From Sideroxydans sp. (lineage in GTDB: Bacteria > Pseudomonadota > Gammaproteobacteria > Burkholderiales > Gallionellaceae): a stretch of DNA of 64,000 nt. The stretch is taken from assembly GCA_028707175.1 (NCBI GenBank), contig JAQTUV010000001.1, forward strand, positions 434,001 through 498,000. Direction: 5' to 3'. Each line of letters begins with the position of its first letter. Within the stretch, counting starts at the first letter, position 1. A program made the translations under genes and the position numbers. Below are positions 1 to 64,000 of the stretch, piece by piece. The notes beneath the pieces were generated by a model that had not been told where the DNA came from, did no database searches, and saw only the letters and a program-made list of their open reading frames with translations.

Positions 1-247
1 TGTCTGGTGCGACCTTCACATGCAGGTCGTTCTTGAAACGCAGCAGCACTTTGGCTTCGTTCGCCACCTCCACATCCAGCGTGTAGATGAACATGATGGC
101 CGAGGGTTTGCGCGCATCGTAGCCGCGACGGAATAGGGTGAAGCCCTTCAATTCGTCCACGCGGATGCCGAGGCGCTTGATGATCGCATCGTGGATGGCG
201 TGTTGCGGATGGTCGAGCGGAAGCTTGATTTCAGTGAGTCTTAGCAT
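1..247 (-). CDS. FAD-dependent oxidoreductase, N-terminal fragment
   Basis: About 82 codons are visible before the reading frame runs off the left edge. The start (MLRLTEIKLPLDHPQHA) and the following stretch with FRRGYDARK resemble the N-terminal region of COG2509-type NAD(P)/FAD-dependent oxidoreductases, which precedes the Rossmann fold in that family. The dinucleotide-binding motif itself lies outside the window, so the cofactor cannot be verified here. The gene is divergent from radA with about 70 bp between the two starts. Confidence 0.6.
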   Translation of the reverse strand, partial: MLRLTEIKLPLDHPQHAIHDAIIKRLGIRVDELKGFTLFRRGYDARKPSAIMFIYTLDVEVANEAKVLLRFKNDLHVKVAPD

Positions 248-317
248 GGCCGCTATTCTAACTTATCGGAACTACGTTATCCTTCGTGCCTGAATTGAAA
301 ATGTGAAATCCGACAGC

Positions 318-1679
318 ATGGCAAAAGCAAAAACGATCTATTCCTGTACCGAGTGCGGTGGGCAATCGCCCAAGTGGCAAGGCCAGTGTCCGCATTGTGA
401 TGCTTGGAACACGCTGGTGGAGTCGGTGGCGGAAGCGTTGCCCGCATCTGGTAAGAACCGCTTCAGTGCTTTGGCGGCATCGGGTAAGTTGCAGCAACTG
501 GACGAGGTGGAGGCGAGCGAAGTGTCGCGCACGCCAACAGGTATCGCCGAGTTTGACCGCGTGTTGGGTGGAGGCTTGGTTGAGGGTGGCGTGGTACTCA
601 TCGGCGGTGACCCCGGTATCGGCAAATCCACCTTGCTGTTGCAAGCCTTGGCGCACCTCTCGCAATCGCAAAAAGTTCTCTACGTCAGCGGCGAGGAATC
701 AGCGCAGCAGATCGCCTTGCGTGCCAAGCGCCTTTCGCTGGATGCACGTTCGGTCAATCTGTTGCCCGAGATCCAGCTAGAAAAGATCCAAGCCACCATC
801 GCCAATGAGAAGCCCGATGTCGTGGTCATCGACTCCATCCAGACCGTGTATTCCGAACAACTGACCTCGGCGCCTGGCTCTGTGGCGCAGGTGCGCGAAT
901 GCGCTGCGCAACTCACGCGCTTGGCGAAGAGCAACGGCGTCACCATCATCCTCGTCGGTCACGTCACCAAAGAAGGGGCGTTAGCCGGGCCACGCGTGTT
1001 GGAACACATCGTCGATACCGTGTTGTATTTCGAAGGAGATACCCATTCCAGTTTCCGCCTCATCCGCGCGTTCAAGAACCGCTTCGGCGCAGTGAACGAG
1101 TTGGGTGTGTTCGCTATGACCGAGAAAGGTCTGCGCGAAGTGAGCAATCCTTCCGCGCTGTTCCTGTCGCAACATGGCACGCAGGTCGCGGGTTCTTGTG
1201 TCATGGTCACGCAGGAAGGCACGCGTCCTTTACTGGTCGAGATACAAGCACTGCTGGATGCATCACATGCACCTACACCGCGCCGCCTGTCATTGGGTTT
1301 GGAGCAGAACCGCTTAGCCATGTTGCTGGCCGTGTTGCACCGTCATGCAGGCATCGCCTGTTTCGATCAGGATGTGTTCATCAACGCCGTGGGCGGGGTG
1401 AAGATCACCGAGCCGGGGGCCGATCTTGCGGTGTTACTTGCCATTGTGTCGTCACTCCGCAGCAAACCTTTGCCGGAAAAGATGGTGGTGTTTGGTGAAG
1501 TAGGGCTGGCAGGTGAGGTGCGTCCGGTGCAGCGCGGGCAAGAGCGTTTGAAAGAAGCAGCAAAATTAGGCTTCACTCACGCCATCATCCCCAAAGCCAA
1601 CGCGCCCAAACACAAGATAGACGGCATGACCATCATCGCCGTGGATAGGGTGGATGAAGCGGTAGAGAAGATGCGTTAA
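318..1679 (+). CDS. radA: DNA repair protein RadA
   Basis: RadA is a RecA-like ATPase that drives branch migration of recombination intermediates. The 453-residue product starts with a four-cysteine zinc finger (C10, C13, C24, C27), has Walker A GGDPGIGKST at 96-105, Walker B around 167-174 and the RadA signature KNRFG at 253-257, and ends in a Lon-protease-like domain. Length fits the family (E. coli 460). A GTG five codons upstream (303) is also in frame, but ATG at 318 gives the canonical MAKAKT start. Stand-alone gene. Confidence 0.97.
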   Translation: MAKAKTIYSCTECGGQSPKWQGQCPHCDAWNTLVESVAEALPASGKNRFSALAASGKLQQLDEVEASEVSRTPTGIAEFDRVLGGGLVEGGVVLIGGDPGIGKSTLLLQALAHLSQSQKVLYVSGEESAQQIALRAKRLSLDARSVNLLPEIQLEKIQATIANEKPDVVVIDSIQTVYSEQLTSAPGSVAQVRECAAQLTRLAKSNGVTIILVGHVTKEGALAGPRVLEHIVDTVLYFEGDTHSSFRLIRAFKNRFGAVNELGVFAMTEKGLREVSNPSALFLSQHGTQVAGSCVMVTQEGTRPLLVEIQALLDASHAPTPRRLSLGLEQNRLAMLLAVLHRHAGIACFDQDVFINAVGGVKITEPGADLAVLLAIVSSLRSKPLPEKMVVFGEVGLAGEVRPVQRGQERLKEAAKLGFTHAIIPKANAPKHKIDGMTIIAVDRVDEAVEKMR

Positions 1680-1702
1680 TGGTTTATTCGAACATCATCA
1701 TT

Positions 1703-1724
1703 CCACGCCTCACGCGGCGTTTCT
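1703..1724 (+). terminator. weak candidate terminator after radA
   Basis: ACGCC and GGCGT form a short stem around a six-base loop, followed by TTTCTT. It sits 25 bp after the radA stop. The stem is only five pairs, so confidence is low. Confidence 0.3.
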
Positions 1725-1925
1725 TAATCTCCATTTAGCAGATTCATCAATACGGTCAGAAGACTGCCTGATCGCCCTAATCCATAAAAAGCCTAGGTTT
1801 ATTCGCGCTGTTCAACCAATCAAATGCCGGCTCGCATTTGTAAACTCCACCAGTAAACAAATAACGAGCGTGTTTTCACCTGAGCTATCGGGTTTGATGG
1901 GTACTTATTCAGTAAGGAGCGGCGT

Positions 1926-3617
1926 ATGACTTTCCTAAACAACTTAAAGCTGAGCTATCGCTTTGGCTTAATCATCTTCTGCGCCATCGTAGGGTTTGCA
2001 ATCTACGGATTCTGGTCTTTCAAAACGCTCAATGAAGTCAAAATTAATGGCTCAATGTATCAACAGATTGTCCAAGGCAAAGATCTAGTTGCAGATGTTT
2101 TGCCGCCACCTGAATACATCATTGAGTCATATTTGGTTAGCCTTCAGCTTGAAAAGGCAGAGGTCAGTGAGCGTGACGAACTTGTGTCTAGACTAAAAAC
2201 ACTCAAGTCTGAATACGATGGCAGACATGAGTTTTGGCAGAAAGCGAATTTAACTTCCGATATTGCTAATGCATTATTGAACGATGCCCATACCTCGGCC
2301 ATCAAGTTTTACGATCTGGCATTTAATGAATACATTCCGGCCATCATGGATAACAATATGAGCGCCGCAGGCGCTTCCATGTCACAGATGAAATCGGCTT
2401 ATGCGACCCATCGAAAAGCAATCGATCAGGTCGTTAAGATGGCAAATGCCCGAGTTGCCGCTGACGAAAAAAATGCGGCGGACCTGATCAGCGTCGCTAT
2501 TAACTCTTCACTGCTAGTCCTTGCAATCACATTAATTATTACGGTCGCTGTTGCAATCTTGATATCGCGATCAATCGCCAGCCCCATGTTGTATATGCAG
2601 TCTGTAATGCGCGAAATCGGGGGGAGTCTCGACTTTACACGTCGTGTTGCGGTCAAAGGTGAGAACGAAATCGCACAAACTGCCCGCAGTTTTAATAAGT
2701 TGATCGAGACCATACAACAGTCTCTTTCAGAAATGCTGGTCGAGATTAAGCGTAATGAAGTTGCCTCAGTGGAAATGCATCAGTCCTCGGTTGTTCTTTC
2801 GCAAATTGCAAAGAATGGGAATAGCTCCGCGAGTGAAATTCGATCAGCGGTGCTGAATATTCAAAATCAAATTGATGGCATCTCAGCACGTACAGAAGAT
2901 GCCGGCGCCGTAACAGTTAAGTCTGGGCAAGAAGCCGCCACGATGGCCAGTCAGTTTGCACTTTCGGTCGAACAAATTCAGTCCCTTACAGGGAGCGTTG
3001 CCAAGGCATCAGAACAAGTTTTTGCACTGGCAGAATCGAGCAACAACATTTCATTAGTGGTCACTGAGATTAAGAAAATTGCCGAGCAAACGAATCTCTT
3101 AGCACTGAATGCAGCTATCGAAGCCGCACGGGCGGGTGAATCTGGAAGAGGCTTCGCCGTTGTCGCGGATGAGGTGCGCAAACTCGCCGAGCGTGTTGCT
3201 TCGCTCACCAGCTCCATCTCGGTCGGCATTGAAGAAGTGAAACATTCCTCTTTGAATTCAACCAATATGATGAGAAACGTGGTGACTGAAATGGATGTGA
3301 CGCTGGAGCTAGCCAAATCAGCCGGCCATGCGATGACTAATATTCAGGACTATTCCGAATCGGTGATCAAGATGGTTGATGGGATCAAACTGATGGCTTC
3401 AGAAAGCCAGAGTTCAAGTCGAGGAATCGCCGAGCAGGTTGATAGCGTTGCCAAGTTGATTGACGACTCAAACACAGCAGCGGAATACACCCAAAAATCA
3501 GCCGACTCACTGTGTGACATTTCAGTTCATATCGCCAAAGTGGTGGACCGATTCAAGATCGGCGAAAGCACAATCTCGATCCGCAATGGTTCTCAGAGCA
3601 ATGTTGAGTTGTTTTGA
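1926..3617 (+). CDS. methyl-accepting chemotaxis protein
   Basis: Transmembrane chemoreceptor of 563 residues. It has TM1 at about 12-32, a helical periplasmic ligand domain (33-187), TM2 at about 188-214, HAMP to about 270, and a cytoplasmic coiled-coil signalling rod. The conserved hairpin tip is present at about 380-425, including [19 protein letters not shown] and [18 protein letters not shown], the region that contacts CheA and CheW. No C-terminal CheR/CheB docking pentapeptide is seen. The ligand is unknown. No che genes are nearby, so it is an orphan receptor. An AAGGAG-like site (AGTAAGGAGC) precedes the ATG. Confidence 0.95.
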
Positions 3618-3911
3618 CGTGACCGCATAACGTTTGCTGCACTGTCGGTTGGTCTTAGATCAATCCGCACAAGACCTTGTCCCTCAGGAGACGTCTGTCA
3701 GAGGCAGAAAGCCTTTTGAGCAAGGCTTCTGAGAGAGTTATAATCACGCCTTCTCCAAGACAAAACCAATACAAAATCGTTGAAAAAGTGCTCCGATTTT
3801 GCTGTTTTGGCTCAACCGCTGTTTTCCATCGGCTAACGATAACGTAGCTCATCGGTCACTTCGACGATGTGGATGTTAGGCACGATGTGCTTTGATTATT
3901 AAGGAATTTAA
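3618..3911. other. intergenic, no gene seen
   Basis: About 290 bp between the chemoreceptor and ychF. The only structure noticed is an imperfect hairpin near 3697-3723 (AGAAAGCCTT with AAGGCTTCT) without a T-run. Nothing else is supported. Confidence 0.4.
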
Positions 3912-5003
3912 ATGAGTCTCAAGTGCGGTATCGTCGGTCTTCCTAACGTGGGCAAATCCACCATGTTTAATGCGCTCACCAAAGCGGGCATCGCGGCGGA
4001 GAACTATCCCTTCTGCACCATCGAGCCGAACGTTGGCATCGTTGAAGTGCCTGATCCGCGCATGGCCGAGCTGGCGAAGATCGTCAATCCGCAACGCATG
4101 CAACCAGCCATCGTCGAGTTCGTCGACATCGCGGGTCTGGTCGCGGGCGCATCCAAAGGTGAAGGCTTGGGCAACCAGTTCCTCGCCAACATCCGCGAGA
4201 CCGATGCCATCGTCAACGTCGTGCGCTGTTTCGACGACGAGAACGTCGTACACGTCGCAGGCAAGGTCGATCCATTGTCTGACATCGAAGTCATCCTCAC
4301 CGAATTGGCACTGGCCGACATGGCGGTGGTTGAACGCACCATCCAGCGCGACGGTAAAAAAGCCAAATCCGGCGACAAAGACGCAATCAAGTTGGTCTCT
4401 GTATTGGAAAAACTATTGCCGCACCTGAACGAAGGCAAGCCAGCACGCACCTTTGGTTTGAGCGACGACGACAAACAACTCATCAAGCCACTGTGCCTGC
4501 TCACCATCAAGCCAGCGATGTATGTTGGCAACGTGTTGGAAGATGGCTTTGAGAACAATCCGCACTTGGATCGCCTGCGTGAACACGCCGCGAAAGAAGG
4601 CGCGCCTGTCGTAGCCCTCTGCGCCAAGATCGAAGCTGAATTGGCAGACCTAGATGATGCAGACAAAATGGAATTTTTGGCTGACCTCGGTTTTGACGAA
4701 CCCGGATTGAACAAGCTCATTCGCGTGGGTTACGACCTGCTTGGTCTGCAAACCTACTTCACCGCAGGCGTGAAAGAAGTACGCGCATGGACCATTCACA
4801 AAGGTGACACTGCACCGCAAGCCGCAGGTGTCATTCACACCGACTTCGAAAAAGGCTTCATCCGCGCACAGACCATCGCCTTCGCAGACTTCATCGCCTG
4901 TGGCGGTGAAGCCGGCGCAAAAGAAAAAGGCAAAATGCGCGTCGAAGGTAAAGAATATGTCGTGCAAGATGGCGACATAATGAATTTCCTTTTCAACGTC
5001 TAA
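3912..5003 (+). CDS. ychF: ribosome-associated ATPase/GTPase YchF
   Basis: YchF/Ola1 is an Obg-family P-loop NTPase that prefers ATP and binds ribosomes. The 363-residue product has P-loop GLPNVGKST at 8-16, the switch segment with FCTIEPNVG, the DIAGLV G3 motif and a C-terminal TGS domain ending in [11 protein letters not shown], exactly as in the family. An AAGGA ribosome site precedes the ATG. The genomic island begins about 40 bp after its stop codon. Confidence 0.97.
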
Positions 5004-5045
5004 GCTGGACTAGATGTTTTCTGGTGTTCGCTATAGTTTAAATAA

Positions 5046-5058
5046 CCCAATAAATACA
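5046..5058. repeat. candidate attL core
   Basis: CCCAATAAATACA, identical to 19518-19530. It lies 42 bp after ychF and outside the integrase arm-site cluster, where a core site would be expected. Confidence 0.5.
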
Positions 5059-5118
5059 TGTAAATACAGATAGTTGTGTTTGCTTGTGTTCTTGGTTGTT
5101 CGTTGACACTCGCAAGAC

Positions 5119-5152
5119 TTGGGGGCATGATTGGGGGCATGATTGGGGGCAT
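5119..5152 (+). repeat. integrase arm-type sites, three direct copies
   Basis: TTGGGGGCAT occurs at 5119-5128, 5131-5140 and 5143-5152 with an exact 12-bp period. Two inverted copies (ATGCCCCCA) lie inside the integrase gene at 5241-5249 and 5265-5273, and two direct copies lie at the right end (19473-19494). Placement fits Int binding sites that also overlap the int promoter, suggesting autoregulation; this role is inferred. Confidence 0.65.
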
Positions 5153-5185
5153 GATTGTTGTGCGCCCTCATTGGCTGGAGAAATT

Positions 5186-6487
5186 ATGCCCACTAAAGAC
5201 GATGAATCCCTTATAAATAAAGGGAAAGATGCCGTAAAAAATGCCCCCAGTAGCATTGCGACCCATGCCCCCAAGGGGAGAGTCAGTGATGCTGCATTGC
5301 GTGCCCTCAAGCCAGCAGACAAACCCTACAAGTATTCAGTCGGTGAAAGTCTTTATCTGGAAGTAACACCGGGAGGATCAAAGCTCTGGCGTTGGAAATA
5401 TCGCATCGAGGGCAAAGAAAATCGCCACTCCCTAGGCTGCTATCCCGAACTTTCATTAAAGGAAGCGAGAGAAGCTGTTGAAGCTGCGCGCAAGCTGGTC
5501 AAACAAGGCTTGCATCCTGCACAGCAAAAACGGCTTGAGCGTATCAAGACTGTTCACGAGCGAGCCGGTACGCTTGAGGCCATCACCAAAGAATGGCTTG
5601 CTCTGAAGGACTGGGAAGAAATCACCAAGAAGCGCCGAAAAGACATGCTCACGCGAGTTGTCTTCCCTGCACTCGGCCAGCTACCAGTCGGGCAGATTAC
5701 CTCGCCAATGATTCTGGATGTATTGAAGAAGGCGGCAACCAACAATGGGCCGTCTGTCATGGCAGAGGCGAAGCGCACATTGTTTGGCATCTTTGAATTC
5801 GCGCTGGAAATGGAGCGGGTTGAGGTTAATCCCGTTCGCCAATGGCGCGAGGCATTGCCAAAGAATAAAACGCAGCACAAACGCCCGTTGGATACAACGG
5901 AAATCGGTCAATTGATGCGCGACACAGACAATCCCGGAGGCAGCCTGCAAACTCAATGTGCCTTTAGGTTGATGTGGCTGACACTTGCCCGCCCGTCTGA
6001 AGTGGTCGAAGCTGAGTGGGCAGAATTCGATCTTGAAAAGGCTATCTGGCGCATTCCTGCCGAGCGCATGAAAATGCGCAAGGAGCATGTCATTCCATTA
6101 CCCACGCAAGCGATTGAGGTACTTCGTCGCATGAGTGTAATCTCCGGCGACAGAAAACATGTCTTTCCGCATCGGGATGACAGAGCTAAGCCAATGGTCG
6201 CAGCTTCATTCCGGCAAATGCTGAATGTCTTAGGCTGGGGCGGAAAATATAGCCCTCACGCGACCAGAACTACTGGCAGCACGCGACTTAATGAAATGGG
6301 TTTTACTGCTGACTGGATCGAGCGCCAGCTTGCCCATGCAGAGCCAAATGCTGTTCGCCGCACCTACAATCATGCCGATCATCTGAAGAATCGAACTAAG
6401 ATGATGCAGCAATGGGCTAACCTGCTGGACGAGTGGAAGAGAAGTGACAGCAACGTGATCCCGATCAAACAAGAAGTTGCAGCGTGA
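5186..6487 (+). CDS. tyrosine site-specific integrase, P4 type
   Basis: Phage-type recombinase of 433 residues that would integrate and excise the island. The N-terminal part (SDAALRALKPADKPYKY) is the DUF4102 arm-DNA-binding domain, followed by a SAM-like core-binding domain. The catalytic domain shows the first Arg in TLARPSEVVEAEW, HATRTTG for the HxxR box, the second His in LAHAEPN, and nucleophile Tyr394 in RRTYNHA. An upstream frame extension is only a translation of the 12-bp repeats (WGHD units), so ATG 5186 is chosen. Reading is rightward into the island. Confidence 0.93.
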   Translation: MPTKDDESLINKGKDAVKNAPSSIATHAPKGRVSDAALRALKPADKPYKYSVGESLYLEVTPGGSKLWRWKYRIEGKENRHSLGCYPELSLKEAREAVEAARKLVKQGLHPAQQKRLERIKTVHERAGTLEAITKEWLALKDWEEITKKRRKDMLTRVVFPALGQLPVGQITSPMILDVLKKAATNNGPSVMAEAKRTLFGIFEFALEMERVEVNPVRQWREALPKNKTQHKRPLDTTEIGQLMRDTDNPGGSLQTQCAFRLMWLTLARPSEVVEAEWAEFDLEKAIWRIPAERMKMRKEHVIPLPTQAIEVLRRMSVISGDRKHVFPHRDDRAKPMVAASFRQMLNVLGWGGKYSPHATRTTGSTRLNEMGFTADWIERQLAHAEPNAVRRTYNHADHLKNRTKMMQQWANLLDEWKRSDSNVIPIKQEVAA

Positions 6488-6573
6488 TGGTGGGCAAAAT
6501 GGCTTGCGCGAGGGATGTGTGGATTGCTATCATGTGCCCTATGTAACATACACGATAATTTTGGATTAATATT

Positions 6574-6789
6574 ATGAGCGTTGGGCCTAGTGGACGTATA
6601 GTCATTGAAGTCTCGCCGGAGTTGAAGCGAGAGCTGCATTCTGCATTAGTGTTGGATGGTCAAACATTGAAAAATTGGTTCGTGAGTCAGGCTGAGTCTT
6701 TTGTAAAAAATAGACAGCCAGCACGGCACTATGTGAACTCAACCCCAACAAAAAAGCAATATTCAGGGAGCCTAGATAGTGGCAAATAG
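6574..6789 (+). CDS. small ribbon-helix-helix-like protein
   Basis: 71 residues. The pattern GRIVIEVSPELKRELHSAL followed by a second helix matches a ribbon-helix-helix DNA-binding fold (strand, then two helices). It overlaps the methyltransferase start by 11 nt, so the two are translationally coupled. In this position it may act as the controller of the restriction-modification operon, although an unrelated accessory role is possible. Assignment is by secondary-structure pattern only. Confidence 0.6.
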   Translation: MSVGPSGRIVIEVSPELKRELHSALVLDGQTLKNWFVSQAESFVKNRQPARHYVNSTPTKKQYSGSLDSGK

Positions 6790-7918
6790 CAGACTCATCA
6801 AACCCAGAGCCGTTAGCATGTTTTCGGGTTGCGGAGGCATGGACCTTGGATTAACTCAAGCAGGCTATGACGTTGTTTGGGCGAATGACATTAAACCAGA
6901 CGCTTGTGAAACTTATCGGAACAATATTGGATCAATCGTTCAAGGTGATATTAACGACCTAGAAGTTCCGCAGCTAAATAATATTGATTTATTAGCTGCG
7001 GGCTTTCCTTGTCAGCCATTTTCGAATGCTGGATCAAGAAAGGGGACTAGTGATACACGGGGAAACTTGTATCAATCAACTTTTCGATTCATCGAGGAGC
7101 TTAACCCCAAAGTGGTTGTTTATGAAAATGTCCGTGGAATTCTGAGTATTCAGGGAGCAAAACATAAATTAATTGATGAAATTGCCGACACATTGCGTGA
7201 TAAATATGGTTACCACGTTGAGTACCGGCTACTAAATTTTAGTCATTTCGGAGTTCCTCAAAATCGAATTCGAGTTGTATTAGTTGCGCTGAAAAATAAA
7301 AAGTATTTAGAGCATGCTTTCCCTGAAGTTGTGGCAGGCAAAGATTTGTCGATTGAAGCAACTCTGCGGGGTCTAAATTCGAGCGTACCAAATCAGACTG
7401 AGCTTATGAAGCTGAATCCACAGGCGTTGCATTATGGTGCGATGATTCCAGAAGGCGGGTCTTGGAAGGATTTGCCGTATGAGATATTACCCGAGCGGTG
7501 GAAAAAGATTCGCGACAATATGGCTAGGTATCACTACCCAAAATTCTTCCGTCGTTTTGCCAGAAACGAAATTAGCGGAACAATTACTGCCGCATTTAAG
7601 CCAGAAAATGCAGCCGTGTGGCATCCAATCGAAAACAGAATTTTCTCCGTGCGTGAAATTGCACGAATCCAGACATTTCCCGATGATTTTATTTTTCATG
7701 GTGCAAGCGTTAAGTCAAAATATGAGCAAATAGGTAATGCTGTCCCCCCCTTAATGGCGAAACTTCTTGGTTTGCAACTTATGGATTATCTTCGCCAAAC
7801 ACCGGTATCTAAGATGACAAGGATGAGTCCTGAAAGTCACGAATTTAATGTCAACAAGCCTATTGCGCATCACAGTAATATTGATCTTCACCAGCAAATC
7901 CATATTGCGCAGGTTTAA
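6779..7918 (+). CDS. DNA (cytosine-5-)-methyltransferase
   Basis: Modification enzyme transferring methyl from SAM to cytosine C5. The 379 residues hold motif I FSGCGGMDLGL (15-25), motif IV GFPCQPFS with catalytic Cys78, motif VI YENVRG (115-120), motif VIII QNRIRVVLV, and motif X near 325 (QIGNAVPPLMAKLLG). The target-recognition region lies between VIII and IX. It starts with GTG at 6779 inside the preceding gene and precedes the McrB-like gene by 6 nt. Base composition is clearly AT-richer than the surroundings. The recognition sequence cannot be read from this. Confidence 0.95.
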   Translation: MANSRLIKPRAVSMFSGCGGMDLGLTQAGYDVVWANDIKPDACETYRNNIGSIVQGDINDLEVPQLNNIDLLAAGFPCQPFSNAGSRKGTSDTRGNLYQSTFRFIEELNPKVVVYENVRGILSIQGAKHKLIDEIADTLRDKYGYHVEYRLLNFSHFGVPQNRIRVVLVALKNKKYLEHAFPEVVAGKDLSIEATLRGLNSSVPNQTELMKLNPQALHYGAMIPEGGSWKDLPYEILPERWKKIRDNMARYHYPKFFRRFARNEISGTITAAFKPENAAVWHPIENRIFSVREIARIQTFPDDFIFHGASVKSKYEQIGNAVPPLMAKLLGLQLMDYLRQTPVSKMTRMSPESHEFNVNKPIAHHSNIDLHQQIHIAQV

Positions 7919-7924
7919 TAGATA

Positions 7925-9730
7925 ATGTTCTTAAGCCAGAAAATAATTGAAAAAGCGTATCCGCTGTTAATAAAGTTAGATACTCAACAGGGTCGGCAAG
8001 GAAAATCAAGGAAAGAAAAAGTAAGCGCCCTTCGCCATCTGCTTGCAACGAGTTTGGTGTTGAAAAGGCTAGCACCTGCAACTGAACTGGATTTGGCTGT
8101 GGGAAACATATCCAACAGGGATGACTTTGCCAAAGCTGTTGGCGAGGTTGTATCCATTAACGAAACCTCAAATTACACAGCCGATTTTGCAGCAGAATTT
8201 GCAGATAAAAAAGACTTTTCCGTAGGGAGTAATTTCTTAACGACGATAGTGGCTGGCAGCAGAGAGGGACGTCATGTTGAATATCCGGGTCGACCTACTC
8301 CTTTGCTTGATATAACTAGTGAAAAAATATCGATTAGGGAGGATGTGAAGCGCGCACTAGAGGAAAGCTATAATCTTAACGACTTCAGAGTGCCCTTAGT
8401 AATTTGGCTGCTACGAACCGCTGAATTCTCAAGCGCTTCACAAGCAACGCATCATGTATTTGAAACAGTTATTTCTGAATTAATCATCTTAAAATTCGAG
8501 GCGAAGGTCGCGGCGGCATTGATGCCAACTCATGCTGAATGGGAGAATTTTTTTAATGAAGCTGGTTTGTCGCAAGATGAGCTATTTGGGGCATCCAAAC
8601 CCACTCACAATTTCATTTTAAACCAGCAGGTAGCTGCCAATGCACTTGCTGCAAACATGCAGGACATTGTAGGCAGCGCATTCAAGGAGTTCAAGGCGGC
8701 TGGGCTAATGCTTAGTAAGCCGATAATACAAAGGTTCATTGCATCGCTGCTGACCAAGCGCTTTCTTATTCTCACTGGGCTTTCTGGATCAGGAAAAACA
8801 AAATTAGCGCAGGCTTTTGCTTCTTGGGTTTCAGAGTCCGAGGATCAATATAGGCTCGTCGCTGTTGGGGCCGATTGGACAACGAACGAGAACATGCTCG
8901 GCTATCAGGATGCGCTTGTTACGAGCATCTATCGCAAGCCAGCTAATGGCGCTCTGGATGTGATTCTGCGAGCGGTGGAGGATTCGGATCGGCCTTATTT
9001 CCTGATCTTGGATGAAATGAATCTCTCCCACGTAGAACGCTATTTCGCAGACGTTCTTTCCGCAATCGAGTCGGGGCAGGAAATCGCGTTGCACTCAGCA
9101 GCGGAGAGCCTGAAGGCAAGCGAGGACGACCCCTTGCCGGTGCCAACTAAACTCCGTCTGCCGGATAATCTATTTATCGTAGGCACGGTGAACGTTGATG
9201 AAACCACTTACATGTTTTCACCCAAGGTTCTAGATCGTGCCAACGTGATCGAATTTCGCGCTGCCGCTAGTGACATTGCATCCTTTCTCGATGCACCGTT
9301 AAAGGTGGATATGGATGCACTATCTGGCAAGGGGGCAGCTTTTGGTTCCTCATTTGTGGTGGAAGCTGGAGCTGTCGCACAGCTGGACGCTATTACTGCG
9401 GCAGACCTCAAGGCGCGGATGACGGAGGTCTTCAGCGTGCTCGCTCCGATAGGCGCTGAATTCGGTTTCCGTACTGCACATGAAATCGTGCGTTTCACGC
9501 ACTTCCACGCCAAGCTGTCCGGCGATGGCTGGCAGTTCAAAGATGCACTGGATGCCCAAGTGCTGCAAAAGTTGCTGCCGAAGTTGCATGGCTCCGAGCG
9601 AAGGCTAGGGCCGGTCTTGAAAGCGCTTGAAGCATTTTGTGAGACGCACCAATGTGCGGCCAGTCTGGAGAAAATCCGCCGCATGCAGGATCGTCTAAAA
9701 GACGGCTTCACCAGCTTCGCAGAGGCATAA
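7925..9730 (+). CDS. McrB-like AAA+ restriction motor
   Basis: 601 residues. The N-terminal about 270 residues form an unrecognised, probably DNA-recognition, region. The C-terminal half is a McrB-type AAA+ domain with Walker A TGLSGSGKTKLAQ (about 285-297), Walker B FLILDEMNLSHVERYF (about 358-373) and a sensor segment IVGTVNVDETTYMFSPKVLD (about 418-437). McrB proteins use GTP and form rings that activate an McrC-type nuclease. The next gene starts on the base after its stop. The first half is AT-rich like the methyltransferase; the AAA+ half is GC-richer. Confidence 0.85.
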   Translation: MFLSQKIIEKAYPLLIKLDTQQGRQGKSRKEKVSALRHLLATSLVLKRLAPATELDLAVGNISNRDDFAKAVGEVVSINETSNYTADFAAEFADKKDFSVGSNFLTTIVAGSREGRHVEYPGRPTPLLDITSEKISIREDVKRALEESYNLNDFRVPLVIWLLRTAEFSSASQATHHVFETVISELIILKFEAKVAAALMPTHAEWENFFNEAGLSQDELFGASKPTHNFILNQQVAANALAANMQDIVGSAFKEFKAAGLMLSKPIIQRFIASLLTKRFLILTGLSGSGKTKLAQAFASWVSESEDQYRLVAVGADWTTNENMLGYQDALVTSIYRKPANGALDVILRAVEDSDRPYFLILDEMNLSHVERYFADVLSAIESGQEIALHSAAESLKASEDDPLPVPTKLRLPDNLFIVGTVNVDETTYMFSPKVLDRANVIEFRAAASDIASFLDAPLKVDMDALSGKGAAFGSSFVVEAGAVAQLDAITAADLKARMTEVFSVLAPIGAEFGFRTAHEIVRFTHFHAKLSGDGWQFKDALDAQVLQKLLPKLHGSERRLGPVLKALEAFCETHQCAASLEKIRRMQDRLKDGFTSFAEA

Positions 9731-12055
9731 ATGGCCGAGGTGCTGGAGTTTCTGGACGAGCGCGGAAACCTTGTCGCAAGTCTGGAGATTTACCCGCCTG
9801 ACAATCAAGTCAGCGCGCTACTGCGACTGGACGATGCCGTAGCACGTGAAGCCGGAGAAGAGCCGGTGCAACTCATGGAAGGCCAGCGCTACGAATATGC
9901 TTTTGTCGGCCCTAGTGCAGAAAATTGGAGGCTGCAAGAAGAATTCGGCAAGGGGATGGTTGAGTCAAGCGGCATCAAGGGGTTGGCGCACTGCGGCAGA
10001 ATCGCCACCGGCCTGAATACTGGACGATTGGCCTTGGTGGCGCGTGATTCGGCTGGAGTAACAGCCGGTCGAGTTGCAATAGAAATACGCTCGCGCAAAG
10101 TTGGTTATCGTGACGACTACCGGCGCATGCTGGAAGACATAACCGAGCAGTCCGTGGCTCTGCTAATGGAGTTGCGCGCCCCATCGGCCTTGCGCGTGGC
10201 ACCCGATCCAGGGCGGACACCGGACACGTTACACCAACGCTTCGCTTTCTTGCGTGGCTTGCTTGGTTCGCGCCAGTTTCGGGATGCTTTGCATCGCATC
10301 GTTACCCACCCACACCGGCGCTGGGAGCCAGAAGAAACAGTCCACGACATGCGGCGAGGTTTCAAGCCGGATGCCAGAACATTGCGCCAGCTTGCCCGCG
10401 CACCCAAACGGGTGCCGCTCCCATCCGGCCACCCGCTGGCAAAAATAATCCCCTCTCTCCCTGAGCGCATTTCTCTTCAACGCAACGCACAGACTGAGGA
10501 TACGCCAGAAAACCGCTTTGTCAGTTTTGCGCTGCAAACTTTTTCCGGCTTTCTGAACCGTATGCGCCTTAAGTTGGAAGAAGTCGGCAGTGCTGCGGAT
10601 ATGCGGCTGCAAGCTGAAATCTCTGCGCTGGAAAACCAGATTGAGTCGGCTTTGGCATCTGACGTTTTTCGCAATGTGTCCAACTTAGACATGCTACCTC
10701 TCGGTAGCCCGGTATTGCAGCGCAAGGAAGGATACCGTGAGGTTTATCAGGCGTGGCTTAGGTTCGACATGGCTGCGCGTTTGGTGTGGCGAGGTGGTGA
10801 CGATGTGTACGGTGCAGGCCAGCGCGACATCGCTACGCTGTATGAATACTGGGTTTTCTTTAAGCTGTTAGAGATCGTTTCGGCGGTGTTTGAGTTGGAA
10901 AAGCCTGCTGCACATAACCTGATCGAAGAAACCGCTGACGGCTTTGGACTCAAGCTAAAAACTGGTGAGCACTTGGCGCTTGAGGGCGCTTTCCTCGGTG
11001 GTGCTAGGCCTCTCAGGGTGCGTTTTAGTTACAACCGAAGTTTTTCCCAGAATGCGGGGCGTGGGCTGTCTGGCTCTTGGACTGAGCGTATGCGCCCAGA
11101 CTATACATTGAGTCTGTGGCCTGCCGATTTCGACGAGCGCGAAGCAGAGGCGCAAGAGTTGATGGTGCATGTACATTTTGACGCCAAATACCGCATCGAA
11201 AACGTAGAGCAGATTTTTGGTGGTGAGGACATCGACCTGAATGCCGAAAAGCTGGATCAGCGCGAAGGCCGTTACAAGCGCGCCGATCTGCTCAAGATGC
11301 ACGCCTACCGGGATGCTATTCGCCGCACTCAAGGGGCCTACGTACTCTACCCCGGCGACTCATCCCGCCAATGGCGCGGCTACCATGAAATCCTGCCGGG
11401 CCTTGGCGCTTTTCCAATCAAACCGGGCAATGGTGAACAGGCGTTGGAAAAGTTTGTCCGCGAAATTGTTGCTCACACTTGCGACCGAGCGACTGCGAGG
11501 GAACGGCAGAGTTACCACACTTATCAAGTGCAGGAAGCTCCTGCTGCTTACTCCATTTTGCGCACTTTCCCTGAGCGCGCTGCTGCTTCGCTTGTGCGCC
11601 ACGCGCCCCCAGCAGAAACGTTTGTGCTAGTCGGGTGGAGCAAAAGCGAAGCGCATTTGAAATGGATTGCACGCGAAAAGCTTTACAACTTCCGCATGGA
11701 CACGCGTGCTGGTTCGCTGCGCCTAGAGCCTGAAGTCACCGCTGCGCAATACCTTCTCCTGCACGGTGAGGGCGCGAATGCAATGCCGGGCCTATTGCGC
11801 ATCACGTCAAAGGGGCCGCGCGTCCTTTCTAAGGATGCGTTGACGAGTAAGGGATACCCCGGCGAGCCGAGCAGCGATTTCTACTTGGTTTTTGACGTTG
11901 AGCCAGCGACCGAGTTTGACGGTTTTAGTTGGGACTACACCAAGCTGTCCGGCAAGCCAGACGGGAGAAAGTCTGGATGGCCTTTCGCAGTGACACTGGA
12001 TGCAGTGCTGTCGAGCGCGCGAGAGAATTTGCTCATAGGCGCTGGAGAGTACTGA
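9731..12055 (+). CDS. McrC-like DUF2357/PD-(D/E)XK nuclease
   Basis: 774 residues. The N-terminal region fits DUF2357 proteins that partner McrB-like ATPases. The middle carries a PD-(D/E)XK nuclease core: RPDYTLSLWP supplies the first acidic residue and VHVHFDAKYR the D-x-K pair, with RADLLKMHAYRDA following as in PDDEXK_7 enzymes. The start codon directly abuts the McrB-like stop, so translation is coupled. Together with the two upstream genes it makes a restriction complex of the LlaJI/BsuMI kind rather than a solitary modification-dependent McrBC. The C-terminal 180 residues are of unknown function. Confidence 0.82.
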   Translation: MAEVLEFLDERGNLVASLEIYPPDNQVSALLRLDDAVAREAGEEPVQLMEGQRYEYAFVGPSAENWRLQEEFGKGMVESSGIKGLAHCGRIATGLNTGRLALVARDSAGVTAGRVAIEIRSRKVGYRDDYRRMLEDITEQSVALLMELRAPSALRVAPDPGRTPDTLHQRFAFLRGLLGSRQFRDALHRIVTHPHRRWEPEETVHDMRRGFKPDARTLRQLARAPKRVPLPSGHPLAKIIPSLPERISLQRNAQTEDTPENRFVSFALQTFSGFLNRMRLKLEEVGSAADMRLQAEISALENQIESALASDVFRNVSNLDMLPLGSPVLQRKEGYREVYQAWLRFDMAARLVWRGGDDVYGAGQRDIATLYEYWVFFKLLEIVSAVFELEKPAAHNLIEETADGFGLKLKTGEHLALEGAFLGGARPLRVRFSYNRSFSQNAGRGLSGSWTERMRPDYTLSLWPADFDEREAEAQELMVHVHFDAKYRIENVEQIFGGEDIDLNAEKLDQREGRYKRADLLKMHAYRDAIRRTQGAYVLYPGDSSRQWRGYHEILPGLGAFPIKPGNGEQALEKFVREIVAHTCDRATARERQSYHTYQVQEAPAAYSILRTFPERAAASLVRHAPPAETFVLVGWSKSEAHLKWIAREKLYNFRMDTRAGSLRLEPEVTAAQYLLLHGEGANAMPGLLRITSKGPRVLSKDALTSKGYPGEPSSDFYLVFDVEPATEFDGFSWDYTKLSGKPDGRKSGWPFAVTLDAVLSSARENLLIGAGEY

Positions 12056-12139
12056 CATGTCTGGTGGACGTTGCCGCTTTGTAATGGTCAAAGACAAGCA
12101 GTTCTCGAACATTGAAGCAATGCTGTGAAGTGAATCCAA

Positions 12140-13123
12140 TTGACTGAATTTGTTCATTTGCCACGCTATTTTTCAGCACTCTCCGCGAAGGAGGCTATAA
12201 CTGCCTGCGGGCGAATCATTTCAGCAGCAGGCGTGGTGGAAGTTGATGCAAGCCGATTGGTATTTGCTGATCCGTTCGGCATGGCTTTATTAGCTGCTAC
12301 TTTTCATAAGGTGCGCGAGCAGAATGGCTTTGTGCGTGTGCATCACCTCAATGCAAAACTCAGCGGATATTTACAGCGCATGGATGTATTTGAGGGGGTT
12401 GAGTTGGTGGGGTGTGCGCCGATGCAGGGGCAGCGGCATGACCGTGCGGATGCTTTGATGGAGGTGACGCGACTTGAGCAGCAGAGTGATATTGGTAACG
12501 CTGCATATCGACTTACCACCGCATTAGTGGGGCAAATGCCGGTGATGAATCGGGATGAGCAACCCGATGAAATGTCGGGCTACACAGAGTCAGACCGTTT
12601 GGCAGAGCCAATTCAGTATGCGCTGAATGAACTGTTGGAAAATGCGCTAACCCATGCACGGCGTGCTGGATATATCAATGCCTGTGTGTGGCTGTCCAGC
12701 CAATACTACCCTTCGAATGGTTTGATTCGGGTAGGTGTGGTTGATAACGGTTGCGGATTTTTGGCAACCTTGCGTGGGCATACAGCGTTGCATCAAGAGA
12801 CTCATTTAGCGGCTATTCTTGCGGCATTGCAGCCTCGCGTAAGTTGTAATCGCGATTTAGGGCTGCGTTCAGATTCGGTTAATCAAGGGGTGGGGCTTAC
12901 CACTACCCGCAGAATTGCAGAGCGCGCCGGGGGGCGGTTATATATTGCCAGTGGCGATGCGATCCACAGTGATTCGGCTTCTAGTCACTTGGCTAACGGT
13001 GCATATTGGCAAGGTGTTGCGATTGCATTGGAGTGCAAGCGCCAGAAATTACCCGAGGTTCGCTTTCGCGATCTTCTTCCCCCTGTAGAGCCTCAACTTG
13101 CAGTTAGGTTGCGTTTTCAGTGA
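12140..13123 (+). CDS. STAS-like plus GHKL ATPase protein
   Basis: 327 residues. The N-terminal 100 (VEVDASRLVFADPFGMALLA) resemble a STAS fold of the anti-anti-sigma kind. The C-terminal part is a GHKL ATP-binding domain: N box ALNELLENALTHAR, G1 box VGVVDNGCGF, G2 box NQGVGLTTTRRIAERAGG. An in-frame TGA at 12131 forces the start to be TTG 12140 or a later ATG; TTG keeps the STAS strand intact. It lies 84 bp behind the nuclease gene and 57 bp before the DUF4325 gene. The pair looks like a switch module; kinase or anti-sigma activity is not demonstrated. Confidence 0.75.
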   Translation: MTEFVHLPRYFSALSAKEAITACGRIISAAGVVEVDASRLVFADPFGMALLAATFHKVREQNGFVRVHHLNAKLSGYLQRMDVFEGVELVGCAPMQGQRHDRADALMEVTRLEQQSDIGNAAYRLTTALVGQMPVMNRDEQPDEMSGYTESDRLAEPIQYALNELLENALTHARRAGYINACVWLSSQYYPSNGLIRVGVVDNGCGFLATLRGHTALHQETHLAAILAALQPRVSCNRDLGLRSDSVNQGVGLTTTRRIAERAGGRLYIASGDAIHSDSASSHLANGAYWQGVAIALECKRQKLPEVRFRDLLPPVEPQLAVRLRFQ

Positions 13124-13180
13124 AATGCAGTTATCTTGATGCCTCTGGCCTGCTTTATCTAAATGGGGTTAGTTAATACT

Positions 13181-13492
13181 ATGAATATCCAAATACTCTT
13201 GAATCAACACGCACACGGCCACTTGGTCGGTTCGCGCATGGCTGCCGCTCCTCTTCGTGAAGAGTTGGAGATTGCTTTGGCGCAGCAGGGTGCAGAAGTG
13301 GTTCTCGATTTCTCTGGCATTACTGCCACACAGTCTTTTGTTGATGAGCTAGTTGGCGTGCTTGTTCTGCGTCACGGGCCAGATGTTTTGGGTCGGATTA
13401 TTTTCAAGGGCTGCTCAGATGACGTGCGCGCAATTATCGAGTTTGTCGCAGCAGATCGTTGCGATCAATTCATAAAAAATCACGCTCATTAG
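13181..13492 (+). CDS. STAS-like DUF4325 protein
   Basis: 103 residues with the DUF4325 hallmark: a hydrophobic strand VVLDFSGI, then TATQSFVDELVGVL, matching the S-F-x-D-E-L-x-G core. DUF4325 proteins are commonly next to GHKL ATPases, as here, and may act as the binding partner whose state is set by the ATPase. ATG 13181 is preferred over ATG 13163 because the fold begins there. Cellular target unknown. Confidence 0.78.
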   Translation: MNIQILLNQHAHGHLVGSRMAAAPLREELEIALAQQGAEVVLDFSGITATQSFVDELVGVLVLRHGPDVLGRIIFKGCSDDVRAIIEFVAADRCDQFIKNHAH

Positions 13493-13585
13493 CAGTACCG
13501 CACTAATAGATTCTTCACTTCTGAGCGGTAGCTCGACTCGTCACTATCACAGCAGCGATGACGCTGATTGATAATTTATTTCATG

Positions 13586-13601
13586 TTATTTCGCGAAATA
13601 A
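13586..13601. promoter_or_regulatory. 16-bp perfect palindrome, possible operator
   Basis: TTATTTCGCGAAATAA is a perfect palindrome in the AT-rich spacer upstream of the first AlpA-like gene. It could be an operator for either AlpA-like protein or a replication/excision site. Assignment rests on symmetry and location only. Confidence 0.4.
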
Positions 13602-13739
13602 ACAAAAAGCTGTCGATAATCGAAGTTGACGGAAAATATAGCGCTGCTTAACCACCGACAAGGTTGGGTGAGTAGTGCTAATTTTCTCTAGCCCAACTTT
13701 GAATATCCCAGCACGATCAATTTGTGCGGAGTGTCAGAA

Positions 13740-13949
13740 ATGAAGCAGCAAAGGGCGGCACAATCTACCAGCACTGGCGTTTTCTCGGTAAATGACTTTT
13801 GCCTATGGGCCGATATTGGCCGCACAGCAGTTTATGCTGAACTGAAGTCAGGGCGGTTGACTGCTAAGAAATTCGGACGGAGAACAATCATTCCCAAAAT
13901 CGAATCAGAACGGTGGCTCGACTCGTTGCCATCGCAGCGGCAATTCTGA
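13740..13949 (+). CDS. AlpA-like DNA-binding protein, copy 1
   Basis: 69 residues, a small MerR/AlpA-type winged-helix protein: FSVNDFCLWADIGRTAVYAE (first helices), then LKSGRLTAKKFGRRTIIPK (wing). Such proteins regulate integrase or excision in P4-like elements. It is about three-quarters identical to the next gene, so the two arose by tandem duplication. Both are preceded by the same GCACGATCAA string 25-35 bp upstream of the start. ATG 13740 aligns with the start of the second copy. Confidence 0.8.
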   Translation: MKQQRAAQSTSTGVFSVNDFCLWADIGRTAVYAELKSGRLTAKKFGRRTIIPKIESERWLDSLPSQRQF

Positions 13950-14059
13950 CGCACCCCGATGGATTACAAAAACTTCCGCTCGATTTAAAAAGTTACCTAA
14001 TAGCCCACTGCGCCAGCCACCTATATCACTGCACGATCAACAAGCAGATGAGGTGCAAC

Positions 14060-14266
14060 ATGGAGCAGCAATCAGTACAAACCGCCAGCAGCGGCGTATT
14101 TTCAGTGAATGACTTTTGCCAGTGGGCGTGCATCGGGCGCACAGCGTTCTATGCCGAACTGAAGTCAGGACGATTGGCGGCCAAGAAGTTTGGCCGTCGC
14201 ACCATCATCCAAAAAAGCGAAGCCGAGCGCTGGCTCAATTCACTGCCACCACAGCGGCGATGCTGA
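14060..14266 (+). CDS. AlpA-like DNA-binding protein, copy 2
   Basis: 68 residues, tandem paralogue of 13740-13949: FSVNDFCQWACIGRTAFYAE and LKSGRLAAKKFGRRTIIQK. A longer in-frame extension upstream overlaps the first copy and has no support. Differences concentrate at the ends and in the helix residues (LWAD/QWAC, TAVY/TAFY), so the two may recognise slightly different operators. Predicted role: control of integrase, excision or rep. Confidence 0.8.
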   Translation: MEQQSVQTASSGVFSVNDFCQWACIGRTAFYAELKSGRLAAKKFGRRTIIQKSEAERWLNSLPPQRRC

Positions 14267-14693
14267 CACTCACGGGGCAACCACCCCGACAAATTCGTCA
14301 CAAAATCCCATCATTCAGCGGCACCGAGCAATCAGCGGTGCCGTTTCCCATAGGGGTGTAAAAAAATACCCCCGCCGAATGCAAAATTTTTAGCTTTTGA
14401 ATATAGAACCGCCGATTTTTTGCCTATATAAAGCTAGAAAGGTTTGAGGATTAGAAGTATCTCTCTACCCACCCATCTATCTATCCATCCATCCATAACT
14501 ATCTGCCTATTCCCTATTACCTATCTGGTTTGCACCTATGATTTACCGATTTGATTTACCAATTGATTCTTACTATCAGCTTTTCCTATATGCACTCAGG
14601 ATGACCCGATTTTCAACAGCTATCACTATTAGCTATTACCGCGATTGGACGATCCGCCTACCCAAAACATTAACCACTTTTAAGGAGCATACA
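14267..14693. other. AT-rich spacer with short tandem tetranucleotides
   Basis: About 430 bp without a supported gene. From about 14474 to 14500 it contains a run of CTAT/CATC-type four-base units (CATCTATCTATCCATCCATC). The spacer ends at a strong AAGGAG site serving the next gene. It may carry promoters for the flanking genes; none is certain. Confidence 0.4.
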
Positions 14694-15014
14694 ATGCCAA
14701 TTATCAATAAACAGGACAATGCAGCAATCGCTATGGCCGAGGCGGTCGCATGGCTAAATCAGAATGGGATTAGGTTTGAATCCCTGCCACCTTACCAGCT
14801 CAAAATCGGGCCACTCAATTTCTGGCCGAGGCGGGGAACGATAACATTTGATGGCGAAGATCAGAAGCGACCGGAAAATGGCCTTGATGGTTTGGTGTTG
14901 TTGCTCGAATCCGACCGAATGTACGGCTATCGCCACTACTGGAAGCCGCTCGCAGAAGAAGCACAAGTGAGCCCATTTCGCCAGATCGAGATAGCGAATA
15001 TCGCACGGAGATAA
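14694..15014 (+). CDS. hypothetical protein
   Basis: 106 residues, unrecognised. ATG 14694 is chosen because it follows TTAAGGAGCATACA, an ideal ribosome site; an in-frame extension upstream crosses the tetranucleotide repeat and is unlikely. The sequence is soluble-looking with no membrane segment (MAEAVAWLNQNGIRFESLPP, then PRRGTITFDGEDQK). It sits in the regulatory part of the island, between AlpA and rep. Confidence 0.6.
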   Translation: MPIINKQDNAAIAMAEAVAWLNQNGIRFESLPPYQLKIGPLNFWPRRGTITFDGEDQKRPENGLDGLVLLLESDRMYGYRHYWKPLAEEAQVSPFRQIEIANIARR

Positions 15015-15350
15015 GCTATTTATCAGACAGGATGTGCCAGTTATTATCCAAAACTGCCCCCAGCATTTATTGCATCAAGCTCAGACAAATAATCCGGGGG
15101 AGTTCTGGACTGGTTTTCAACAGACTGGTTTAAATGGGCTACCACCAAAGGCTATCGAGATTGACTGGTGCGCGTCATTTATCAGTCTGAAGTTGCGCAC
15201 GGCGAATAAAGAAAAATGAGCCTCCCTGAAAGATGAATTTGTCGCGAAAGGTTAAATAGGAGCGGATGGTGAAAATATCCGCATCCCTAGGTGTTTTTCC
15301 AACCGAGCGACATGGCGAATTATCTATATTTATCAATCAGTTAATGCGGA
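15015..15350. other. spacer, only a doubtful short frame
   Basis: A 61-codon frame with a GTG start at 15034 (to 15219) has an ACAGGA sequence upstream but no recognisable features. I leave it uncalled. The remainder is AT-rich and contains the 3' side of the leftward rep gene. Confidence 0.4.
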
Positions 15351-16715
15351 TTACAAAATGCGCAATTCTGCGGTTCGTTCTGCGTTCACTTCTTCGGTCT
15401 GGCGCGATCGTATCTTATTGTTATTTATGGATTTTGTATAATATTCTAGCCATTCTTTGTAGTAATCTTCAGTATAAAGATCGTACTTGCTGAATTTTCC
15501 CAGCTCCATGAGCGATTGAAATCCCCGCTTTTTTCGTGCCGAGCGGGCTATGTTTCTGGACATGTTGACGCGCTGTTTACAATAAATGTAGCCGGGATTT
15601 TCATATTGGTAGTCGATGAAATGCTTAAGCGCAACCGTATTTATGTCTAGGATGTTTTCGGAGTACAGAGCAGCTTGGGCGATAATGTTGTCCTGATTGG
15701 CCGTATGTAATTTTCCGATATGCTGAGCCAGCTCATCGGGTGGGGGCGAAAGGTTATATGTCGATTCTGCCTTTTGTACCACAGGCTCTCTTCTGCTAAT
15801 TCGACGCTCATATTCTGAACGCTGATTTTCTAACCATTGGGTATGGCCATGAGGCTGTACTCGGGCATCAGGATTCAGCCCTTTGCAAATGTACTGGAAT
15901 AAATGCCATTGTGACGTAATGGGAGTGCTTCGATTTGTCCTAATAAAAATGGCTTTATCATGCAGCTCTTTGGTTTTGGAAATTTCCTGAAAACGATGCT
16001 TAGTCCAGATAGCGAACTCTTTCCTAAATAAATCGGGAATTCCAACAATAAGGTGAGTATGAAAACCGCCATATGGGGAGTTCTCGTGTGAGTATATCCA
16101 GCAGAGTTCGTATTCTGAGTTTCCAGAAAATCTGTCTTTATGAGCTGCTTTCTTGTATCTCATCCATGCTTTCAGATGATGAATAAATTGCTCTTGCAGC
16201 ACACTTGCTGCTTCGATCTGATCGTCGATTCCTAGCGCTCCCCAGTGGATGGTGACATGCGTATTAAGAGCAACACCAAACGCATTGTTGGCGAAGCAAA
16301 CGCCGCTATAGAGCTCAATAAACTGTGCCTGGGTTATGTGTGTTGGCGGTGTTTGATCGTCCCCCGGAAATTCACCTCCTGCACCATACGTTAAAGTCTT
16401 GGCACGAGGTGTTCTGTGACGTTTTTTTGCCGGTAGGGGTTTGGGGAGGAATATCTCGGAGTAGGAGCAACGAAGAGCGTTTGCTAGCCTTTTCAGGTTC
16501 TCTTCATGGGCATCTTCTGACTTGCCATGAATCGCTTGATATTTTCCGGCGTACTCACCGCGCCCTGAGATCGTTTGGAATCCCATCTCCCCCCGTTCAA
16601 TGAGGGTGCGAGCTTTCTCCTCTTGATCCAAGTCGTACTGGCTCATCTCCGGCTCGACGGATTCGGAAGTGATACGCTCATTCGCCTTGTCACGATCGTT
16701 TGAATTCTGTGTCAT
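15351..16715 (-). CDS. HUH-type replication initiator (inovirus Gp2-like)
   Basis: About 454 residues. It carries the three signatures of rolling-circle initiators: a first strand motif ALNTHVTIHW, the metal-binding HUH-type motif GGFHTHLIVGIP with two His flanking Thr, and a Tyr/Lys motif FQYICKGLN. It would nick and join at a replication origin. It is transcribed away from ardC, sharing a 68-bp divergent spacer. The start is uncertain: ATG 16715 is chosen, and a GTG 13 codons upstream (16754) is possible. Its presence suggests the island can replicate or transfer as a circle. Confidence 0.75.
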   Translation of the reverse strand: MTQNSNDRDKANERITSESVEPEMSQYDLDQEEKARTLIERGEMGFQTISGRGEYAGKYQAIHGKSEDAHEENLKRLANALRCSYSEIFLPKPLPAKKRHRTPRAKTLTYGAGGEFPGDDQTPPTHITQAQFIELYSGVCFANNAFGVALNTHVTIHWGALGIDDQIEAASVLQEQFIHHLKAWMRYKKAAHKDRFSGNSEYELCWIYSHENSPYGGFHTHLIVGIPDLFRKEFAIWTKHRFQEISKTKELHDKAIFIRTNRSTPITSQWHLFQYICKGLNPDARVQPHGHTQWLENQRSEYERRISRREPVVQKAESTYNLSPPPDELAQHIGKLHTANQDNIIAQAALYSENILDINTVALKHFIDYQYENPGYIYCKQRVNMSRNIARSARKKRGFQSLMELGKFSKYDLYTEDYYKEWLEYYTKSINNNKIRSRQTEEVNAERTAELRIL

Positions 16716-16783
16716 TGAAAATCCAGTAAAGTTTTGCCTGTAAACATTGAACACCCATCACCGAATCAGTACAGGTGAATTCA

Positions 16784-17710
16784 ATGTCAGCAGCCCAGAA
16801 GGAAGACCTCCACCAGCGCATCACCAACCAGATCATTACCGCCATAGAGGCAGGTGCAGGCGTTTATCAAATGCCGTGGAATCCCAAGCTATGCAGTGGT
16901 GCGGCAATTGGCATTCCGTATAATCCAGTCGGGCGCTACGGCTACAGAGGGATCAATATACTGTCACTCTGGGCAAGCCAGCAAGAGCATGATTATCCCA
17001 CGCCAGAATGGGCAACCTTCAAGCAGTGGCAGGCAGCAGGGGCGCAGGTACGCAAGGGTGAGAAAGGCACGCTGACGGTCTTCTTCAAGGCCACAGATGC
17101 AAGCAGCAGTTCACCCGCAGAAAATGACGACCAGCAACCACGCAGGCACTTTATCGCCAAGGCAGCGTATGTCTTCAATGTCGCTCAAGTAGATGGATAC
17201 GAGCCGCCAGCAGCGCCAACACTTACACCGATTGAGCGTCATGCCACTACCGATGTGTTTATCCAATCCAGTGGTGCGATTATCCAGCATGACAGTCACC
17301 ACGCTTGCTATATTCCCAGCAGGGACGAAATCCACTTGCCACCGGAAGGCGCATTCTTTGATGCGCAAGGCTACTATGGCACGGTGTTGCATGAACTGGT
17401 TCATTGGACGGGTCACGCTGACCGATGCGACCGCGATCTACGCAACCGCTTCGGCACTGAAGCCTATGCCGCCGAGGAATTGGTTGCCGAATTGGGTGCG
17501 GCATTTCTCTGCGCGCAACTGGGGATTACTCCCGAGCCGCGCATTGACCACGCACGCTACATCGAGTCATGGCTGAAGGTGTTGAAGCAGGACAAACGGG
17601 CGATATTTACTGCCGCAGCCAAAGCGAATCAAGCCGCCGACTATCTGGCATCATTGAGCAAGCAGGCAGCAAGCGAAGGCTCATCGCTACCACCTGATGC
17701 GGGCAGTTAA
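16784..17710 (+). CDS. ArdC-like antirestriction protein
   Basis: 308 residues. The N-terminal domain (HQRITNQIITAIEAGAG, MPWNPKL, NPVGRYGYRGINILSLW) is the ArdC single-strand-DNA-binding domain; the C-terminal half is a zincin-like metalloprotease with HELVHWTGH (HExxH-like) near 208-216. ArdC proteins protect incoming element DNA from host restriction during conjugative entry. ATG 16784 is preceded by AGGTGA; an upstream GTG (16775) is also in frame. Divergent from rep and 14 bp before the next gene. Confidence 0.88.
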   Translation: MSAAQKEDLHQRITNQIITAIEAGAGVYQMPWNPKLCSGAAIGIPYNPVGRYGYRGINILSLWASQQEHDYPTPEWATFKQWQAAGAQVRKGEKGTLTVFFKATDASSSSPAENDDQQPRRHFIAKAAYVFNVAQVDGYEPPAAPTLTPIERHATTDVFIQSSGAIIQHDSHHACYIPSRDEIHLPPEGAFFDAQGYYGTVLHELVHWTGHADRCDRDLRNRFGTEAYAAEELVAELGAAFLCAQLGITPEPRIDHARYIESWLKVLKQDKRAIFTAAAKANQAADYLASLSKQAASEGSSLPPDAGS

Positions 17711-17724
17711 TAGGGGAGCAGTGC

Positions 17725-18354
17725 ATGGAGGACTTACTCGCCATCGGCATGGATGGAGAGGCAACCAATTTCGACAAGCTGTTTAGGCTGGCAATCGGGG
17801 TTCTCGATAGCGCCGGATATTCCTATGCCTTGGCAGGTACATTGGCACTCGATCTTTATGTGCGACCACGTTTCACCGATCAAATCAATATCCTTTGCCA
17901 GCCCGACCAGCACGCGCAAATTGTATCGGCACTGACCGCGTCGGGGTTAGCTATCACCCAGACAGCACTGAGCATTGCCACATTGAAGGCGGATGATGCC
18001 AAGGGGTATGTCGTTCTCAATGGTAGAGATAGCAGCGCAACGCGCTACGCACTGATGCACGCAACGCAGCGGCAGGTGTTTTCAGTAGCGGCAAGGGTCG
18101 TGTCGCCGCTGGCATTGCTATGGCTATTTCTGGAATGCGACGAGATGCAACATCACGCCGATGCGATTGCCTTGATCGAATCAGGGCTAGTATCGCCCGA
18201 TGAAATCCATGACCTGCTAACTAGCGAGGGGGCGAGCGCAGCACTGACAATGCTTGAGCAGCTACAAGCTGACATTCAGCAAGCAAGGTATACGCGCTCT
18301 TACAGCGATTCTGTGAAAGCTCGTATCCAAAGGATGCGTAGCAGATTGGCTTAA
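17725..18354 (+). CDS. degenerate nucleotidyltransferase-fold protein
   Basis: 209 residues. The segment YALAGTLALDLYVRPRFTDQ followed by INILC has the layout of MNT/AbiEii-type nucleotidyltransferases (G[GS]xAL, then R.T.D.D). However, the usual GG is AG and the second catalytic Asp position reads Asn (DQIN). It is therefore probably not catalytic, or a divergent antitoxin-like relative. The C-terminal part is helical. It is 14 bp behind ardC and likely in one operon with it and the nuclease gene. Confidence 0.55.
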   Translation: MEDLLAIGMDGEATNFDKLFRLAIGVLDSAGYSYALAGTLALDLYVRPRFTDQINILCQPDQHAQIVSALTASGLAITQTALSIATLKADDAKGYVVLNGRDSSATRYALMHATQRQVFSVAARVVSPLALLWLFLECDEMQHHADAIALIESGLVSPDEIHDLLTSEGASAALTMLEQLQADIQQARYTRSYSDSVKARIQRMRSRLA

Positions 18355-18418
18355 TTGGATAGGCAGTAAATTGAATCTCCAGATGAAGGTGACGTGCCTT
18401 CATTCTCAAGGAGAAAAC

Positions 18419-19381
18419 ATGCTGCACAACCGATTACCCATCGTTCCATCGCACATCCTGAAGGCTCACAAGGTTTATGAACCCAGTGACAGCCGCTTCA
18501 TGTCAGCCGCACGCTTCCTGCAAGCACTGTGGCGAGAAGAGAAAGGTTTGCAGATTGGTGTTCATCGCGATCCTAAAGGCAAACGCCGTAAGCTGGGCAG
18601 CCGACTCGATTCCAAGCTGGCAAGACAGGGCAGCAACTTCCTTTCGCCCGAGATTGCTACGCTAGCGTTCCGTGAATCTGTGTACCGTGAAATCGGCGCA
18701 CTGATTGATGAAGAGCGACTCTGGACGAACATGCTTTCCAGCCAGCCGCTTTGCTTTAACCTGTTTGGCGGAATGAAGCTTGATGCAGTGAAGGCCAATC
18801 AGTTCTTTAAGCAATTGTTCCCTGATTATGTCTCTGCCGTGACAGGCATTTACTTCGAGCATTCACCGGGGCGCGGTAATCCAGAGTTCACGGAGGACTA
18901 CACCGCTTTTGATGTGCTGGTGACATGCACGACCGTTGACGGAGAGAGCGGATTCATCGCTATCGAGGTGAAGTATTCCGAGACGATGGGCGAGCCGATA
19001 GGAACATTGCGCCCGCGCTATGAAGAGTTGTCCAATAGTGTCGGCCTGTATAACGCACCGGATGCGCCAGCACTACGAGCAAGCCCGTTGCAGCAGTTGT
19101 GGCGAGAACACATGCTCAGTCGCACCATGATCGACGGCGAGACTTACTCGACGGGGCGGTTCATCGTGATCTATCCGAAGCAGAATCATTTGTGCGCCGG
19201 TGCGGTGAAATCCTACCGGAAGCAATTGGTATCGAGTGACCCTGATGTGTCAGGCTTTCAGGCGGTAACGCTGGAAGAGTGCGTGGAGACGTTCAGAGCG
19301 ATTGGTGATAACGAAACTGCCAACGCATTGCATGGGCGCTATTTGGACTTTGAGCGCGTAGAGCAGGCAATCTTCGGGTAA
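18419..19381 (+). CDS. PD-(D/E)XK nuclease-like protein (PGN_0703 type)
   Basis: 320 residues. The core reads FDVLVTCTTVDGESGFIAIE followed by VKYSE, giving D-x(n)-E-x-K as in PD-(D/E)XK enzymes of the PGN_0703 family. The downstream helix-rich part (QLWREHMLSR, TGRFIVIYPKQNHLC) also fits that family. ATG 18419 follows CAAGGAGAAAAC, a strong ribosome site. It is the last gene of the island, directly before a terminator. The partner or trigger is unknown. Confidence 0.65.
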   Translation: MLHNRLPIVPSHILKAHKVYEPSDSRFMSAARFLQALWREEKGLQIGVHRDPKGKRRKLGSRLDSKLARQGSNFLSPEIATLAFRESVYREIGALIDEERLWTNMLSSQPLCFNLFGGMKLDAVKANQFFKQLFPDYVSAVTGIYFEHSPGRGNPEFTEDYTAFDVLVTCTTVDGESGFIAIEVKYSETMGEPIGTLRPRYEELSNSVGLYNAPDAPALRASPLQQLWREHMLSRTMIDGETYSTGRFIVIYPKQNHLCAGAVKSYRKQLVSSDPDVSGFQAVTLEECVETFRAIGDNETANALHGRYLDFERVEQAIFG

Positions 19382-19388
19382 AATGAGC

Positions 19389-19421
19389 GGGGCGAGAGAT
19401 AGAATTCTCCCGCCCCTTTTT
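19389..19421 (+). terminator. rho-independent terminator
   Basis: GGGGCGAGAGA pairs with TCTCCCGCCCC (one mismatch) around TAGAAT, followed by TTTTT. It ends the island's rightmost operon. Confidence 0.85.
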
Positions 19422-19472
19422 ACCTAATAACTGCCCTCATTGTTCGCTAGCGTTCGCCCCTATCCAATTGAT

Positions 19473-19494
19473 TTGGGGGCATAAATGGGGGCAT
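19473..19494 (+). repeat. right-end integrase arm sites
   Basis: TTGGGGGCAT at 19473-19482 and ATGGGGGCAT at 19485-19494, the same motif and 12-bp spacing as at the left end. Confidence 0.6.
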
Positions 19495-19517
19495 TTTATA
19501 GACTGGATAATGCCATG

Positions 19518-19530
19518 CCCAATAAATACA
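19518..19530. repeat. candidate attR core
   Basis: CCCAATAAATACA, exact copy of 5046-5058, lying 24 bp outside the right arm sites. Confidence 0.5.
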
Positions 19531-19555
19531 AGCCTTGCAGCGCACTATTCTGGTT

Positions 19556-19948
19556 TAACGTCTAAAGGTTTTGTAGGTCAGGATTTATCCTGACAGCCTG
19601 CGTCGGACTAAAGTCCGACCTACAAAAGCGTCGTCATACCGGCCTACAACAGCGTTACCCTGTAGGTCGGGATTCATCCCGACGCTGAACTGTAGGATGA
19701 CCCGACCTGCAAAAAACACAGCCAAAGCCCGCCCCAAGCGGGCTTTCTGTTTTTGGCGCTGCTTGCTAACGTGTCCTGCCCAATAATGCGTATCCGCTAT
19801 TTACAGCCGAACGCATTCAACGTGTAAAGGTTTTGTAGGTCAGGATTTATCCTGACAGCCCGAGTTGGACTAAAGTCCGACCTACAAAAGCGCCGTCATA
19901 CCGGCCTACAACAGCGTTACCTCGTAGCTCGGGATTCATCCCGACGCT
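19556..19948. repeat. two copies of a 130-bp composite palindromic repeat
   Basis: Copy 1 is 19556-19686 and copy 2 is 19819-19948. They are nearly identical throughout and contain inverted pairs such as GTAGGTCAGGATTTATCCTGAC and GTCGGACTAAAGTCCGAC, i.e. several REP-like hairpins in fixed order. No coding capacity. Confidence 0.8.
19724..19755 (+). terminator. rho-independent terminator between the repeats
   Basis: AAAGCCCGC and GCGGGCTTT form a perfect 9-bp stem around CCCAA, followed by CTGTTTTT. If the island were excised this would be the first terminator after ychF, so it may belong to that gene; this is inferred. Confidence 0.7.
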
Positions 19949-20113
19949 AAAACATTCCCCAGTCCGCCTCCTACCTTCTGTTAAGATGCGCGCCGCGATT
20001 TCGTTTCAGTCTAGTGATCGCCGCCGATTCCGGTACGTAGTCCCCACTTCATTCAGCCTCAGACTGGCGCTTCAACGAAGCGACAGGCCGTTTGTATTTA
20101 GAAAGAAAATAAT

Positions 20114-21478
20114 ATGTCATTTGCATCTCTCGGCTTGTCCGCCGAACTCGTGCGCGCCGTTACCGAGCGCGGTTATACCGAACCCACCCCCATCCAAGCA
20201 CAGGCTATCCCCGTCATTTTGAAAGGCGGCGACCTCATGGGCGGCGCGCAGACTGGCACGGGCAAGACCGCTGGTTTCACATTGCCTTTGTTGCAACTTC
20301 TCGCTGATAAGCAAGTTGTTGGTAAAGGTCACATCCGCGCATTGGTGCTTACCCCCACACGCGAACTCGCCGCTCAAGTCGAAGAGAGCGTGCGCATGTA
20401 CGGCAAACATCTGCCGCTCAAATCCATGATGATGTTCGGCGGTGTGAACATCAATCCGCAGATCAAACAACTGCATGGCCGCGTGGACATCTTGGTGGCG
20501 ACACCAGGCCGTCTGCTCGATCACTTGCAACAGAAGACCGTCGATCTGTCTCACGTTGAGATCTTGGTGTTGGACGAAGCAGACCGTATGTTGGACATGG
20601 GCTTCATCCGTGACATCAAGCGCGTCATCGCGGTGTTGCCAAAGAAACGCCAGAACCTGTTGTTCTCCGCGACTTTCTCCGACGAGATCAAGTTGTTGGC
20701 GGACGGCTTGCTGACTAACCCCGCACTCATTGAAGTGGCACGTCGCAACCAAGCTAACGAACTCATCGAGCAACGCGTTTATCCAGTTGATCGTGAGCGC
20801 AAGCGCGAACTGTTGACGCACCTCATCAAAGAGAACAATTGGTTTCAAGTGTTGGTGTTCACCCGCACCAAACACGGCGCGAACAACCTCGCTGACCATC
20901 TGAACAAGAACGATATCCCCGCGATGGCGATTCACGGCAACAAGAGCCAAGCGGCGCGCACCCGTGCGTTGGCTGAGTTCAAGACAGCCAAGTTGCAAGT
21001 GTTGGTCGCGACCGACATCGCCGCGCGCGGTATCGATATCGCCGAACTACCTCACGTGGTGAACTACGAGTTGCCAAACGTGCCGGAAGATTATGTGCAC
21101 CGTATCGGCCGTACCGGTCGTGCGGGTAGCGAAGGTGAAGCGAGTTCGCTGGTGTGTATCGACGAGAAGAAATTGCTGCATGACATCGAACGTCTCATCA
21201 AGCGCGAAATCCCTGTGGTGAACGTGCCCGGTTTCGATGTCGATCCACGCATCAAAGCTGAGCCGATCTTGAATGGTTCGAATCGCGGTCAAGGTGGCCC
21301 ACGTCAAGGCCAAGGTCGCGGTCAGCCGCGTACTGGTGGCACAGGTGGAGCAGGTCGCACAGGCGGCGCACCTCGTACAGGTGGCGGCAAACCAGCCGGT
21401 GCACCTAAGCCAGCCGGTGCAGGTCGTGGCCCAGTGCCATCAGGTGCACAGCATCGCTCCGGTGGGCGCGGTCGATAA
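20114..21478 (+). CDS. rhlE: DEAD-box RNA helicase RhlE
   Basis: ATP-dependent RNA helicase, 454 residues. Visible motifs in order: Q motif ([11 protein letters not shown]), I AQTGTGKT, Ia [19 protein letters not shown] in [19 protein letters not shown], then domain 2 with [10 protein letters not shown] and [10 protein letters not shown]. The C-terminal about 65 residues are a Gly/Pro/Arg-rich low-complexity tail (for example [13 protein letters not shown]), typical of RhlE and thought to bind RNA non-specifically. Stand-alone gene. Confidence 0.95.
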
Positions 21479-21481
21479 CTC

Positions 21482-21597
21482 CCTTCCCCCGCAGGCGGGG
21501 GAAGGGCTGGGGATGAGGGGCTGTGGGTACTAAGTAATTTTGTTAGGGTTCACCATCCCTCACCCCAACCCCTCTCCCGCTTGCGGGAGAGGGGCTC
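21482..21597. repeat. paired palindromic repeat (REPIN-like)
   Basis: Two hairpins in opposite orientation, CTTCCCCCGCAGGCGGGGGAAG and CCCTCTCCCGCTTGCGGGAGAG (each shown as a 22-bp palindrome region), separated by about 60 bp with GGGGATGAGGGG and CCATCCCTCACCCC. It lies between rhlE and the DUF1415 gene and may double as a transcription stop. It is the same architecture as the elements at 37.6, 38.4, 39.5 and 62.5 kb. Confidence 0.65.
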
Positions 21598-21612
21598 AAT
21601 TGGAGCTCCAAA

Positions 21613-22185
21613 ATGAACACAACAGTAACCAACGAAGCCGCCATCGCCGCGACTAAACTCTGGCTTGAGAAGGCTGTCATCGGCCTCAACTTGTGCCCCT
21701 TCGCCAAGGGCGTGCACGTCAAGGGACAGATACGTTACGTGGTGAGTGCCGCGCAAACGCCGGAAGAATTGCTGGCTGATGTGTTGAAAGAGTTCGAAGT
21801 GTTGGCCGAGGCCAGCCGCGACAAGATCGACACCATCCTGCTCATCCATCCGCACGTGCTGACTGACTTCCTCGACTACAACGACTTCCTCGAAGTCGTT
21901 GATGAAGCATTGGAAGAAGTCGACCTCGCAGGTGAGCTACAAGTCGCCAGCATGCATCCACAATACCAGTTCGCCGAGACCGAGTTAGACGACATCACCA
22001 ACTTCACCAATCGTTCGCCGTACCCAACCTTGCACATCTTGCGTGAAGAGAGCATCGACGAAGCCGTCGCCGCCTTTCCCGAAGCAGAGCAGATATTCGA
22101 AAAGAACATCGAGACGATGCGCAAGTTAGGGTATGACGGGTGGGATGCGTTGGGGCTCGCCGAAGTACAGCGACGCAAAAAGTAA
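21613..22185 (+). CDS. DUF1415 family protein
   Basis: 190-residue soluble protein of unknown function. Family hallmarks are GLNLCPFAKGVH near residue 25, a central LIHPHVLTDFLDYNDFL, MHPQYQFAET, and SPYPTLHILRE. The paired conserved Cys and His residues suggest a possible metal or redox site, but no activity is established for the family. Monocistronic, between two repeat blocks. Confidence 0.85.
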   Translation: MNTTVTNEAAIAATKLWLEKAVIGLNLCPFAKGVHVKGQIRYVVSAAQTPEELLADVLKEFEVLAEASRDKIDTILLIHPHVLTDFLDYNDFLEVVDEALEEVDLAGELQVASMHPQYQFAETELDDITNFTNRSPYPTLHILREESIDEAVAAFPEAEQIFEKNIETMRKLGYDGWDALGLAEVQRRKK

Positions 22186-22213
22186 TTTGCAAACCTAGTG
22201 ACCGTTCGTGGTG

Positions 22214-22294
22214 AGTAGGCGCAGCCGTATCGAACCATCTGGCGCGGAACGCGACGGTGCACCTTCGGCATCCCTCGATACGGCTGCGCCTACT
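22214..22294. repeat. 20-bp perfect inverted repeat
   Basis: AGTAGGCGCAGCCGTATCGA (22214-22233) is exactly complementary to 22275-22294, giving a long cruciform-capable stem with a 41-nt loop. It is immediately followed by the dispersed repeat at 22294-22360 and preceded by CGTTCGTGGTG, the edge of another repeat family. Confidence 0.8.
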
Positions 22295-22360
22295 GATGAA
22301 ACTACTAGCCAATCCACTAAGCCAGCAAGCTGGCAAGTGGCTGGTTATCGGGACGAACGG
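22294..22360. repeat. dispersed 66-bp repeat, copy 1 of 3
   Basis: Begins TGATGAAACTACTAGCC and ends GGTTATCGGGACGAACG, with the internal palindrome GCCAGCAAGCTGGC. Near-identical copies are at 53525-53590 and 62658-62711 (the last truncated). Confidence 0.8.
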
Positions 22361-22399
22361 TTTGGTGAATAATGACCACCCCAGACATTGGAGACATTC

Positions 22400-23056
22400 A
22401 TGGACATCGCCCGCATCGCCCTGACCCGCCACACCTGCAAAGCCTACGACCCCAACCGCAAGATACCCGCAGCGCAGATCGAACAACTCAAGACCCTGCT
22501 CAGATACTCGCCCTCGTCGATTAACTCGCAGCCCTGGCACTTCATCATCGCCTCAAGCGAAGCCGGCAAGGCGCGCGTCGCCAAGGCCGCGCAGCAAGGC
22601 CCATACGCAGCCAATGGCCCGAAGATACTCAACGCCTCCCACGTCGTCGTGTTCTGCGCCCGCACCACCCTAGATGAAACCCACCTCGCCAGCCTGCTCG
22701 CGCAGGAGGAGGCCGACGGGCGTTACCCCACACCGGAGAGCAAGGCTGCGCAAAGCAAAGGCCGCAGTTTCTACACCGGCCTGCACCGCTACGATTTCAA
22801 AGACACGCAGCACTGGATGGAAAAACAGTGTTACCTCGCCCTCGGCACCCTGCTGCTGGGCGCCGCCGCACTGGAGATCGACGCCACCCCCATCGAAGGC
22901 TTCGACCCGCGCATCCTCAACGAAGAACTCGGCTTGCGCGAACAAGGCATGACCAGCGTGGTGATTGCCGCGCTGGGTTATCGCAGCGCGGATGATTTCA
23001 ATGCCAAGTTGTCGAAGTCGAGGTTTCCGATGGGGCGGGTGGTTGATGAGATTTGA
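22400..23056 (+). CDS. nfsB: oxygen-insensitive NAD(P)H nitroreductase
   Basis: FMN-dependent reductase, 218 residues, very close in layout to E. coli NfsB: start MDIARIALTRHTCKAYDPNR, flavin-binding RYSPSSINSQPWHF, ASHVVVFCARTT, QEEADGRY, a dimer region LLGAAALEIDATPIEGFD, and C-terminus SKSRFPMGRV. It reduces nitro-compounds and quinones with NAD(P)H. ATG 22400, preceded by GGAGA, is chosen over an in-frame ATG four codons upstream because it matches the family start. Confidence 0.93.
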   Translation: MDIARIALTRHTCKAYDPNRKIPAAQIEQLKTLLRYSPSSINSQPWHFIIASSEAGKARVAKAAQQGPYAANGPKILNASHVVVFCARTTLDETHLASLLAQEEADGRYPTPESKAAQSKGRSFYTGLHRYDFKDTQHWMEKQCYLALGTLLLGAAALEIDATPIEGFDPRILNEELGLREQGMTSVVIAALGYRSADDFNAKLSKSRFPMGRVVDEI

Positions 23057-23255
23057 GGGGCGGGTTTTCTGTCATAGCGGAAATTCAGCATAGAGATGCG
23101 CAACTTCCGCTATGTGTAATAGGAGTCACTCGATTTTATGAGCAGTACAAACTATTCGACTTCGGTGGTAACGCTTTTTCCGGAAAGACACAGCCCGTTT
23201 TTATGTTCAATTCTTTGTGAAGTGGATTGCATATTGGCTAGCGGCAAGCATTGGC

Positions 23256-23999
23256 TTACCTTCCGCTGTCGATGATTGAGCCGCCATCAGGAGTAAGACT
23301 CGCCCCGGTGATGAATTGCGAATCCTTGCTGGCGAGAAACAGTACGACAGGGGCAATGTCGTCCTCCGGCGAGCCGTAGCGGCCAAGCGGGTTGGTCGGT
23401 GCAGGCACGTTGGCGTCCGGCCCCCACGTGTCAGCGACCGGCAAAATGTTGTTCACGGTAATCTTATCGACGCCCCATTCGCGCGCTGCTGTCCGAGTCA
23501 GGGCGCGGACGGCTTCCTTAGCCATGTTGTAGGGGCCATAGCCGATCAGCCCGACAACACCCGTCATTGAGCCGAAATTGATAACCCGCCCTTCACCACT
23601 CTTCTTGAGGTGGGGGTAGGCCGCCTGCATGGCTCTCAGGTAGGCGATGGGGCCAATGTCGAAGTTGCGCTGTAACTGTTCTGCCGTCAGATCCAGGATG
23701 GTTGAAAATGGCGCACTGGGGTCGAAGGCGTTGTTCACAAGAACGTCGATGCCGCCATAAGTGGCGGCCACCTTATCTATTGCCGACTTGAGCTGATCGG
23801 CATTGCCGATATCGCAAGGGATACCAATTGCCATCCCTCCAGCGGCAGTAATGTCGGTAACGACGGCATCCACGTTTGCTGGAGTGAGCGAAAGAACCGC
23901 GACTTTTGCGCCCTCTGCTGCAAACAGTTTTGCGGTGGCACGGCCGATACCGCGCCCGGCACCGGTGACGATGGCTACTTTCCCATTGAGTCGAGACAT
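23256..23999 (-). CDS. SDR family oxidoreductase
   Basis: Classical short-chain dehydrogenase, 247 residues. It has TGAGRGIG near 12 for NAD(P) binding, DVLVNNAFD, catalytic Ser in NFGSMTG, and the YxxxK pair in YGPYNMAKEA. The C-terminal PLGRYGSPEDDIAPVVLFLA is standard for the family. Substrate not predictable. It follows the DoxX-like gene by 11 bp in the same leftward operon, opposite an HxlR-type regulator. Confidence 0.9.
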   Translation of the reverse strand: MSRLNGKVAIVTGAGRGIGRATAKLFAAEGAKVAVLSLTPANVDAVVTDITAAGGMAIGIPCDIGNADQLKSAIDKVAATYGGIDVLVNNAFDPSAPFSTILDLTAEQLQRNFDIGPIAYLRAMQAAYPHLKKSGEGRVINFGSMTGVVGLIGYGPYNMAKEAVRALTRTAAREWGVDKITVNNILPVADTWGPDANVPAPTNPLGRYGSPEDDIAPVVLFLASKDSQFITGASLTPDGGSIIDSGR

Positions 24000-24010
24000 G
24001 ATTTTTCCTT

Positions 24011-24421
24011 TCAGTTGTGGATTGTTTGTTGCGTTGCCGAAACTACGCCATAGGGCGAAGGAACGTCGCGGGCTGTGTTTTGGGTAGTGAACGAGACGAT
24101 TAGAAGCACAAGGCCGATGACTGCCGGCAACGCGCCCTTGGGCTTGCGTACTCCGAGGTGTGCCGACCCGGACAGCAGCAGGTGAAAGAAGATGCCGGCA
24201 TAGGCCAAATCACTCAGCGGCACACTGATTCGCGAGAGGATCGCAACCGGCCCGAGAACCTTCACCACGATCATGAGAGGCACAAGGTACGGAGCTGGAT
24301 AGTTCAGTTCGGAAAGGGTCTGGCGCACCCAATCCTTCTTGATGATGTATAGCGTTGCAGATGTCAGGTAGAGCAATGCCAGCAATGCGGTGCTGATCCA
24401 GTAAGCGTAAATCGTAGCCAT
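24011..24421 (-). CDS. DoxX-like membrane protein
   Basis: 136-residue integral membrane protein with four predicted helices (IYAYWISTALLALLYLTSAT; YLVPLMIVVKVLGPVAIL; DLAYAGIFFHLLLSGSAHL; LPAVIGLVLLIVSF). The arrangement fits the DoxX_2 family, small quinone-linked or accessory membrane proteins often next to HxlR regulators and oxidoreductases, as here. ATG 24421 is preferred over an in-frame start 13 codons upstream. First gene of the leftward operon with the SDR gene. Confidence 0.8.
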   Translation of the reverse strand: MATIYAYWISTALLALLYLTSATLYIIKKDWVRQTLSELNYPAPYLVPLMIVVKVLGPVAILSRISVPLSDLAYAGIFFHLLLSGSAHLGVRKPKGALPAVIGLVLLIVSFTTQNTARDVPSPYGVVSATQQTIHN

Positions 24422-24475
24422 AAGCAGTTCCCAGAGGTGATAAATATCGATTTTTCGCAATGCTGTGGGCTAACA

Positions 24476-24485
24476 TGAAATTTCA
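24476..24485. promoter_or_regulatory. candidate operator in divergent spacer
   Basis: TGAAATTTCA is a perfect 10-bp palindrome in the 80-bp spacer between the DoxX-like gene and the HxlR-type gene, a natural site for the regulator. Symmetry and location only. Confidence 0.35.
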
Positions 24486-24501
24486 CAAGTAGGATGAATT
24501 A

Positions 24502-24897
24502 ATGGTGCTTAGTATGAAAAATCAGACTAATGAAATCGGTGAAATCAACATGCACGACGAAATGCGGCGAGCATTTGCGCTGCTGTCAGGCAAGTGGAAG
24601 CTGGAAATTATGTGGCTGCTCAATCAGCGGATCTATCGCTTCGGCGAACTGCGAAAGGCAATTCCCGGCATCACCCAACACATGCTGACGGCTCAGCTCC
24701 GAGAGCTTGAGGCGGACGGCCTGGTATCCCGTACCGTTTTCGCGGAAGTGCCACCGCGGGTCGAGTACGAGATAACTCAAAAGGCCCGTGGACTTGGGCC
24801 TACGTTGGAAGCGCTGACGATTTGGTGGAACGAGCACGGACGAAGCCTGCCGGGAAAGTTGACTTCACGCGGACGGAAGGTCAAAGCAGCTAGCTGA
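24502..24897 (+). CDS. HxlR family transcriptional regulator
   Basis: 131 residues with a winged helix-turn-helix of the HxlR/MarR-like type: ALLSGKWKLEIMWLL, RFGELRKAIPGITQHMLTAQ, LRELEADGLVSRTVFAEVPP, and VEYEITQKARGLGPTLEALT. It is divergent from the DoxX-SDR operon and probably controls it in response to a reactive electrophile or redox signal, as HxlR proteins often do; no Cys sensor is obvious. An in-frame ATG five codons later is an alternative start. Confidence 0.9.
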   Translation: MVLSMKNQTNEIGEINMHDEMRRAFALLSGKWKLEIMWLLNQRIYRFGELRKAIPGITQHMLTAQLRELEADGLVSRTVFAEVPPRVEYEITQKARGLGPTLEALTIWWNEHGRSLPGKLTSRGRKVKAAS

Positions 24898-24942
24898 CCT
24901 AGTGTTGACGTGCTGGTGTCCTCTCATCCTAGCGCCCGAGGG

Positions 24943-25689
24943 TCAACGCAAGCCGCCGCTGGCGAGAATGTTTTCGCCGGTCACGAATCGCGCATCGTCG
25001 GATGCGAGAAATGCAACGACGCGGGCGATGTCGTCCGGTGCCCCGGCACGGCCCAGCGGCGTTTGCGAGACGATGCCAGCCTCCATCTCCGATCCAGCGA
25101 TGCCAGCCGTCTTCGTCCCTTCGGTGACGACGAAGCCAGGGCTGACGACGTTGACACGGATCTTGCGCGGCGCGAGTTCCTTGACCAGCACGTCCGAGAT
25201 CGCGTTTACCGCCGCCTTGGTTGCGGTGTAGAGCGATGTGCCCGGCGACCGCAGAGTCGTGATCGACGAAGAGATGTTGATGACACTGCCGCCCTCCTGA
25301 AGGTGCTTGATAGCGGCCTGTGTCGTCAGCAACACCCCAAGCACATTGATATCAAACAGGCGCCGATACTGGGCTTCGGTGAACAACTCGACAGGGCCCG
25401 CTTCCCAGACGCCCGAATTGTTGACCAGCACATCTAGCCGTCCGAACTGCGACACTGCCGCCTCGATCAGCGCCTGTGCCTCGGCAGCAACGGAGACGTT
25501 GCCCTGCACGGCGATGGCTTTGCCGCCTGACGCCTTGATGGCTTCGACAACCGCATCTGCGCCTTCCTTGCTGGAAGCGTAATTGACGACGACGGCTGCT
25601 CCGTCCTTTGCCAAAGCTTTGGCGATGCCTGCGCCGATGCCCTTTGACGCTCCTGTTACTACAGCTACCTTGCCTTCAAGTCTGTTCAT
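24943..25689 (-). CDS. SDR family oxidoreductase
   Basis: 248-residue short-chain dehydrogenase with TGASKGIG near 12, VLVNNSGVWE, catalytic Ser in INISSSITT, and YTATK for the Tyr/Lys pair. It resembles the 3-ketoacyl-ACP-reductase/glucose-dehydrogenase-like group of SDRs. Convergent with the HxlR gene (45 bp) and divergent from an ArsR-type regulator, with a long palindrome in the shared promoter region, so it is likely under that regulator. Confidence 0.9.
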   Translation of the reverse strand: MNRLEGKVAVVTGASKGIGAGIAKALAKDGAAVVVNYASSKEGADAVVEAIKASGGKAIAVQGNVSVAAEAQALIEAAVSQFGRLDVLVNNSGVWEAGPVELFTEAQYRRLFDINVLGVLLTTQAAIKHLQEGGSVINISSSITTLRSPGTSLYTATKAAVNAISDVLVKELAPRKIRVNVVSPGFVVTEGTKTAGIAGSEMEAGIVSQTPLGRAGAPDDIARVVAFLASDDARFVTGENILASGGLR

Positions 25690-25747
25690 GTTCTTTACCT
25701 TTCCGTGTTATATGTTAATGGGGTTGGGCGCACCCAAACTGGCGCCT

Positions 25748-25784
25748 TAGTTCCATAGTTCGGATATTACGAACTATGGAACTA
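25748..25784. promoter_or_regulatory. operator-like 15-bp perfect inverted repeat
   Basis: TAGTTCCATAGTTCG (25748-25762) is perfectly repeated in inverse as 25770-25784, with a 7-bp spacer. It sits in the 122-bp spacer between the SDR and ArsR-type genes, close to the regulator start, and is the natural binding site for the dimeric regulator controlling both. Confidence 0.75.
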
Positions 25785-25811
25785 CCTGTCAAGCTCCTGT
25801 AAGAAGACGAT

Positions 25812-26153
25812 ATGAGACCATTTTTTCATCCTGCGATTGAGTCCGTTCAGCCGGAAGCAATCCTTCACGCCCTGTCAGATCCCAATCGCGCAGCGATTTT
25901 CGCCAACATCATGCGAGAAGGTGGCATTAAGACGTGCTCGGCAGTATCGGCGTTGGGTGATCGAGTTATTCCGAAATCGTCGTTGTCCAACCACTTCAAG
26001 GTGCTGCGCGAGGCCGGCTTGATCAGGAGCGAGCGTCACGGCGTGGAAATGCGAAATCATCCGCGCTGGACCGAGGTGGAGGTGCGCTTTCCTGGTCTGC
26101 TTGCGGCGATCATCAGCGCCTATGCCGCAGACTCGCAAGCGTCCGGCGAATAG
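25812..26153 (+). CDS. ArsR-type helix-turn-helix regulator
   Basis: 113 residues. The order AILHALSDPNRAAIFANI, then PKSSLSNHFKVLREAGLIRS and ERHGVEMRNHPRW is an ArsR-like winged helix with the recognition helix SSLSNHFKVL. The metal-binding ELCVCDL motif of arsenic/cadmium sensors is absent, so it belongs to the non-metal group. Probably represses the divergent SDR gene and itself through the palindrome at 25748-25784. Confidence 0.85.
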   Translation: MRPFFHPAIESVQPEAILHALSDPNRAAIFANIMREGGIKTCSAVSALGDRVIPKSSLSNHFKVLREAGLIRSERHGVEMRNHPRWTEVEVRFPGLLAAIISAYAADSQASGE

Positions 26154-26425
26154 CACAAGAGAAAGGCGAGGCCAAGTTGCCTCTAGGATAAAACGGGGCA
26201 GCTTCGCAATAGATTTGAGCTGAAGTCAATGACCGCTTCGGGTCGAGAACGGAATAAATCAGCAGGCTATTCTTGACGACTGCTATGCCGAAAAACTGAC
26301 ATTCGTTTGCAATAGCCTCCGTAGCGAATCCCCTCGCAACCTTATTCCTGCCCCACTCTGTGTGAAAAGTTTGAGCCGTGCTTCTTCTGCTCCGGTTCAT
26401 TCGGAATGACTGGTATCCTTGTGGC

Positions 26426-27415
26426 ATGACGAACGCACCCGACCATGCCTTTTCTTTACTCACCCCCGACACCATGCTCAACGCGCTGGAGAGTATCGGC
26501 TTACGTTGTGATGGTCGTCTGCTTGCCCTCAACAGTTACGAGAATCGCGTGTATCAGGTCGGCATCGAAGACGATAAGCCGCTGGTCGCCAAGTTCTATC
26601 GCCCCGCACGTTGGAGCGACTCAGCCATCCTTGAAGAACATGCTTTCGTGCAGGAGTTGGTCGAGCGCGAGATTCCCGTTGTTCCAGCCTCGACGATTGC
26701 CGGTACGACACTGCATCACTTCGATGGCTTCCGTTTTTCTGTGTTCGCCAAACATGGTGGACGCGCGCCCGAGTTGGAGAACCGCGACACGTTGGAATGG
26801 CTGGGGCGTTTCCTCGGGCGTATCCACGCGGTGGGTGCGACTAAGGTTTTTCAGCATCGCCCCACATTGAATATCGAGACCTTCGGCATCGAGCCGCGAG
26901 ATTTCTTGCTGGCGAATAACTTCATCCCAAGCGACATCGACGCGGCGTATCGCAGCGTGGTGCAACAGGCGTTGGATGGCGTGCGTCACTGCTTCGATAG
27001 AGCAGGGGATGTGAAGCAGCTGCGTCTGCATGGCGACTGCCACGCAGGCAACGTGCTGTGGACGGACGACGGCCCGCACTTCGTCGACTTCGATGACAGT
27101 CGTATGGGGCCTGCCGTGCAAGACTTGTGGATGTTGCTCTCGGGTGAACGCGAAGACCGTGTGCGCCAGATGGGCGACGTGCTGGCAGGCTACGAAGACT
27201 TTTGCGAATTCGATGCGCGCGAACTGCACCTCATCGAAGCACTGCGCACCTTACGCCTCATCCACTACTCCGCATGGCTCGCGCGGCGCTGGGACGACAT
27301 CGCCTTCAAGCAAGCTTTTCCGTGGTTCAACACGCAGATCTATTGGCAGAACCGCATCTTGGAATTGCGTGAGCAGATAGCCCTGATGGAAGAACCCCCT
27401 CTATGGCAAAACTGA
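26426..27415 (+). CDS. srkA: stress response kinase SrkA (YihE)
   Basis: Ser/Thr protein kinase of the aminoglycoside-phosphotransferase fold, involved in resisting stress-induced death in E. coli. The 329 residues match the 328 of E. coli. Visible features are ENRVYQVGIED with the lysine in PLVAKFYRP, the HIHAVG-like segment GRIHAVGATK, catalytic loop LRLHGDCHAGNVLW, and metal-binding FVDFDDSRMGP. ATG 26426 is chosen over an upstream ATG (26378) for length agreement. Monocistronic. Confidence 0.92.
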   Translation: MTNAPDHAFSLLTPDTMLNALESIGLRCDGRLLALNSYENRVYQVGIEDDKPLVAKFYRPARWSDSAILEEHAFVQELVEREIPVVPASTIAGTTLHHFDGFRFSVFAKHGGRAPELENRDTLEWLGRFLGRIHAVGATKVFQHRPTLNIETFGIEPRDFLLANNFIPSDIDAAYRSVVQQALDGVRHCFDRAGDVKQLRLHGDCHAGNVLWTDDGPHFVDFDDSRMGPAVQDLWMLLSGEREDRVRQMGDVLAGYEDFCEFDARELHLIEALRTLRLIHYSAWLARRWDDIAFKQAFPWFNTQIYWQNRILELREQIALMEEPPLWQN

Positions 27416-27546
27416 AAAACCTACTGCGCAATCGAATTGCGGCGTTGCGCGGTGCTCGAAATCCTCATGTGCATTAAGCACACTCCGGTTTCTGTGCTCC
27501 GTGCGCCTTGCACTTCGACTGCTCGCTACGGTTTTAAAACGTTCGT

Positions 27547-27942
27547 ATGCTAATGAATAAACAATCAACCAACTGCCCCTGCGGTAGCACCAAACCCTTC
27601 ACCGCTTGCTGCGCTCCTTACGTCGAGGGCAATGTACCTGCACCCACCGCAGAAGCCCTCATGCGTTCACGCTACACCGCCTATACCCTGCTACGAGAAG
27701 ATTATCTGCTGGCCACATGGCACACCTCCACACGACCAGCCTCATTGGAGTTGGCAGCTGACACCGCGACGAAGTGGATAGGGCTAGAAGTGAAACGCCA
27801 TGAACAACAAGATACCGACCATGCCATCGTCGAATTCGTCGCGCGCTACAAAGTGAACGGTCGTGCGCATCGGCTGCACGAAGTCAGCCGCTTCGTACGT
27901 GAGGATGGACGCTGGTTTTACTTAGATGGCGATTTGGATTGA
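27547..27942 (+). CDS. YchJ-like SEC-C domain protein
   Basis: 131-residue UPF0225 protein. The N-terminus carries a SEC-C zinc motif (CPCGSTKPFTACCAPYV, Cys and Cys-Cys pairs), followed by PTAEALMRSRYTAY and an NTF2-like domain with VEFVARYKVNGRAHRLHE and DGRWFYLDGD. Function unknown. Its last 25 bp overlap the convergent MsrB-fusion gene tail-to-tail. A second in-frame ATG two codons later is possible. Confidence 0.88.
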   Translation: MLMNKQSTNCPCGSTKPFTACCAPYVEGNVPAPTAEALMRSRYTAYTLLREDYLLATWHTSTRPASLELAADTATKWIGLEVKRHEQQDTDHAIVEFVARYKVNGRAHRLHEVSRFVREDGRWFYLDGDLD

Positions 27943-28679
27943 ATTGCATCGGGGACGAACTTGAGTACATTCCCGTTGATGCAATAACGTTTGAAAGTAG
28001 GCGCTGGGCCGTCATCAAAAACATGACCAAGATGGATGCCCGAACTGGCACTGCGCACTTCGACGCGTTTCATGCCGTAGCTGATGTCTTCGTGTGTTGT
28101 CACTGAACCTGGCAATGGCGTGAAGAAACTGGGCCATCCTGTACCACTTTCAAATTTGCTATCACTGCGAAATAAAGCGGCGCCTGTGATGGGATCGACG
28201 AACGTACCTGTGCGTTTCTCATCCAGATTAGATCCAGTAAACGCGCGCTCTGTACCTTGCTCGAAGGCGATCTTTTGCTGTGCGGGTGTCAGTAGTTGAT
28301 AGCCTAGCCATTCCCAGAAGCGCGCTTTCTCGCCGTTGTAACCCGTGTAACGCGATACCTCTTTCCCGTTTTCAAACAGCACGATGGTGGGTGTCGCGAA
28401 CAAGGGTTTTTCAAGCGTCCAATTGGGGGGCGGATTGAAACCTAGCGTGCGAGAAATAGGCACGGGTGACTTCCAACTATCCAACACTTCCGCCTTGAAT
28501 TTGCGGCAGTAAGCACAATCGATACCTTCAAAGATGATCAGTTGCCGTGCAAAGGTGAGCGCTTTGGGATTGAATTCAGCCACAGGCTTAGTCTCTTTAG
28601 GGGCGGCAGCATGGGCATTCATCATGAACATTGTTGCCAATGAGATCATGAGGATGTGAGTCATTTTCGTTAGGTTCAT
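27918..28679 (-). CDS. thioredoxin-like/MsrB methionine sulfoxide reductase fusion
   Basis: 253 residues. A signal peptide (ILMISLATMFMMNAHA) is followed by a thioredoxin-fold domain with CAYC in FEGIDCAYCRKF and cis-Pro in FATPTIVLF, then an MsrB domain: FRSDSKFESGTGWPSFF, VRSASSGIHLGHVFDDGP, and catalytic Cys in KRYCINGNVLKF. Exported, so probably repairs oxidised methionine-R-sulfoxide in periplasmic proteins with a built-in reductant. The two CxxC zinc sites usual in MsrB are missing. It lies 18 bp after the DUF4139 gene, in one operon. GAGG ribosome site present. Confidence 0.85.
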   Translation of the reverse strand: MNLTKMTHILMISLATMFMMNAHAAAPKETKPVAEFNPKALTFARQLIIFEGIDCAYCRKFKAEVLDSWKSPVPISRTLGFNPPPNWTLEKPLFATPTIVLFENGKEVSRYTGYNGEKARFWEWLGYQLLTPAQQKIAFEQGTERAFTGSNLDEKRTGTFVDPITGAALFRSDSKFESGTGWPSFFTPLPGSVTTHEDISYGMKRVEVRSASSGIHLGHVFDDGPAPTFKRYCINGNVLKFVPDAIQSKSPSK

Positions 28680-28697
28680 CGCATCCTCGCTCAGAGA

Positions 28698-30137
28698 TTA
28701 ATACTTCACTTGCACACGGTACGTTAGCGTCGTCTTACCTTCCGCTGGGATGTCGATTTTCCACACAGCTGTGTTGCTGGTCGCTTTGGTGCTGGTGTGA
28801 CTCTCGTTGATGATCTTCCACTCGCCGGGTATCGGCTCTTGTACGGTGACGGTCACACGCTCTTTCTTCGCGTTCTTCAATTCAATTTCATAGGCGGTTT
28901 CAAATGCGCTGTTGCCTTTTGAGGGGCGGGGTAGCGTTTTGAAATCGGTCTGTTTTTTATCGGCGGTCACGTCGAAGGCTTCACCCAATTTCAAGCGGAT
29001 GGTCTCGTTCTTTGGAGTGTGGTCGATGTGGTCTTCTCCCACGAACTGCGCGTTGCCTTGGCTGTCTTTTTTGTACACGCGCATCGTGCCTTTGGGCAAA
29101 GGTATGCCCATCTTTGCGGCTTCTTTGTTGTCGAATTCGACGAACACGCTCACCTTCATCTTCTGCCCAAGGTCGCCATAGCTGCTGCTGTAGTAGTAAT
29201 CCGCGCCACGCAATAACAATTCTTTACGCGCAGGCACACCGCTGGCGGAAAGCAATGCGACTTGTTTGGTCTGGTTCTCGGCGATGGTGGTGGGGCGATC
29301 TAAAGTGTAGAGGTGATATTCCAGTAACGATTCTTCCGCCATCGGTGCGGCGGCTTCCGCCACCATGGCATCCATGCGCATTGCTTTCACCATTGGACGC
29401 ACGAATTGCTGAACACGATTCACATCACCTGCCACCAATTGCAGTTTTGCATTGTTGTATGTTGCACCGCTGGTGTTGCTGAGCGTCACCCAGCCGGATA
29501 GATCGAGGCTGTCTTCTTTGGGGCTTAACTCTGCGACGTAGTCGGCTTTCCAATCCAAGCCGCCGGTGAGGTAGCTGAGCTCGAGTGTTTGCTCAGCGGC
29601 AGTTTTGTTGTTGAGCTTGGTGACGAGGGTGGGGCGGTCACGCAGGTTGGCAGGTACGTCGGAATAGACGATGCGCCCAGAGATGCCTGTCTCGATGCGA
29701 TTGCCAATTTTTAGCACCACGCCGTTGTTGGCAGAAAGCACGGTCGCTTGCTCAGAAGTCTCAGCGCCCGTGGTGGGATGTGTCTTTACGACAGTTACAT
29801 TTTTGCCGACATACTTTTCCAAGAGCTTTTCAGGGGTGAGCAGGTCGAAATCGAAGTTCTGTTCTAAGGTGGAGAAACTCCCTGCGTGGCTCACGCTGCG
29901 TAACAGTGCCGTCTCGGGGCGTATCTGCGCGCTGACATCGCGCAAGGCGAGGTCGTTCAATCCATTCTGCAACTTTATTTTGCGCTGGTCTTTCACTAGG
30001 GCTAGGTCACCGTTGTAGATCGTCACCGCAACGGATTGCTGGTCATTCAACGTACTGCGGATCTCATCGGCAGCGGATGCGCCAGCAGAGAAGGCGCAAC
30101 TGATCATGAAAGCGAGAGAAGACTTTTTGAAGTTCAT
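28698..30137 (-). CDS. DUF4139 domain protein, exported
   Basis: 479 residues. Signal peptide MNFKKSSLAFMISCAFSAGA, then a beta-rich protein with a DUF4139-type C-terminal half (KADYVAELSPKEDSLDLSGW, ELKNAKKERVTVTVQEPIPG, TLTYRVQVKY). Members are mucoidy-inhibitor-like envelope proteins of unknown function. ATG 30137 follows TAGGAGCTGCACG, an AGGAG site, and begins the signal peptide; 23 codons upstream remain open but lack support. Upstream member of a two-gene operon with the MsrB fusion. Confidence 0.85.
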   Translation of the reverse strand: MNFKKSSLAFMISCAFSAGASAADEIRSTLNDQQSVAVTIYNGDLALVKDQRKIKLQNGLNDLALRDVSAQIRPETALLRSVSHAGSFSTLEQNFDFDLLTPEKLLEKYVGKNVTVVKTHPTTGAETSEQATVLSANNGVVLKIGNRIETGISGRIVYSDVPANLRDRPTLVTKLNNKTAAEQTLELSYLTGGLDWKADYVAELSPKEDSLDLSGWVTLSNTSGATYNNAKLQLVAGDVNRVQQFVRPMVKAMRMDAMVAEAAAPMAEESLLEYHLYTLDRPTTIAENQTKQVALLSASGVPARKELLLRGADYYYSSSYGDLGQKMKVSVFVEFDNKEAAKMGIPLPKGTMRVYKKDSQGNAQFVGEDHIDHTPKNETIRLKLGEAFDVTADKKQTDFKTLPRPSKGNSAFETAYEIELKNAKKERVTVTVQEPIPGEWKIINESHTSTKATSNTAVWKIDIPAEGKTTLTYRVQVKY

Positions 30138-30272
30138 CGTGCAGCTCCTAGTGGGTTGATAGGTGAAACTGTAGCCGACAGACCCCATTTGAGCTACAGA
30201 GTTCAATTCATGCCGACAGATTGACCTTGTCCCAAAGGTGGCGATGTCAGGTTAAACCCTGAGCTGCAAAAC

Positions 30273-31115
30273 CTACAACGAGACACGCATCGACAGATCA
30301 ATCGCCTTCACATCTTTGGTGAGTGCGCCGATGGAGATGCGATCCACCCCTGTTTCGGCAACGTGACGGATACTTTCCAAGGTGATGCCGCCCGAGGCTT
30401 CTAATTCAGCACGGTTGGCGGCGTGAGCCACAGCAAGGCGCATATCGGTGAGTGAAAAATTATCTAGCAGGATGAGCTCCGCACCTGCATTCAACGCTTC
30501 ATCCAACTCTTGCAACGATTCAACTTCGATTTGGATGCTCACATTCGGGGGGGTGATCTGGAACGCGTGCTCCATCACTTTACGGATGCCGCCTGCCGCT
30601 GCGATGTGGTTCTCTTTGATGAGCACGCCATCGAACAGGCCGATGCGTTGGTTGTGCCCACCGCCGACCTTTACCGCATGTTTCTGTGCGATACGCAGGC
30701 TAGGCAGGGTCTTGCGGGTATCCAACACCTTGGCATGTGTTCCTTTTACCGCCTCGACATAACGGCGCGTCTGCGTGGAAACGGCGGACAGTGTCTGTAA
30801 AAAATTCAACGCGGGACGTTCGGCTGACAGTAGCGCACGTGCATTGCCACGAATTTCGCATAGTGTTTGTTTGGCGGCGACAGCATCACCTTCTTGCCAT
30901 TTCCATTCAATCTTGCAGTTTGGGTCGAGGGTGAAAAAACATTCCTCGAACCACAGCGTGCCACACAGCACCATGTCTTCACGGGTGATGACAGTGGCGT
31001 GTGCCTGCGCATGCTCGTCGATGAGTAGCGCAGTCAAATCGCCTGTCCCCATGTCTTCTGCAAGGGCGGTGATCACGTCAGAACGGACTTGGTGGGCAAG
31101 GCTAGTGTGTGGCAT
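30273..31115 (-). CDS. nadC: nicotinate-nucleotide pyrophosphorylase
   Basis: Quinolinate phosphoribosyltransferase of de novo NAD synthesis, 280 residues: quinolinate + PRPP give nicotinate mononucleotide. Motifs seen: EDMGTGDLTA, ERPALNFLQTLSAVST, LDTRKTLPSLRIAQKHAV, VGGGHNQRIGLFDGVLIKEN, ILLDNFS and EASGGITLESI. ATG 31115 lies behind AAGGAATGTTCG and starts the family's usual N-terminus; an in-frame extension to 31190 is rejected. Divergent from clpB. Confidence 0.95.
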   Translation of the reverse strand: MPHTSLAHQVRSDVITALAEDMGTGDLTALLIDEHAQAHATVITREDMVLCGTLWFEECFFTLDPNCKIEWKWQEGDAVAAKQTLCEIRGNARALLSAERPALNFLQTLSAVSTQTRRYVEAVKGTHAKVLDTRKTLPSLRIAQKHAVKVGGGHNQRIGLFDGVLIKENHIAAAGGIRKVMEHAFQITPPNVSIQIEVESLQELDEALNAGAELILLDNFSLTDMRLAVAHAANRAELEASGGITLESIRHVAETGVDRISIGALTKDVKAIDLSMRVSL

Positions 31116-31164
31116 CGAACATTCCTTAAGTTGAGGTCGGCAGTATAAGGGAAGGATGGCAGGG

Positions 31165-31192
31165 CTTGAAATCGTACCTAAGCCCCCCACCT
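31165..31192 (+). promoter_or_regulatory. sigma-32-type heat-shock promoter of clpB
   Basis: CTTGAAA (31165-31171) and CCCCACCT (31185-31192) match the -35 CTTGAAA and -10 CCCCATNT of sigma-32 promoters with a 13-bp gap, 35 bp before the clpB start. Confidence 0.75.
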
Positions 31193-31226
31193 ACCGAACA
31201 ATGGAAATCCATATGAGGAGTTAATC

Positions 31227-33812
31227 ATGCGTTTCGACAAATTCACCACCAAACTTCAACAAGCGCTGTCCGATGCCCAAGGGCTGGCCGTCGGTGCAGA
31301 CAACCAATTCATCGAGCCACAGCACCTGTTGCTGGCGCTGCTCAACGATGCCGACAGCGGGGCAGGCTCCCTGCTGGCACGTGCGGGCGGCAACGCCAAT
31401 GCGCTGAAGACCGCGCTGAGTGATGCCGTCTCACGTTTGCCCAAAGTAGAAGGCCATAGCGGCGAAGTGCAAGTCGGGCGAGACCTGAGCAATCTGCTCA
31501 ACCTTACCGACAAAGAGGCGCAGAAGCGCGGTGACCAGTTCATCGCCTCTGAGATGTTCTTGCTCGCGCTCACCAACGACAAGGGCGAGACAGGCCGTTT
31601 GCTGAAGACACATGGCGTATCGCGTGCGCCGTTGGAGACCGCCATCGCTGCCGTACGGGGTGGCGAGTCGGTGGGTTCGCAAGAGGCTGAAGGTCAGCGT
31701 GAGTCACTCAAGAAATACTGTGTCGATCTGACCGAGCGCGCCCGCCAAGGCAAGCTCGATCCCGTCATCGGTCGTGACGACGAGATCCGTCGTGCCATCC
31801 AAGTGTTGCAGCGTCGTACCAAGAACAACCCCGTGCTCATCGGCGAGCCCGGCGTGGGTAAAACCGCGATTGTTGAAGGTTTAGCTCAACGCATCATCAA
31901 TGGCGAAGTGCCCGACTCACTCAGAGGCAAGAAGGTGTTGTCGCTGGACATGGCCGCCCTCGTGGCAGGTGCGAAGTATCGCGGTGAATTCGAAGAGCGC
32001 CTAAAATCCGTGCTGAAAGAATTGGCCCAAGACGAAGGTAATAACATCGTCTTCATCGACGAACTGCACACCATGGTGGGCGCAGGTAAAGCGGATGGTG
32101 CGATGGACGCGGGCAACATGCTCAAGCCTGCGCTTGCGCGCGGCGAGTTGCACTGCGTGGGTGCGACCACATTGGATGAATATCGCAAATACATCGAGAA
32201 AGATGCCGCACTGGAACGCCGTTTCCAAAAGGTGCTGGTAGATGAGCCGAGTGTGGAATCCACCATCGCTATCCTGCGTGGTTTGAAAGAGAAATACGAA
32301 GTACACCACGGTGTCGAGATCACCGACCCCGCCATCGTGGCAGCGGCGGAGTTGTCGCATCGCTACATCACCGATCGCTTCCTGCCCGACAAAGCCATCG
32401 ACCTCATCGACGAGGCCGCATCGCGCATGAAGATGGAGATCGACTCTAAACCGGAGGTGATGGATAAACTCGAACGTCGTTTGATCCAGCTGAAGATCGA
32501 ACGCGAAGCCGTTAAGAAAGAGAAAGACGAAGCTTCTAAGAAACGTTTCGCCTTGATCGAAGTCGAGATTAAAAAACTCGAACGCGAATATGCTGACCTC
32601 GAAGAAGTGTGGAAAGCAGAGAAGGGCGCCGCCCAAGGTGCGGCCACCGTGAAGGAAGAGATCGAGGCCATGCGTGCCGAGATCGTGCGTCTGCAACGCG
32701 AAGGCAAACTGGAGAAAGTCGCCGAGCTGCAATACGGCAAGCTGCCGCAGTTGGAAGCCAAGATGAAAGAAGCCGCCCAACGCGAAGCGGAAGGTGGCGC
32801 ATCGAAGAACAAACTGTTGCGTACCCAAGTCGGTGCGGAAGAGATCGCCGAAGTGGTGAGCCGTGCGACGGGCATTCCCGTGAGCAAGATGATGACGGGC
32901 GAGCGCGACAAGTTGCTCAAGATGGAAGACAAGTTGCATGAACGCGTGGTGGGGCAGGACGAGGCAGTGCGTCTTGTGTCCGACGCTATCCGCCGTTCAC
33001 GTTCCGGTCTGTCCGACCCGAATCGTCCGTATGGTTCGTTCTTGTTCTTAGGCCCCACCGGCGTGGGCAAGACCGAGCTGTGCAAGGCGTTGGCGGGTTT
33101 CATGTTCGATTCGGAAGACCATCTCATCCGCATCGACATGAGCGAGTACATGGAGAAACATTCCGTCGCACGGCTGATCGGTGCACCACCCGGCTATGTG
33201 GGTTACGAAGAAGGTGGCGGTCTGACCGAAGCCGTACGCCGCAAACCGTACAGCGTCATCTTGTTGGATGAAGTGGAGAAGGCGCACCCCGACGTGTTCA
33301 ATGTGTTGCTGCAAGCGCTAGATGATGGTCGTATGACCGATGGTCAAGGCCGCACTGTGGATTTTAAGAACACCGTCATCGTGATGACCTCTAACTTGGG
33401 TTCGCAGATGATCCAGCAGATGCAAGGCGATGATTATCAGGTGGTGAAGCTCGCGGTGATGGGCGAAGTGAAAACCTATTTCCGCCCCGAGTTCATCAAC
33501 CGTATCGACGAGGTGGTAGTGTTCCACGCGCTGGACGAGAAGAACATCAAGAGCATCGCGCGCATCCAGTTGCAGTATCTGGAAAAACGTCTTGCCGCGA
33601 TGGAGATGAAGTTGGATGTGAGCGAAGCCGCACTTGCAGAGATCGCCAACGCAGGCTTCGATCCGGTGTATGGTGCACGTCCGCTCAAACGTGCTATCCA
33701 AGCGCAGTTGGAGAATCCGCTGGCGAAGGCGATTTTGGAAGGGCGTTTTGCTGCCAAGGATATAATCAAAGTCGATTGCAAAGCGGGGGTAATGAAGTTT
33801 GATAAAGGTTAA
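31227..33812 (+). CDS. clpB: chaperone ClpB
   Basis: Hexameric disaggregase working with DnaK. 861 residues: Clp-N domain (1-150), AAA1 with GEPGVGKTA near 208, middle coiled-coil (about 410-525, many Lys/Glu heptads such as [16 protein letters not shown]), and AAA2 with GPTGVGKTE near 609, plus the substrate loop [13 protein letters not shown]. Full length matches the family. A GAGGAG ribosome site precedes ATG. Preceded by a heat-shock promoter-like sequence. Confidence 0.98.
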
Positions 33813-33819
33813 AAATTAG

Positions 33820-34131
33820 ATGCAGAAACGATTCATATTAAACGCACCAAGTCAGCCACGTAGCCCGCTAGGCAAGTTGCTGACTTGGATCATCTCGTTG
33901 TCGCTGTTTGCATTGCTGTTGATGTTTTCAGTCGTGTTTCTTGCGGTCATCGCCGTCGTGGGCTTAATTGCGTTCGCCTACATCTGGTGGAAGACACGCG
34001 AGGTGAGGAGGCAGATACGCATCATGCGTAGCGTCGCCACACCTGAAGCACGTCGTGCAGCGCAAGCCAGCAATGACGGTGTGTTCGAAGGCGAAGTGAT
34101 ACGCGTGGTTGATCCAAAAGATGTGAAGTAA
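33820..34131 (+). CDS. small inner-membrane protein
   Basis: 103 residues, unrecognised. Two closely spaced hydrophobic helices at about 18-55 (LLTWIISLSLFALLLMFSVV; FLAVIAVVGLIAFAYIWW) are followed by a basic stretch TREVRRQIRIMRS and a short soluble tail GVFEGEVIRVVD. It begins 7 bp after clpB and ends before a terminator, so it is probably the second gene of the clpB transcript. Confidence 0.7.
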   Translation: MQKRFILNAPSQPRSPLGKLLTWIISLSLFALLLMFSVVFLAVIAVVGLIAFAYIWWKTREVRRQIRIMRSVATPEARRAAQASNDGVFEGEVIRVVDPKDVK

Positions 34132-34143
34132 AACGCTCCAAGT

Positions 34144-34177
34144 AAAAAAGCCCAACGTGATTACGTTGGGCTTTTTT
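34144..34177. terminator. bidirectional rho-independent terminator
   Basis: AAAAAAGCCCAACGT and ACGTTGGGCTTTTTT form a perfect stem around a short loop, with A-run and T-run on the two sides. It separates the clpB operon from convergent psd and can serve both. Confidence 0.92.
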
Positions 34178-34196
34178 ATTTGTGACGACTAGCGAA

Positions 34197-35045
34197 TCAG
34201 TTCGGCTTGTTGCCCATTGCCTCACCCATGCGTAGCGCCTTGGTAGGTTGCCATTCGGGATTGAAACTCAAAGTGTGCTTGGGGAACAACATCACCACGG
34301 TAGAGCCGAGCAGGAAACGTCCCATCTCTTCGCCCTTTTGCAGCGTGATGTCTTGGTCGTCGTAGCGCCATTCGCGCACCGTGCCAGGACGAGGCGGATT
34401 CACCACACCGTGCCACACCGTTGCCATGCTACCGACGATGGTGGCACCGACCAGCGTCAATACAAACTGACCAAACTCGCTCTCGAACACACACACCACA
34501 CGTTCGTTGCGCGCGAACAGTCCGGGCACGCCGCGTGCGGTTGTTGGATTCACCGAGAACAAGTCACCAGGCACATGGATCATGCGGCGTAAGCGTCCTG
34601 TGCAAGGCATGTGGATGCGGTGATAATCCTTGGGGCTCAAATACAGTGTAGCGAAACTGCCATTCTCAAACTGAGCCGCCAGCGTGGCATCACCGCCCAC
34701 CAAGGCTGTTGTTGAATAGCTGTGTCCCTTAGCTTGGAAGATGCTGTCGCGTTCAATTGCGCCGAACTGGCTGATCGCGCCATCTACCGGGCAGATGAAT
34801 TCCGCATTTGCAAACGGACGCGCCCCCTCGCGTAGCGGGCGAGTAAAAAACTCATTGAAGCTTGCGTAACTAGCGATGTCAGGATTTTTTGCTTCCTGCA
34901 TGTTCACAGCATAGCGCCCGACAAAGTGGCGAATGAGGGAGGTGGTGAAACCGCCCATTTGCGCATTGGCCAATTTGCCAGCGAGCACAGTGAGTAATTG
35001 TTTGGGCATGAGGTATTGCGGTAACACAGCTAAACGGTCAGACAC
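34197..35045 (-). CDS. psd: phosphatidylserine decarboxylase proenzyme
   Basis: Makes phosphatidylethanolamine from phosphatidylserine at the inner membrane. 282 residues. The self-cleavage site LGST is at 246-249, where Ser248 becomes the pyruvoyl group; FFTRPLREGARPF, CPVDGAISQFG and DYHRIHMPCTGRL are family signatures. The protein ends with an extra about 30 residues as in other type I enzymes. No linked pssA is seen here. Confidence 0.96.
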   Translation of the reverse strand: MSDRLAVLPQYLMPKQLLTVLAGKLANAQMGGFTTSLIRHFVGRYAVNMQEAKNPDIASYASFNEFFTRPLREGARPFANAEFICPVDGAISQFGAIERDSIFQAKGHSYSTTALVGGDATLAAQFENGSFATLYLSPKDYHRIHMPCTGRLRRMIHVPGDLFSVNPTTARGVPGLFARNERVVCVFESEFGQFVLTLVGATIVGSMATVWHGVVNPPRPGTVREWRYDDQDITLQKGEEMGRFLLGSTVVMLFPKHTLSFNPEWQPTKALRMGEAMGNKPN

Positions 35046-35110
35046 GATGAATCCTAAAAATTGAAAGGGGCGGATTATAACGGGGCAAGCCAGAATTCTG
35101 CGATGCCATT

Positions 35111-35138
35111 GAGAAAGCCCGGCATGCCGGGCTTCTCG
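35111..35138. terminator. hairpin between psd and the small His-rich gene
   Basis: GAGAAAGCCCGGC and GCCGGGCTTCTC form a strong GC stem at 35111-35137. It follows the small leftward gene at 35171-35308 and precedes psd. The T-run is short on either strand. Confidence 0.6.
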
Positions 35139-35170
35139 TTTGCAACATCAGGCAGAAAGTTTTGAATCGA

Positions 35171-35308
35171 TCAATGTGTATGAGTCGGTGTGATGAACGG
35201 CTGCATATCGTGATGATGTTTCTTCTCATGTTTAGCCATTCGCTTTTCTTTAGGTGTCAGCAAAGGTTTCTTCTTTGAGTCTTTATGGGTGTTGTGTGTT
35301 TTAGGCAT
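35171..35308 (-). CDS. 45-residue Lys/His-rich small protein
   Basis: Begins MPKTHNTHKDSKKK and contains KEKRMAKHEKKHHHD, ending with THTH. ATG 35308 has a textbook ribosome site, CATAAGGAGTTAGATC, 9 nt upstream, which is the main reason to call it. Strongly basic, with about ten His; a nucleic-acid-binding or metal-binding role is only a guess. It lies 131 bp downstream of the cyclase gene on the same strand and is followed by a hairpin. Confidence 0.65.
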   Translation of the reverse strand: MPKTHNTHKDSKKKPLLTPKEKRMAKHEKKHHHDMQPFITPTHTH

Positions 35309-35439
35309 GATCTAACTCCTTATGTTGATTAAGAGCGGAACTGCGATTTCATCCTACTCCAATCGCATCATAAAAACCCATCATGTTATGGGCATTCAGA
35401 CGAATGGGAGGTGTGAAGCATCTGCCACATCACGGCAAT

Positions 35440-36777
35440 TTAATACGCTAATTCGGGAACGGATTGCGTACTTAGCGAGGCTTCAGCTCTCATTCGGCGC
35501 AACGTCGCGTCACCGATACGTTTTGATAAGCCCGCTTCACCTTCCCAAGGCAGTTCATAGATCGCCATGGCATCTTGTTTGCCTTTGAATGCTGCTCGTG
35601 CGACAGGCACTGCACTGTGACCTGCATCGGCGGGGAGTGCATTGATGAGTTCTTGTGTGGTCATCGTTTGCCGTGCACGGGTGACAGAAGTGATGCGGGC
35701 CGCGACATTCACCGTATCGCCAAAGACATCATTCGCTTTGAGAATGACATCCCCAAAATGGAGGCCGATACGAACTGCGATAGGGTGTTCATCCCCTGGT
35801 TTTTCCGTGTCGACGGCGATGTGCATCGCACGTGCAGCTTGTGCGGCGGAAAGTGCATTAGGGAACGTGCACAGCACCTCATCACCAATCGTTTTGATCA
35901 GCGTGCCACCGTGTCTGGCCACTTCCTGTTTCAAAAGATTGAGCGTGCGCGTCACCATATTCAACGCCGCTTCATTTCCTAATTGATCGTACAAAGCCGT
36001 GCTGCCGCTGATGTCGGCGAACATCACAGCCAGTTTTCTATTTTGCTGTGACGAATACACCGCACGATTTTGGATGCACATGTTTTGTGATTCGGCGTAG
36101 TGAAGCAACTTGGCGATGCGCGCTAAACGTAGCTTCAATGCCACATCAGTGGGGGACTCACCATGCACATTTTTGATTCGCAGCTTGGCGCCGTGGATCA
36201 GCAACAGCAAAACAACATCCACATATCCGCGCTCGATAGCCACGAAGATGGGGATCTGCCCATCCTGACTAAAGTTCACTTCCACATCTGAGATGAGCAA
36301 TTGATGCAGCGCAGAAAAATTACCTGAGGTGATCGCCGACAGAACCGAGTTGCGTGAATCGAGCGTGTCACGCAAGTGGCTGACTGACACCGGTGCATCA
36401 TCTTCCGCAGCGGGCAGTTCGAATTCGCCTTGGGCAACTTGTGCGGCATGTGGTTTTCCTCGGTAGTACCACTTATGCGCCAGAGCTACGACCACGAGTA
36501 CCGCAGTGGAAATCGTAAAGGCTAATGGGCTAATCCCAAGTTGTGTCGCAAGCTGGTCTGGCAGGTTTGCACCGATCGCTAACACAGAGACAGTGAGGAA
36601 CAGCATTAACTTCAGATAGCGGAACAGAGAAATGAACACCGTCACCGACAGCGCAATCAGCAACAGATTGCGGTCAACCAAATGGCTGGCCCACTCTTCA
36701 GGCAGATTCGCACCGAACGCCATGAGCGAGACGATGAGTAAAAGACTGAGTTCACTGTTCTTGACGTGGAATCGCAT
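35440..36777 (-). CDS. membrane adenylate cyclase with ankyrin repeats
   Basis: 445 residues. Four predicted helices (about 10-25, 36-53, 55-72, 84-100), then a short ankyrin-like region (143-225, with IPIFVAIERGYVDVVLLLLI), then a class III cyclase domain: D255 in FADISGST, D299 in KTIGDE, N357 and R361 in DTVNVAAR. Lys295 and Asp354 are the residues that select adenine, so cAMP is the likely product. AGGAGGTGA lies just before ATG. Its leader holds a c-di-GMP-I riboswitch. Confidence 0.88.
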   Translation of the reverse strand: MRFHVKNSELSLLLIVSLMAFGANLPEEWASHLVDRNLLLIALSVTVFISLFRYLKLMLFLTVSVLAIGANLPDQLATQLGISPLAFTISTAVLVVVALAHKWYYRGKPHAAQVAQGEFELPAAEDDAPVSVSHLRDTLDSRNSVLSAITSGNFSALHQLLISDVEVNFSQDGQIPIFVAIERGYVDVVLLLLIHGAKLRIKNVHGESPTDVALKLRLARIAKLLHYAESQNMCIQNRAVYSSQQNRKLAVMFADISGSTALYDQLGNEAALNMVTRTLNLLKQEVARHGGTLIKTIGDEVLCTFPNALSAAQAARAMHIAVDTEKPGDEHPIAVRIGLHFGDVILKANDVFGDTVNVAARITSVTRARQTMTTQELINALPADAGHSAVPVARAAFKGKQDAMAIYELPWEGEAGLSKRIGDATLRRMRAEASLSTQSVPELAY

Positions 36778-37150
36778 GATTCACCTCCTAAATTCAAATT
36801 CGTTATAGAGCAGAAGTGACGCGAGTTTGCGGGTGGTGTGAGCTGAGGATTAACGGAACCGTGAACATCTGGCTACCGGAAATCCCGCTGTCATAGTGCA
36901 TTTACCACCTTAGACCGGAAACTTTGCGTCCCTACTTTTCAATAGGTTTGCTCTTGGTTACTGCGGGAATGATTCTGCGCCTGACATTCCTATCACAGCA
37001 AGGAATTCATCTCGATTTAACGCTCCGTCTGTCTGAATGGGAAGGGGACGAGCGGTAACGCTGATGAGAAATTAATTAATGAACCATTAACTAGGTGATT
37101 GAAAAATAGCGAAAAACAAGCCGAATAAAACACAGCCGAATGGCGAGGAA
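36778..37150. other. intergenic holding a riboswitch
   Basis: About 370 bp. It contains the leftward c-di-GMP riboswitch annotated separately. The rest is AT-rich with no gene; the segment 37060-37125 (TTAATTAATGAACCATTAAC) may include the promoter for the cyclase transcript. Confidence 0.5.
36850..36960 (-). promoter_or_regulatory. c-di-GMP-I (GEMM) riboswitch
   Basis: Read on the minus strand, the core is GCAAACC, a P2 stem CCTA/TAGG closed by a GAAA-type loop, then GGGACGCAAAG (36921-36931) and CCGGTCTAA, the invariant string of the GEMM-I aptamer. The P3 side continues to TTCCGGTAGCC near 36870-36880. It lies about 70-180 nt before the adenylate cyclase start, in the same direction. Whether it controls transcription or translation is not visible; no clear T-run follows. 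The ends are approximate. Confidence 0.9.
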
Positions 37151-38320
37151 CTACTTGGCTTTCACCGCCCGCGCGCGTAGCTGCCCACACGCCCCTTCCA
37201 CCTCTTGCCCTGCGGAATCACGCACGCGGGAATAGATGCCTTGCTGATTGAGTGCGTACATCATCGCCGCCGTGCGCTCGGCAGAAGGGCGGCGATAGGG
37301 CAGGCCATCCACCGCATTGAAAGGGATGAAATTCATCAGCGCGTATTTGCCTTTGAGCAATTGAGCGATGCGCGCCACCTCGGCATCGCTATCGTTTACA
37401 CCCTCGATCAACGTCCATTGATATTGCGTGGGATACCCCGTGGCCCGCGCATACACCTCGGCGCGTTCCACCAATTCTTCCACGGCAATGTTCGGTGCGT
37501 GCGGCAAAAGTTTCGCGCGTAATGTCGCATCCGTGCTGTGTAGTGAAAGGGCGAGGGCGGGACGTACAGTTTTATGTACTACAGCGCTTGAGTTCCTTCC
37601 CCCTTGCAGGGGGAAGGTTAGGATGGGGGTAGAAATTTTCGCATCACGCAAAGTTTCTACCCCCACCTCAGTCCTCCCCCTGCATGGGGGAGGAAGCGGG
37701 AGAGAGTTGCATCTCTCCATCAACCTATCAAACACCCGCACATCCCCCACCGTAGAAAGCACTAACTCCTTATGCCCGATACCGCCCAGCGTACCCAGCA
37801 CATCGATGGCTTCCAGTACGTTGTCCAGATTGTGCGCGGGCTCACCCATGCCCATGAATACCACCTTGCTTACCGCACGGCGTTTGCGCGCCAGCACCAC
37901 CTGCGCCACGATCTCGGCACTGCCTAGCTGGCGGATCAACCCATCGCGCCCACTCATGCAGAACACACAGCCCACCGCACACCCCACTTGTGTCGAGATG
38001 CAAAGGCCGCCGCGCGGCAGCAACACACTCTCAACCATCTGGCCGTCATGCAACTTGACGAGCAGGCGTGCTACCTCTTCATCAACGGGGTATTCACCCT
38101 GCAAACTTGCCAACCCATGTAACTCTGCCTCGATGGCAGGCAACGCATGACGCATGGCAGCGGGAAAGAACGATTCAGCAGGGCTGCCCTTCACGTCGTA
38201 CGAGCGCACCTGACTCCACCCCCGCAGCAGGCGGTCTTCGTGGCAGGGCTTAGCGCCAAGGTCTTGCAGACGTTGACGAAGTTGGGTGATGCGTAGCGAT
38301 GGGGGAGCGGCGGGAATCAA
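37151..38320 (-). CDS. RlmN-family radical-SAM methyltransferase with inserted repeat
   Basis: 389 residues. RlmN/Cfr enzymes methylate adenosine 2503 of 23S rRNA (and some tRNAs). The [4Fe-4S] motif is C114, C118, C121 (QVGCAVGCVFC), the SAM region is VVFMGMGEPAHN, and the C-terminal catalytic Cys is in EVEGACGQL. Residues about 205-248 (starting CNSLPLPPPCRGR) do not belong to the family: they are the in-frame translation of a REPIN-like repeat at 37593-37696. Without them LMER joins VRPALALSLHS as expected. Activity with the insertion is uncertain. Confidence 0.85.
   Translation of the reverse strand: MIPAAPPSLRITQLRQRLQDLGAKPCHEDRLLRGWSQVRSYDVKGSPAESFFPAAMRHALPAIEAELHGLASLQGEYPVDEEVARLLVKLHDGQMVESVLLPRGGLCISTQVGCAVGCVFCMSGRDGLIRQLGSAEIVAQVVLARKRRAVSKVVFMGMGEPAHNLDNVLEAIDVLGTLGGIGHKELVLSTVGDVRVFDRLMERCNSLPLPPPCRGRTEVGVETLRDAKISTPILTFPLQGGRNSSAVVHKTVRPALALSLHSTDATLRAKLLPHAPNIAVEELVERAEVYARATGYPTQYQWTLIEGVNDSDAEVARIAQLLKGKYALMNFIPFNAVDGLPYRRPSAERTAAMMYALNQQGIYSRVRDSAGQEVEGACGQLRARAVKAK
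37593..37696. repeat. REPIN-like repeat inside the rlmN-like gene
   Basis: Two opposed palindromes, TTCCTTCCCCCTTGCAGGG.. at the left and ..CCCCTGCATGGGGGAGG at the right, joined by a spacer with GGATGGGGGTAGAAA and TTTCTACCCCC. The same unit occurs at 38419-38522 and in the 39.5-kb array. Confidence 0.85.
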
Positions 38321-38633
38321 GGTGGGGCAGTGAAGAGTGGCGTGGGATCAGCGCAGATTTTAACTCAGGCACCACGCCTAACAACGGAGGTTTAATTTAG
38401 ATAAGCCGATACGAATCGGTTCCTTCCCCCTTGCAGGGGGAAGGCTAGGATGGGGGTAGAGTTGCGAAAGCCCCACATTTCTACCCCCTCCCCAACCCTC
38501 CCCCTGCAAGGGGGAGGGAGTTAAGTCAGACTTTGTAGGTCGGGTTGAAACCCGACAACTCGATCAAAGTCTATAAAAAACGTCGGGTTGAAACCCGACC
38601 TACAAAAAACAGGTGAATAAATTAGCGTCCGCC
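38321..38633. other. intergenic made largely of palindromic repeats
   Basis: Holds a REPIN-like unit at 38419-38522 (GGGGGAAGGCTAGGATGGGG start; CCCTCCCCCTGCAAGGGGGA end) and a double REP at 38532-38608 (two copies of GTCGGGTTGAAACCCGAC). No gene. Confidence 0.75.
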
Positions 38634-39320
38634 TCAGTCGAATTTATTACGCAGCTCGTCGCGGTCGAACCACCAAGCATCACCCACGATGATGTTCACC
38701 ACCTTGCCCAAACGCGGCAAGAATATCTGCGGGTCGCGCAGTGCTAATTTTTCCATCCATTGATCAAGTGCAGCTTGGTCGCGCACCTTGCTGTGGCGTT
38801 CGGCCACGCGGCCGATTAGCGTGTTGGCGAGGAAGCTCAGGCTCTCGTGGCTGGCATCATCCGCGCGCAGGTCGATCACATAACGCGCGGCGACGGCGGC
38901 GAGCGCCGCACCGTCTGAATTGTCCGGTGTCTCTTCCACGATATGCATCAGCATCGCCAGCGTCAGCTCAGGATCGACCGGAAAACTCACTGCCAACCAC
39001 ACCCCCATGCCCAACGCCGCGACAGACGCTTGCTGCTCACACTGATAAAGCACATCGCAAGCTTCCACTGCATCTTTCCAAGCATCGTGTTGCAGCGCGG
39101 TATCAAAAGCCTCGCGCGCCAACGTCCACGCTTCCGCTTTACGTTCCAGCGCCACCAAAGATTCCGCCACATCCAGTTGCAAACGCGCGCGGTCTAGCGG
39201 TGATGCATCAGCATGCTCGCTCAACACCTGCAACTGCTCAACGAGTTGTTTCTTCAGTTCGGCTGATTCCTGCTCTTTTGCGTCGTCTCTTTTTTCGACA
39301 AAGTTTTTGCTCATAGTCAT
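38634..39320 (-). CDS. hypothetical helical-repeat protein
   Basis: 228 residues, soluble, almost entirely helical. It starts with a charged coiled-coil (EKRDDAKEQESAELKKQLVE), and then LDVAESLVALERKAEAWTLA, AWKDAVEACDVLYQCEQQAS and AALAAVAARYVIDLR look like TPR-type helical pairs. The C-terminus has WWFDRDELRNKFD. Function unknown; perhaps a scaffold. Start may be this ATG or the one two codons later. Flanked on both sides by repeat clusters. Confidence 0.7.
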   Translation of the reverse strand: MTMSKNFVEKRDDAKEQESAELKKQLVEQLQVLSEHADASPLDRARLQLDVAESLVALERKAEAWTLAREAFDTALQHDAWKDAVEACDVLYQCEQQASVAALGMGVWLAVSFPVDPELTLAMLMHIVEETPDNSDGAALAAVAARYVIDLRADDASHESLSFLANTLIGRVAERHSKVRDQAALDQWMEKLALRDPQIFLPRLGKVVNIIVGDAWWFDRDELRNKFD

Positions 39321-39370
39321 CTCTAAAATAATTAGCGAAGTAGGTCAGGTTAGTTTTTGTAGGTCAGGCT

Positions 39371-39901
39371 GAGCGTGTGGTGTTGGGGCTTTAGCCCCGT
39401 ACAGCCACGGCCTACCCCTTGCGGGTATCAGCCTGACAGCACAGCGTCGGGTTGAAACCCGACCTACAACAACGTTCCCTCCCCCATGCAGGGGGAGGGT
39501 TAGGGTGGGGGTAGAAGCGTGGTGGGGCCACAACTCTTCCCCCATCCGTGCATGCGTTGTTGGTGCTTTAGCCCCGTACAGCCACGGCCTACTCCTTGCG
39601 GGTATCAGCCTGACAGCACAGCGTCGGGTTGAAACCCGACCTACAACAACATTCCCTCCCCCATGCAGGGGGAGGGTTAGGGTGGGGGTAGAAGCGTGGT
39701 GGGGCCACAACTCTTCCCCCATCCGTGCGTGTGGTGTTGGGGCTTTAGCCCCGTACAGCCACGGCCTACCCCTTGCGGGTATCAGCCTGACAGCACAGCG
39801 TCGGGCTAAAGCCCGACCTACAACAACGTTCCCTCCCCCATGCAGGGGGAGGGTTAGGGTGGGGGTAGAAGCGTGGTGGGGCCGCAACTCTTCCCCCATC
39901 A
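39371..39901. repeat. three tandem copies of a 177-bp composite repeat
   Basis: Copies start at 39371, 39548 and 39725 (period exactly 177), with a truncated fourth from 39902. Each consists of a 57-bp unit (GAGCGTGTGGTGTTGGGG start, CCCCTTGCGGGTA end), a REP (CGTCGGGTTGAAACCCGACC), and a REPIN-half (CCCATGCAGGGGGAGGGTT). Because 177 is divisible by 3 both strands show long open frames, which are repeat artefacts. Confidence 0.92.
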
Positions 39902-39933
39902 GTGCATGTGTTTTTGGTGCTTAATCAGGCCAA

Positions 39934-40209
39934 TCACTCTTTCACAGTCTTCACAAAGTCGATCACTTGCGCACTCGGTATCGAACCATCCTTGTAATAA
40001 GGCTTGGCCTCATCGAAGCCAAGTTTCTCGGCCAATTCTCTTTCACGTTCCGAGATCAGCGCAAAACAATTCTTGATGTCTTGGATCGTGTCGTCCGACA
40101 AGGGATTAGCGCGCCCGCCCAGCGGCGTCACGTCTCTGACGACATTGCCTAGCGTCTTGCGCATCACACGCAAAATTTGTTGCTCCTTGCTTAACTCTGC
40201 TGTGTTCAT
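39934..40209 (-). CDS. hypothetical conserved-looking small protein
   Basis: 91 residues: LSKEQQILRVMRKTLGNVVR, DVTPLGGRANPLSDDTIQDI, FALISERERELAEKLGFDEA, then SAQVIDFVKTVKE. Soluble and helical, unrecognised; it looks like a conserved cytosolic protein of related betaproteobacteria, but I cannot name the family. It ends within 35 bp of the repeat array. No strong ribosome site is visible. Confidence 0.6.
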   Translation of the reverse strand: MNTAELSKEQQILRVMRKTLGNVVRDVTPLGGRANPLSDDTIQDIKNCFALISERERELAEKLGFDEAKPYYKDGSIPSAQVIDFVKTVKE

Positions 40210-40362
40210 GGAAATAGGCCGAGATGGATAAAGGTAGCAGACTCTACTAAAACCAATGCCTTGTCGCTACGCCCCTTTCGGGTCAGAGCCGCGCGCCCAC
40301 AGTGTCATTCATCAGCTGTGCGATAGGCGCTATCATTTGCCACCACGAATAGGAACCAACCC

Positions 40363-40758
40363 ATGCCAACCCGCAGACCCATCAACATCCCCGTCGTAGC
40401 CGCCCCGCAGCCAGAGGCAGAAACCGAAAGCAACTGCTCCGGCAACGAACTCGTCGCACTCATGGTTCTAGGTGACAGCATGCAACCGGAATTTACCGAA
40501 GGCGAGATACTTGTCATCGAAATGGGCAGACCCGCAAGCGATGGCGCGTTCGTCATCGCCGAAGTGGCAAAAGAAGACTTCATCTTCCGCCAGTTCAAAC
40601 GCGATGCGAACGGCGGTTGGCTGCTGCATGCGCTTAACCCCGCATACCCCGATACCCCTATCGCCGGACTAGAAATTATCAAAGGTGTAGTCACCCACAA
40701 ACGCAATGCGCGCTCGCGTAAGACGGTTAAGTTTTATGTGGAGCAGGCGGGGCAGTAA
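40363..40758 (+). CDS. S24/LexA-like domain protein without HTH
   Basis: 131 residues. The C-terminal 100 match the S24 signal-peptidase-like fold: LMVLGDSMQPEFTEGEILVI carries the nucleophile Ser, FIFRQFKRDANGGWLLHALN is the strand that usually holds the general-base Lys, and LNPAYPDTPI is typical. At the Lys position the sequence reads Arg (FRQFKR), so self-cleavage is doubtful. There is no DNA-binding N-terminus, only a Pro-rich 30-residue segment. Stand-alone gene; role unknown. Confidence 0.7.
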   Translation: MPTRRPINIPVVAAPQPEAETESNCSGNELVALMVLGDSMQPEFTEGEILVIEMGRPASDGAFVIAEVAKEDFIFRQFKRDANGGWLLHALNPAYPDTPIAGLEIIKGVVTHKRNARSRKTVKFYVEQAGQ

Positions 40759-40775
40759 ATTGCGCCACAATAAAT

Positions 40776-40813
40776 GCAGGAAAGGTATCGCAATGGAACT
40801 CAAACCGATTCGA
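40776..40813 (+). repeat. partial copy of the higA translation start
   Basis: 38 bp that match 42748-42785 at 37 positions, covering the ribosome site (GCAGGAAAGGTAT) and first codons of higA (MELKPIR). Here the frame ends after 11 codons, so it is a relic. Confidence 0.8.
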
Positions 40814-40877
40814 TTCCGCTACCTTTAGTTTCCATGCTGCCCCTTTATCTAATGCCGATCCTTGGCATCTCCCAGTC

Positions 40878-42179
40878 TCAGCTGCCGAAGGCCGCCTGCA
40901 TCACCTTGATCATGTAGCTCACATCCTGCACGCCCGCGCTCTCACGCAGGCTGTGCATGGCCCACATCGGTGAGCCGACATCCACGCTGGCGATGCCTAG
41001 GCTGGCCGCGACAATCGGGCCGATGGTGCTGCCGCAGCCGAGATCGGTACGGTGGGTGTAGTTCTGGCAGGGCACGCCGGCACTTTCGCACAGCGTGATG
41101 AAACGCGCGGCGGTATCCGCGTTGGTGCTGTAGCGCTGGTTGGCATTGGTCTTGATCACCGGGCCGGCATTCATCTGCACGCGGTGGTTAGGTTCGTAGG
41201 CATTGGGGAAATTGGGCTGGTAAGCGTGCGCCATGTCCGCGCTGATGAAGAAGCTGTGGGCCGCCGCGCAATGCTGCTGTTCCTCATCCAGCCCCATGCA
41301 CAACGAGATGCGCGCGATCACATCACTAGCAAAGCTGCCGCCCGCACCTGCAGCGCTTTCGCTGCCCACTTCCTCATGGTCGAAAAAGGCTGCGATGCAG
41401 GTGGCCGCCGGGGTTGCCGTGGCGAGCAGGGCAGTGAGCGCGGCGTGGCAAGAGGCCAGATTATCGAGCTGGCTGCTGGCGATGAATTCCTGCTCCGCTC
41501 CCCAGAACACACCGGGCTGGGTGTCGGACACGGCAAGCTCGTAAGTGAGGATGTCTGCCGCCTGCACCTGCAACGCATCCGCCAGCAGCTTGAGGAATCG
41601 CTCACCGGCGGCAAGCTGGCCATCGGCCATGCCAAGCAGCAACGGCAACTCGGTCTGTTTGTTCAGCTTGAGACCTTGCTCGTTCACATCACGGTTCATG
41701 TGGATGGCGAGGTTGGGCAGGCGCAGCAGCGGCTGATCGAAATCGACCAAACGTGTTTCAAAACCCTGCGCCGTGCGCACATTCACGCGACCGGCCAGGC
41801 CCAGATCGCGGTCGGTAAAGGTGGCCAGTATCGGTCCGCCGTATACCTCAACCCCCAATCGCACCACGCCGTCGCTGGCCTGTGCCGCATTCGTCTTGAG
41901 GCGCAAGCCGGGTGAATCAGTGTGCGCACCTATCATGCGCAAGCCGGTATCCGCCAAAGGCTGCTGCCCAATTCGAAAAGCGATCAGCGATGCACCCCTC
42001 ACCACGTAATAGCCGCAGCCAGCTTCCAGCTTCCAGCGCAGCTTCTCCTGTAGCGGCACAAACCCCTGCGCCTGCAAACGTTGCGTGATGGTCTGCACGG
42101 CATGCCACGGGCTGGGGCTGGCGTCGATGAAATTCAGCAGATCTTGCGCGTAGGCGCGGTCTTCAGGCGTGATGGACAT
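40878..42179 (-). CDS. apeB: M18 family aminopeptidase
   Basis: Dinuclear-zinc aminopeptidase of the aspartyl-aminopeptidase family, 433 residues. Metal ligands lie in GAHTDSPGLRLK, FFDHEEVGSESAAG, and NAGPVIKTNANQRYSTNAD further on; HAYQPNFPNAYEPNHRVQMN is a family signature, and DLGCGSTIGPI and GSPMWAMHSLRESAG close the active site. It cleaves N-terminal residues from peptides in the cytosol. ATG 42179 (AAGAAAG upstream) is chosen over one six codons earlier. Confidence 0.92.
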   Translation of the reverse strand: MSITPEDRAYAQDLLNFIDASPSPWHAVQTITQRLQAQGFVPLQEKLRWKLEAGCGYYVVRGASLIAFRIGQQPLADTGLRMIGAHTDSPGLRLKTNAAQASDGVVRLGVEVYGGPILATFTDRDLGLAGRVNVRTAQGFETRLVDFDQPLLRLPNLAIHMNRDVNEQGLKLNKQTELPLLLGMADGQLAAGERFLKLLADALQVQAADILTYELAVSDTQPGVFWGAEQEFIASSQLDNLASCHAALTALLATATPAATCIAAFFDHEEVGSESAAGAGGSFASDVIARISLCMGLDEEQQHCAAAHSFFISADMAHAYQPNFPNAYEPNHRVQMNAGPVIKTNANQRYSTNADTAARFITLCESAGVPCQNYTHRTDLGCGSTIGPIVAASLGIASVDVGSPMWAMHSLRESAGVQDVSYMIKVMQAAFGS

Positions 42180-42468
42180 AGTGCTTTCTTGGGGCAATGT
42201 GGATAGACGGTCGCAGTACGAAACTGCTTTGCGGGAAGAATTATAGAGGACAGCGTTGGGCTTGGTTCAGGCAATACCTGCTACATGAGCGATGGGCAGG
42301 GTGATGTGGGAGCGGGAAGGTACCGGAGCGATATTTCCTTCAAATATCTCAGCCGACTTCAAAAATGATTCGACTCAGGTAGCTTTGGTTCTCTGATCCC
42401 ATGTTACTGGTAGATTCGACACAGGCTTTAAGGTTGAACCCAAAATGGGAGCGTGATAGAGTGCCGTC

Positions 42469-42762
42469 ATGCGAGTCATAGCCATCAGCACGTTGCGAGA
42501 GTTCTGGGAAAAATACCCGCAGTCAGAAACGCCGCTGCGTTCATGGTATGCCGACGCATGCCATGCGGACTGGCGAACACCGGCAGACATCAAGGCGACG
42601 CACCGCAACGCCAGTTTTGTCGGAAGCAACCGCGTCATATTCAACATCAAAGGCAACGACTACCGCCTCATCGTTGCCGTGCATCACAACCGTGGCATGT
42701 TGTACATCCGCTTTGTCGGAACGCATGCCGAATACGACGCGATCAACGCAGGAAAGGTATAG
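42469..42762 (+). CDS. higB: HigB-type mRNA interferase toxin
   Basis: 97 residues of the HigB/RelE superfamily: STLREFWEKYPQSETPLRSW, ADIKATHRNASFVGSNRVIF, and NIKGNDYRLIVAVHHNRGM followed by LYIRFVGTHAEYD. HigB cuts mRNA at the ribosome and is neutralised by HigA. The toxin comes first and the antitoxin starts 2 nt later, the standard order for higBA. No defect is visible. Confidence 0.9.
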   Translation: MRVIAISTLREFWEKYPQSETPLRSWYADACHADWRTPADIKATHRNASFVGSNRVIFNIKGNDYRLIVAVHHNRGMLYIRFVGTHAEYDAINAGKV

Positions 42763-42764
42763 CA

Positions 42765-43139
42765 ATGGAACTCAAACCGATTCGAACCAAAGCAGAATAC
42801 AAAGCCGCCTTGCGCGAGATCGAGGCGTTGTTCGACGTGCCCGATAAAACGCCGGAAGCGGACAGGCTGGAAGTGCTGGTCATGCTGGTGGAAAAATACG
42901 AAGCGCAACACTTCCCCATTCCCGCGCCCGACCCAATCGACTTCCTGAACTACGCCATGGAAACACGCGGGCTGACGCGCAAGGATCTGGAGGAGTACAT
43001 CGGCAGCCGTGGCCGTGTGGCCGAAGTTCTGAACCGTGCCCGTCCGCTAACACTGGCGATGATCCGGCGCTTATCCGAAGGGCTCAAGCTGCCTGCGGAT
43101 GTGTTGATCGCGGATTACGAATTACGCGTCGCTGCATGA
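42765..43139 (+). CDS. higA: HigA-type antitoxin
   Basis: 124 residues. The N-terminal half (KAEYKAALREIEALFDVPD, DRLEVLVMLVEKYEAQHF) binds toxin in this family; the C-terminal helix-turn-helix is METRGLTRKDLEEYIGSRGR with VAEVLNRARPLTLAMIRRLS. It autoregulates the operon. An AGGAAAGG site inside the end of higB gives coupled translation. A relic of its start lies at 40776-40813. Confidence 0.9.
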   Translation: MELKPIRTKAEYKAALREIEALFDVPDKTPEADRLEVLVMLVEKYEAQHFPIPAPDPIDFLNYAMETRGLTRKDLEEYIGSRGRVAEVLNRARPLTLAMIRRLSEGLKLPADVLIADYELRVAA

Positions 43140-43154
43140 AGCTGAGGTGGCGCG

Positions 43155-43497
43155 ATGAAAACAGTAACGATTGATGTTCGACCATTAGCCGACACGCTGG
43201 GTGATTTCACTCAAGCGTGGAAGAGTGGCAAAGCATCTGCACCGCGCATTAGTTTTGAATCTCCCGAACTGCTGTTTAAAGTGTTGTCTGGCAAACGATG
43301 GGAACTGCTAAACGCGATGACCGGCGCAGGCCCCAGGTCCATTCGCGAAGCAGCGCGCCGTGTGGAGCGCGATGTAAAAGACTACATGGTGTGTGACTGC
43401 GCTGCTTAATGCAGGTGTGCTGTCAAAGACAGACGATGGAATGATCGTCTTTCCCTACGATGCCATTCATGTGGGTTTCATGCTGAAGGCGTTGTGA
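43155..43497 (+). pseudogene. HVO_A0114-type HTH regulator, frameshifted
   Basis: The open frame from ATG 43155 codes 84 residues (RISFESPELLFKVLSGKRWE, GPRSIREAARRVERDVKDY) and stops at 43409. In the +1 frame from 43393 the missing C-terminus continues: VTALLNAGVLSKTDDGMIVF then PYDAIHVGFMLKAL and a stop at 43497. The family normally reads RDVKxVHxDVxxLL across this junction, so a small indel near 43385-43393 has split the gene. Located 15 bp after higA, with which it may have been cotranscribed. Confidence 0.8.
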
Positions 43498-43546
43498 GCT
43501 TGCATCTGGCAACCGTGGTCTCTCCCTGAATCTGCGGATGAAAGGT

Positions 43547-43618
43547 TGTAGGTCAGGCTTCAGCCTGACAGCTCAGCATAGTAGGGAGCAATAAGTCTGC
43601 CTGAGCTTGTCGAAGGGC
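43547..43618. repeat. isolated REP copies
   Basis: GTAGGTCAGGCTTCAGCCTGAC (43547-43568) is the uninterrupted form of the REP that at 39361-39440 carries the 57-bp insert. TGAGCTTGTCGAAGG near 43602 belongs to another common repeat. Between the pseudogene and the helicase gene. Confidence 0.7.
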
Positions 43619-43646
43619 GTGGCGCATTGCACCGAATGCTCTTACC

Positions 43647-45506
43647 CTACACCACCAACCTCCCCACCAACTCCGACATATTCGAATAAGTAATAAACGC
43701 CTCGTGTGTCGCCCGTGTGATGGCGACGTAGGTGAGGCGGATGTCGTCTTCGATCTCTTCGGGCTTTTTCAGTTCACCCAATCCACCAATCGCCACGCAG
43801 GGAAACTCTAGCCCTTTGGCGTTGTGCATAGAGAGGAATCGCACCGCGTCACGCTCTGTCTGCACGCGGTTACCATGATCCTTAGCTACGTCTACTGGCA
43901 CACCAGATTTCACCAGTATCTTCTCGAATTTTTCGCCAATGAAATGCCGTGGATACAGCACCGCCATCTGCCCCCATTCATACCCAGCGGCTTTGCGTCC
44001 GAGCAGCCATTCCGCAATCGCATGGGCTTCGCCGTCATAGCTCACGCACTGGCGCACCACTGGCTCCACACCCTCGCGCCCACCGTCTTCCGGCATCAAG
44101 ATCGCGCTCTCGTCACCCGCGCACACACCCGGTGCACCAATCACATCTGAGGCGAATTTGCGTGCGAAGCGCAATATCTGTGCGGTGTTGCGGTAATTCA
44201 CCTTGAGCACCGTGGTGCGGCCAGCGGCCTCAATGCCGAGCTGCTTCCACACTGGGCGTTTGCGCCCTTTGTAGATTGCCTGCACATCGTCGTACACAAT
44301 CATCAACGCCTTCGTGTCTGGGTTCACCATCTTTGCCGCCAACGCCAGCCATTGCGGCTCGAAATCGTGCGCCTCGTCGATCAGCACCGCATCGTATTGC
44401 CCGCCCGGAATCAACCCACGCTCAGCGGCATCGAGCACGGCCTGAACACTGGCAGCATAGAACTCCTTATTGTCGGGAAAATCTTTGCGGGTGGGGGAGG
44501 GCAGGCCGTACTCGCGCAGCATCCTGAAGCACCAAGAATGGAAGGTCGAAGTGACCACCTTGTCCTCCACCCCTCTATCCTGCATCGCATTCTCTAGCCG
44601 ACCCGAGATGCCGTTCGCGTAACTCAACAGCAACACTGGGCGGCTCGCCGCACGCGCGATCTGTTCAGCGCGGAACGCCAAAATCAGCGTCTTGCCCGAA
44701 CCCGCTACGCCGCGCACGATGCGGTGCCCTTCGCCCATGCTGCGCGCCAGCAACTCCTGCTGCATATCCATCACCGCCAGCAAGCGGTCATCGGCGGGCG
44801 AGGCTTTCGCCGGATCGTCAAATGGCAGCGCAATCTGCGTGACGCGAATCTCCGGGAACAGCAGTGCACGCACCCGGTCGATCTGCGGCAAAGACAATGC
44901 AGGCCCGATGCGGCGGGACACCATGTTCCACACCCGCTCGCGGAAAGCATCGGGATCGACACTCTCCGTCATCTCATCGCGGAAGATGCAACGCTCCGGC
45001 GGGAACACCTCCTGCAAATCGGTTCCGTCGAACTGCTTGCGTGTGATGTTGGAGAACACCACACCATGCCCGAATGGAAACACCGGCTGCCCCTTGAAGC
45101 CTCCGTCCTCAATGACAAGCAACGGTTCGCGCTTCAGCGCATTCACCACGTTGAACATATAGCCGCGCACCTGCACGAAGGGATTGTCAGTCAGCACATT
45201 GCCGCGATCAGTGATCAACTCCACCTGATTTTTGCTCGCATTGCCTATCGTATCCAGCCGCCAGTCTTTTACCTCCAGCACCACAATGCCCTGCTGCGGA
45301 TGCAAGGCCACGAAATCAGGATGCCTGCCGAAAGGCCCAACCGGAATGTTGTGCCACACCCAGGCGTTGTCTTCGAGGCAATCTTTCAGGCGTTCGGCGA
45401 GACGCAGTTCGCCGCGTGCATCGAAGCGGGCGGCGCCGAGGGAGGGGATGAGGGTGGCCATGGGGTGGGGTTGGTGGGTATGTGGGGGTAAGTCTTGATT
45501 TCGCAT
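43647..45506 (-). CDS. NERD-domain UvrD-like helicase
   Basis: 619 residues. The N-terminal NERD nuclease-related domain (GRHPDFVALHPQQGIVVLEV, KDWRLD) carries the D-x(n)-E-x-K core. A superfamily I helicase follows: Walker A RGVAGSGKT near 263, Walker B AVLIDEAHDFEPQW, motif IV-VI elements VLKVNYRNT, SMHNAKGLEFPCVAIGG and RLTYVAITRATH. It would unwind or cut DNA, probably as a defence or repair effector. It is last of three same-strand genes with 57 bp to the previous one. Start uncertain; ATG 45461 (MATLIPSLGAARF) is an alternative. Confidence 0.85.
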   Translation of the reverse strand: MRNQDLPPHTHQPHPMATLIPSLGAARFDARGELRLAERLKDCLEDNAWVWHNIPVGPFGRHPDFVALHPQQGIVVLEVKDWRLDTIGNASKNQVELITDRGNVLTDNPFVQVRGYMFNVVNALKREPLLVIEDGGFKGQPVFPFGHGVVFSNITRKQFDGTDLQEVFPPERCIFRDEMTESVDPDAFRERVWNMVSRRIGPALSLPQIDRVRALLFPEIRVTQIALPFDDPAKASPADDRLLAVMDMQQELLARSMGEGHRIVRGVAGSGKTLILAFRAEQIARAASRPVLLLSYANGISGRLENAMQDRGVEDKVVTSTFHSWCFRMLREYGLPSPTRKDFPDNKEFYAASVQAVLDAAERGLIPGGQYDAVLIDEAHDFEPQWLALAAKMVNPDTKALMIVYDDVQAIYKGRKRPVWKQLGIEAAGRTTVLKVNYRNTAQILRFARKFASDVIGAPGVCAGDESAILMPEDGGREGVEPVVRQCVSYDGEAHAIAEWLLGRKAAGYEWGQMAVLYPRHFIGEKFEKILVKSGVPVDVAKDHGNRVQTERDAVRFLSMHNAKGLEFPCVAIGGLGELKKPEEIEDDIRLTYVAITRATHEAFITYSNMSELVGRLVV

Positions 45507-45563
45507 TAACGGGTAATCGTGGTCTGAGCCCCGATTGACCGCCCCTTTTGAATTTGTTGGCAG

Positions 45564-47882
45564 CTAGTCTCGCGTGAGTAGCTCAGCAAAAAGCGCCTCA
45601 ATATCAATCTGTTCATCCACGCGAGGTACGCTCTTTCGCTCATCAATGTCTTCGGCTTCAGATTGCCTTTCCGCAGCTTTTGATATGGCCGCTTCAAACT
45701 CGCCGTCCCAGTAAGATGCATCAAAGCCCAAATGGGAGGCACAGTTACGTAAACTAAGCTGCTCGTCTTCCATTGCGTCTACCGACAAATCATCAAGATT
45801 GTCCAGCACTTGGCGGGCGAGACTTGTTGTTTTGCTAGTCAGCCAAAGCACGTCTTCATTCTTAAACCAAGTTCGATGTTGCGTCATAGCTGAGGCGACT
45901 TGATACAGTTCAGATAACCAGTAAGCATCTTCCGCTACAGTAAGCAAATGAGAGCGTAGCGCAGCGGTAGAAGTAGCTACTTCATGCTCAGATAACAAGC
46001 CAGAGCCTAATACTCGCTCAAATAATTTTATGGAATCTATCTTGCCCCAAGTCGACCGATGCTTCGCCCACCCTTCTTTGTTTGCTATCCACGGCCAAAT
46101 TGCTTGTTTCACTTCGGCAAGTTTGTCAGCAGCTATGCCAATGCTCATAATCATCATTAAGCGCTGTGTCATTTCTATGGACTTATAGGAAACACGCTTG
46201 GCACCTCCAAATAGAATAACTCCCTCATTTGCCAACTCAATAAGCCCAATTGCTTTATCCCAAAGAGCACTAGCAAGCTCATTACGCTCGCTGTCATCTA
46301 GGTATCCAATGCTGTCGAAAAGTGCTTCGACTTGAGCAATACGAACGCAACCGGATACAAGCCATTTCAGAAGGTGTGGCTCGTCCTCAATTTTTCGTGA
46401 AAGATAGTCTCGAACCGAAGGATTGTGAAAATGGACAACTAGTTCCTGTATTTTTCCTCCCATTCCTTCCACACGCTCAGTCCGAATGAAGTTTCCATCC
46501 ATCTCACGGACAGCAAGATCAAATGACTCCCAAGGCACTGGCGAAAGCCCACTTTGTGGCATGCGTGTGAATGCAGCCCGCAGGGCAGTTAAAGTAGTTT
46601 CTTGGCCAAATGTCCACAGCACATAGAGCAACACCTTAGACTCTTTGCATATGTCATGACAAAAGGCGTGTTCCCAAATCTCCCTAGGGTTGTCGAATTG
46701 TTGTGAAATTTTTCGAATGTAGGATTTGTCATCTAGGGAGCCATATGTCACATGTTCGCAAATGCCACGAACGATGCGAGGGTTGTAATTCTGGTGGTTT
46801 ATGATTTCCTGGTAGACTTTTGATTTTACGATTGCCTCTAATCTTGACAAAGGAAGGTTAGAGAAATACAGGTGATTGAATAGGATTCTCGCCCTATTTG
46901 CCCTCGTATATCGCTGCAAGGTTAATGTGAACTTTTCTATTGAGAGGTCGGCCTGTGCCAGCATTGAGTACTGCTTTTTTGCATCTTCCAGAATGTATTC
47001 GCGTGTTGTAAGTATGAATCGGATATTGGGGGTTTTCTTGGCAAGTTCCAGCAACCTAATTAGTCGCCTGTCTTCATTCTTCTCAAGTTTCTGAGCCTCG
47101 AAACTTACCTGCCCAAGAAAATCATCATAAAGTATCGCAACATGCTCCTGCTGATGTATCGCATTCGTAAGTACATCCCAAGCTTCTTGTATGTCGTGTG
47201 ATACGACAATTGCCGTAAAACCTTCCTGTATGTAGTACCACAACAAGATTTTGGCCAGTGTTGTTTTACCAATGCCCGGTATGCCGACAATCAAGCAATG
47301 GTGGTGGGTGTGAAGAATGTTTAGCGCAGCCTGAAATCCGTCATGCACTACCAGTCTACACAGCTCTCTTTTGAGATCGTCCAGTGTGTCGGCGCTTATA
47401 TTCCAAATGCTGGCGTGCAATACGCGTTCTAATACTTCAGTGCCGGAAAGCCATAGCTTAAAATGAGCTTTAAGAACGGTTGGGTGTGCACTTAACAACC
47501 CATTTATGTCTCCAGCACCATAAATATCAGACGTTGACTGGCACCATGGTTGAAGCAAATTCAATAAATCATCCTTATTTGCAACTGAAAGCGGTACGGA
47601 TGTGACTAGAACGTAGCGTGAGGGGGATAGTTTTACTATTTTAGGTAGTTCCTCATTCAGAAGATCCCTCTTAAGTCTGGGAAATGCATCAGGTGAATAT
47701 CGCTTGCACTGTATGATTGTTTTCTCATCTGACGCAGGGGTCGTATGTCTGAGATCTACACCCTTATCGCGTCCTGGCTTAAACGACTCAATGTGAACAC
47801 CCCATTGGGCGCTCAATAGGTCACGAGCCAGACGTTCAAAATCTTCTGGCGATAAAGTTCTAAAATCGTAATTGGCAGACAT
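45564..47882 (-). CDS. Mrr-nuclease/STAND NTPase (nSTAND3-like)
   Basis: 772 residues. N-terminal Mrr-type restriction domain: LSPEDFERLARDLLSAQWG, D43 in GRDKGVDL, and Q58-x-K60 in IIQCKRY. The next part is a STAND/NACHT-like ATPase with Walker A GIPGIGKTTLAK (about 199-210), Walker B VAILYDDFLGQVSF, and FILTTREYIL (sensor). A long helical C-terminus (about 450-772) has no recognised repeats and may sense the trigger. This layout fits antiviral STAND proteins that activate a nuclease when they detect a phage product. In one leftward cluster with the ABC-ATPase gene (104 bp). Confidence 0.8.
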   Translation of the reverse strand: MSANYDFRTLSPEDFERLARDLLSAQWGVHIESFKPGRDKGVDLRHTTPASDEKTIIQCKRYSPDAFPRLKRDLLNEELPKIVKLSPSRYVLVTSVPLSVANKDDLLNLLQPWCQSTSDIYGAGDINGLLSAHPTVLKAHFKLWLSGTEVLERVLHASIWNISADTLDDLKRELCRLVVHDGFQAALNILHTHHHCLIVGIPGIGKTTLAKILLWYYIQEGFTAIVVSHDIQEAWDVLTNAIHQQEHVAILYDDFLGQVSFEAQKLEKNEDRRLIRLLELAKKTPNIRFILTTREYILEDAKKQYSMLAQADLSIEKFTLTLQRYTRANRARILFNHLYFSNLPLSRLEAIVKSKVYQEIINHQNYNPRIVRGICEHVTYGSLDDKSYIRKISQQFDNPREIWEHAFCHDICKESKVLLYVLWTFGQETTLTALRAAFTRMPQSGLSPVPWESFDLAVREMDGNFIRTERVEGMGGKIQELVVHFHNPSVRDYLSRKIEDEPHLLKWLVSGCVRIAQVEALFDSIGYLDDSERNELASALWDKAIGLIELANEGVILFGGAKRVSYKSIEMTQRLMMIMSIGIAADKLAEVKQAIWPWIANKEGWAKHRSTWGKIDSIKLFERVLGSGLLSEHEVATSTAALRSHLLTVAEDAYWLSELYQVASAMTQHRTWFKNEDVLWLTSKTTSLARQVLDNLDDLSVDAMEDEQLSLRNCASHLGFDASYWDGEFEAAISKAAERQSEAEDIDERKSVPRVDEQIDIEALFAELLTRD

Positions 47883-47986
47883 AGTGATATGGGGTCGTGA
47901 TTTGCATTACGTTCAGTGGTTTTCAAAAATCAATTCGCCAGGCCCCTTTGATTGCATGCATATCGGGGAATTCACAGGTAAGTTTG

Positions 47987-50152
47987 TCACGTATTTAAGT
48001 CGCAGACTTCCTTGTAGAGTTTGATTAGATGTTCGATGGTTAGATCGAGAATCGGCTCATACATAAATGCGTTTAAGTGGATGTTGGAACTGACGGTGAC
48101 GCTCACTTTTTCTAGTGTGCGCATCTCAGGTGATGCATAGACGAGTGATGAATAGTCTTTAATGAGAATGCCAAACTGATTCTTCTCCTGGCACCAATAA
48201 GTCGTGTCGTTTCTTATTGTTCGTAGTTCGTTGATAAGGAAAATCTCTGCTTGCATGCGTATTGCCATAGACAGCAATACCTTGTCCTCCAAATTCAGGC
48301 CGTCATGTGTGGCGGAAACGCAGATTTCATCTGCCTTAGCGAAGAGTAAATCCTTTACTGGGTGTGTTGAACTTTCGTCGTGGGTCGTTCCAAATAGTCG
48401 ATTGTAAATTTCAAAATATTTTCCGACAGTAATTTGGTCGGTATTTGACTTCCAATGCAGCAGGCTAGTCAGCGCTAAATAGTCAGGATCGTTGCCGTCC
48501 TTTGTGTATTCAAGCAGATTTCGAGTGAACGGTATTGTGGCGCAGAGAATGTGCATATTGGTTGCCACCTTTGGCTTCCAGATATTGATGAAATAGTTGT
48601 TTATCCCCTCTGCCTTAACAAGTGCGATAGATGAATTACTTCGACTAGTCATTAGGCATCTATCACGGTGAACAAAGTTGTTGGCAAGAGTCCGAAAAAA
48701 ATCAAAATTGTGAGTCAGAATGATTTGATGGAAATTTGGCGTTTTGTTGAGATCATCCAGATACTGAACAATGGCATGCTTGTTTTTATAGTCAAATGAG
48801 TCAGCCACATCATCAATGATGAACAGGGTTTCTTTATTGGCTAACTTTCTGGCTTCTACTTCAAAAATGAAATTGAGCAGATAAAGTGCTCGTTGTTCGC
48901 CTTGGCTGAGAGTTTTAAGTTCCTCGCGAGACCATTCAATTTGGTCTGCCCCATCTTTGAATGTAAATTTGAGCTTTGCTTCACCTTTGCCAAGTACAGC
49001 TTGAATTTGATTAGACACAGCAAGCGTAAAAGGCATATCCATGAAGCGGTCGTTGAAAAGCTCAACGGCTTTAGTCCATCTGGGGACATCATGTGTTGCA
49101 GCAGCTTCGATACTCTCTATTTCGTCTTTGCTTGCGGCATACGAACTCAAGTAAGCCGTTGCGTCGGGATTATTCTGAACGTAGGAAGCCCAAAGGTCCT
49201 TTCGAAACTGGGGTTGACTCGCAGGTGTTAGTTTTTCCAGAAGAAATTCAACATGACTAGATGAAAGATTCTCAATGAGATCAGTTAGTGCTTGCGTTTG
49301 AGCATTTTTAGCAAGACTGGCGCGCAGCTTTTTGAGTGTGACATCACCATCAATGCTTGCGTGGATGGCTTGAAGTTTTTGATCTAATTCAGCCTTATCA
49401 ATAGAGGCTGGATCACCTTCTAGGTGAACGCGATGTCCACCTGAAAAAAACCCCTGTTTGTCCAGTGTCGCAAATGAAGTTTCCGCCTTCGCAGGATTAA
49501 AGATGCCTTTTTTGTAAATTGTTCCGGCTTGATTGAAGAGTTCTTGATAGCGTTCGTTGAACTCCGTTGCTTTGGAAATAAATTCTTGGCTTTTCAGAAC
49601 GTCAATTGTTTTAGGATCAAAGATGGTCGCGTATACATAAGGGCTGTAATCACCCTCAAGCTTGGCTGCATTGATTTTTAAAATGCAACTTGCAAGGTCC
49701 TTTTCTTTCCAGTCTCCCAAAATGGTTTTTTCTATATCGTCTTGCTTCACTTTGGATAGCTTCTGAAGAGATTTAGTCAGATTCTTTTTTAGCTTGTCTA
49801 GGTCAACAAGAATCTCATCGTATCTGGCCTTATTGCCAGGGTTTACAAGAATGTTTGTGATTGCAGGACTATCTGAGCGGATGTCTATTTCTGACTTGAG
49901 CACATAAATCATCTCCTTTGGAATCTCGTTCACATCGGCCTTAACCGAATGTGTTGAAGTACGGTTGTAGCGCTCTTCTTTGGGCACATCCCCTTTGGCA
50001 AGAGCTTCAAGGGTTCTGGTGAATGAAGTCTTCATCAGCCCATTGGGGGCGTAGATGGCGTAGGCCTTGGCTTTCGGCGTGGTGAAATCAAACTCGTGGT
50101 CTAAGGACTGAATGCCGTAGCAATTATTTAAGCTAACACTGAGTTTATTCAT
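47987..50152 (-). CDS. SMC/ABC-like ATPase, AAA_13 type
   Basis: 721 residues. Walker A APNGLMKTS (35-43) near the N-terminus; a central 350-residue helical/coiled insertion (for example LVDLDKLKKNLTKSLQKLSK); ABC signature LSQGEQRALYLL near 415; Walker B LFIIDDVADSFD near 440; H-loop ILTHNFDF. The two ends form one ATPase head as in RecF/SMC/PrrC-RloC proteins. The C-terminal about 200 residues (MRMQAEIFLINELRTIRNDT) are helical; no HEPN R-x4-6-H motif is evident. First gene of the leftward three-gene cluster. Precise activity unknown. Confidence 0.75.
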   Translation of the reverse strand: MNKLSVSLNNCYGIQSLDHEFDFTTPKAKAYAIYAPNGLMKTSFTRTLEALAKGDVPKEERYNRTSTHSVKADVNEIPKEMIYVLKSEIDIRSDSPAITNILVNPGNKARYDEILVDLDKLKKNLTKSLQKLSKVKQDDIEKTILGDWKEKDLASCILKINAAKLEGDYSPYVYATIFDPKTIDVLKSQEFISKATEFNERYQELFNQAGTIYKKGIFNPAKAETSFATLDKQGFFSGGHRVHLEGDPASIDKAELDQKLQAIHASIDGDVTLKKLRASLAKNAQTQALTDLIENLSSSHVEFLLEKLTPASQPQFRKDLWASYVQNNPDATAYLSSYAASKDEIESIEAAATHDVPRWTKAVELFNDRFMDMPFTLAVSNQIQAVLGKGEAKLKFTFKDGADQIEWSREELKTLSQGEQRALYLLNFIFEVEARKLANKETLFIIDDVADSFDYKNKHAIVQYLDDLNKTPNFHQIILTHNFDFFRTLANNFVHRDRCLMTSRSNSSIALVKAEGINNYFINIWKPKVATNMHILCATIPFTRNLLEYTKDGNDPDYLALTSLLHWKSNTDQITVGKYFEIYNRLFGTTHDESSTHPVKDLLFAKADEICVSATHDGLNLEDKVLLSMAIRMQAEIFLINELRTIRNDTTYWCQEKNQFGILIKDYSSLVYASPEMRTLEKVSVTVSSNIHLNAFMYEPILDLTIEHLIKLYKEVCDLNT

Positions 50153-50216
50153 CTTAGGTCCTTAAAGTATTAACAAATGCGATGGCGAAAAGGGACTCCA
50201 CGGTATTTGTTGTCAT

Positions 50217-50538
50217 CACCCCCACCCCCATCCCCAACCAAGCATCCGAAGTCAGCGGCCCCTTCAGCGTCGGTAGTGCCTCTTCTAACCAAGCCAGCGC
50301 CAGCTTTTCCTTCCCACGCCACAATGCTTCGCCTGTGTTTTCGGAGTGTGGTTCGACAGGCTGTGCGTGTGCTGTCGGGGCGGATGCCCCATACAGCCAC
50401 GGCCTACCCCTTGCGGGTGCACCACGAACGGATGTTTGATCACGAGCGGACATGATGGATTTTTTCATCATCTGTATCGGTGCGCAGCCCTTGACCATGC
50501 TGTTCCAGAATTCGGCGGCGCTGCTGATGGGGAAAGGT
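50217..50538 (-). pseudogene. duplicated 3' fragment of the UbiE-like methyltransferase gene
   Basis: Matches the last about 90 codons of the gene at 52074-52949 (AEFWNSMVKGCAPIQMMKKS versus AEFWDNMVKGSAPIQMMKKS; ALAWLEEALPTLKGPLTSDA versus ALAWLEETLPTLKGPLTSDA). It lacks the catalytic domain. It carries a 57-bp repeat insert (50363-50419) that the intact gene lacks. Together the two copies flank the DUF1566 lipoprotein gene. Confidence 0.88.
50363..50419 (+). repeat. 57-bp nested repeat inside the fragment
   Basis: GTGCGTGTGCTGTCGGGGCG at the start and CCTACCCCTTGCGGGTG at the end. The uninterrupted sequence is at 52205-52231 (GACAGGCTCACCACGAACGG), which fixes the insert at exactly 57 bp. 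Confidence 0.9.
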
Positions 50539-52017
50539 TTATTCATTGTCTCGTACAAGACGGACATGTGAACTTGTGTACCAACTATCCAAGTACCCCC
50601 AACCAAGCCGCATAAGAATCGGCTGACTCGGTGTCGTTATGTATGGGGTGGCAGACCAGACGCTGCTATTTCCAATTGCAGTGCCAGGGAAAAGAGTGTC
50701 CACATTATCTCCAATGCTTAATACTTCTTTGGCGTTCGGCAATCTCCATTTCATGTTTTTTGTATTGGCCTCTGCTTTTGCGTGAGCCAATGCTTCACTG
50801 AATGTATAGGTGGTGGCACTTCCTGAGCATGTGGTGCCGCTCCAAATTTCTCCTTCAAGACAACGCCTCCATATCAATTTTGTATGAAGATCAATGATGG
50901 TGGATGTCGTACCGTCTGTATCCAGCGCATAAGAAAAGCGATCAGCGCTTGGTAAAGCACCTCGCACTAGGCGTATCGATTTAAATTGATTTCTTGCCCA
51001 GCCGGCTGTTTTTCCGGTGCTGAAATCAGTAATCCAAGCATAGCCATCTGCGGAGCTGGTTGATGACCAAGTAATCGTATTAACTGAGTTTGGAAACCAT
51101 GTTGTGTCAATCAACGGACCGCTACTGCTGCCATAATCCACCAAGCCCTGAAGTTCTTCTAGCGTGGGGAGTCGCCAATCATTAAACCCACACAATGCCG
51201 CATCATTAACGCTGCGTATGTATCCAATACTGTTGGTGGCAAGATCCAAATCGGATTGCGTAGGTTTTTCCAAAACACTGGTGATCGAGTTGTACTTTTG
51301 ATTTGTGTTGATGTTGTCGTAATTGGTAAACGTGGCGTCTTTGTTTAAGCTTGTCTTTACTTCCCACATTAGCCCTGTCGTCATATCTTTAACGCATGAC
51401 CATGCTGTTGCTGAATTGGCAAGCTCAACACCCGTACTGGATATTTTTACAAATGAAAATCCTGCCTTGCCGTCTGTATTGTCGTTCGCCGTAATGTCTC
51501 GCCCGACTTGACCATCTTGTGCATCAGTTGTCGTACTTGAACAACTTACAAGAGCATCATTACTTAGGCATTGGCTGGGCGTAATGCCCGTGTCATTTAT
51601 TTTTCCTGCTGGCGCAGGCTTAACAGTAAGAATCGCTGTATTACTTTTTATGTTGCCAGCGCTATTGCTTGCTATCACGTAGTAGTGCGTCCCTGTATCG
51701 GATAAAGGCAAACTTAAGGTGGTGTAGGTTGATGCGGTTGCCCCACTCACGGCCTGATTTTCCTTGTACCACTGATAGCTCAATGTCCCGCCTTGGGCCG
51801 TGACACTAAAAGTGGCTGCCTGTCCTTGAAAGACTTCAGTGTCCAATGCTTGACTGCTAATCGAAGGTAAGGCCACGGCTCCACTGCCACTGCTATTGCC
51901 ACTGCTATTGCTATTGCTATTGCCGCCACTACTACTGCCACCACCACCGCAAGCAGAAAAGGTTAAGGTCACTGCTACAAGGAAAATGGCTCTAATGAAT
52001 GCAATCGTATCTTTCAT
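50539..52017 (-). CDS. DUF1566-type lipoprotein with Ig-like domain
   Basis: 492 residues. A lipoprotein signal peptide (FLVAVTLTFSAC, lipobox Cys) is followed by a Gly/Ser/Asn linker (GGGGSSSGGNSNSNSSGNSS), an Ig-like segment with LSYQWYKENQAVSGATAS, and two Lcl/DUF1566 C-terminal blocks: VKDMTTGLMWEV...GFNDWRLPTLEELQGLVDY and HTKLIWRRC...MKWRLPNAKEVLSIGD. An exposed outer-membrane or surface protein, possibly binding carbohydrate or protein. Start M at 52017 begins the signal peptide; the frame upstream runs through repeats. Bracketed by the methyltransferase duplication. Confidence 0.85.
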   Translation of the reverse strand: MKDTIAFIRAIFLVAVTLTFSACGGGGSSSGGNSNSNSSGNSSGSGAVALPSISSQALDTEVFQGQAATFSVTAQGGTLSYQWYKENQAVSGATASTYTTLSLPLSDTGTHYYVIASNSAGNIKSNTAILTVKPAPAGKINDTGITPSQCLSNDALVSCSSTTTDAQDGQVGRDITANDNTDGKAGFSFVKISSTGVELANSATAWSCVKDMTTGLMWEVKTSLNKDATFTNYDNINTNQKYNSITSVLEKPTQSDLDLATNSIGYIRSVNDAALCGFNDWRLPTLEELQGLVDYGSSSGPLIDTTWFPNSVNTITWSSTSSADGYAWITDFSTGKTAGWARNQFKSIRLVRGALPSADRFSYALDTDGTTSTIIDLHTKLIWRRCLEGEIWSGTTCSGSATTYTFSEALAHAKAEANTKNMKWRLPNAKEVLSIGDNVDTLFPGTAIGNSSVWSATPYITTPSQPILMRLGWGYLDSWYTSSHVRLVRDNE

Positions 52018-52073
52018 ATAAAAATCTCTGATGGAAATATTAATTGGGAGCGGGCCACGTTTTCTTGTGATTG

Positions 52074-52949
52074 TCATTTCACCCCCACCCCCAACCAAGC
52101 ATCCGAAGTTAGCGGCCCCTTCAGCGTAGGCAATGTCTCTTCCAGCCATGCCAGCGCCAGCTTTTCTTTCTCGCGCCATAGTTCTTCGCCTATGTTTTCG
52201 GAGTGTGGTTCGACAGGCTCACCACGAACGGATGTTTGATTACGAACGGACATGATTGATTTCTTCATCATCTGTATCGGCGCGCTGCCTTTGACCATGT
52301 TGTCCCAGAATTCGGCGGTGCTGCCGACGGGGAAGGCTTTGGTGACGCTGCGTATCTCGACGTTGCGGAACCCGGCTTCTTCCATCTCTTGTTTGAAGCG
52401 TTCGGGGTTTTCTAGCGTGGTGACGGAGCGTTGCGGTTGCGGCAGGTCGGGCTTGATGGCGCGCAGTGCGCCGAACATGGTTTGCATGGCGGGCGATTGG
52501 TCCACGGGCGCCCAACTGGTGAGGGCGATGCTGCCGCCCGGTTTGAGCGTGCGGTGGATTTCGGCGAAGCCTTTCTTGCGGTCGGGGAAGAACATGAGGC
52601 CGAACAGGGAGAAGGCGGCATCGAAGGTGGCGTCGGCATAGGGCAGGGTTTGCGCGTCGCCGCAGTGCAGGGCGATGTTGCGGTGTCCGGCTTGTTCGAT
52701 CTTGTTGCGGAAGATGGCGAGCATGGCTTCGGAGAAGTCGATGCCGTGAATTTGTTCGGCATGTTGCGCGAGCCGCAGCGCGAGTGTGCCGGGGCCGCAG
52801 GCGACGTCGAGCACGGTGGCGTTGGGTTTGAGTTTGCTAGCGGCGATGGCTTCGTCGGCGAATTGCTCGAAGATGAGCATGGTGGTCTCGGCGTAGCCAT
52901 CGGCGACGAGGTTCCACGGTTCACTGGCGGAGAGTGGGTTTGTGCTCAT
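52074..52949 (-). CDS. class I SAM methyltransferase, UbiE-like
   Basis: 291 residues. Motif I is VLDVACGPGTLALRLAQ, followed by IHGIDFSEAML, DAQTLPYADATFDAAFSLFG and RTLKPGGSIALTSW: a Rossmann SAM-dependent methyltransferase of the UbiE/ubiquinone type. Substrate unknown. Near residue 240 the segment NQTSVRGEPVEPHSENIG is the in-frame translation of a common palindromic repeat (TTCGACAGGCTCACCACGAA), absorbed into the protein. ATG 52949 begins the homologous part; upstream is a 57-bp repeat. Confidence 0.85.
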   Translation of the reverse strand: MSTNPLSASEPWNLVADGYAETTMLIFEQFADEAIAASKLKPNATVLDVACGPGTLALRLAQHAEQIHGIDFSEAMLAIFRNKIEQAGHRNIALHCGDAQTLPYADATFDAAFSLFGLMFFPDRKKGFAEIHRTLKPGGSIALTSWAPVDQSPAMQTMFGALRAIKPDLPQPQRSVTTLENPERFKQEMEEAGFRNVEIRSVTKAFPVGSTAEFWDNMVKGSAPIQMMKKSIMSVRNQTSVRGEPVEPHSENIGEELWREKEKLALAWLEETLPTLKGPLTSDAWLGVGVK

Positions 52950-52966
52950 AGAGTCTACCCCCACCC

Positions 52967-53023
52967 GAGCGTGTGTTGTTGGGGCTTTGGCCCCGTACAA
53001 CCACGGCCTACCCCTTGCGGGTG
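52967..53023 (+). repeat. 57-bp nested repeat
   Basis: Starts GAGCGTGTGTTGTTGGGG and ends CCTACCCCTTGCGGGTG, lying between CTACCCCCACCC and TAACCCTCCCCCTGC, i.e. inside a REPIN at the same point as the copy at 62494-62550. Confidence 0.9.
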
Positions 53024-53169
53024 TAACCCTCCCCCTGCATGGGGGAGGGGATATTGGAGGTGCTCGTTCATCAGTCCCGCCACATGAGGGGATGGGGTGT
53101 TGATTGTGTAAACGAGCGCAGACACGCCATGATTAAAATGGCCTGAGCAATGTTCGCTCGGTGTGATGT

Positions 53170-53360
53170 GGTTCAGGTGGTTCCCCTTGTTTGAACAGTT
53201 TTTTACTGGCGATGCATCCCGTCATTGCGGGTTTTATCTTGCGCCAGCCTCACTGTTCTGGGGATTCTGCTGTGTGCCTCGCGCCATTCATGTGGCGTGA
53301 TGTGCGTTGAGTAGATCTGCAAGTGGGCAGACTTTATGCGAGTGGGGCGGGTGGTGTCAA
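53170..53360 (-). ncRNA. putative small RNA or leader, copy A
   Basis: Colinear with 58538-58727 over about 190 bp with no obvious gap. On the minus strand it begins with TTGACA (53360-53355), an 18-bp gap and TAAAGT (53336-53331), then transcribes leftward through hairpins CGCCA/TGGCG, CTGGCG/CGCCAG and GTTCA/TGAAC. No long frame is shared. Called on conservation and promoter spacing only. Confidence 0.45.
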
Positions 53361-53422
53361 TGAAGCTGAGGAATTGGCATCCGAATCTATTAAGGAAGGT
53401 CTGATTAAGTCCGTTCGTGGTG

Positions 53423-53479
53423 TACCCGCAAGGAGTAGGCCGTGGCTGTAAGGGGCTGAAGCCCCAACAGCACACGCTC
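53423..53479 (-). repeat. 57-bp nested repeat inside the MITE
   Basis: Inverse orientation: begins TACCCGCAAGGAGTAGGCCG and ends CAACAGCACACGCTC. The left flank CGTTCGTGGTG is the same repeat edge as at 50420-50430. Confidence 0.88.
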
Positions 53480-53524
53480 AGTATTTTTCGTTCGCCCCCT
53501 CGATACACCGCACAAGTGCGGCAT

Positions 53525-53590
53525 TGATGGAACTACTAGCCAATCCACTAAGCCAGCAAGCTGGCAAGTGGCTGGTTATCGGGACGAACG
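53525..53590. repeat. dispersed 66-bp repeat, copy 2 of 3
   Basis: Nearly identical to 22294-22360, including GCCAGCAAGCTGGC and the final GGGACGAACG. Confidence 0.85.
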
Positions 53591-53674
53591 AAAAATGCCT
53601 CGAAGAGATTCTCGCCCCCTTGGGGGTATCGAACCATGGCTTTCGGACTTAATCAGACCTTCCTTAGTGTTACA

Positions 53675-54874
53675 TCAGGTGTGTTGTCCGACATCTTCGA
53701 TCACGGCATCAAGCCCGCTGTAGAGTACGTTCATCACTTCGTGAGCATGAAAGGTGCGGTGTCGTCTTTGCTGGGTGACGGGGCGCAGTATGCCTAGCGC
53801 AACCAGTTCGGATACGGCGTCGTTGGCTGCGGGGAAGGTGACGCCCAGACGTTGTTTGATCGAGTTTGTTGTCACCACGGGTTGCCCCAGCAGCAATCCA
53901 CAGACTTTCCAGATGGTGGCGTGCCGGCGCTTGCCTTGTTGGGTCAGCAGGTTTTGCCAGCGTTGGTGTATGGCACGCATGTCATCGAACAGTCTGGTGG
54001 TGTGTCGGCATGATGCGATTACGCTTTCCAGAAAGAGTCGTATCCACGGCCCCCAGTTCAGCTTGGTCTGCACTTGCAGTAGCGCGTCGTAATATTCCTG
54101 CTGGCGCAGTTTCAGGAACGAGGCGAGATGGATGGGCGGCTTGCCCTCTGCTTTGAGCATCAGCGGCAACAGCAAGCGACCGGTGCGGCCATTGCCGTCT
54201 AGGAAGGGGTGGATCGCTTCGAATTGCACATGGGCGATGGCGGCGCGCAGCAGTACGGTGACTACCGCCACGCCATCCGGTTCGTATTGCAGCAGTCCCA
54301 GCAGGTCTTCCATCAGTCGTGGTACTTCGCCAGGGGGCGGCGGGATATAGCGTGCCGTTTCCATGCGCAGGCCGATATAGTTTTGCCGGTCGCGCCATTG
54401 TCCGGGCGCATATTGGGTTTGCCCGGCCATCAGTTGTGCATGCAGATTGCGGACGAGGTTCAAGTCCAGCGCTGCTTGGCCATGCAGGTCGATCTCGCGC
54501 GCGCCCGCCATGAAGGCGCGTACATAGTTCATGGTTGCGCTGGCATCGCTATCGGTGATCTCGTCTTCTGTTCCTGCTTCGATCTCGTGTATCAGCAGGC
54601 CATCGAAGCTGGTGTGTGTGCCTTCGATCTGACTGCTATCGACAGCTTCGCGCCGATTTAGCATGTACATCAGCAACTCGGCATCGCGCGGGTTCCGGTT
54701 GATCGCATCGGTCAGCAGTTCCAGTTCCCTTTGGGCGAGTACCAGCAGCCCGTGGCAAGTCGGCACATTGACGCTGACAGGTACTGCGGGCGGGATGACG
54801 GCAAAGCATCCCGAGTGTTCCGGTATCGGCACGCAGGTTCTTTTTAGGTCGGGATGAAGATCGTTTTTGCGCAT
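53675..54874 (-). CDS. Fic family AMP-transferase-like protein
   Basis: 399 residues. Class II Fic layout: inhibitory helix SSQIEGT (80-86) before the Fic core, active-site loop HPFLDGNGRTGR with His222, and a C-terminal winged helix (VTTNSIKQRLGVTFPAANDA). Fic enzymes transfer AMP (or other groups) from nucleotides to target proteins; the intact inhibitory motif implies autoinhibition. The winged helix may bind DNA for autoregulation. Monocistronic. A MITE lies right after its stop codon. Confidence 0.92.
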   Translation of the reverse strand: MRKNDLHPDLKRTCVPIPEHSGCFAVIPPAVPVSVNVPTCHGLLVLAQRELELLTDAINRNPRDAELLMYMLNRREAVDSSQIEGTHTSFDGLLIHEIEAGTEDEITDSDASATMNYVRAFMAGAREIDLHGQAALDLNLVRNLHAQLMAGQTQYAPGQWRDRQNYIGLRMETARYIPPPPGEVPRLMEDLLGLLQYEPDGVAVVTVLLRAAIAHVQFEAIHPFLDGNGRTGRLLLPLMLKAEGKPPIHLASFLKLRQQEYYDALLQVQTKLNWGPWIRLFLESVIASCRHTTRLFDDMRAIHQRWQNLLTQQGKRRHATIWKVCGLLLGQPVVTTNSIKQRLGVTFPAANDAVSELVALGILRPVTQQRRHRTFHAHEVMNVLYSGLDAVIEDVGQHT

Positions 54875-55139
54875 TGGAAAGTTTTAATGACTTAATTCTT
54901 ATTAAGAGTTTCCATGCTATACGCTTAATAAAGTGCTCGCAATTAAATCTTTATTGATCCGGCGAGATGTTGTTTGAACTCGGAAACGCATACACACCAA
55001 CCTCTTCCAGCCTCCGCTCTCCCCCCCGGCAAGAAGTATGCACGCTGAGGATCGCGCTGCGCTCGCAATGGCAAGCAACTCCACTGGAATATCGTATTTC
55101 GCGCAATTTTTCGTCGGGTTGATTTGATGTTTTGGTTTG
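54875..55139. other. intergenic, no gene seen
   Basis: About 265 bp between fic and the diguanylate cyclase gene. AT-rich near fic (TTAATAAAGTGCTCGC). No hairpin with T-run and no frame worth calling. Confidence 0.4.
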
Positions 55140-58100
55140 TTAGTGGCCGCCATCATAGAAACATACCCGATCACGCCCTGTTTCTTTGGCTTGATACATG
55201 GCTTGGTCTGCCCGCTTGAGTAGGTCTTCTGCGGATACTTCATGGTTCACAGCCACCACTGTGCCGATGCTGGATGTGCAGTGGTATTCGACTGTGATCG
55301 AGGGTTTACCTTCTTGTTGGATTTCTAGGCGGTAGGGGCGGGCGAGCGAGGCGCGAATCTTTTCCGCAACGATTCTGGCTTGTGCAATCGCGTTTGCACT
55401 TTCGGTATCCAAGTCGCTAAGGAGCACGACGAATTCATCGCCCCCAAATCGGGAAACGGTATCGGCATCGCGCACGCAGTTGGCAATGCGGTGTGCCACT
55501 TCGATCAGCAGCAGGTCTCCGACATCGTGCCCGTATTTGTCATTGAGTGGTTTGAAGTTGTCTAGGTCAACGAACATCAGGGCGACATATCGACGGCTGC
55601 GTTTGCTGGCAGACATGGTGTGATTCAGTCGGTCGAGCAGTAGGCGGCGATTGGGTAGGTCGGTGAGGGTGTCGTGGTAGGCGAGTTGTAGAACTTCTTC
55701 TTCTTTTTTTAGCTGGGTGATGTCGCGTCCGATAGCGATGGCGCCGATGATTTCTCCGCTTTCATTGCGTTCGGGAATGACGCGGATGAGATGAACTGAG
55801 GTTTCACCGTCAGGCGTTAAAGCCACTTTTTCAATTTCTCCACTTTGGCCTCTGGCAAGTACGGTATCTAGTAGATTTGCATAGTCTTCGTATTCTCCAT
55901 TTGGGTGGAGTTCACGAATGGTCGTGCCGATCATCTTGGCGGCGACATATCCCAGCGTGCGTTCAAGTTTTGGGTTGACGTAGATCGTTCTAGCTTGTCT
56001 GTCATATCGGACGACATTGTCCGGCATGTTTTCGGCCAAAGAGCGAAACTTTTCTTCGCTCGCACTCATGTCTTGATACATCAGCAAGTTGGTCAGTCCG
56101 TCTTGCAGGCGCAGGCCGATCTCATGAAGCAGGCGTACTTCGGCGGGTGTCCAAACTCGGGCGTGGGAGCATTGATGGATGCCGAATAGCCATGCTGTAC
56201 CAAGCTTGGGATGCAAGGCCATGTTCATTTTTGATTGGATGCTGAATTGTTTCGCCGCACTGGCGGGGAGTGGATATTCAGCGGCTGGCCCAAATTTCAC
56301 TGGGGAATCGCTACTTAGGGTGATACGCATCACCTCGGCTACATCCTGCATCATTGGCACGGTTAATCCCAAAGTCAGTGCGCCAGGATATTCGGGTTTG
56401 GTGCGCTCCATTGGCACGCTCCACTCGGTGGCATTCGGATCGCACGGGGTAATGAGGTACACGCGGTCACAGTTAAAAATCGACAGTACGACATCGAGCA
56501 CGTTGCGCATCATTTCATTGAGATTGTTCGTACCCTGCATGGCGCGATTGATTCGGTCCATGTTTTCTAGATGGGTGAGATGAGTTTTAAGCTCCGTCTC
56601 CATCTGTTTGCGTTCGGTGATGTCGCGACCAATAGCGAGTGCGCCGATGATTTCGCCGCGCTCATCATGTTCGGGCACCATGCGTACGAGTGCAGTCCAA
56701 TGTTGACCGTTTGGGAAGACCGAGGTTTTTTCTATTTCTCCCGCTTTGCCGTGGGTAAGCACGTTATCCAATACCTTGGCGTAATCTTCAAACGATCCAT
56801 CAGCGTGATGTTCACGTGGGGTTGTGCCGCCGGCTACCTCTGCCACTTCTCCTACATAGCGTTTGAGTGCATGGTTAGCGAAAAGCACTTCGGCTTTGCG
56901 GTTGTAGCGGACAACCACGTCGGGCAAATTTTCGGCCAGTGAGCGGAATTGTTGTTCGCTGGCAATGAGATTTCGATTGATCAGCAGACTGGTGAGGCCG
57001 TCTTGTAGGTGTTCGCCGATTTTCTGGAATAGTCGTTCATCGGCGGCAGTCCACGCACGAGTGTAAGCGCAACGGTGCAGCCCGAATCGCCAAGGTTTAC
57101 CTAGCTTGGAATGTAGCAGCATGATCATCAGAGACTTGACTGCGTATTGTTCTGATAAGCAGTGTGGCAAGTGATGCTCAGCCCCTAAACCAAATTGCAC
57201 AGGCCCCGTTGAATCTCGTGTGATACGCAACAGTGCTGCCATTTCTTCATCTAACGGTATCGCCAAACCCAGCGTGCTTGCACCGGGATACTCCGGTCTT
57301 GTGCGCTCTATCGGGGCGATGGATTCTTCATCATCGGGTTCGCGGGGGTGAGCAAGAAAGGCACGATCACAATCGAAGATCGAGAGTACGACATCCAATA
57401 CGTCGTGCATCATCTGTTCAAGATTGTTGGCGCCCTGCATGGCGCGATTCACTCTGTCCATGCTTTGAAAGTGGCGCAGATGTTCTTGCTGATCAGCCTC
57501 TAACTGTTTGCGTACCGTGATGTCGAGCATGATGCCGCGCCAGAGGGTGCCGCCGTCAGTATCACGTTCTGGCATGGAGTGCATTTCGAGCCAGCGGATG
57601 GGAAGCCCCGGCCGGCAAATGCGCGATTCAACATGGAGTGGGGCCAGCGTTCGAGCTGTCTCGGCGATAGCGGCTTCGATGTGGCCGCGATCATCAGGGT
57701 GCGCCAGCAGGTGAATGGGCATCATGTCATGCTGAACATCCGCTGGTTTGAGGCCGTAAAATTCTTCGATGCCCGCACTGATGAAAGGAAAGCTGCCATG
57801 TCCGTCAGGGGATAGCCGAAAGACATAGGCCATGCCGGGTAGGTTGTCGACGAACTGCCGGAGATTGCTTTCAGCTTCGTGCAAAGCGGTGATGCTGCGC
57901 CCATAGGCGATGGTGCCGATGAGTTGTCCTGTCTCATTCCGTTCGGGGACGACGTCGACTTGCTTGAGATATGTCACACCATTGGCATCTGCCGCTGGAA
58001 ATTCCGCATGCGTTTGATCACCTGTCTGCAAGGCTTGGTTGGCGGCCTTTTCAATCGCTGCAAAGCGGCCATCTGGCCACGCTTCGCTGGGCAATTTGCC

Positions 58101-58253
58101 AAGCACCTCGGCTGCATTTATGCCTAAAAATCCAAGTAGCCCCGGGGTCATGTAGCTGATGCGCCCCTTGAGGTCGTAACGAATCACGCAATCGGGCGAG
58201 CTTTCTAGCATGCGGCGGTAGTTGAGTTCTTCAGCGTGTGCTTGCGTAGGCAT
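55140..58253 (-). CDS. multi-PAS/GAF diguanylate cyclase
   Basis: 1037 residues, no membrane segment. In order: PAS (1-125), PAS (about 130-260), GAF-like (275-430), PAS (435-560), GAF-like (575-725), PAS (735-855), GGDEF (865-1037). The active site is RFGGDEF and the inhibitory RxxD site is present as RDAD five residues earlier, so c-di-GMP is made with product feedback. Two PAS-GAF blocks are an internal duplication: MDRVNRAMQGANNLEQMM and MDRINRAMQGTNNLNEMM. No EAL domain. It ends before a 265-bp empty spacer. Confidence 0.92.
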   Translation of the reverse strand: MPTQAHAEELNYRRMLESSPDCVIRYDLKGRISYMTPGLLGFLGINAAEVLGKLPSEAWPDGRFAAIEKAANQALQTGDQTHAEFPAADANGVTYLKQVDVVPERNETGQLIGTIAYGRSITALHEAESNLRQFVDNLPGMAYVFRLSPDGHGSFPFISAGIEEFYGLKPADVQHDMMPIHLLAHPDDRGHIEAAIAETARTLAPLHVESRICRPGLPIRWLEMHSMPERDTDGGTLWRGIMLDITVRKQLEADQQEHLRHFQSMDRVNRAMQGANNLEQMMHDVLDVVLSIFDCDRAFLAHPREPDDEESIAPIERTRPEYPGASTLGLAIPLDEEMAALLRITRDSTGPVQFGLGAEHHLPHCLSEQYAVKSLMIMLLHSKLGKPWRFGLHRCAYTRAWTAADERLFQKIGEHLQDGLTSLLINRNLIASEQQFRSLAENLPDVVVRYNRKAEVLFANHALKRYVGEVAEVAGGTTPREHHADGSFEDYAKVLDNVLTHGKAGEIEKTSVFPNGQHWTALVRMVPEHDERGEIIGALAIGRDITERKQMETELKTHLTHLENMDRINRAMQGTNNLNEMMRNVLDVVLSIFNCDRVYLITPCDPNATEWSVPMERTKPEYPGALTLGLTVPMMQDVAEVMRITLSSDSPVKFGPAAEYPLPASAAKQFSIQSKMNMALHPKLGTAWLFGIHQCSHARVWTPAEVRLLHEIGLRLQDGLTNLLMYQDMSASEEKFRSLAENMPDNVVRYDRQARTIYVNPKLERTLGYVAAKMIGTTIRELHPNGEYEDYANLLDTVLARGQSGEIEKVALTPDGETSVHLIRVIPERNESGEIIGAIAIGRDITQLKKEEEVLQLAYHDTLTDLPNRRLLLDRLNHTMSASKRSRRYVALMFVDLDNFKPLNDKYGHDVGDLLLIEVAHRIANCVRDADTVSRFGGDEFVVLLSDLDTESANAIAQARIVAEKIRASLARPYRLEIQQEGKPSITVEYHCTSSIGTVVAVNHEVSAEDLLKRADQAMYQAKETGRDRVCFYDGGH

Positions 58254-58807
58254 GTTGTTATTCCCCCTTATCGATCCGGCCTGATTTATCCGTGATTGCT
58301 AGCTCGGGCTTTAGCCCGAAATGTCGGGTTGCACCCAAAGGGTACGAGAACCCCTGCGGGAAAATCCGACCTACATTCGCGGGTTCAAATATGCAGTGCA
58401 ACGCCTGACTTGAAGAATACTGAGGTGTGTGGTGAACGTGCGATGCAGGAAGCGTATCCGTTGTGATGTGGATACGCTGGATGGTCGCAAGTGGGCCGAA
58501 ATTTATTGGGCCTAGGGATTGCTCGCGTTGTGACGGGCTGTTCAAGTGCTTTCCTTCAGTTGAACATTTTGTCGGTGCGCCGTGTCCCTTCGACGCAGTA
58601 TGGCCTTGCGATAGCCTCGTTGTTTTGAGGATTCTGCTATGAGCCTCGTGCCGTACGTGCGGTGTGATGTGCGTCTAGCAGATTTGCAAGTGGGTGAACT
58701 TTAGGTGAGGCAGGTGGGTGGTGTCAAAGATTGGGCGAGTATATTAATCGGGTACTTTGCTTGGTTCTGGTGATTCCGGATTTGATCCGGAATCACCGAT
58801 GCCAAAT
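58254..58807. other. intergenic with repeats and a putative RNA
   Basis: 58300-58380 holds REP hairpins (GCTCGGGCTTTAGCCCGA and TGTCGGGTTGCACCC); 58538-58727 is the second conserved RNA-like copy. A 95-codon frame (58258-58545, TTG start) overlaps both and is not called. Confidence 0.7.
58538..58727 (-). ncRNA. putative small RNA or leader, copy B
   Basis: Diverged partner of 53170-53360. Minus strand: TTGACA at 58727-58722, an 18-bp gap, TAAAGT at 58703-58698, then the shared blocks CCCACTTGCA, CGCACATCAC, AGCAGAATCC and a final hairpin TGTTCA/TGAACA. It lies 285 nt upstream of the diguanylate cyclase gene on the same strand, so it could also be part of that leader. Confidence 0.45.
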
Positions 58808-59767
58808 CTAAGGCATGCCTGCCACGCGCTTTGTTTCATTGAGTTTGGCGAGTTTGGCTTTGAGTTCGGGCAAGATCGCGGCAACAGCTTTTTCTCCTTC
58901 GAGCACAGCTTTATTGCGGCCGCTGACATCGGCGGAGGGAAGGCCAGTGGTGATGGGGCGTATGACGATGTCGGCGCTGGCGTGTTCGTGGCGGTTGATG
59001 GTTTGGCCAAAGATGGAGAAGGTTTGCCAGAGGATGTCGGTGAGGCCGTTGGTTGTTCGGTCTTGCGGGCGGTCAGAGATGTCGACGGCGATGACCAAGT
59101 CGGCACCGAGTGAGCGTGCCACGCTGGCGGGCACGGGGGCGACGAGGCCACCATCCACATAGTCTTGCCCACCGATGTTCACGGGCTCAAAAAACACGGG
59201 AACGGAGGATGAGGCGCGCACTGCCATGCCGGTGTTGCCGGAGCGGAAGACGATCATTTCTCCGGTGCTTAGATTTGTGGCGACGGCGGCAAAGGTCTTT
59301 TGGAGTTTTTCCATTGGGCGGCCTCTGACGTTTCGATTGACGAAGTCTTGTAGGGCTTGTCCTTTGATGCAGCCGCGTTTGGTTGAGAGGGTGGCCTCGG
59401 CGATACATTTGTACATGCCCGAGCCGTCGAGCACTTGCTCTACCCCCATGTCCATGGAGAGTTCTTGTATTTGAAAGCCGTTGAGTCCGCCCGCGTAAAG
59501 CGCGCCGACCACGGAGCCCGCGCTGGTGCCAACGATGATGTCAGCCGAGATGCCTTGTGCTTCCAGTGCTTTGATGACACCTACATGCGCAAAGCCGCGC
59601 GCTGCACCGCCGCCTAGGGCAAGTGCGATTTTGGCGGGCGGACGTATCACGACTGGCGGAGTTACGGCTTGTTCGACGGGCGGTGTGACTGGGGGCGGGG
59701 CAACGGGTGCGGTGGTGCAGGCGGCGAGGCTAAGGAGCAGGAGTAAGGTGAGGATGATGTTTTTCAT
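58808..59767 (-). CDS. patatin-like phospholipase lipoprotein
   Basis: 319 residues. Lipoprotein signal with LSLAAC, Pro-rich linker (APPPVTPPVEQAVTPPVV), then a patatin domain: oxyanion loop LALGGGAARGFAHVG, nucleophile Ser in VGTSAGSVVGAL, and catalytic Asp in YVDGGLVAP. It would hydrolyse acyl esters of phospholipids at the envelope, RssA-like. Close in length to the bacterial family. Monocistronic and divergent from the next gene. Confidence 0.92.
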   Translation of the reverse strand: MKNIILTLLLLLSLAACTTAPVAPPPVTPPVEQAVTPPVVIRPPAKIALALGGGAARGFAHVGVIKALEAQGISADIIVGTSAGSVVGALYAGGLNGFQIQELSMDMGVEQVLDGSGMYKCIAEATLSTKRGCIKGQALQDFVNRNVRGRPMEKLQKTFAAVATNLSTGEMIVFRSGNTGMAVRASSSVPVFFEPVNIGGQDYVDGGLVAPVPASVARSLGADLVIAVDISDRPQDRTTNGLTDILWQTFSIFGQTINRHEHASADIVIRPITTGLPSADVSGRNKAVLEGEKAVAAILPELKAKLAKLNETKRVAGMP

Positions 59768-59911
59768 GGCTATGTTCGGCAGGTGAGGGCGGTATGCGGA
59801 TTATTTTAGAGGAAGTGGTAGGGAGTTCGATGGTGATTTTTATCAACGGATTGATTTTGCGGACTTCGAGGTATGATAAAGGCGATCTCTAACCTTATGG
59901 ATGAATGAACG

Positions 59912-61669
59912 TTGCAAGCAAGCCCCAACAATACACAGTACAAACTCACGCTCTTGCTTTTGCTGAGCGTGTTTTTATGTATGGGGGTGGTGGCGTATTT
60001 CGTTATTAAGAATACGGTCAATGAGACGATTGAACATCAGGCGGTTGCCTTTGCCGAGATCGCTGCGGTGCAGGCCACAACGGCGCGTTCGGTGTATGCG
60101 AAAGAGGTGGTAGAGAAGCTGAAGCGCGATGGTTCCGGTTCGCATGAAGATTTTGTGCATAAGCCGGGCTATGTGCCGCTGCCTGCGCAATTTCTAAAAT
60201 TCCTCGGTCATGCGTCGACTGAAAATACGTCGAATTTATTTCAGTACCGTTTGGTGAGTAAGTGGAATTTGCAAGAGTCGCAGGGCATCAACGACGATTT
60301 TTTGCGTTGGGCCTGGCCGCAGGTCGAGCAGCAGGATGAGGTGAATCCGACGCAGCCTATCGCGTGGGAACCCGTGTGGCGTTTTGAGCAGCAAAACGGT
60401 GTGCGGGTGTTGCGTTATCTTAGCCCAGATGCGGCTTCGCAAGCATCGTGCGTAGGCTGCCACAACAGTTACGAAAATCGACCTGAGATCATGGCGCGCC
60501 GCGCGGCCGATGGTGTGCAGGTCGGTAAGCAGTGGCGTCAGTATCAGTTGTTGGGCGCGTTATCCATCACGATTCCGCTGGATAAGGTGGAGGCAGTGGC
60601 CGCAGTTAAAGTGCGTAAAACGGCCATTTTGATTTTCGGAATTCTGTTTACCAGTTTGAGCTTGGCGATCTTGTTCGTGCGCAGGCTGTCGAAGCAAGAG
60701 ATGATTTTGCGCGTGTCGGAAAAAGAAGCGAAAGATGCGAAAGAATTGCTGTTGGCCAAGCATGATGTAGAGCGCGCATTCGCTGAGCTTTCTGCGTACA
60801 TCAGCGCGGTTGATCAGCACGCTATCGTGTCGGTGGCCGACACGCAGGGACGTATCACTCAGGTCAATCAAAAGTTCTGTGAGATAAGTGGTTATAGCGA
60901 GGCTGAGTTGATCGGTAAGAACCACAACATCGTGAATTCTGGTCATCACTCCAAGAGTTTCTTTGCGGATATGTGGCACACGATCGCGCGGGGAGAGATC
61001 TGGCGCGGGGAATGTTGTAACCGTTCCAAAATGGGCAAGTTGTACTGGGTGGATTCAAGCATCGTGCCGGTGAAAAATAGTGCGGGTGAGATTGAGCACT
61101 ATATTTCGATTCGCATCGACATTACCGAGCGCAAGCTGGCCGAGCAGCGCATCACGCATCTGGCTAACCATGATGCGTTGACGGGGTTGCCTAATCGTTA
61201 TCTGCTGGAAGACCGTTTCCAAACGGTGCTCGCAGCCTGCCGGCGTGGCGAGATGATGACGGCGATCATGTTCATCGATCTGGATAAATTTAAACCCATC
61301 AACGATACCTTGGGGCATAAGGTCGGCGATATGCTGCTGATCGAAGTGACGCAACGTTTGCGCAATAGCATCCGCGAAGTGGATACGGTGTCGCGCCATG
61401 GCGGGGATGAGTTCATCGTGTTGCTGGCAAATATCGCGAGTGTCGCTGATGCCGAGGTGTTGGTGAAGAAGCTGCTGGAATCGGTGATTCGGCCTTATGA
61501 GATATTAGGTAACACCCTGACGATCAGTGCCAGCATAGGCATTGCCGTGTACCCCAACGATGGCGATGACATGGATGTGTTGTTGAAGCACAGCGATATC
61601 GCGATGTATGTCGCAAAACAAAAAGGCGGCAACAACTACCAACTCTACTCGCCGGATATGCACAAGTAA
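59912..61669 (+). CDS. diguanylate cyclase with periplasmic haem-type sensor
   Basis: 585 residues. TM1 (11-32), periplasmic Tll0287-like/DUF3365 domain (33-236) with a c-type haem motif CVGCH at 180-184, TM2 (237-256), PAS (about 290-410, IVSVADTQGRITQVNQKFCE), GGDEF (about 415-585, SRHGGDEFIVLL, inhibitory site REVD). It makes c-di-GMP in response to a probable redox or gas signal. Upstream TGA at 59906 rules out earlier starts; TTG 59912 is the only start that keeps TM1 whole. Confidence 0.88.
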   Translation: MQASPNNTQYKLTLLLLLSVFLCMGVVAYFVIKNTVNETIEHQAVAFAEIAAVQATTARSVYAKEVVEKLKRDGSGSHEDFVHKPGYVPLPAQFLKFLGHASTENTSNLFQYRLVSKWNLQESQGINDDFLRWAWPQVEQQDEVNPTQPIAWEPVWRFEQQNGVRVLRYLSPDAASQASCVGCHNSYENRPEIMARRAADGVQVGKQWRQYQLLGALSITIPLDKVEAVAAVKVRKTAILIFGILFTSLSLAILFVRRLSKQEMILRVSEKEAKDAKELLLAKHDVERAFAELSAYISAVDQHAIVSVADTQGRITQVNQKFCEISGYSEAELIGKNHNIVNSGHHSKSFFADMWHTIARGEIWRGECCNRSKMGKLYWVDSSIVPVKNSAGEIEHYISIRIDITERKLAEQRITHLANHDALTGLPNRYLLEDRFQTVLAACRRGEMMTAIMFIDLDKFKPINDTLGHKVGDMLLIEVTQRLRNSIREVDTVSRHGGDEFIVLLANIASVADAEVLVKKLLESVIRPYEILGNTLTISASIGIAVYPNDGDDMDVLLKHSDIAMYVAKQKGGNNYQLYSPDMHK

Positions 61670-61850
61670 GAGCGGTGCGATTTCTCATCTTCGTGATTTC
61701 CCCGTGCGCTGTTATTAGGCCAAACGGAACCTGCAAACAAGCTCTGCTTCACAAAACTTTACCTTGCGTACAAACCGCCGCAATGGCGCGCTCATAAAGT
61801 GTCACTCAGCCGCTACACACGGTGCGGCATTAACCGATCAGGAGAATGAC

Positions 61851-62450
61851 ATGAGTGAGCAAACTACAACCACACAAGATACAAACAACGAAGGTAAAGG
61901 CCGTTGCTGTGGCAGCAATAAACATGAGCACCGTTGCCACAGCGGGCATCGCGGCCGCTGCTTTGGTAAGGTGCTGGGCGTCATGCTGGTGTTCAGCTTA
62001 GGTTTCTTTGCGGGTAAGTCTTATGCCTGTGAGCCAGGCTTTGGACATCACGGCGGGCCACAAGCATTCATGTCTGGCAAGCCGATGGATGTAGAGCAGA
62101 TGAACAAGTTTGCCGAGCGCGGTGTGAAACACATGCTGGATGAGGTGAAGGCGAACGATGAACAGAAGGCAAAAGCAACTGCCATCGTGAAAGCTTCAGT
62201 AGAGAAGGGTGCTCCGCTGGCGGATAAATTACGCGGTAACCACGAGCAGATGCACAAGCTGATGTCCGCAGCGACGATAGATAAGGCCGCTATCGAGACC
62301 TTGCGTGCGGAGCAGATCAAATTGGCGGATGAGGCCAGCAAGTTGGCGACGCAGACAATGGAAGATGTTGCCGAAGTGTTGACACCAGAACAACGCGCCA
62401 AGCTGGCCGAGAAGATGGAGAAACGTCGCGGTTGGATGCATCACGGGTAA
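61851..62450 (+). CDS. Spy/CpxP-like protein with Cys/His-rich head
   Basis: 199 residues. The N-terminal 40 residues are cytosolic and rich in Cys and His (GRCCGSNKHEHRCHSGHRGR), then one membrane helix (LGVMLVFSLGFFAG) and a periplasmic all-helical domain with LTPEQRAKLAEKME, the LTxxQ motif of Spy/CpxP. It is probably a periplasmic chaperone or heavy-metal-linked sensor. ATG 61851 follows CAGGAGAATGAC. It precedes a CpxR/CpxA-like pair, which suggests the same envelope stress circuit. Confidence 0.82.
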   Translation: MSEQTTTTQDTNNEGKGRCCGSNKHEHRCHSGHRGRCFGKVLGVMLVFSLGFFAGKSYACEPGFGHHGGPQAFMSGKPMDVEQMNKFAERGVKHMLDEVKANDEQKAKATAIVKASVEKGAPLADKLRGNHEQMHKLMSAATIDKAAIETLRAEQIKLADEASKLATQTMEDVAEVLTPEQRAKLAEKMEKRRGWMHHG

Positions 62451-62493
62451 GTAGGGTACCTCCTGTTCCTTCCCCCATGCAGGGGGAAGGTTA

Positions 62494-62550
62494 CACCCGC
62501 AAGGAGTAGGCCGTGGTTGTATGGGGCTGAAGCCCCAACAACACACGCTC
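62494..62550 (-). repeat. 57-bp nested repeat inside a REPIN
   Basis: CACCCGCAAGGAGTAGGCCG to CAACAACACACGCTC, between GGGGAAGGTTA and GGATGGGGG. The same junction is intact (GAAGGTTAGGATGGGGG) at 37613-37629. Confidence 0.92.
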
Positions 62551-62657
62551 GGATGGGGGTATAAGTTTTCGGAAACTCACAGTGTCTACCCCCACCCCAA
62601 CCCTCCCCCTGCATGGGGGAGGGAGCTAGAGCGTAGAGGCTTTGGGTTTAGTCCCTC

Positions 62658-62711
62658 TGATGGAACTACTAGCCAATCGACTAAGCCAGCAAGCTGGCAA
62701 GTCGCTGGTTA
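62658..62711. repeat. dispersed 66-bp repeat, copy 3 of 3, truncated
   Basis: TGATGGAACTACTAGCCAAT start; ends at GCTGGTTA where the other copies continue with TCGGGACGAACG. Confidence 0.8.
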
Positions 62712-62782
62712 CCTGCAAGGGGGAGGGGATGTAAGACCGCCCTGCTTGGTATGATGCGGGGCAACTTTTTTGGAAATCTCAC

Positions 62783-63484
62783 ATGAACCATCACATCCTC
62801 ATCATCGACGACGACGAACGTTTGTGCGCCATGTTGCAACAGTATCTGGGCGATGCCGGTTATCGCGTGACCTCGCGTCACACCATCGCCAGCGGCTTGC
62901 AGGTGTTGAAGCAGGAGGCGTTCGATGCGCTGGTGTTAGATCTGATGTTGCCGGATGGCGATGGCTTGGATGCTTGTCGCCAGTTGCGCACCTTTTCTAC
63001 CATCCCCGTGTTGATGCTCACCGCGCGTGGTGAGGCGATGGATCGCATCCTCGGCTTGGAGATGGGCGCGGACGATTACCTGCCCAAGCCTTTCGAACCG
63101 CGCGAGTTGTTGGCACGACTCAAGGCTATCCTGCGTCGCGGCAAGGCGGGTGGCAATAGCGATGTGTTGCGCTTCGGCAAGTTGGAGATCGACCGTGGCG
63201 CGCGGCAGGTGCGCGTGGATGGCGCGGCATGCGAGTTGACTTCGTATCAGTTCGATCTGTTGCTGGCACTGGCAGAGAAGCCGGGGCGAGTGATGAGTCG
63301 TGAGCATTTGTTAGACGCGGTGAAGGGCGAGCCGCTAGAGGCGTTCGACCGTTCCATCGACGTACACATCTCGCGCATCCGCGCCGCAATTGAAGAAGAC
63401 CCGAAACATCCGCGCCGCATCATCACGCTGCGCGGTGCAGGTTATGTGTTTGCACGCAGCCAAGATGGCGAGGAGGCCGCATGA
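62783..63484 (+). CDS. OmpR/CpxR-family response regulator
   Basis: 233 residues. Receiver domain with acidic pocket (HILIIDDDERLC), phospho-acceptor Asp in DALVLDLMLPDGDG, the Thr in LMLTARGE and Lys in DDYLPKPFEPREL; the winged-helix output domain has CELTSYQFDLLLALAEKPGR and DRSIDVHISRIRAAIEEDP. It pairs with the histidine kinase whose ATG overlaps its stop (ATGA), and the CpxP-like gene upstream is a probable target. Confidence 0.95.
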   Translation: MNHHILIIDDDERLCAMLQQYLGDAGYRVTSRHTIASGLQVLKQEAFDALVLDLMLPDGDGLDACRQLRTFSTIPVLMLTARGEAMDRILGLEMGADDYLPKPFEPRELLARLKAILRRGKAGGNSDVLRFGKLEIDRGARQVRVDGAACELTSYQFDLLLALAEKPGRVMSREHLLDAVKGEPLEAFDRSIDVHISRIRAAIEEDPKHPRRIITLRGAGYVFARSQDGEEAA

Positions 63485-64000
63485 GGAAACTCTATTTTCA
63501 GATTTACATGGGCGTGATCGCCAGCCTCGCCTTGCTGGTGGTGTTGGCCGCTGCGTTCTGGCATTTCCAAGGACAGAATTCTCCTCAGGGTGAGTTGATG
63601 CGCACGGTGCGTGATGTGATCGTGCTGGCACTCCCCGCGCCGGATGCGCCTGCCGCGCAACAACAGAGCGTGCTAGAAAAGTTGGCACGCCCCGCGTTGC
63701 CGCGCATCTCGCTGTATTCCGATGACCGTCAATTGCTAGCGCATGCAGGTGCACCGCTGATGGCACCGCCACCCGATGCGCACGACAACGACTGGTTACA
63801 TCGTAGTGGCCCCGATTCGGCATGGGCCATGCATCTGCCCGATGGCCGCTGGTTGTTGGCACAGCCGCAACATAATCCGCCGCGTATGCATTTCCCTTTC
63901 ATCTTGATGTTGGTGCTGATCGGCTTGGTGGTCGCGGTGGTGGCCTACCCGATGACGCGTCATATGACACGCCGCTTGGAGAGTTTGAAATCGGCAGTGG
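63481..64000 (+). CDS. sensor histidine kinase, N-terminal part
   Basis: The first 173 codons; the gene continues past the right edge. TM1 at about 8-27 (YMGVIASLALLVVLAAAF), a short periplasmic sensor (30-133), TM2 at about 136-155 (FPFILMLVLIGLVVAVVAYP), then the beginning of a HAMP-like segment (RRLESLKSAV). Start overlaps the regulator's stop by 4 bp. Kinase motifs are outside the window. CpxA-like by position and partner. Confidence 0.85.
   Translation, partial: MRKLYFQIYMGVIASLALLVVLAAAFWHFQGQNSPQGELMRTVRDVIVLALPAPDAPAAQQQSVLEKLARPALPRISLYSDDRQLLAHAGAPLMAPPPDAHDNDWLHRSGPDSAWAMHLPDGRWLLAQPQHNPPRMHFPFILMLVLIGLVVAVVAYPMTRHMTRRLESLKSAV

Follow-up and report, generated by a model that had tools for sequence, protein, structure and literature searches.

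A 57-nt double-hairpin sequence of Gallionellaceae as a candidate non-autonomous mobile DNA element

Background

Double-hairpin elements of mitochondria are short, GC-rich, hairpin-forming mobile units that lack an enzyme of their own. Mitochondrial GC clusters share these traits; RNA copying is suspected for them in PMC4478555, and a putative AG target duplication is given for those of yeast. Among bacterial sequences, GTAG and CGTC REPs, BIMEs and REPINs are small, dispersed and palindromic, lying mostly between genes and sometimes in frame within them (PMC3733652, PMC8266576). Some REP families lie inside other palindromes, and the CGTC REPs have no known transposase (PMC3733652); the spread of REP-like palindromes is called poorly understood in PMC8266576. 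Rickettsia palindromic elements are palindromic inserts found in frame inside ORFs (PMC3733652), and REP-targeting insertion sequences insert precisely into REP palindromes (PMC1525189).

A 57-bp sequence (57-mer) recurring in a 64-kb window, that is, the whole stretch of DNA analysed, was compared with these systems. It is probably a double-hairpin insert of bacteria that acts as a non-autonomous mobile DNA element; this reading of the comparative sequence is preferred because the length is near constant, filled and empty sites are seamless at both paralogous and orthologous positions, and the structure covaries. It differs from REPs in combining two unlike hairpins in a 57-nt unit with no terminal GTAG or CGTC (for the CGTC tag, none was seen by eye in the aligned copies), and from REPs accompanied by a RAYT in the strand that appears to be kept foldable, which is the opposite one, its many unrelated target classes and its position away from RAYT genes. 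A REPIN consists of two inverted copies of one REP, whereas the two hairpins here are different sequences. A MITE has terminal inverted repeats, a relation that the ends GWGCG and GGGTR do not show, and the compared sites carry no target duplication. The absence of a visible duplication also separates the 57-mer from the yeast GC clusters, with which it shares neither host nor sequence. REP-targeting insertion sequences encode a transposase, whereas the 57-mer encodes nothing. Strand-specific hairpins, directed insertion and lack of target duplication, all seen here in comparative sequence, recall non-autonomous IS200/IS605-like elements; the 57-mer differs in having no fixed 5' target, only C at -2 being common (91 of 123 junction classes), and in a source genome without a Y1 match. 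The likeness to Rickettsia palindromic elements proposed in the initial annotation held for in-frame insertion into genes. The main targets here, in contrast to those elements as described, are other repeats, and the length is nearly constant.

Among the papers listed in searches of the open literature, none describes this 57-nt unit. Nesting in palindromes and insertion into coding sequence are not new in themselves (PMC3733652). What appears to be new is the near-constant-length double hairpin, its insertion in a set direction into many target classes, the apparent folding of the opposite strand and the lack of a link to RAYT genes. With clean before-and-after sites, a near-constant length, a strand that is a candidate for folding and a consensus for the site, the questions of strand, target and enzyme become testable.

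Results and Discussion

Copies and empty sites in the window

The seven copies reported initially were recovered at their positions, each exactly 57 bp long and 48-57/57 identical to one reference copy (Table 1). The empty sites quoted for them were also located at base resolution: GACAGGCTCACCACG at 52212, CAGGCTTCAGCC at 43554 and GGTTAGGATGG at 37616. Flanks of 12+12 nt were joined and sought elsewhere in the window with up to 4 mismatches. Exact matches were obtained for the joined flanks of the copies at 39371, 50363 and 52967 and a one-mismatch match for 62494, while the copies at 39548, 39725 and 53423 gave no match in the window at this limit. No target duplication was seen at the window copies having empty counterparts, as had been claimed. 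All seven copies are real, but those at 39548 and 39725 are array copies and not separate insertions, because they lie in a tandem array (177-bp unit, 3.1 copies, also holding the 39371 copy) with hybrid flanks. The statement that one frame lacks stops proved too narrow: four copies have four of their six frames open, and the other three have five.

Table 1: Copies of the 57-mer and their empty counterparts in the 64-kb window
Feature	Position	Strand	Remarks
Empty counterpart of the 62494 site	37609..37632	-	1 mismatch in 24
57-mer in loop of palindrome GTAGGTCAGGCT/TCAGCCTGACAG; array unit 1	39371..39427	+	Exact empty site at 43548-43571
57-mer, 177-bp array unit 2	39548..39604	+	Hybrid flanks
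57-mer, 177-bp array unit 3	39725..39781	+	Hybrid flanks
Further truncated copy, array end	~39901..39925	+	By eye, ends approximate
Exact empty counterpart of the 39371 site	43548..43571	+	
57-mer in REP-like motif inside methyltransferase-like C-terminal coding fragment	50363..50419	+	Minus-strand frame stays open
Exact empty counterpart of the 50363 site	52208..52231	+	In fuller paralogue
57-mer between CTACCCCCACCC and TAACCCTCCCCC	52967..53023	+	Exact empty counterparts at 39491, 39668 and 39845 of the 177-bp array (minus strand)
57-mer between ...AATACT and CACCACGAACGG	53423..53479	-	No empty counterpart in window; class recurs in other genomes
57-mer between ACCCCCATCC and TAACCTTCCCCC	62494..62550	-	

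The insert at 50363 splits a segment by exactly 57 bp; the two parts share 89% and 88% identity with 52080-52340, where the fuller paralogue is a methyltransferase (P0003). The interrupted ORF (150 aa) matches only the C-terminal part of this paralogue and has no Pfam match of its own.

Fold and strand

One strand of the 57-mer would form an imperfect hairpin (columns 4-39) followed by a short hairpin (43-57). The foldable strand is laid out as GWGCG, hairpin 1 and CGGCCTACCCCTTGCGGGTR, hairpin 2 being short and at the 3' end. In the ungapped 20-copy alignment 96.8% of the cells pair; double-changed cells numbered 6 against 1.7 in shuffled alignments, and the two pairs with double changes were matched by 185 of 500 shuffles. 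The larger alignment of 93 distinct rows showed 98.9% pairing, changes on both sides in 13 of 19 pairs and 110 double-changed cells against 24 shuffled. Since these rows were fitted to a covariance model, this alignment favours the structure. Judged from the alignments, the 57-mer is a covarying double hairpin.

Among 148 distinct elements the foldable strand carried 151 G-T and 12 A-C cells. The G-T excess lies mostly in hairpin 2, hairpin 1 contributing 21 G-T against 8 A-C (hand sum). The direction of the element relative to genes was counted with mechanical ORF calls at 66 loci. The foldable strand was the coding strand at 19 and the opposite one at 15 of the 34 copies between co-directional ORFs; of the other loci, 10 had convergent and 3 divergent neighbouring ORFs, 18 fell within an ORF of 130 aa or more, and 1 lacked a flank. 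An mRNA element was rejected on this unbiased direction. As the fold is kept on one strand yet is random to transcription, the data suggest that the functional form would be single-stranded DNA rather than mRNA. Rfam at gathering score gave no family over the 57-mers, and a coding insert gave only a weak nadA match (E 0.53). The sole Rfam family in the window was a c-di-GMP-I riboswitch aptamer elsewhere, at 36875-36962 on the minus strand (73.9 bits).

Distribution

A search with one window protein, probably AprA, gave 34 relatives, of which 16 carry the names Gallionella, Sideroxydans, Ferrigenium or Gallionellaceae/Gallionellales and most others belong to further betaproteobacteria, so that the host is probably a member of the Gallionellaceae. 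A covariance model built from 20 copies was used for the family census. The source genome (2.89 Mb, 19 contigs) contains 22 full-length copies (E < 0.001), besides which two weaker matches were obtained. All 57 nt are the same in six of its copies, two of which also have flanks in common. Matches were obtained in 119 of 158 genomes of the host's family, which excludes chance. They occurred in 39 of 399 genomes drawn from the order, 10 of the 39 belonging to the host's family, and in 4 of 398 drawn from the phylum, one of them outside the order; the larger genome searches used stricter filters under which weak matches are lost. The search of the genome and its relatives proposed at the outset thus revealed a real dispersed family, for which lengths, insertion points and empty sites were tabulated. 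Plasmid and phage collections gave no match to one 57-mer query, and the exact 3' module was found in 14 putative viral contigs. One match (L056) falls in a disrupted aprA-like region. An autonomous parent element was sought at four loci with neighbouring copies and rejected; the ORFs between these copies look like ordinary host genes (translations by eye), and no carrier element was found among the four.

Lengths, junctions and target classes

The flanks were analysed for 184 copies with 179 distinct flank pairs, taken from 205 matches after leaving out 16 repeat views of copies already counted, one further locus (L133) and copies with less than 40 nt of flank (L081, L215 and one copy each in L238 and L239). 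The length was 57 nt in 153 of the 179 copies, 56 nt in 18 and 55 nt in 4, with one each of 54, 58, 59 and 69 nt. The 123 junction classes showed C or T at +1 in 104 and A at +2 in 77 besides the common C at -2, so that sites appear to tend to C-N/Y-A. A stem of at least 7/8 across the junction was found in 22% of the 179 copies, while mispaired flanks and positions 25 nt from the junction each gave 2%; about 78% of junctions lie outside a tight palindrome. The exact 16-nt joined junction was present elsewhere in the retrieved DNA for 59 of 179 copies, against 4-8 in five mispaired shuffles.

Eleven target classes were named, by patterns defined after seeing the data, and all 95 copies assigned to them had the same direction within their class; 84 of the 179 belong to no class. 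Few founding events per class could make this uniformity overstate independence. Variable length, or constant residence in one larger repeated unit, had been put forward as evidence against independent mobility. Neither was observed, given the predominance of exactly 57 nt, at least eleven target classes and one coding site without a visible repeat at its junction. The reported nesting within other repeats is likewise supported by these classes.

The observations would fit a mechanism in which the 57-mer enters sites close to the above consensus, the target being neither visibly duplicated nor shortened, and with a clear excess in palindrome centres and inside other short repeats. The folded GWGCG strand might be handled as single-stranded DNA by a trans-acting enzyme in the manner of HUH-type transposases, and hairpin loops may be hit because they expose single strand.

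Movement at orthologous coding sites

The nesting and the fixed direction may instead reflect common descent. On this alternative, which is unlikely though the strongest competitor, the outer REP-like palindromes are mobile, with the 57-mer as a long-loop version that each class acquired on one or a few occasions and that was then carried along. Junction, direction and often element variant do agree within a class, and the ACT/CACCACGAACGG class shares flanks of about 25 nt on each side among several genomes; composites of this type may also spread as whole units. Against it stand the number of target classes and the source genome itself, where identical 57-mers occur in outer hairpins of differing arms and the same arm variants also occur empty.

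The orthologous sites bear on this alternative most directly. For an ABC-ATPase gene (source genome G000:C8:332030-333034) 27 of 28 orthologous loci of the genus (among them L346-L351) could be aligned. Following the motif QIAEVLxLH, no insert was present in 20 of the 27, and 7 had differing in-frame inserts; the site is an insertion hot spot for different in-frame repeats. Two relatives, G127 and G137, carry only an outer inverted hairpin pair at this site (+30 and +45 nt relative to the empty form), whereas in the source genome the first hairpin of such a pair holds the 57-mer in its loop (+90 nt). A third relative, G129, has a 57-bp insert alone elsewhere in the gene, at a position empty in the source genome; its junction shows no visible repeat, and there is neither duplication nor loss. 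These sites argue against passive carriage within outer palindromes and support independent movement of the 57-mer, as first proposed from the window. The G129 gene copy also has an 82-nt frame-shifting deletion upstream and is probably not a working gene; its insert is therefore evidence of mobility but not of tolerance by a functional protein.

Compatibility with coding sequence, also suggested earlier, is borne out by two other reading frames that remain open after in-frame insertion, namely the ABC-ATPase gene of the source genome and coaE (dephospho-CoA kinase; L263) of G320. The latter contains two in-frame composites, each a 57-mer within a further hairpin element, and its product still scores 182.5 bits to CoaE. 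Nesting of palindromes within palindromes inside genes that remain open is a route by which bacterial proteins can acquire additional peptide segments.

Search for the mobilising enzyme

An association with a RAYT, the REP-associated transposase (TnpAREP), had been anticipated and was not found. The Y1 transposase family (PF01797) gave no match in the source genome, nor did a search with one RAYT protein, which was run without a positive control. The idea that the 57-mer belongs to the GTAG REPs and owes its movement to a RAYT since lost from the source genome is considered improbable. It would account for the GTAG on the reverse complement of 91 of 122 distinct 57-nt elements, located before an imperfect bulged palindrome, and it agrees with the correlation of copy number with Y1 count (rho 0.49; 34 genus genomes, kinship uncorrected). 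Cutting by TnpAREP at CT, and by one enzyme also at CA, is described in PMC8266576, and C is common at -2 here. The cut reported there falls between C and T, one base off the present junction. A GTAG REP has a terminal unpaired GTAG by one palindrome, whereas the GTAG here is internal, between two hairpins, and is replaced by GTAC, GCAG or others in 31 of 122. The strand with GTAG 5' of the hairpin would be the recognised one in such a REP; the G-T excess given above suggests the opposite strand here. Genome size also correlates with copy number about as well (rho 0.47; same genomes, kinship uncorrected).

GTAG REPs also flank RAYT genes. In loci sampled from the 122 genomes that have Y1, a full-length 57-mer was near one of 20 RAYT-type loci and a 30-nt partial match near another; these genes were defined by PF01797 matches, and two checked in NCBIfam score below the REP transposase cut-off. 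The 30 strongest Y1 loci had no full-length 57-mer nearby and one partial match at E 0.22. GGGGWSAS, the TIR or end motif of other RAYTs in PMC3733652, was instead present within 260 nt of 14 of the 20 RAYT-type loci (on both sides in 6), the expectation being about 0.08 per random window. No Y1 match was obtained in G142 (10 copies) and G147 (15 copies), both incomplete genomes.

Several REP-targeting insertion sequences belong to the IS110 family. That IS110-family recombinases moved or shaped the 57-mer is very improbable, even though IS110 count was the best correlate of copy number in the genus (rho 0.58; 34 genomes, kinship uncorrected) and REPs are targeted by insertion sequences (PMC1525189). 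The sole IS110 hit in the source genome is a 162-aa ORF of about half length, and G131 (22 copies), G142 and G155 had no hit. Only one of 20 IS110 loci had a high-scoring 57-mer nearby, in a cluster of other repeats, and a weak 25.4-bit match was near another. Copying through RNA by a reverse transcriptase is the least probable route of all. The structured unit and the suspicion of RNA copying for GC clusters would suit it, but RVT_1 had no match either in the source genome or in five further members of the genus with at least 10 copies, and RT count did not follow copy number (rho 0.01; 34 genomes, kinship uncorrected). None of Y1, IS110 and RT was present in every genome with at least 10 copies, some of these genomes being incomplete. 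For the non-autonomous element preferred here, the mover in the source genome may have been lost, may lie outside the searched families or may be a host enzyme.

Variants and related elements

The relation between element variant and site was analysed for 118 long-hairpin copies from 43 genomes. YT/CA sites were occupied by 18 of 19 C10 variants, 13 of 69 T10 variants and none of 21 C1 variants. The C10 variants at YT/CA sites lie in several different outer sequences, and their number exceeds the maximum of 17 (mean 12.6) reached in 5000 within-genome shuffles. It is conceivable, though doubtful, that the two-hairpin fold is a self-contained address label by which the element's own sequence chooses its site; if true, this would be a retargetable single-strand integration system with an enzyme outside the Y1, RT and IS110 families. 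Shared descent of composites could explain the link instead.

Pairing of a guide type between flank and arm was rejected: one of nine longest-shared-word comparisons (right flank with 5' arm) lay slightly above all 200 shuffles, at 3.05 against 2.89, whereas the match expected for the 3' arm was among the eight that stayed within the shuffled range. Many position pairs of element and flank had high mutual information, in a calculation uncorrected for the relatedness of copies.

A different hairpin 1 with the same ends and 3' hairpin was found by eye in about 9 of 19 extra module hits, some in the source genome, and in nine of the 14 putative viral-contig hits; five of the latter are 57 nt. Members of this modular superfamily include L019/L312 (G000:C15:195249), L313 (G000:C17:162244), L064, L150, L206, L235 and L291.

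A second dispersed element, TGATGRAACNACTAGCCA...GCTGGTTA, was observed in the window at 22294, 53525-53578 and 62658-62711, and also at L169, L186, L201 and L094. It has 17 distinct matches in the retrieved DNA and sits inside REP-like hairpins. At L094 a variant of the 57-mer lies inside this second element, giving nesting three deep. The window further contains three diverged 84-nt coding repeats, at 55707, 56607 and 57879, within a 1037-aa ORF at 55140-58253 on the minus strand.
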